DNA of 5,331 bases from Acidobacteriaceae bacterium (GTDB taxonomy: Bacteria; Acidobacteriota; Terriglobia; Terriglobales; Acidobacteriaceae), in the NCBI GenBank assembly GCA_030049955.1, contig JASIJX010000468.1:1-5331 (forward strand). The letters are read 5' to 3'. Position numbers and translations under genes: made by a program. Below, in pieces: positions 1 to 5,331 of the stretch. Each line of letters begins with the position of its first letter. The stretch's first letter is position 1. The notes under the pieces were generated by a model. That model saw nothing but the letters and a program-made list of their open reading frames with translations. It was not told the DNA's origin and did no database searches.

Positions 1-1022
1 CCGAACCGCCGCACCAGCCACGCCGCAAACGCCGCGCAGCCCCAGTAGACGAAGAACAGTCCCACGGCCAGGCCGCCAATCATCTTGGGAATATGGTGCA
101 GCACGTAGTGGCCGCTCTCGTGGCCAAAGACGAACAGCACCTCGTCGTCGGGCATGCGGTCGGTGGCCGTGTCCCACATCACGTAGCGCTTGCTGGCCCC
201 AATGCCCGTCACGTACGCATTGATCCCGTTGTACTTCTTGCTCGCCTTCATCAGGAACATGCGGCTGGGCGGAATGTCGATGCCGGTTCGCTGGACCACT
301 TTCTCGAGCTTCGTCACCAGCGGGGCGTGGTGAAGCTCAAGCGGCTCAAATTGATTAAAGATCGGGTCAATGATCAACGGTGAAAGAAAAATCAGCAGCA
401 CGATGATCGGAACCGTGACCACCCACACGCCCACCCAGAACCGGCGCGGCCAGCGGCGCACGATCCAGTTAAAGAGCAGCAGCACCAGCGTGCCGATAAC
501 CAGCATGACGCCCAGACCCTTTGCCTGGTCGCCCCACCAACTCGGCCACGTCTGCACGCTCACGCCGTAACCGCGGCTGGCGTGCTGCCCGTAGATATCG
601 AACGGCAAGCTGGCGATCGTCGTCAGGATAAAGAACGCAAAGAAGAAGAGAACGCCCTGCACCCAGCGGCGGCCCGTCCTGCGTTGCGCCCATCCTTCAA
701 TGCGGCTCCAGGCGCCTGCCGAAAGCAGCAACCACAGGAAGACGATGCCCCAGATGCCCTCGGTGATCGCCAGCGTATCGCGGATGCGGCTGAGCGCAAT
801 GGCTTTGGCCAGCTTGTCGGGCGGCAGCGTGTAAGCCTGCCCCGCCTGCGCTCCCGATTGCGACACCAATTCCGATGTAGACTGGTTCATCGATTGCTGC
901 GCAGGTTGCGTAGCAGCCGGCGCTGGACCCGGGTTGACTTGCTCTCCTTGAGTGGTTGAGGGGGCAGCCCCGACAACCAGAAGGGTAGCCAGCAGCAGTG
1001 CGAACTGGCGCAGAAGTGTCAT
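1..1022 (-). CDS. M48 family (Ste24-like) membrane zinc metallopeptidase, C-terminus cut by window edge
   Basis: Only the first 340 residues are present. Residues 4-20 form a signal peptide or anchor, followed by a Gln/Pro/Ala/Ser-rich linker (about 21-65). Hydrophobic segments then lie near residues 83-104, 119-141, 168-187 and 194-216. PIFNQFEPL (220-228) matches the conserved loop of the Ste24/CAAX-protease N-terminal domain. The catalytic zinc motif HESGH is at residues 301-305 (bases 108-122): two His ligands and the general-base Glu, followed by another membrane segment (about 313-333). The third ligand, a Glu in the family's EADxxA region, would lie beyond the edge, so completeness cannot be judged. 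Ste24-type enzymes cleave prenylated or membrane peptides in eukaryotes; bacterial relatives are generally linked to membrane-protein turnover, and the substrate here is unknown. The start is set by AAGGAG (1031-1036) eight bases upstream. It is transcribed away from the TldD-like pair. Confidence 0.93.
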   Translation of the reverse strand, partial: MTLLRQFALLLATLLVVGAAPSTTQGEQVNPGPAPAATQPAQQSMNQSTSELVSQSGAQAGQAYTLPPDKLAKAIALSRIRDTLAITEGIWGIVFLWLLLSAGAWSRIEGWAQRRTGRRWVQGVLFFFAFFILTTIASLPFDIYGQHASRGYGVSVQTWPSWWGDQAKGLGVMLVIGTLVLLLFNWIVRRWPRRFWVGVWVVTVPIIVLLIFLSPLIIDPIFNQFEPLELHHAPLVTKLEKVVQRTGIDIPPSRMFLMKASKKYNGINAYVTGIGASKRYVMWDTATDRMPDDEVLFVFGHESGHYVLHHIPKMIGGLAVGLFFVYWGCAAFAAWLVRRF

Positions 1023-1071
1023 CAGGAATTCTCCTTCCCATACGGATTTTCTGCGAAAATCGAGGATATCG
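1023..1071. promoter_or_regulatory. Divergent intergenic spacer with 17-bp dyad, possible shared operator
   Basis: Only 49 bases separate the M48 start from the first Shine-Dalgarno-supported start of the TldD-like gene (103 bases if that gene starts at 1126). Positions 1045-1061 hold a perfect inverted repeat, GATTTTC-TGC-GAAAATC (7-bp arms, 3-base centre), in DNA clearly more AT-rich than its surroundings. It lies between the two ribosome binding sites: the minus-strand AAGGAG at 1031-1036 and the plus-strand GAGG at 1062-1065. It could be a repressor operator acting on both directions or a small mRNA hairpin. I found no convincing -35/-10 pair on either strand, so promoters are not called. 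Confidence 0.4.
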
Positions 1072-2970
1072 ATGGTTTTATCCGATTTCCCTGCCTTTAC
1101 GCCACATCTTTTTGCACGCAAAAGGATGGCCCGCGGCAGCATTTTGCGGCTGGCAGCACTCACCGCGCTCACTGCAATGGGCGCAGCCGCAGCAGCCCGT
1201 GCCCAGCAGCCTGATGCGCCTCGGCATGCATCGTCGATAGCAGCATCGTCGATAGCCGCATCGTCGACAGCCGCATCGTCTCCCGCGGCCGCCTCTCCGC
1301 TGCTCGACGCGATGACCACGGAGCTGAATCGCGCCTTCAATTCGCTCGGCCATTCCGCCGCGCCGCAGCCAAAACCGGCCAGCACCAAGACGCCAGCCGA
1401 CGACAAGCAGTTGCCGCCCTACTTTCTCAGCTACACCGTACGCGACGACGAGTATGCCACCGTCACCGCGGAGTACGGCGCGCTGGTCGGCAGCTCGCAG
1501 CAGCACATGCGCCTGGCCGATGTGCAAATTCGCGTGGGCAGCCCTGAACTCGACAACACCCACGGCGAGCATCGCAGCGCCGCAGTCAACAGCAAGCAGT
1601 TGCCGCTCACTGACGACCGCGAGGCGCTGATGCGCTCCCTATGGATGGCAACCAACGAAGGCTACGGCAATGCCATCGACAACTTCCTGCGCGTGAGGAC
1701 TGAAGAGCAAGTGCGCGCCAAGGAAGAAGACACCTCTGGCGACTTCAGCCAGGAAGCGCCGCAGGTGCACATTGAAAAACCCGCGCCGGCGCTCAAGGTC
1801 GATCGCACCGCGTGGGAACAGCGGGTGCGCGCTCTTTCCACCGTCTTCCGCGACTATCCCGACGTGTACCAGAACGAAGTTATGTTCGCCGTGCAGAGCG
1901 GAACGGACTACTATGTCTCGTCCGAGGGCTCGCGCATCGTCACACCGCAACTCTCAGCCGGTGTAGTCGTAATTGCCACCACCCGCGCCGACGACGGCAT
2001 GGATCTGACGCTCTCGCGCGTCTTCCAGGCGGCGACAGCCGACGGTCTGCCCAGCCAGTCAGAGATGGAGAAATCCCTGCGCGAGTTGGCACAGCAGCTC
2101 GAAGATCTGCGCAAAGCCCCGGTAACCGAGCCGTTCGACGGGCCGGCGCTTCTCTCCGGCCGCGCCGCTGCAGTCTTCTTCCACGAGGTGCTCGGCCACC
2201 GGCTCGAAGGCCAGCGCCAGCGCGGCGACGAAGAGGGCCAGACATTCACCAAGGACCTCGGCAAGCCCGTGCTGCCCAGCTTCCTCTCCGTGGCCGACGA
2301 TCCGACGATGAGCCACTACGGCAACACCTGGCTGGCCGGAACTTACGAGTACGACAGCGAAGGCCAGAGGGCGCAGCGCGTCGAACTGGTCAAGAATGGC
2401 GTGCTCGAAAACTTCCTCATGTCGCGGCTGCCGATCGCCAGCTTCGGTCACTCGAACGGCCACGGCCGCGCGGAAGCCGGACACGTGCCCGCAGGACGGC
2501 AGGGCAACCTGATCGTGACTTCGACCAAAAGCGTGCCTGAGGCCGAGTTACGCAAGGAGCTGATCGCCGAAGCAAAGAAGCAGGGTAAGCCCTACGGCCT
2601 CTATTTCGAGGACATCTCTTCCGGCTTTGCTCTTACCACGCGCAATTCGCCGCAGGCCTTCCAGGTGATTCCGCTGGTCGTCTGGCGCGTATACGTGGAT
2701 GGCCGGCCCGACGAACTGGTGCGCGGAGTAAGCATCGTCGGCACGCCGCTAGCCGCGATGAAGAGCATCCTGGCCACGGGCAACCGCGATGAGGTCTTCA
2801 ACGGCATCTGCGGCGCGGAGTCTGGCTCGATTCCGGTAAGCGCAGTAGCCCCGGCCATGCTGCTCAGCCAGCTTGAAACGCAGCGGCAACCGCAGGGCTC
2901 CGAGCGTCCTCCGATCCTTCCCATCCCCGGCGCCAGAAACATTCCCCCCGCGACCAAGGAGGCCCAATGA
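1072..2970 (+). CDS. Exported TldD-like metallopeptidase (TldD/PmbA family), catalytic-type subunit
   Basis: This 632-residue protein is longer than E. coli TldD (about 480) because of a signal peptide, a linker and an extended N-terminal domain. The hydrophobic core is at residues 24-42, with likely cleavage at ARA/QQ after residue 44. An Ala/Ser repeat linker follows (about 53-72). The C-terminal half is clearly TldD-like: GPALLSG, then HEVLGH at 371-376 (HExxxH), LPSFLSVADDP from 401, SNGHGRAE from 461, and GICGAESGS with Cys580. As I recall, the TldD zinc is held by the HExxxH histidines and a late cysteine, so the site looks intact. TldD with TldE cleaves unfolded peptides such as the microcin B17 leader; the substrate here is unknown. 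Start 1072 has GAGG six bases upstream. Start 1126 gives a more classical signal peptide (MARGSILR) but has no spaced ribosome site; subtract 18 from residue numbers for it. The stop overlaps the next gene. Confidence 0.93.
   Translation: MVLSDFPAFTPHLFARKRMARGSILRLAALTALTAMGAAAAARAQQPDAPRHASSIAASSIAASSTAASSPAAASPLLDAMTTELNRAFNSLGHSAAPQPKPASTKTPADDKQLPPYFLSYTVRDDEYATVTAEYGALVGSSQQHMRLADVQIRVGSPELDNTHGEHRSAAVNSKQLPLTDDREALMRSLWMATNEGYGNAIDNFLRVRTEEQVRAKEEDTSGDFSQEAPQVHIEKPAPALKVDRTAWEQRVRALSTVFRDYPDVYQNEVMFAVQSGTDYYVSSEGSRIVTPQLSAGVVVIATTRADDGMDLTLSRVFQAATADGLPSQSEMEKSLRELAQQLEDLRKAPVTEPFDGPALLSGRAAAVFFHEVLGHRLEGQRQRGDEEGQTFTKDLGKPVLPSFLSVADDPTMSHYGNTWLAGTYEYDSEGQRAQRVELVKNGVLENFLMSRLPIASFGHSNGHGRAEAGHVPAGRQGNLIVTSTKSVPEAELRKELIAEAKKQGKPYGLYFEDISSGFALTTRNSPQAFQVIPLVVWRVYVDGRPDELVRGVSIVGTPLAAMKSILATGNRDEVFNGICGAESGSIPVSAVAPAMLLSQLETQRQPQGSERPPILPIPGARNIPPATKEAQ
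1228..1287 (+). repeat. 15-bp in-frame tandem repeat encoding an Ala/Ser linker
   Basis: Three units of GCATCGTCGAtAGCC (1228-1242, 1243-1257, 1258-1272) differ at only one or two bases, and a fourth, diverged unit follows (1273-1287). Being 15 bp long, each unit keeps the frame and encodes a five-residue Ala/Ser block (ASSIA type). The block sits just after the predicted signal-peptide cleavage site of the TldD-like protein, so it probably forms a flexible linker. Copy number could vary between strains by slippage without breaking the gene. Confidence 0.85.
2956..2962 (+). promoter_or_regulatory. Strong Shine-Dalgarno for the second TldD-family gene, inside the end of the first
   Basis: AAGGAGG lies four bases before the ATG at 2967 and is itself part of the last codons of the upstream gene (Thr-Lys-Glu-Ala-Gln-stop). 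Together with the ATGA stop/start overlap at 2967-2970, it indicates translational coupling, which would favour production of the two paralogues in matched amounts. It also fixes the start of the downstream gene at 2967 rather than at the in-frame ATG at 2991. Confidence 0.85.
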
Positions 2971-4703
2971 GATTCTTTTCCTCCCTCAACATGCAATGTC
3001 ATCCTGAGCGACGGCCCCGAGCGACGCGAGGGAGAGGAGCAAAGGATCTGCGGCTGCTCTTTGCCGGCGCGTGCGTAGCTTTCGCCGCCTTCTCATTCGC
3101 CGAATCCACTCCTGCCGCTGCGCAAACGCGCACCGACGCGGAAAAAGATCCCGTGCTCAAGGCCATGCTTCAGGAGATGGTGCGCAGCGCGAGCGACCTG
3201 CAATTGAAGGGCTTCGCCAAGCCGTTCTTCATCCAGTACCGCATTGAGGACGTCGACGACTTCGAAACCAAAGCCGAGTTCGGTGCAACCGAAGGCTCCT
3301 CGCACACGCACCAGCGGGTTGCGCGCGTAACCGTGCGCGTAGGCGATGCCCGCACCGACAGTTCCGGTGCGCGCGGCGACGGCGCACTGGAGATTGCAGC
3401 GCTCGACAACGATCCCGTTGCGCTGCGTTCCGCGCTGTGGCAGGCCACCGATCAGGCGTACAAAAATGCGCTGGCGGCCTACGCTCAAAAGCAGGCCGAG
3501 CTCAAGGAAGTGCAAACGCCGCCGCAGGCAGACGACTTCAGCGCCGAAAAACCGGTCATCTCGCTCGCCGATCCCGCATGCCTGAAGGTAGACGAGCCGT
3601 CGTGGGCGGAGCGCATGGCCGCGGCCAGCGGCCTGTACCGCACCAACGCTGCGGTGACCGTAAATGAGCGCGACATTGAGTATTCGAGCGCCAGCTTCCA
3701 CGCGCGCGCCATCACCACATGGCTGGTAAGCAGCGAAGGCGCCATCGTGCGCAAGGGCGCAACGCAGTTCGAGGAGTCGTTCGCCGTAGGCACGCAGGCC
3801 GCCGACGGCATGCACCTCGACCGCTCCTATGCATCAACCGGCCGCTCGGCCCAGGATCTCGACTCACCCGAAGCGTTCACCAGGCGCGAAGTCTCCGACA
3901 TCGAATCGCTGGCCGCGCTGCGCAAGGCGCCCGTAGTCGAGGACGAGTACCATGGACCGCTCCTGTTGAGCGCCGACTCCAGCACCGACACGCTGCGCGA
4001 CCTGCTGGCCACAGCCGTGGTCGCCACGCGGCCTGCGCTCGGAACCGAGATCCGCACTAATGGCCCCTTTGCTTCGAGCTTCCAAGAGCGTGTGCTGCCG
4101 CCGTTCCTCAGCGTCGTCGACGATCCCGGCCTGAAGACCTACGACGGCAAGGGACTGATCGGCACCTACGATGTGGACGACGAAGGCGTGCCCGCGCAGC
4201 AGGTGGATCTGATCCGCTCCGGACGCCTGGTGAATTACCTGATCGGCCGCCAGCCCGTGAAGGATTTTCCGCAGTCGAACGGCCACGGACGCGCAGGCAT
4301 TACCGGCGCGGCCCGGCCCAATATCTCTGTGCTGAAGATTTCGGCGCAGAACGGGCTCAGCGACGACGAGCTGAATCAGAAGCTCTTAGAACTGATGAAG
4401 GAAGACGGCCTGAAGTACGCGTACTACGCGGAGACGCTCGCCGGGGCCGGCAATCCGCGGCTGCTCTACCGCGTATATCCTGACGGTACGCGGCAACTGG
4501 TGCGCGGCGCTGAGTTGGACGACGTCGACGAACGGGCGCTGCGCTCGAGCGTAGTGGCGGCGGGCAAAAGCCTCGACGTGGCCAACTACTTTGGCGACGT
4601 CCCGCAAACGGTGCTGGCGCCAGCCCTGCTGCTGGACGATGCGACAGTGCGGCGAACCACCGATCCCAATGACAAGCTGCCGTTCTATCCTCCGCCGCAG
4701 TAA
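2967..4703 (+). CDS. Exported TldE/PmbA-like protein, predicted non-catalytic partner of the upstream TldD-like protein
   Basis: This 578-residue protein is a paralogue of the upstream protein along its length. Shared blocks include EFGA-x-x-GSS, LKVD-x-x-xWxxR, LPPFLSVVDDP, GTYDVDDEG and SNGHGRA (437-443). The block aligned with HEVLGH reads RDLLAT (344-349), so both His ligands and the catalytic Glu are gone. The late Cys of the partner is also absent: the aligned stretch reads YFGDVPQTVLAPALLL. This matches TldE/PmbA, the non-metal subunit of the TldD/TldE heterodimer, so the protein probably shapes the substrate channel. The N-terminus is odd: a roughly 29-residue Arg-rich n-region precedes a hydrophobic core (29-44), with cleavage likely near residues 44-52. 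Much of this n-region is encoded by an interspersed repeat (2997-3064). The start has AAGGAGG four bases upstream, overlaps the previous stop by ATGA, and is followed by a terminator after the gene. Confidence 0.92.
   Translation: MRFFSSLNMQCHPERRPRATRGRGAKDLRLLFAGACVAFAAFSFAESTPAAAQTRTDAEKDPVLKAMLQEMVRSASDLQLKGFAKPFFIQYRIEDVDDFETKAEFGATEGSSHTHQRVARVTVRVGDARTDSSGARGDGALEIAALDNDPVALRSALWQATDQAYKNALAAYAQKQAELKEVQTPPQADDFSAEKPVISLADPACLKVDEPSWAERMAAASGLYRTNAAVTVNERDIEYSSASFHARAITTWLVSSEGAIVRKGATQFEESFAVGTQAADGMHLDRSYASTGRSAQDLDSPEAFTRREVSDIESLAALRKAPVVEDEYHGPLLLSADSSTDTLRDLLATAVVATRPALGTEIRTNGPFASSFQERVLPPFLSVVDDPGLKTYDGKGLIGTYDVDDEGVPAQQVDLIRSGRLVNYLIGRQPVKDFPQSNGHGRAGITGAARPNISVLKISAQNGLSDDELNQKLLELMKEDGLKYAYYAETLAGAGNPRLLYRVYPDGTRQLVRGAELDDVDERALRSSVVAAGKSLDVANYFGDVPQTVLAPALLLDDATVRRTTDPNDKLPFYPPPQ
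2997..3064 (+). repeat. Interspersed TGTCATCCTGAGC...AAGGATCTGCGG repeat, copy 1, inside a coding sequence
   Basis: The left end TGTCATCCTGAGC (2997-3009) and right end AAGGATCTGCGG (3042-3053) are identical to the ends of the copy at 4791-4850. The following bases are also similar (CTGCTCTTTGCC here, TTGCTTTTCCGCC there). ATCCT near the left end and AGGAT near the right end are complementary, so the ends can pair. The 32-base middle differs from copy 2. In the reading frame of the TldE-like gene it encodes CHPERRPRAT, then RGRGAKDLRLLF, which is most of the signal-peptide n-region and the start of its core. I recall such elements being abundant in acidobacterial genomes; their mechanism of spread is not known to me. 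Confidence 0.8.
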
Positions 4704-4720
4704 GGCAGGGAGTGAGAGAA

Positions 4721-4742
4721 CAAGGAAGCAAGGAAACAAAGG
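4721..4742 (+). repeat. Short purine-rich 8-bp tandem repeat before the terminator
   Basis: CAAGGAAG (4721-4728), CAAGGAAA (4729-4736) and a partial CAAAGG (4737-4742) form a period-8 run. It lies between the stop codon of the TldE-like gene and the terminator stem, and its last unit runs into the stem. On RNA it would be an unstructured purine tract. No function is implied. Confidence 0.5.
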
Positions 4743-4770
4743 CCGGGAGCGAACCTCTCGGCCTTTTTCT
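4738..4770 (+). terminator. Rho-independent terminator ending the TldD/TldE-like operon
   Basis: The left arm AAAGGCCGGGAG (4738-4749) pairs with CTCTCGGCCTTT (4755-4766) over 12 positions with a single G-U wobble and a five-base loop (CGAAC). The run of five T at 4764-4768 overlaps the right arm and is followed by CTCT. It begins 35 bases after the stop at 4703, in the orientation expected for termination of the upstream gene pair. The T-run is on the plus strand, but the A-rich base of the stem could also give weak activity on the other strand. Confidence 0.9.
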
Positions 4771-4790
4771 CTGTCGACGCCCCACAGCAC

Positions 4791-4850
4791 TGTCATCCTG
4801 AGCAAGTTTGCCGCAGGCAAACGAGCGAAGGATCTGCGGTTGCTTTTCCG
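4791..4850 (+). repeat. Interspersed TGTCATCCTGAGC...AAGGATCTGCGG repeat, copy 2, intergenic
   Basis: The ends match copy 1: TGTCATCCTGAGC at 4791-4803 and AAGGATCTGCGG at 4828-4839. The middle holds a perfect 7-bp inverted repeat, GTTTGCC-GCA-GGCAAAC (4806-4822), so the element can fold as a hairpin inside the outer ATCCT/AGGAT pairing. It lies 20 bases after the terminator and well before the ThuA gene, the usual intergenic setting for such elements. Confidence 0.8.
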
Positions 4851-4975
4851 CCACCGTGCCTCCGAAGCAATCGCGCCAAGATGCTCGGCAATATTCGGCG
4901 CGAACGCAACCACCACATTGCCCGGCTGGAGTATTCTTCCTCTGCCGAACTGATGAGCAATTCAAGAGGATCGAA
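4851..4975 (+). promoter_or_regulatory. Leader of the ThuA-domain gene with an inverted repeat and ribosome binding site
   Basis: This 125-base stretch must contain most of the upstream control DNA of the ThuA-domain gene if that gene has its own promoter, which the terminator at 4738-4770 suggests. It holds TCGCGCC (4871-4877) and its exact complement GGCGCGA (4897-4903), separated by 19 bases. GAGG at 4966-4969 is six bases before the ATG. I could not find a -35/-10 pair with acceptable spacing, so no promoter is placed. Confidence 0.3.
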
Positions 4976-5331
4976 ATGAAACGCATCGGCTTTGCTGTCG
5001 CGTTTTGTCTGCTGTGTGCGATGCAATTTTCTCCGGCGCAAACCCGCATTGCAGTCGCGATTCTCGATGGCGAGAGCGGCGGCCCGTACCACAACTGGAA
5101 GCTGACCACGCAAGTGCTGAAGAAGGAGCTCGAAGAAACGGGCCTCTTCGATGTAACAGTGTTGACCGCGCCGGAATCAGGCGGCGACTTCAGTCATTTC
5201 AATCCGGATTTCTCCCGCTTCCGCGCCATCGTGATGAATTACGACGCACCCGACTGGCCCGAGCCGCTGCGCACCGCGTTCGAGCACTATGTGAGCAGCG
5301 GCGGAGGCCTCGTCATCGTCCACGCGGCCGA
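4976..5331 (+). CDS. Exported ThuA-domain protein, C-terminus cut by window edge
   Basis: The first 118 codons are present. Residues 1-21 are a signal peptide (MKR start, hydrophobic core at about 4-16, cleavage likely at SPA/Q). The mature part begins IAVAILDGESGGPYHNW (25-41), then an amphipathic helix with KKELEETGLF and VTVLTAP, MNYDAPDWP at 87-95 and GGGLVIVHAA at 109-118. These are the early strands and glycine turn of the ThuA fold, a class-I glutamine-amidotransferase-like domain of about 200-250 residues named after a trehalose-utilisation protein. Secreted ThuA proteins are commonly linked to sugar or glycoside metabolism, but the reaction is not established and the later half is missing. 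The start is supported by AAGAGGA at 4964-4970. It is separated from the upstream operon by a terminator, so it is probably transcribed independently. Confidence 0.9.
   Translation, partial: MKRIGFAVAFCLLCAMQFSPAQTRIAVAILDGESGGPYHNWKLTTQVLKKELEETGLFDVTVLTAPESGGDFSHFNPDFSRFRAIVMNYDAPDWPEPLRTAFEHYVSSGGGLVIVHAA

Follow-up and report, generated by a model that had tools for sequence, protein, structure and literature searches.

What becomes of an export signal when an interspersed repeat lies in frame within it? The question is raised by a TldE-like gene in the 5,331-nucleotide stretch of acidobacterial DNA analysed here (the window), where a short dispersed repeat, F1, occupies codons close to the start. 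We consider it probable that F1 inserted in frame, is translated and is tolerated, the signal peptide having been lengthened and export kept.

Gene content of the window

The best-named homologues place the window in an acidobacterium of the Terracidiphilus kind. An M48 peptidase gene lies on the − strand; on the + strand are a TldD-like gene, a TldE/PmbA-like gene and the beginning of a ThuA-like gene, the last with a Pfam match that falls below Pfam's cut-off. The features discussed below are:

1072..2970, + strand: TldD-like metallopeptidase gene, operon partner upstream of the TldE-like gene (PF19289, E = 5.2e-28 for ORF 952–2970)
2956..2962, + strand: Shine-Dalgarno-like AAGGAGG of the TldE-like gene, the same in five of six aligned relatives
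2967..4703, + strand: TldE/PmbA-like gene, 578 amino acids (PF19289, E = 2e-14; PDB 5nj5_B PmbA, E = 0.0018)
2967..2996, + strand: residues 1–10 (MRFFSSLNMQ), occupying the n-region place of relatives, e.g. MSVNTTRPKQ
2967..3122, + strand: putative signal peptide, residues 1–52, with cleavage predicted between A-A-A and Q (feature script and codon positions)
2997..3061, + strand (exact ends 2998–3053): F1 copy in frame in the TldE-like gene, encoding CHPERRPRATRGRGAKDLRLLF
3063..3101, + strand: remaining hydrophobic core, AGACVAFAAFSFA, the first two residues of which may still be repeat-encoded
4791..4847, + strand: second F1 copy, between the TldE-like and ThuA-like genes, its core with a 7-bp perfect stem

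The gene pair resembles TldD/TldE (PmbA) in that PF19289 is found in both genes and the PDB relatives are chains A and B of 5nj5 (TldD-like protein against 5nj5_A TldD, E = 5.6e-15). Pfam reported the C-terminal domain alone for the pair; in the TldE-like protein this PmbA_TldD_3rd domain scores 53.7 bits against a cut-off of 22. HEVLGH is present in the TldD-like translation and, by eye, HExxxH occurs in this partner only, the TldE-like protein being without the metal site. Unlike TldD/TldE (PmbA), both proteins have N-terminal signal-peptide-like extensions (judged by eye for the TldD-like protein). The N-termini of relatives' TldD-like partners also look signal-peptide-like by eye, and export of the pair is therefore probably still needed. 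The TldD-like start may be ATG 1072, with GAGGA upstream, or ATG 1126; the former would give this protein a long n-region, too. Three tandem 15-nt units at 1228–1280 encode an Ala/Ser-rich SSIAA repeat near the same N-terminus.

The F1 repeat family

The first-pass annotation described 2997–3064 as an interspersed repeat that shares its ends with 4791–4850, and the search for further copies bears this out. Positions 2998–3053 and 4792–4839 (both + strand) are exact matches to GTCATCCTGAGC-N-AAGGATCTGCGG, a strict pattern with two copies in the window versus none in 200 dinucleotide shuffles. Strict copies occur in 46 of 79 related genomes (highest in G003 with 69; 54 in G361 and 19 in G002), and the reversed-pattern control gave 0 in all 79. 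The left edge of the feature had been placed at 2991; that position is the in-frame ATG of codon 9, just before the repeat, and the repeat itself does run from about 2997.

The two copies of the window and 84 more distinct copies from three related genomes (G001–G003) give a consensus, over 86 copies, that reads about TGTCATCCTGAGCG - core - GTCGAAGGATCTGCGGTTGCTTTT, with a size of about 45–75 bp. The ends were set by the search pattern used and are hence fixed in the collected copies. The cores are hypervariable (71 distinct among the 86) and mostly palindromic, with a mean longest stem of 6.24 bp versus 3.70 bp in shuffled cores; the ends pair imperfectly in predicted folds. The in-gene copy has a perfect core stem of 3 bp only and reads CTGCTCTT where the usual 3′ tail is TTGCTTTT; a core like it occurs twice in one other genome (G410). 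Two of the three forward frames are nearly always stop-free: the frame reading CHPER... in 84 of the 86 copies, that reading VILSE... in 83, and the third in 0.

Whole-genome counts of the Y1 transposase family PF01797, irrespective of F1 location, were 8 in G001, 4 in G002 and 7 each in G003 and G344. No family reached its gathering score in an Rfam search of the window. F1 was not found in the limited set of papers searched, which proves little, and the GTCATCCTGAGC string appears there only in seemingly unrelated papers; searches by word for repeats of acidobacteria, or for small dispersed ones, likewise turned up no paper.

Start of translation

The in-gene copy lies in frame within an open 578-residue ORF (2967–4703), as had been proposed, and in the CHPER frame the N-terminus of the TldE-like protein reads MRFFSSLNMQ-CHPERRPRATRGRGAKDLRLLF-AGACVAFAAFSFAESTPAAAQ. 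The ATGA at 2967–2970 overlaps the TldE-like start with the TldD-like stop. This start context is common to relatives without the segment (CAATGA in 6/6 aligned relatives; AAGGAGG in 5, AAGGGGG in L023), which supports the assignment of the start to 2967, upstream of the repeat, made in the first-pass annotation. In-frame ATG, GTG or TTG codons occur at 2967, at 2991 and next at GTG 3153, so that no usual start codon lies between the repeat and the hydrophobic core, again as claimed. Judged on these features, translation probably begins at 2967 and passes through the repeat.

Translation could instead begin inside the repeat, at CTG 3048 or another non-standard codon; F1 would then be 5′ leader only and the signal peptide short. 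Two in-frame CTG codons are present (3048 and 3054), the first with AGGAG at 3035–3039, 8 nt upstream, and the homologue P0017 seems to begin within that portion of the repeat as well. However, relatives conserve both signals of the upstream start, the ATGA overlap and the Shine-Dalgarno-like sequence, and CTG is a rare start codon. We regard such an internal start as unlikely.

Structure of the predicted signal peptide

Signal-peptide features were taken with a simple feature script, not a trained predictor, which gave features for 138 of 147 proteins (9 were left out). The n-region of the window protein has 29 residues against a median of 5 and a net charge of +6 against a median of 2, with one Glu and one Asp within it. 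The best 11-residue core has a hydropathy of 2.43 (median 2.41), and an A-x-A site is present as in 136 of the 138 proteins. By the script, the window protein thus has all the traits of a Sec signal peptide: a positive n-region, a hydrophobic core and an A-x-A site.

Most of this n-region and the first core residues are the F1 peptide CHPER...AKDLRLLF, in agreement with the earlier proposal that the repeat supplies an Arg-rich n-region and the beginning of the core (RLLF). We suggest that F1 inserted in frame a few codons past the conserved tldE-like start, between the n-region and the hydrophobic core. Its translation would contribute 22 residues, which make the n-region longer, raise its net positive charge and supply the first core residues; the remaining core and the A-x-A cleavage site are outside the repeat. 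The repeat is therefore an extension of a signal peptide and not its origin, and the 'clear case of domestication' of the first-pass annotation is overstated: a tolerated insertion suffices. Such a Sec-type signal peptide should still function, and the extra residues would be removed with it, so that the mature protein would be unchanged and the insertion probably neutral. The n-regions of signal peptides are tolerant of variation in both length and sequence; with two F1 forward frames that are nearly always stop-free, this means that such insertions can survive.

That the insertion instead spoiled export, leaving the TldE-like protein cytoplasmic or its gene decaying, seems very unlikely to us. 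The length of the n-region (29 versus a median of 5) and its Glu and Asp residues would fit a damaged signal, but the core hydropathy is at the relatives' median, the A-x-A site is present and similar insertions persist in several lineages (see below). Nor does the gene look decayed, since the 578-residue frame is intact in two records, that of the window and that of the homologue P0001.

Relatives with an empty site

The homologues P0003–P0012, 85–90% identical, are without the insertion; their signal peptides are short, and MSVNTTRPKQMIAGLSLAAVCLFAAHPATAQ is an example of their N-termini. Among the 120 homologues listed, P0001 carries the insertion and P0003–P0012 do not; no relative free of the repeat was seen with the N-terminus of the window protein. 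A protein search with residues 1–40 gave P0001 as the sole one among 6 candidates. At the DNA level, six of eight relatives chosen entered the alignment; 6/6 share the start context and show a gap of 66 columns at the repeat position. The segment has thus been inserted between the n-region and the core. P0001 differs from the window protein at 3 of 578 positions, has the same N-terminus and keeps the frame intact; it is therefore unlikely that the insertion is an assembly error peculiar to the window. DNA of the closest homologues was sought in 398 genomes of the family and 80 of the genus, and nothing nearer than 76% was found.

Apparent recurrence at TldE N-termini

The insertion of repeats seems to have recurred in relatives of the TldE-like gene. 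F1 peptides (from the G001–G003 copies) and peptides of a second family, F2 (from copies in 20 regions), were compared with 142 TldE N-termini, 5 of the 147 proteins being left out. Eight of the 142 (the window protein, P0001, P0002, P0013, P0063, P0068, P0094 and P0115) match repeat peptides better than any of the 852 reversed or shuffled controls, P0063 via an F2 peptide; P0076 is level with the best control. P0063, P0068, P0094 and P0115 are known as protein only, and in these the true start may lie after the repeat. On a tree of the protein bodies (56 rows) the eight carriers are scattered and need 7 changes, whereas the CHPER-type rows alone need 3. For this tree 7 rows had been added for their repeat-like N-termini, 4 of which are among the eight, and P0028 was left out (1 of 57). 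P0017, which falls below the best control and is not among the eight, has the N-terminus MKRGANDLRVV..., seemingly starting inside a repeat, with an n-region of normal length made of repeat sequence.

F2 is palindromic, of the form GGTGCCCCA..CT - core - AGGGTGGG; strict copies number 18 in G002, 41 in G420, 11 in G165, 1 in G344 and 2 in G003, against 0 in the reversed control. To the window's TldE junction we added 44 distinct junctions of relatives (45 in all) and scanned their DNA with up to 3 mismatches, a noisy scan with 28 matches in 254 kb versus 8 in reversed sequence. Repeats lie in the n-region in 2 of the 44 relatives' junctions and upstream only in 1 of 44 (L029, two copies, both upstream of its start). 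In G002 (L002:7773–8018) two F2 copies lie within the n-region, after the same AAGGAGG-ATGA start; in G420 (L044:1399–1566) there is one F2 copy in the n-region and the start is less certain (ATG 1399 or 1510). The same place would thus have taken up F1 again, and F2. A degenerate F2-like stretch in G165 (L026:1402–1545; MNIAQLTAMRVPHPCRAVCRKGGRI), not picked up by the junction scan, may also be in frame in the n-region. As a control gene, the TldD-like partner gave F1 or F2 in 0/30 relatives' N-termini within 420 bases (at most 2 mismatches in the longer ends); the tldE and tldD counts are small and not directly comparable, and do not mark tldE as special.

The recurrence also bears on possible positive selection of the repeat, whether for its charge or as an RNA element that tunes the translation of tldE against that of tldD. 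Such selection would suit the scattered return of two repeat families to one place, as well as the net charge of +6. Open frames point the same way in part: among 69 distinct cores, 66 and 67 were open in the two frames, and 11 and 5 of 300 dinucleotide shuffles were as high; among 38 cores compared with mononucleotide and stem-preserving shuffles, 35 and 38 were open and at most 1 of 300 shuffles was as high. In 19 cores thinned for likeness, however, the excess was gone (18 and 18 open against shuffle means of 16.7 and 17.3; 80 and 139 of 300 shuffles as high). With an excess that is weak under dinucleotide shuffling and lost after thinning, selection for open F1 frames was set aside, not disproved. 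Most homologues examined do without the repeat, and the RNA around the TldE-like start folds no better than its shuffles (z = 0.31; 129 of 200 as stable), which gives no support to an RNA element. We give positive selection little credence and retain tolerated insertion as the preferred reading.

Signal-peptide likeness among carriers with non-sister bodies

Plain independent insertion does not account for one feature of the carriers, which is the likeness of the window protein, P0002 and P0013 outside the repeat. Over the 21 residues outside the repeat up to the cleavage region, these three are mutual best matches among 131 proteins (15, 13 and 12 of 21; next 9). The first two of the 21 residues may be repeat-encoded, and an F1 copy of G320 also reads FAG. 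In two-tree AU tests, the protein bodies reject a clade of the window protein, P0001 and P0002 (p = 0.0027) and, with P0013 added, reject it again (p = 8e-57). The repeat peptide of P0002 shares 87% identity with the peptide of a G003 copy whose core type is unlike the window's.

The shared signal peptide would be explained if recombination had transferred the 5′ end and the repeat core had been exchanged; more mundanely, the P0002 and P0013 contigs may be metagenome chimeras. Tentatively, and with more doubt than belief, we propose that the tldE 5′ end is a recurrent landing and exchange site, at which F1 with the hydrophobic core is mobile as a signal-peptide module, the repeat core is swapped and F2 enters independently. 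If so, the window protein, P0002 and P0013 bear one mobile, repeat-containing signal peptide on non-sister bodies. A recombination breakpoint within the body of P0002 was sought and not seen, P0002 being nearer P0010 than the window protein in 9/9 windows of 60 columns.

Comparison with known repeats

Rickettsia palindromic elements (RPEs) inside protein genes were reportedly described by Ogata et al. in 2000. In the portions of one account drawn on here, RPEs are interspersed palindromic repeats of 105–146 bp, intergenic and intragenic, that occur in frame inside protein genes (PMC2229807). F1 is like them by description, as a short palindromic interspersed repeat in frame within a protein gene, and is set apart, also by description, by its size of about 45–75 bp, its hypervariable core, its occurrence in Acidobacteriota and its place in a signal peptide. 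Another parallel is the Yersinia gene YPO1552, where, according to the passages used, an RU-2/YPAL element forms part of the predicted N-terminal signal peptide (Delihas, 2007; PMC2759123) of a 144-residue protein that is predicted to be exported and is conserved in two species (PMC2229807). In the TldE-like gene, too, an interspersed repeat makes part of a predicted signal peptide, but repeat family and phylum are others. Unlike YPO1552, as far as these excerpts describe it, the TldE-like family has orthologous, close relatives without the insertion and some others with repeat peptides at the same place.

REP sequences have been noted at the NH2 ends of ORFs, where many may sit upstream of the true start, and two Xanthomonas species have REPs at nearly the same position of recB (PMC3733652, in the sections consulted). 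F1 shares with the REPs described there the position of a palindromic repeat at an ORF NH2 end; unlike REP families, its consensus ends, TGTCATCC... and ...GGTTGCTTTT, by inspection have neither of the defining GTAG or CGTC tags.

A repeat within a signal peptide is thus an uncommon event of a precedented kind (RPEs, Yersinia), and the newer part lies in the recurrence, the second repeat family and the candidate shared module. Here a bacterial interspersed repeat has been made part of a predicted targeting signal, apparently repeatedly, and homologues 85–90% identical are without it; the case makes testable the idea of n-regions as a safe harbour for mobile repeats. For annotation, N-terminal CHPER..., VILSEA... 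or KDLRLL in these genomes is repeat sequence: in some cases it is probably part of the protein, in others it precedes the true start and is just read through.

Other N-terminal copies of F1

In-frame N-terminal use of F1 is rare in general. For 79 of the 86 copies the flanks show no coding signal in a frame that stays open across the F1 copy. With residues 1–54 as the query against 79 genomes, 20 loci among the matches listed were inspected by eye, and none resembled a further signal peptide of this type. They comprised further F1 copies and one dehydrogenase-like protein, in which HPPxxPGATIELGAKDLRLL lies within the domain; as a candidate signal-peptide module this stretch was rejected as a chance likeness. 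In a coarse codon-score scan of the 84 copies from G001–G003, one (L062, about 2984–3180; G002:C39) was read at an N-terminus with no usual start codon after it. Here a PurN-like ORF crosses F1 in the other frame (ATG KSSNHVILSEAW...); ATG, GTG and TTG are absent between the F1 copy and the PurN-like domain. If L062 is translated in this way, tolerance of F1 extends beyond signal peptides.
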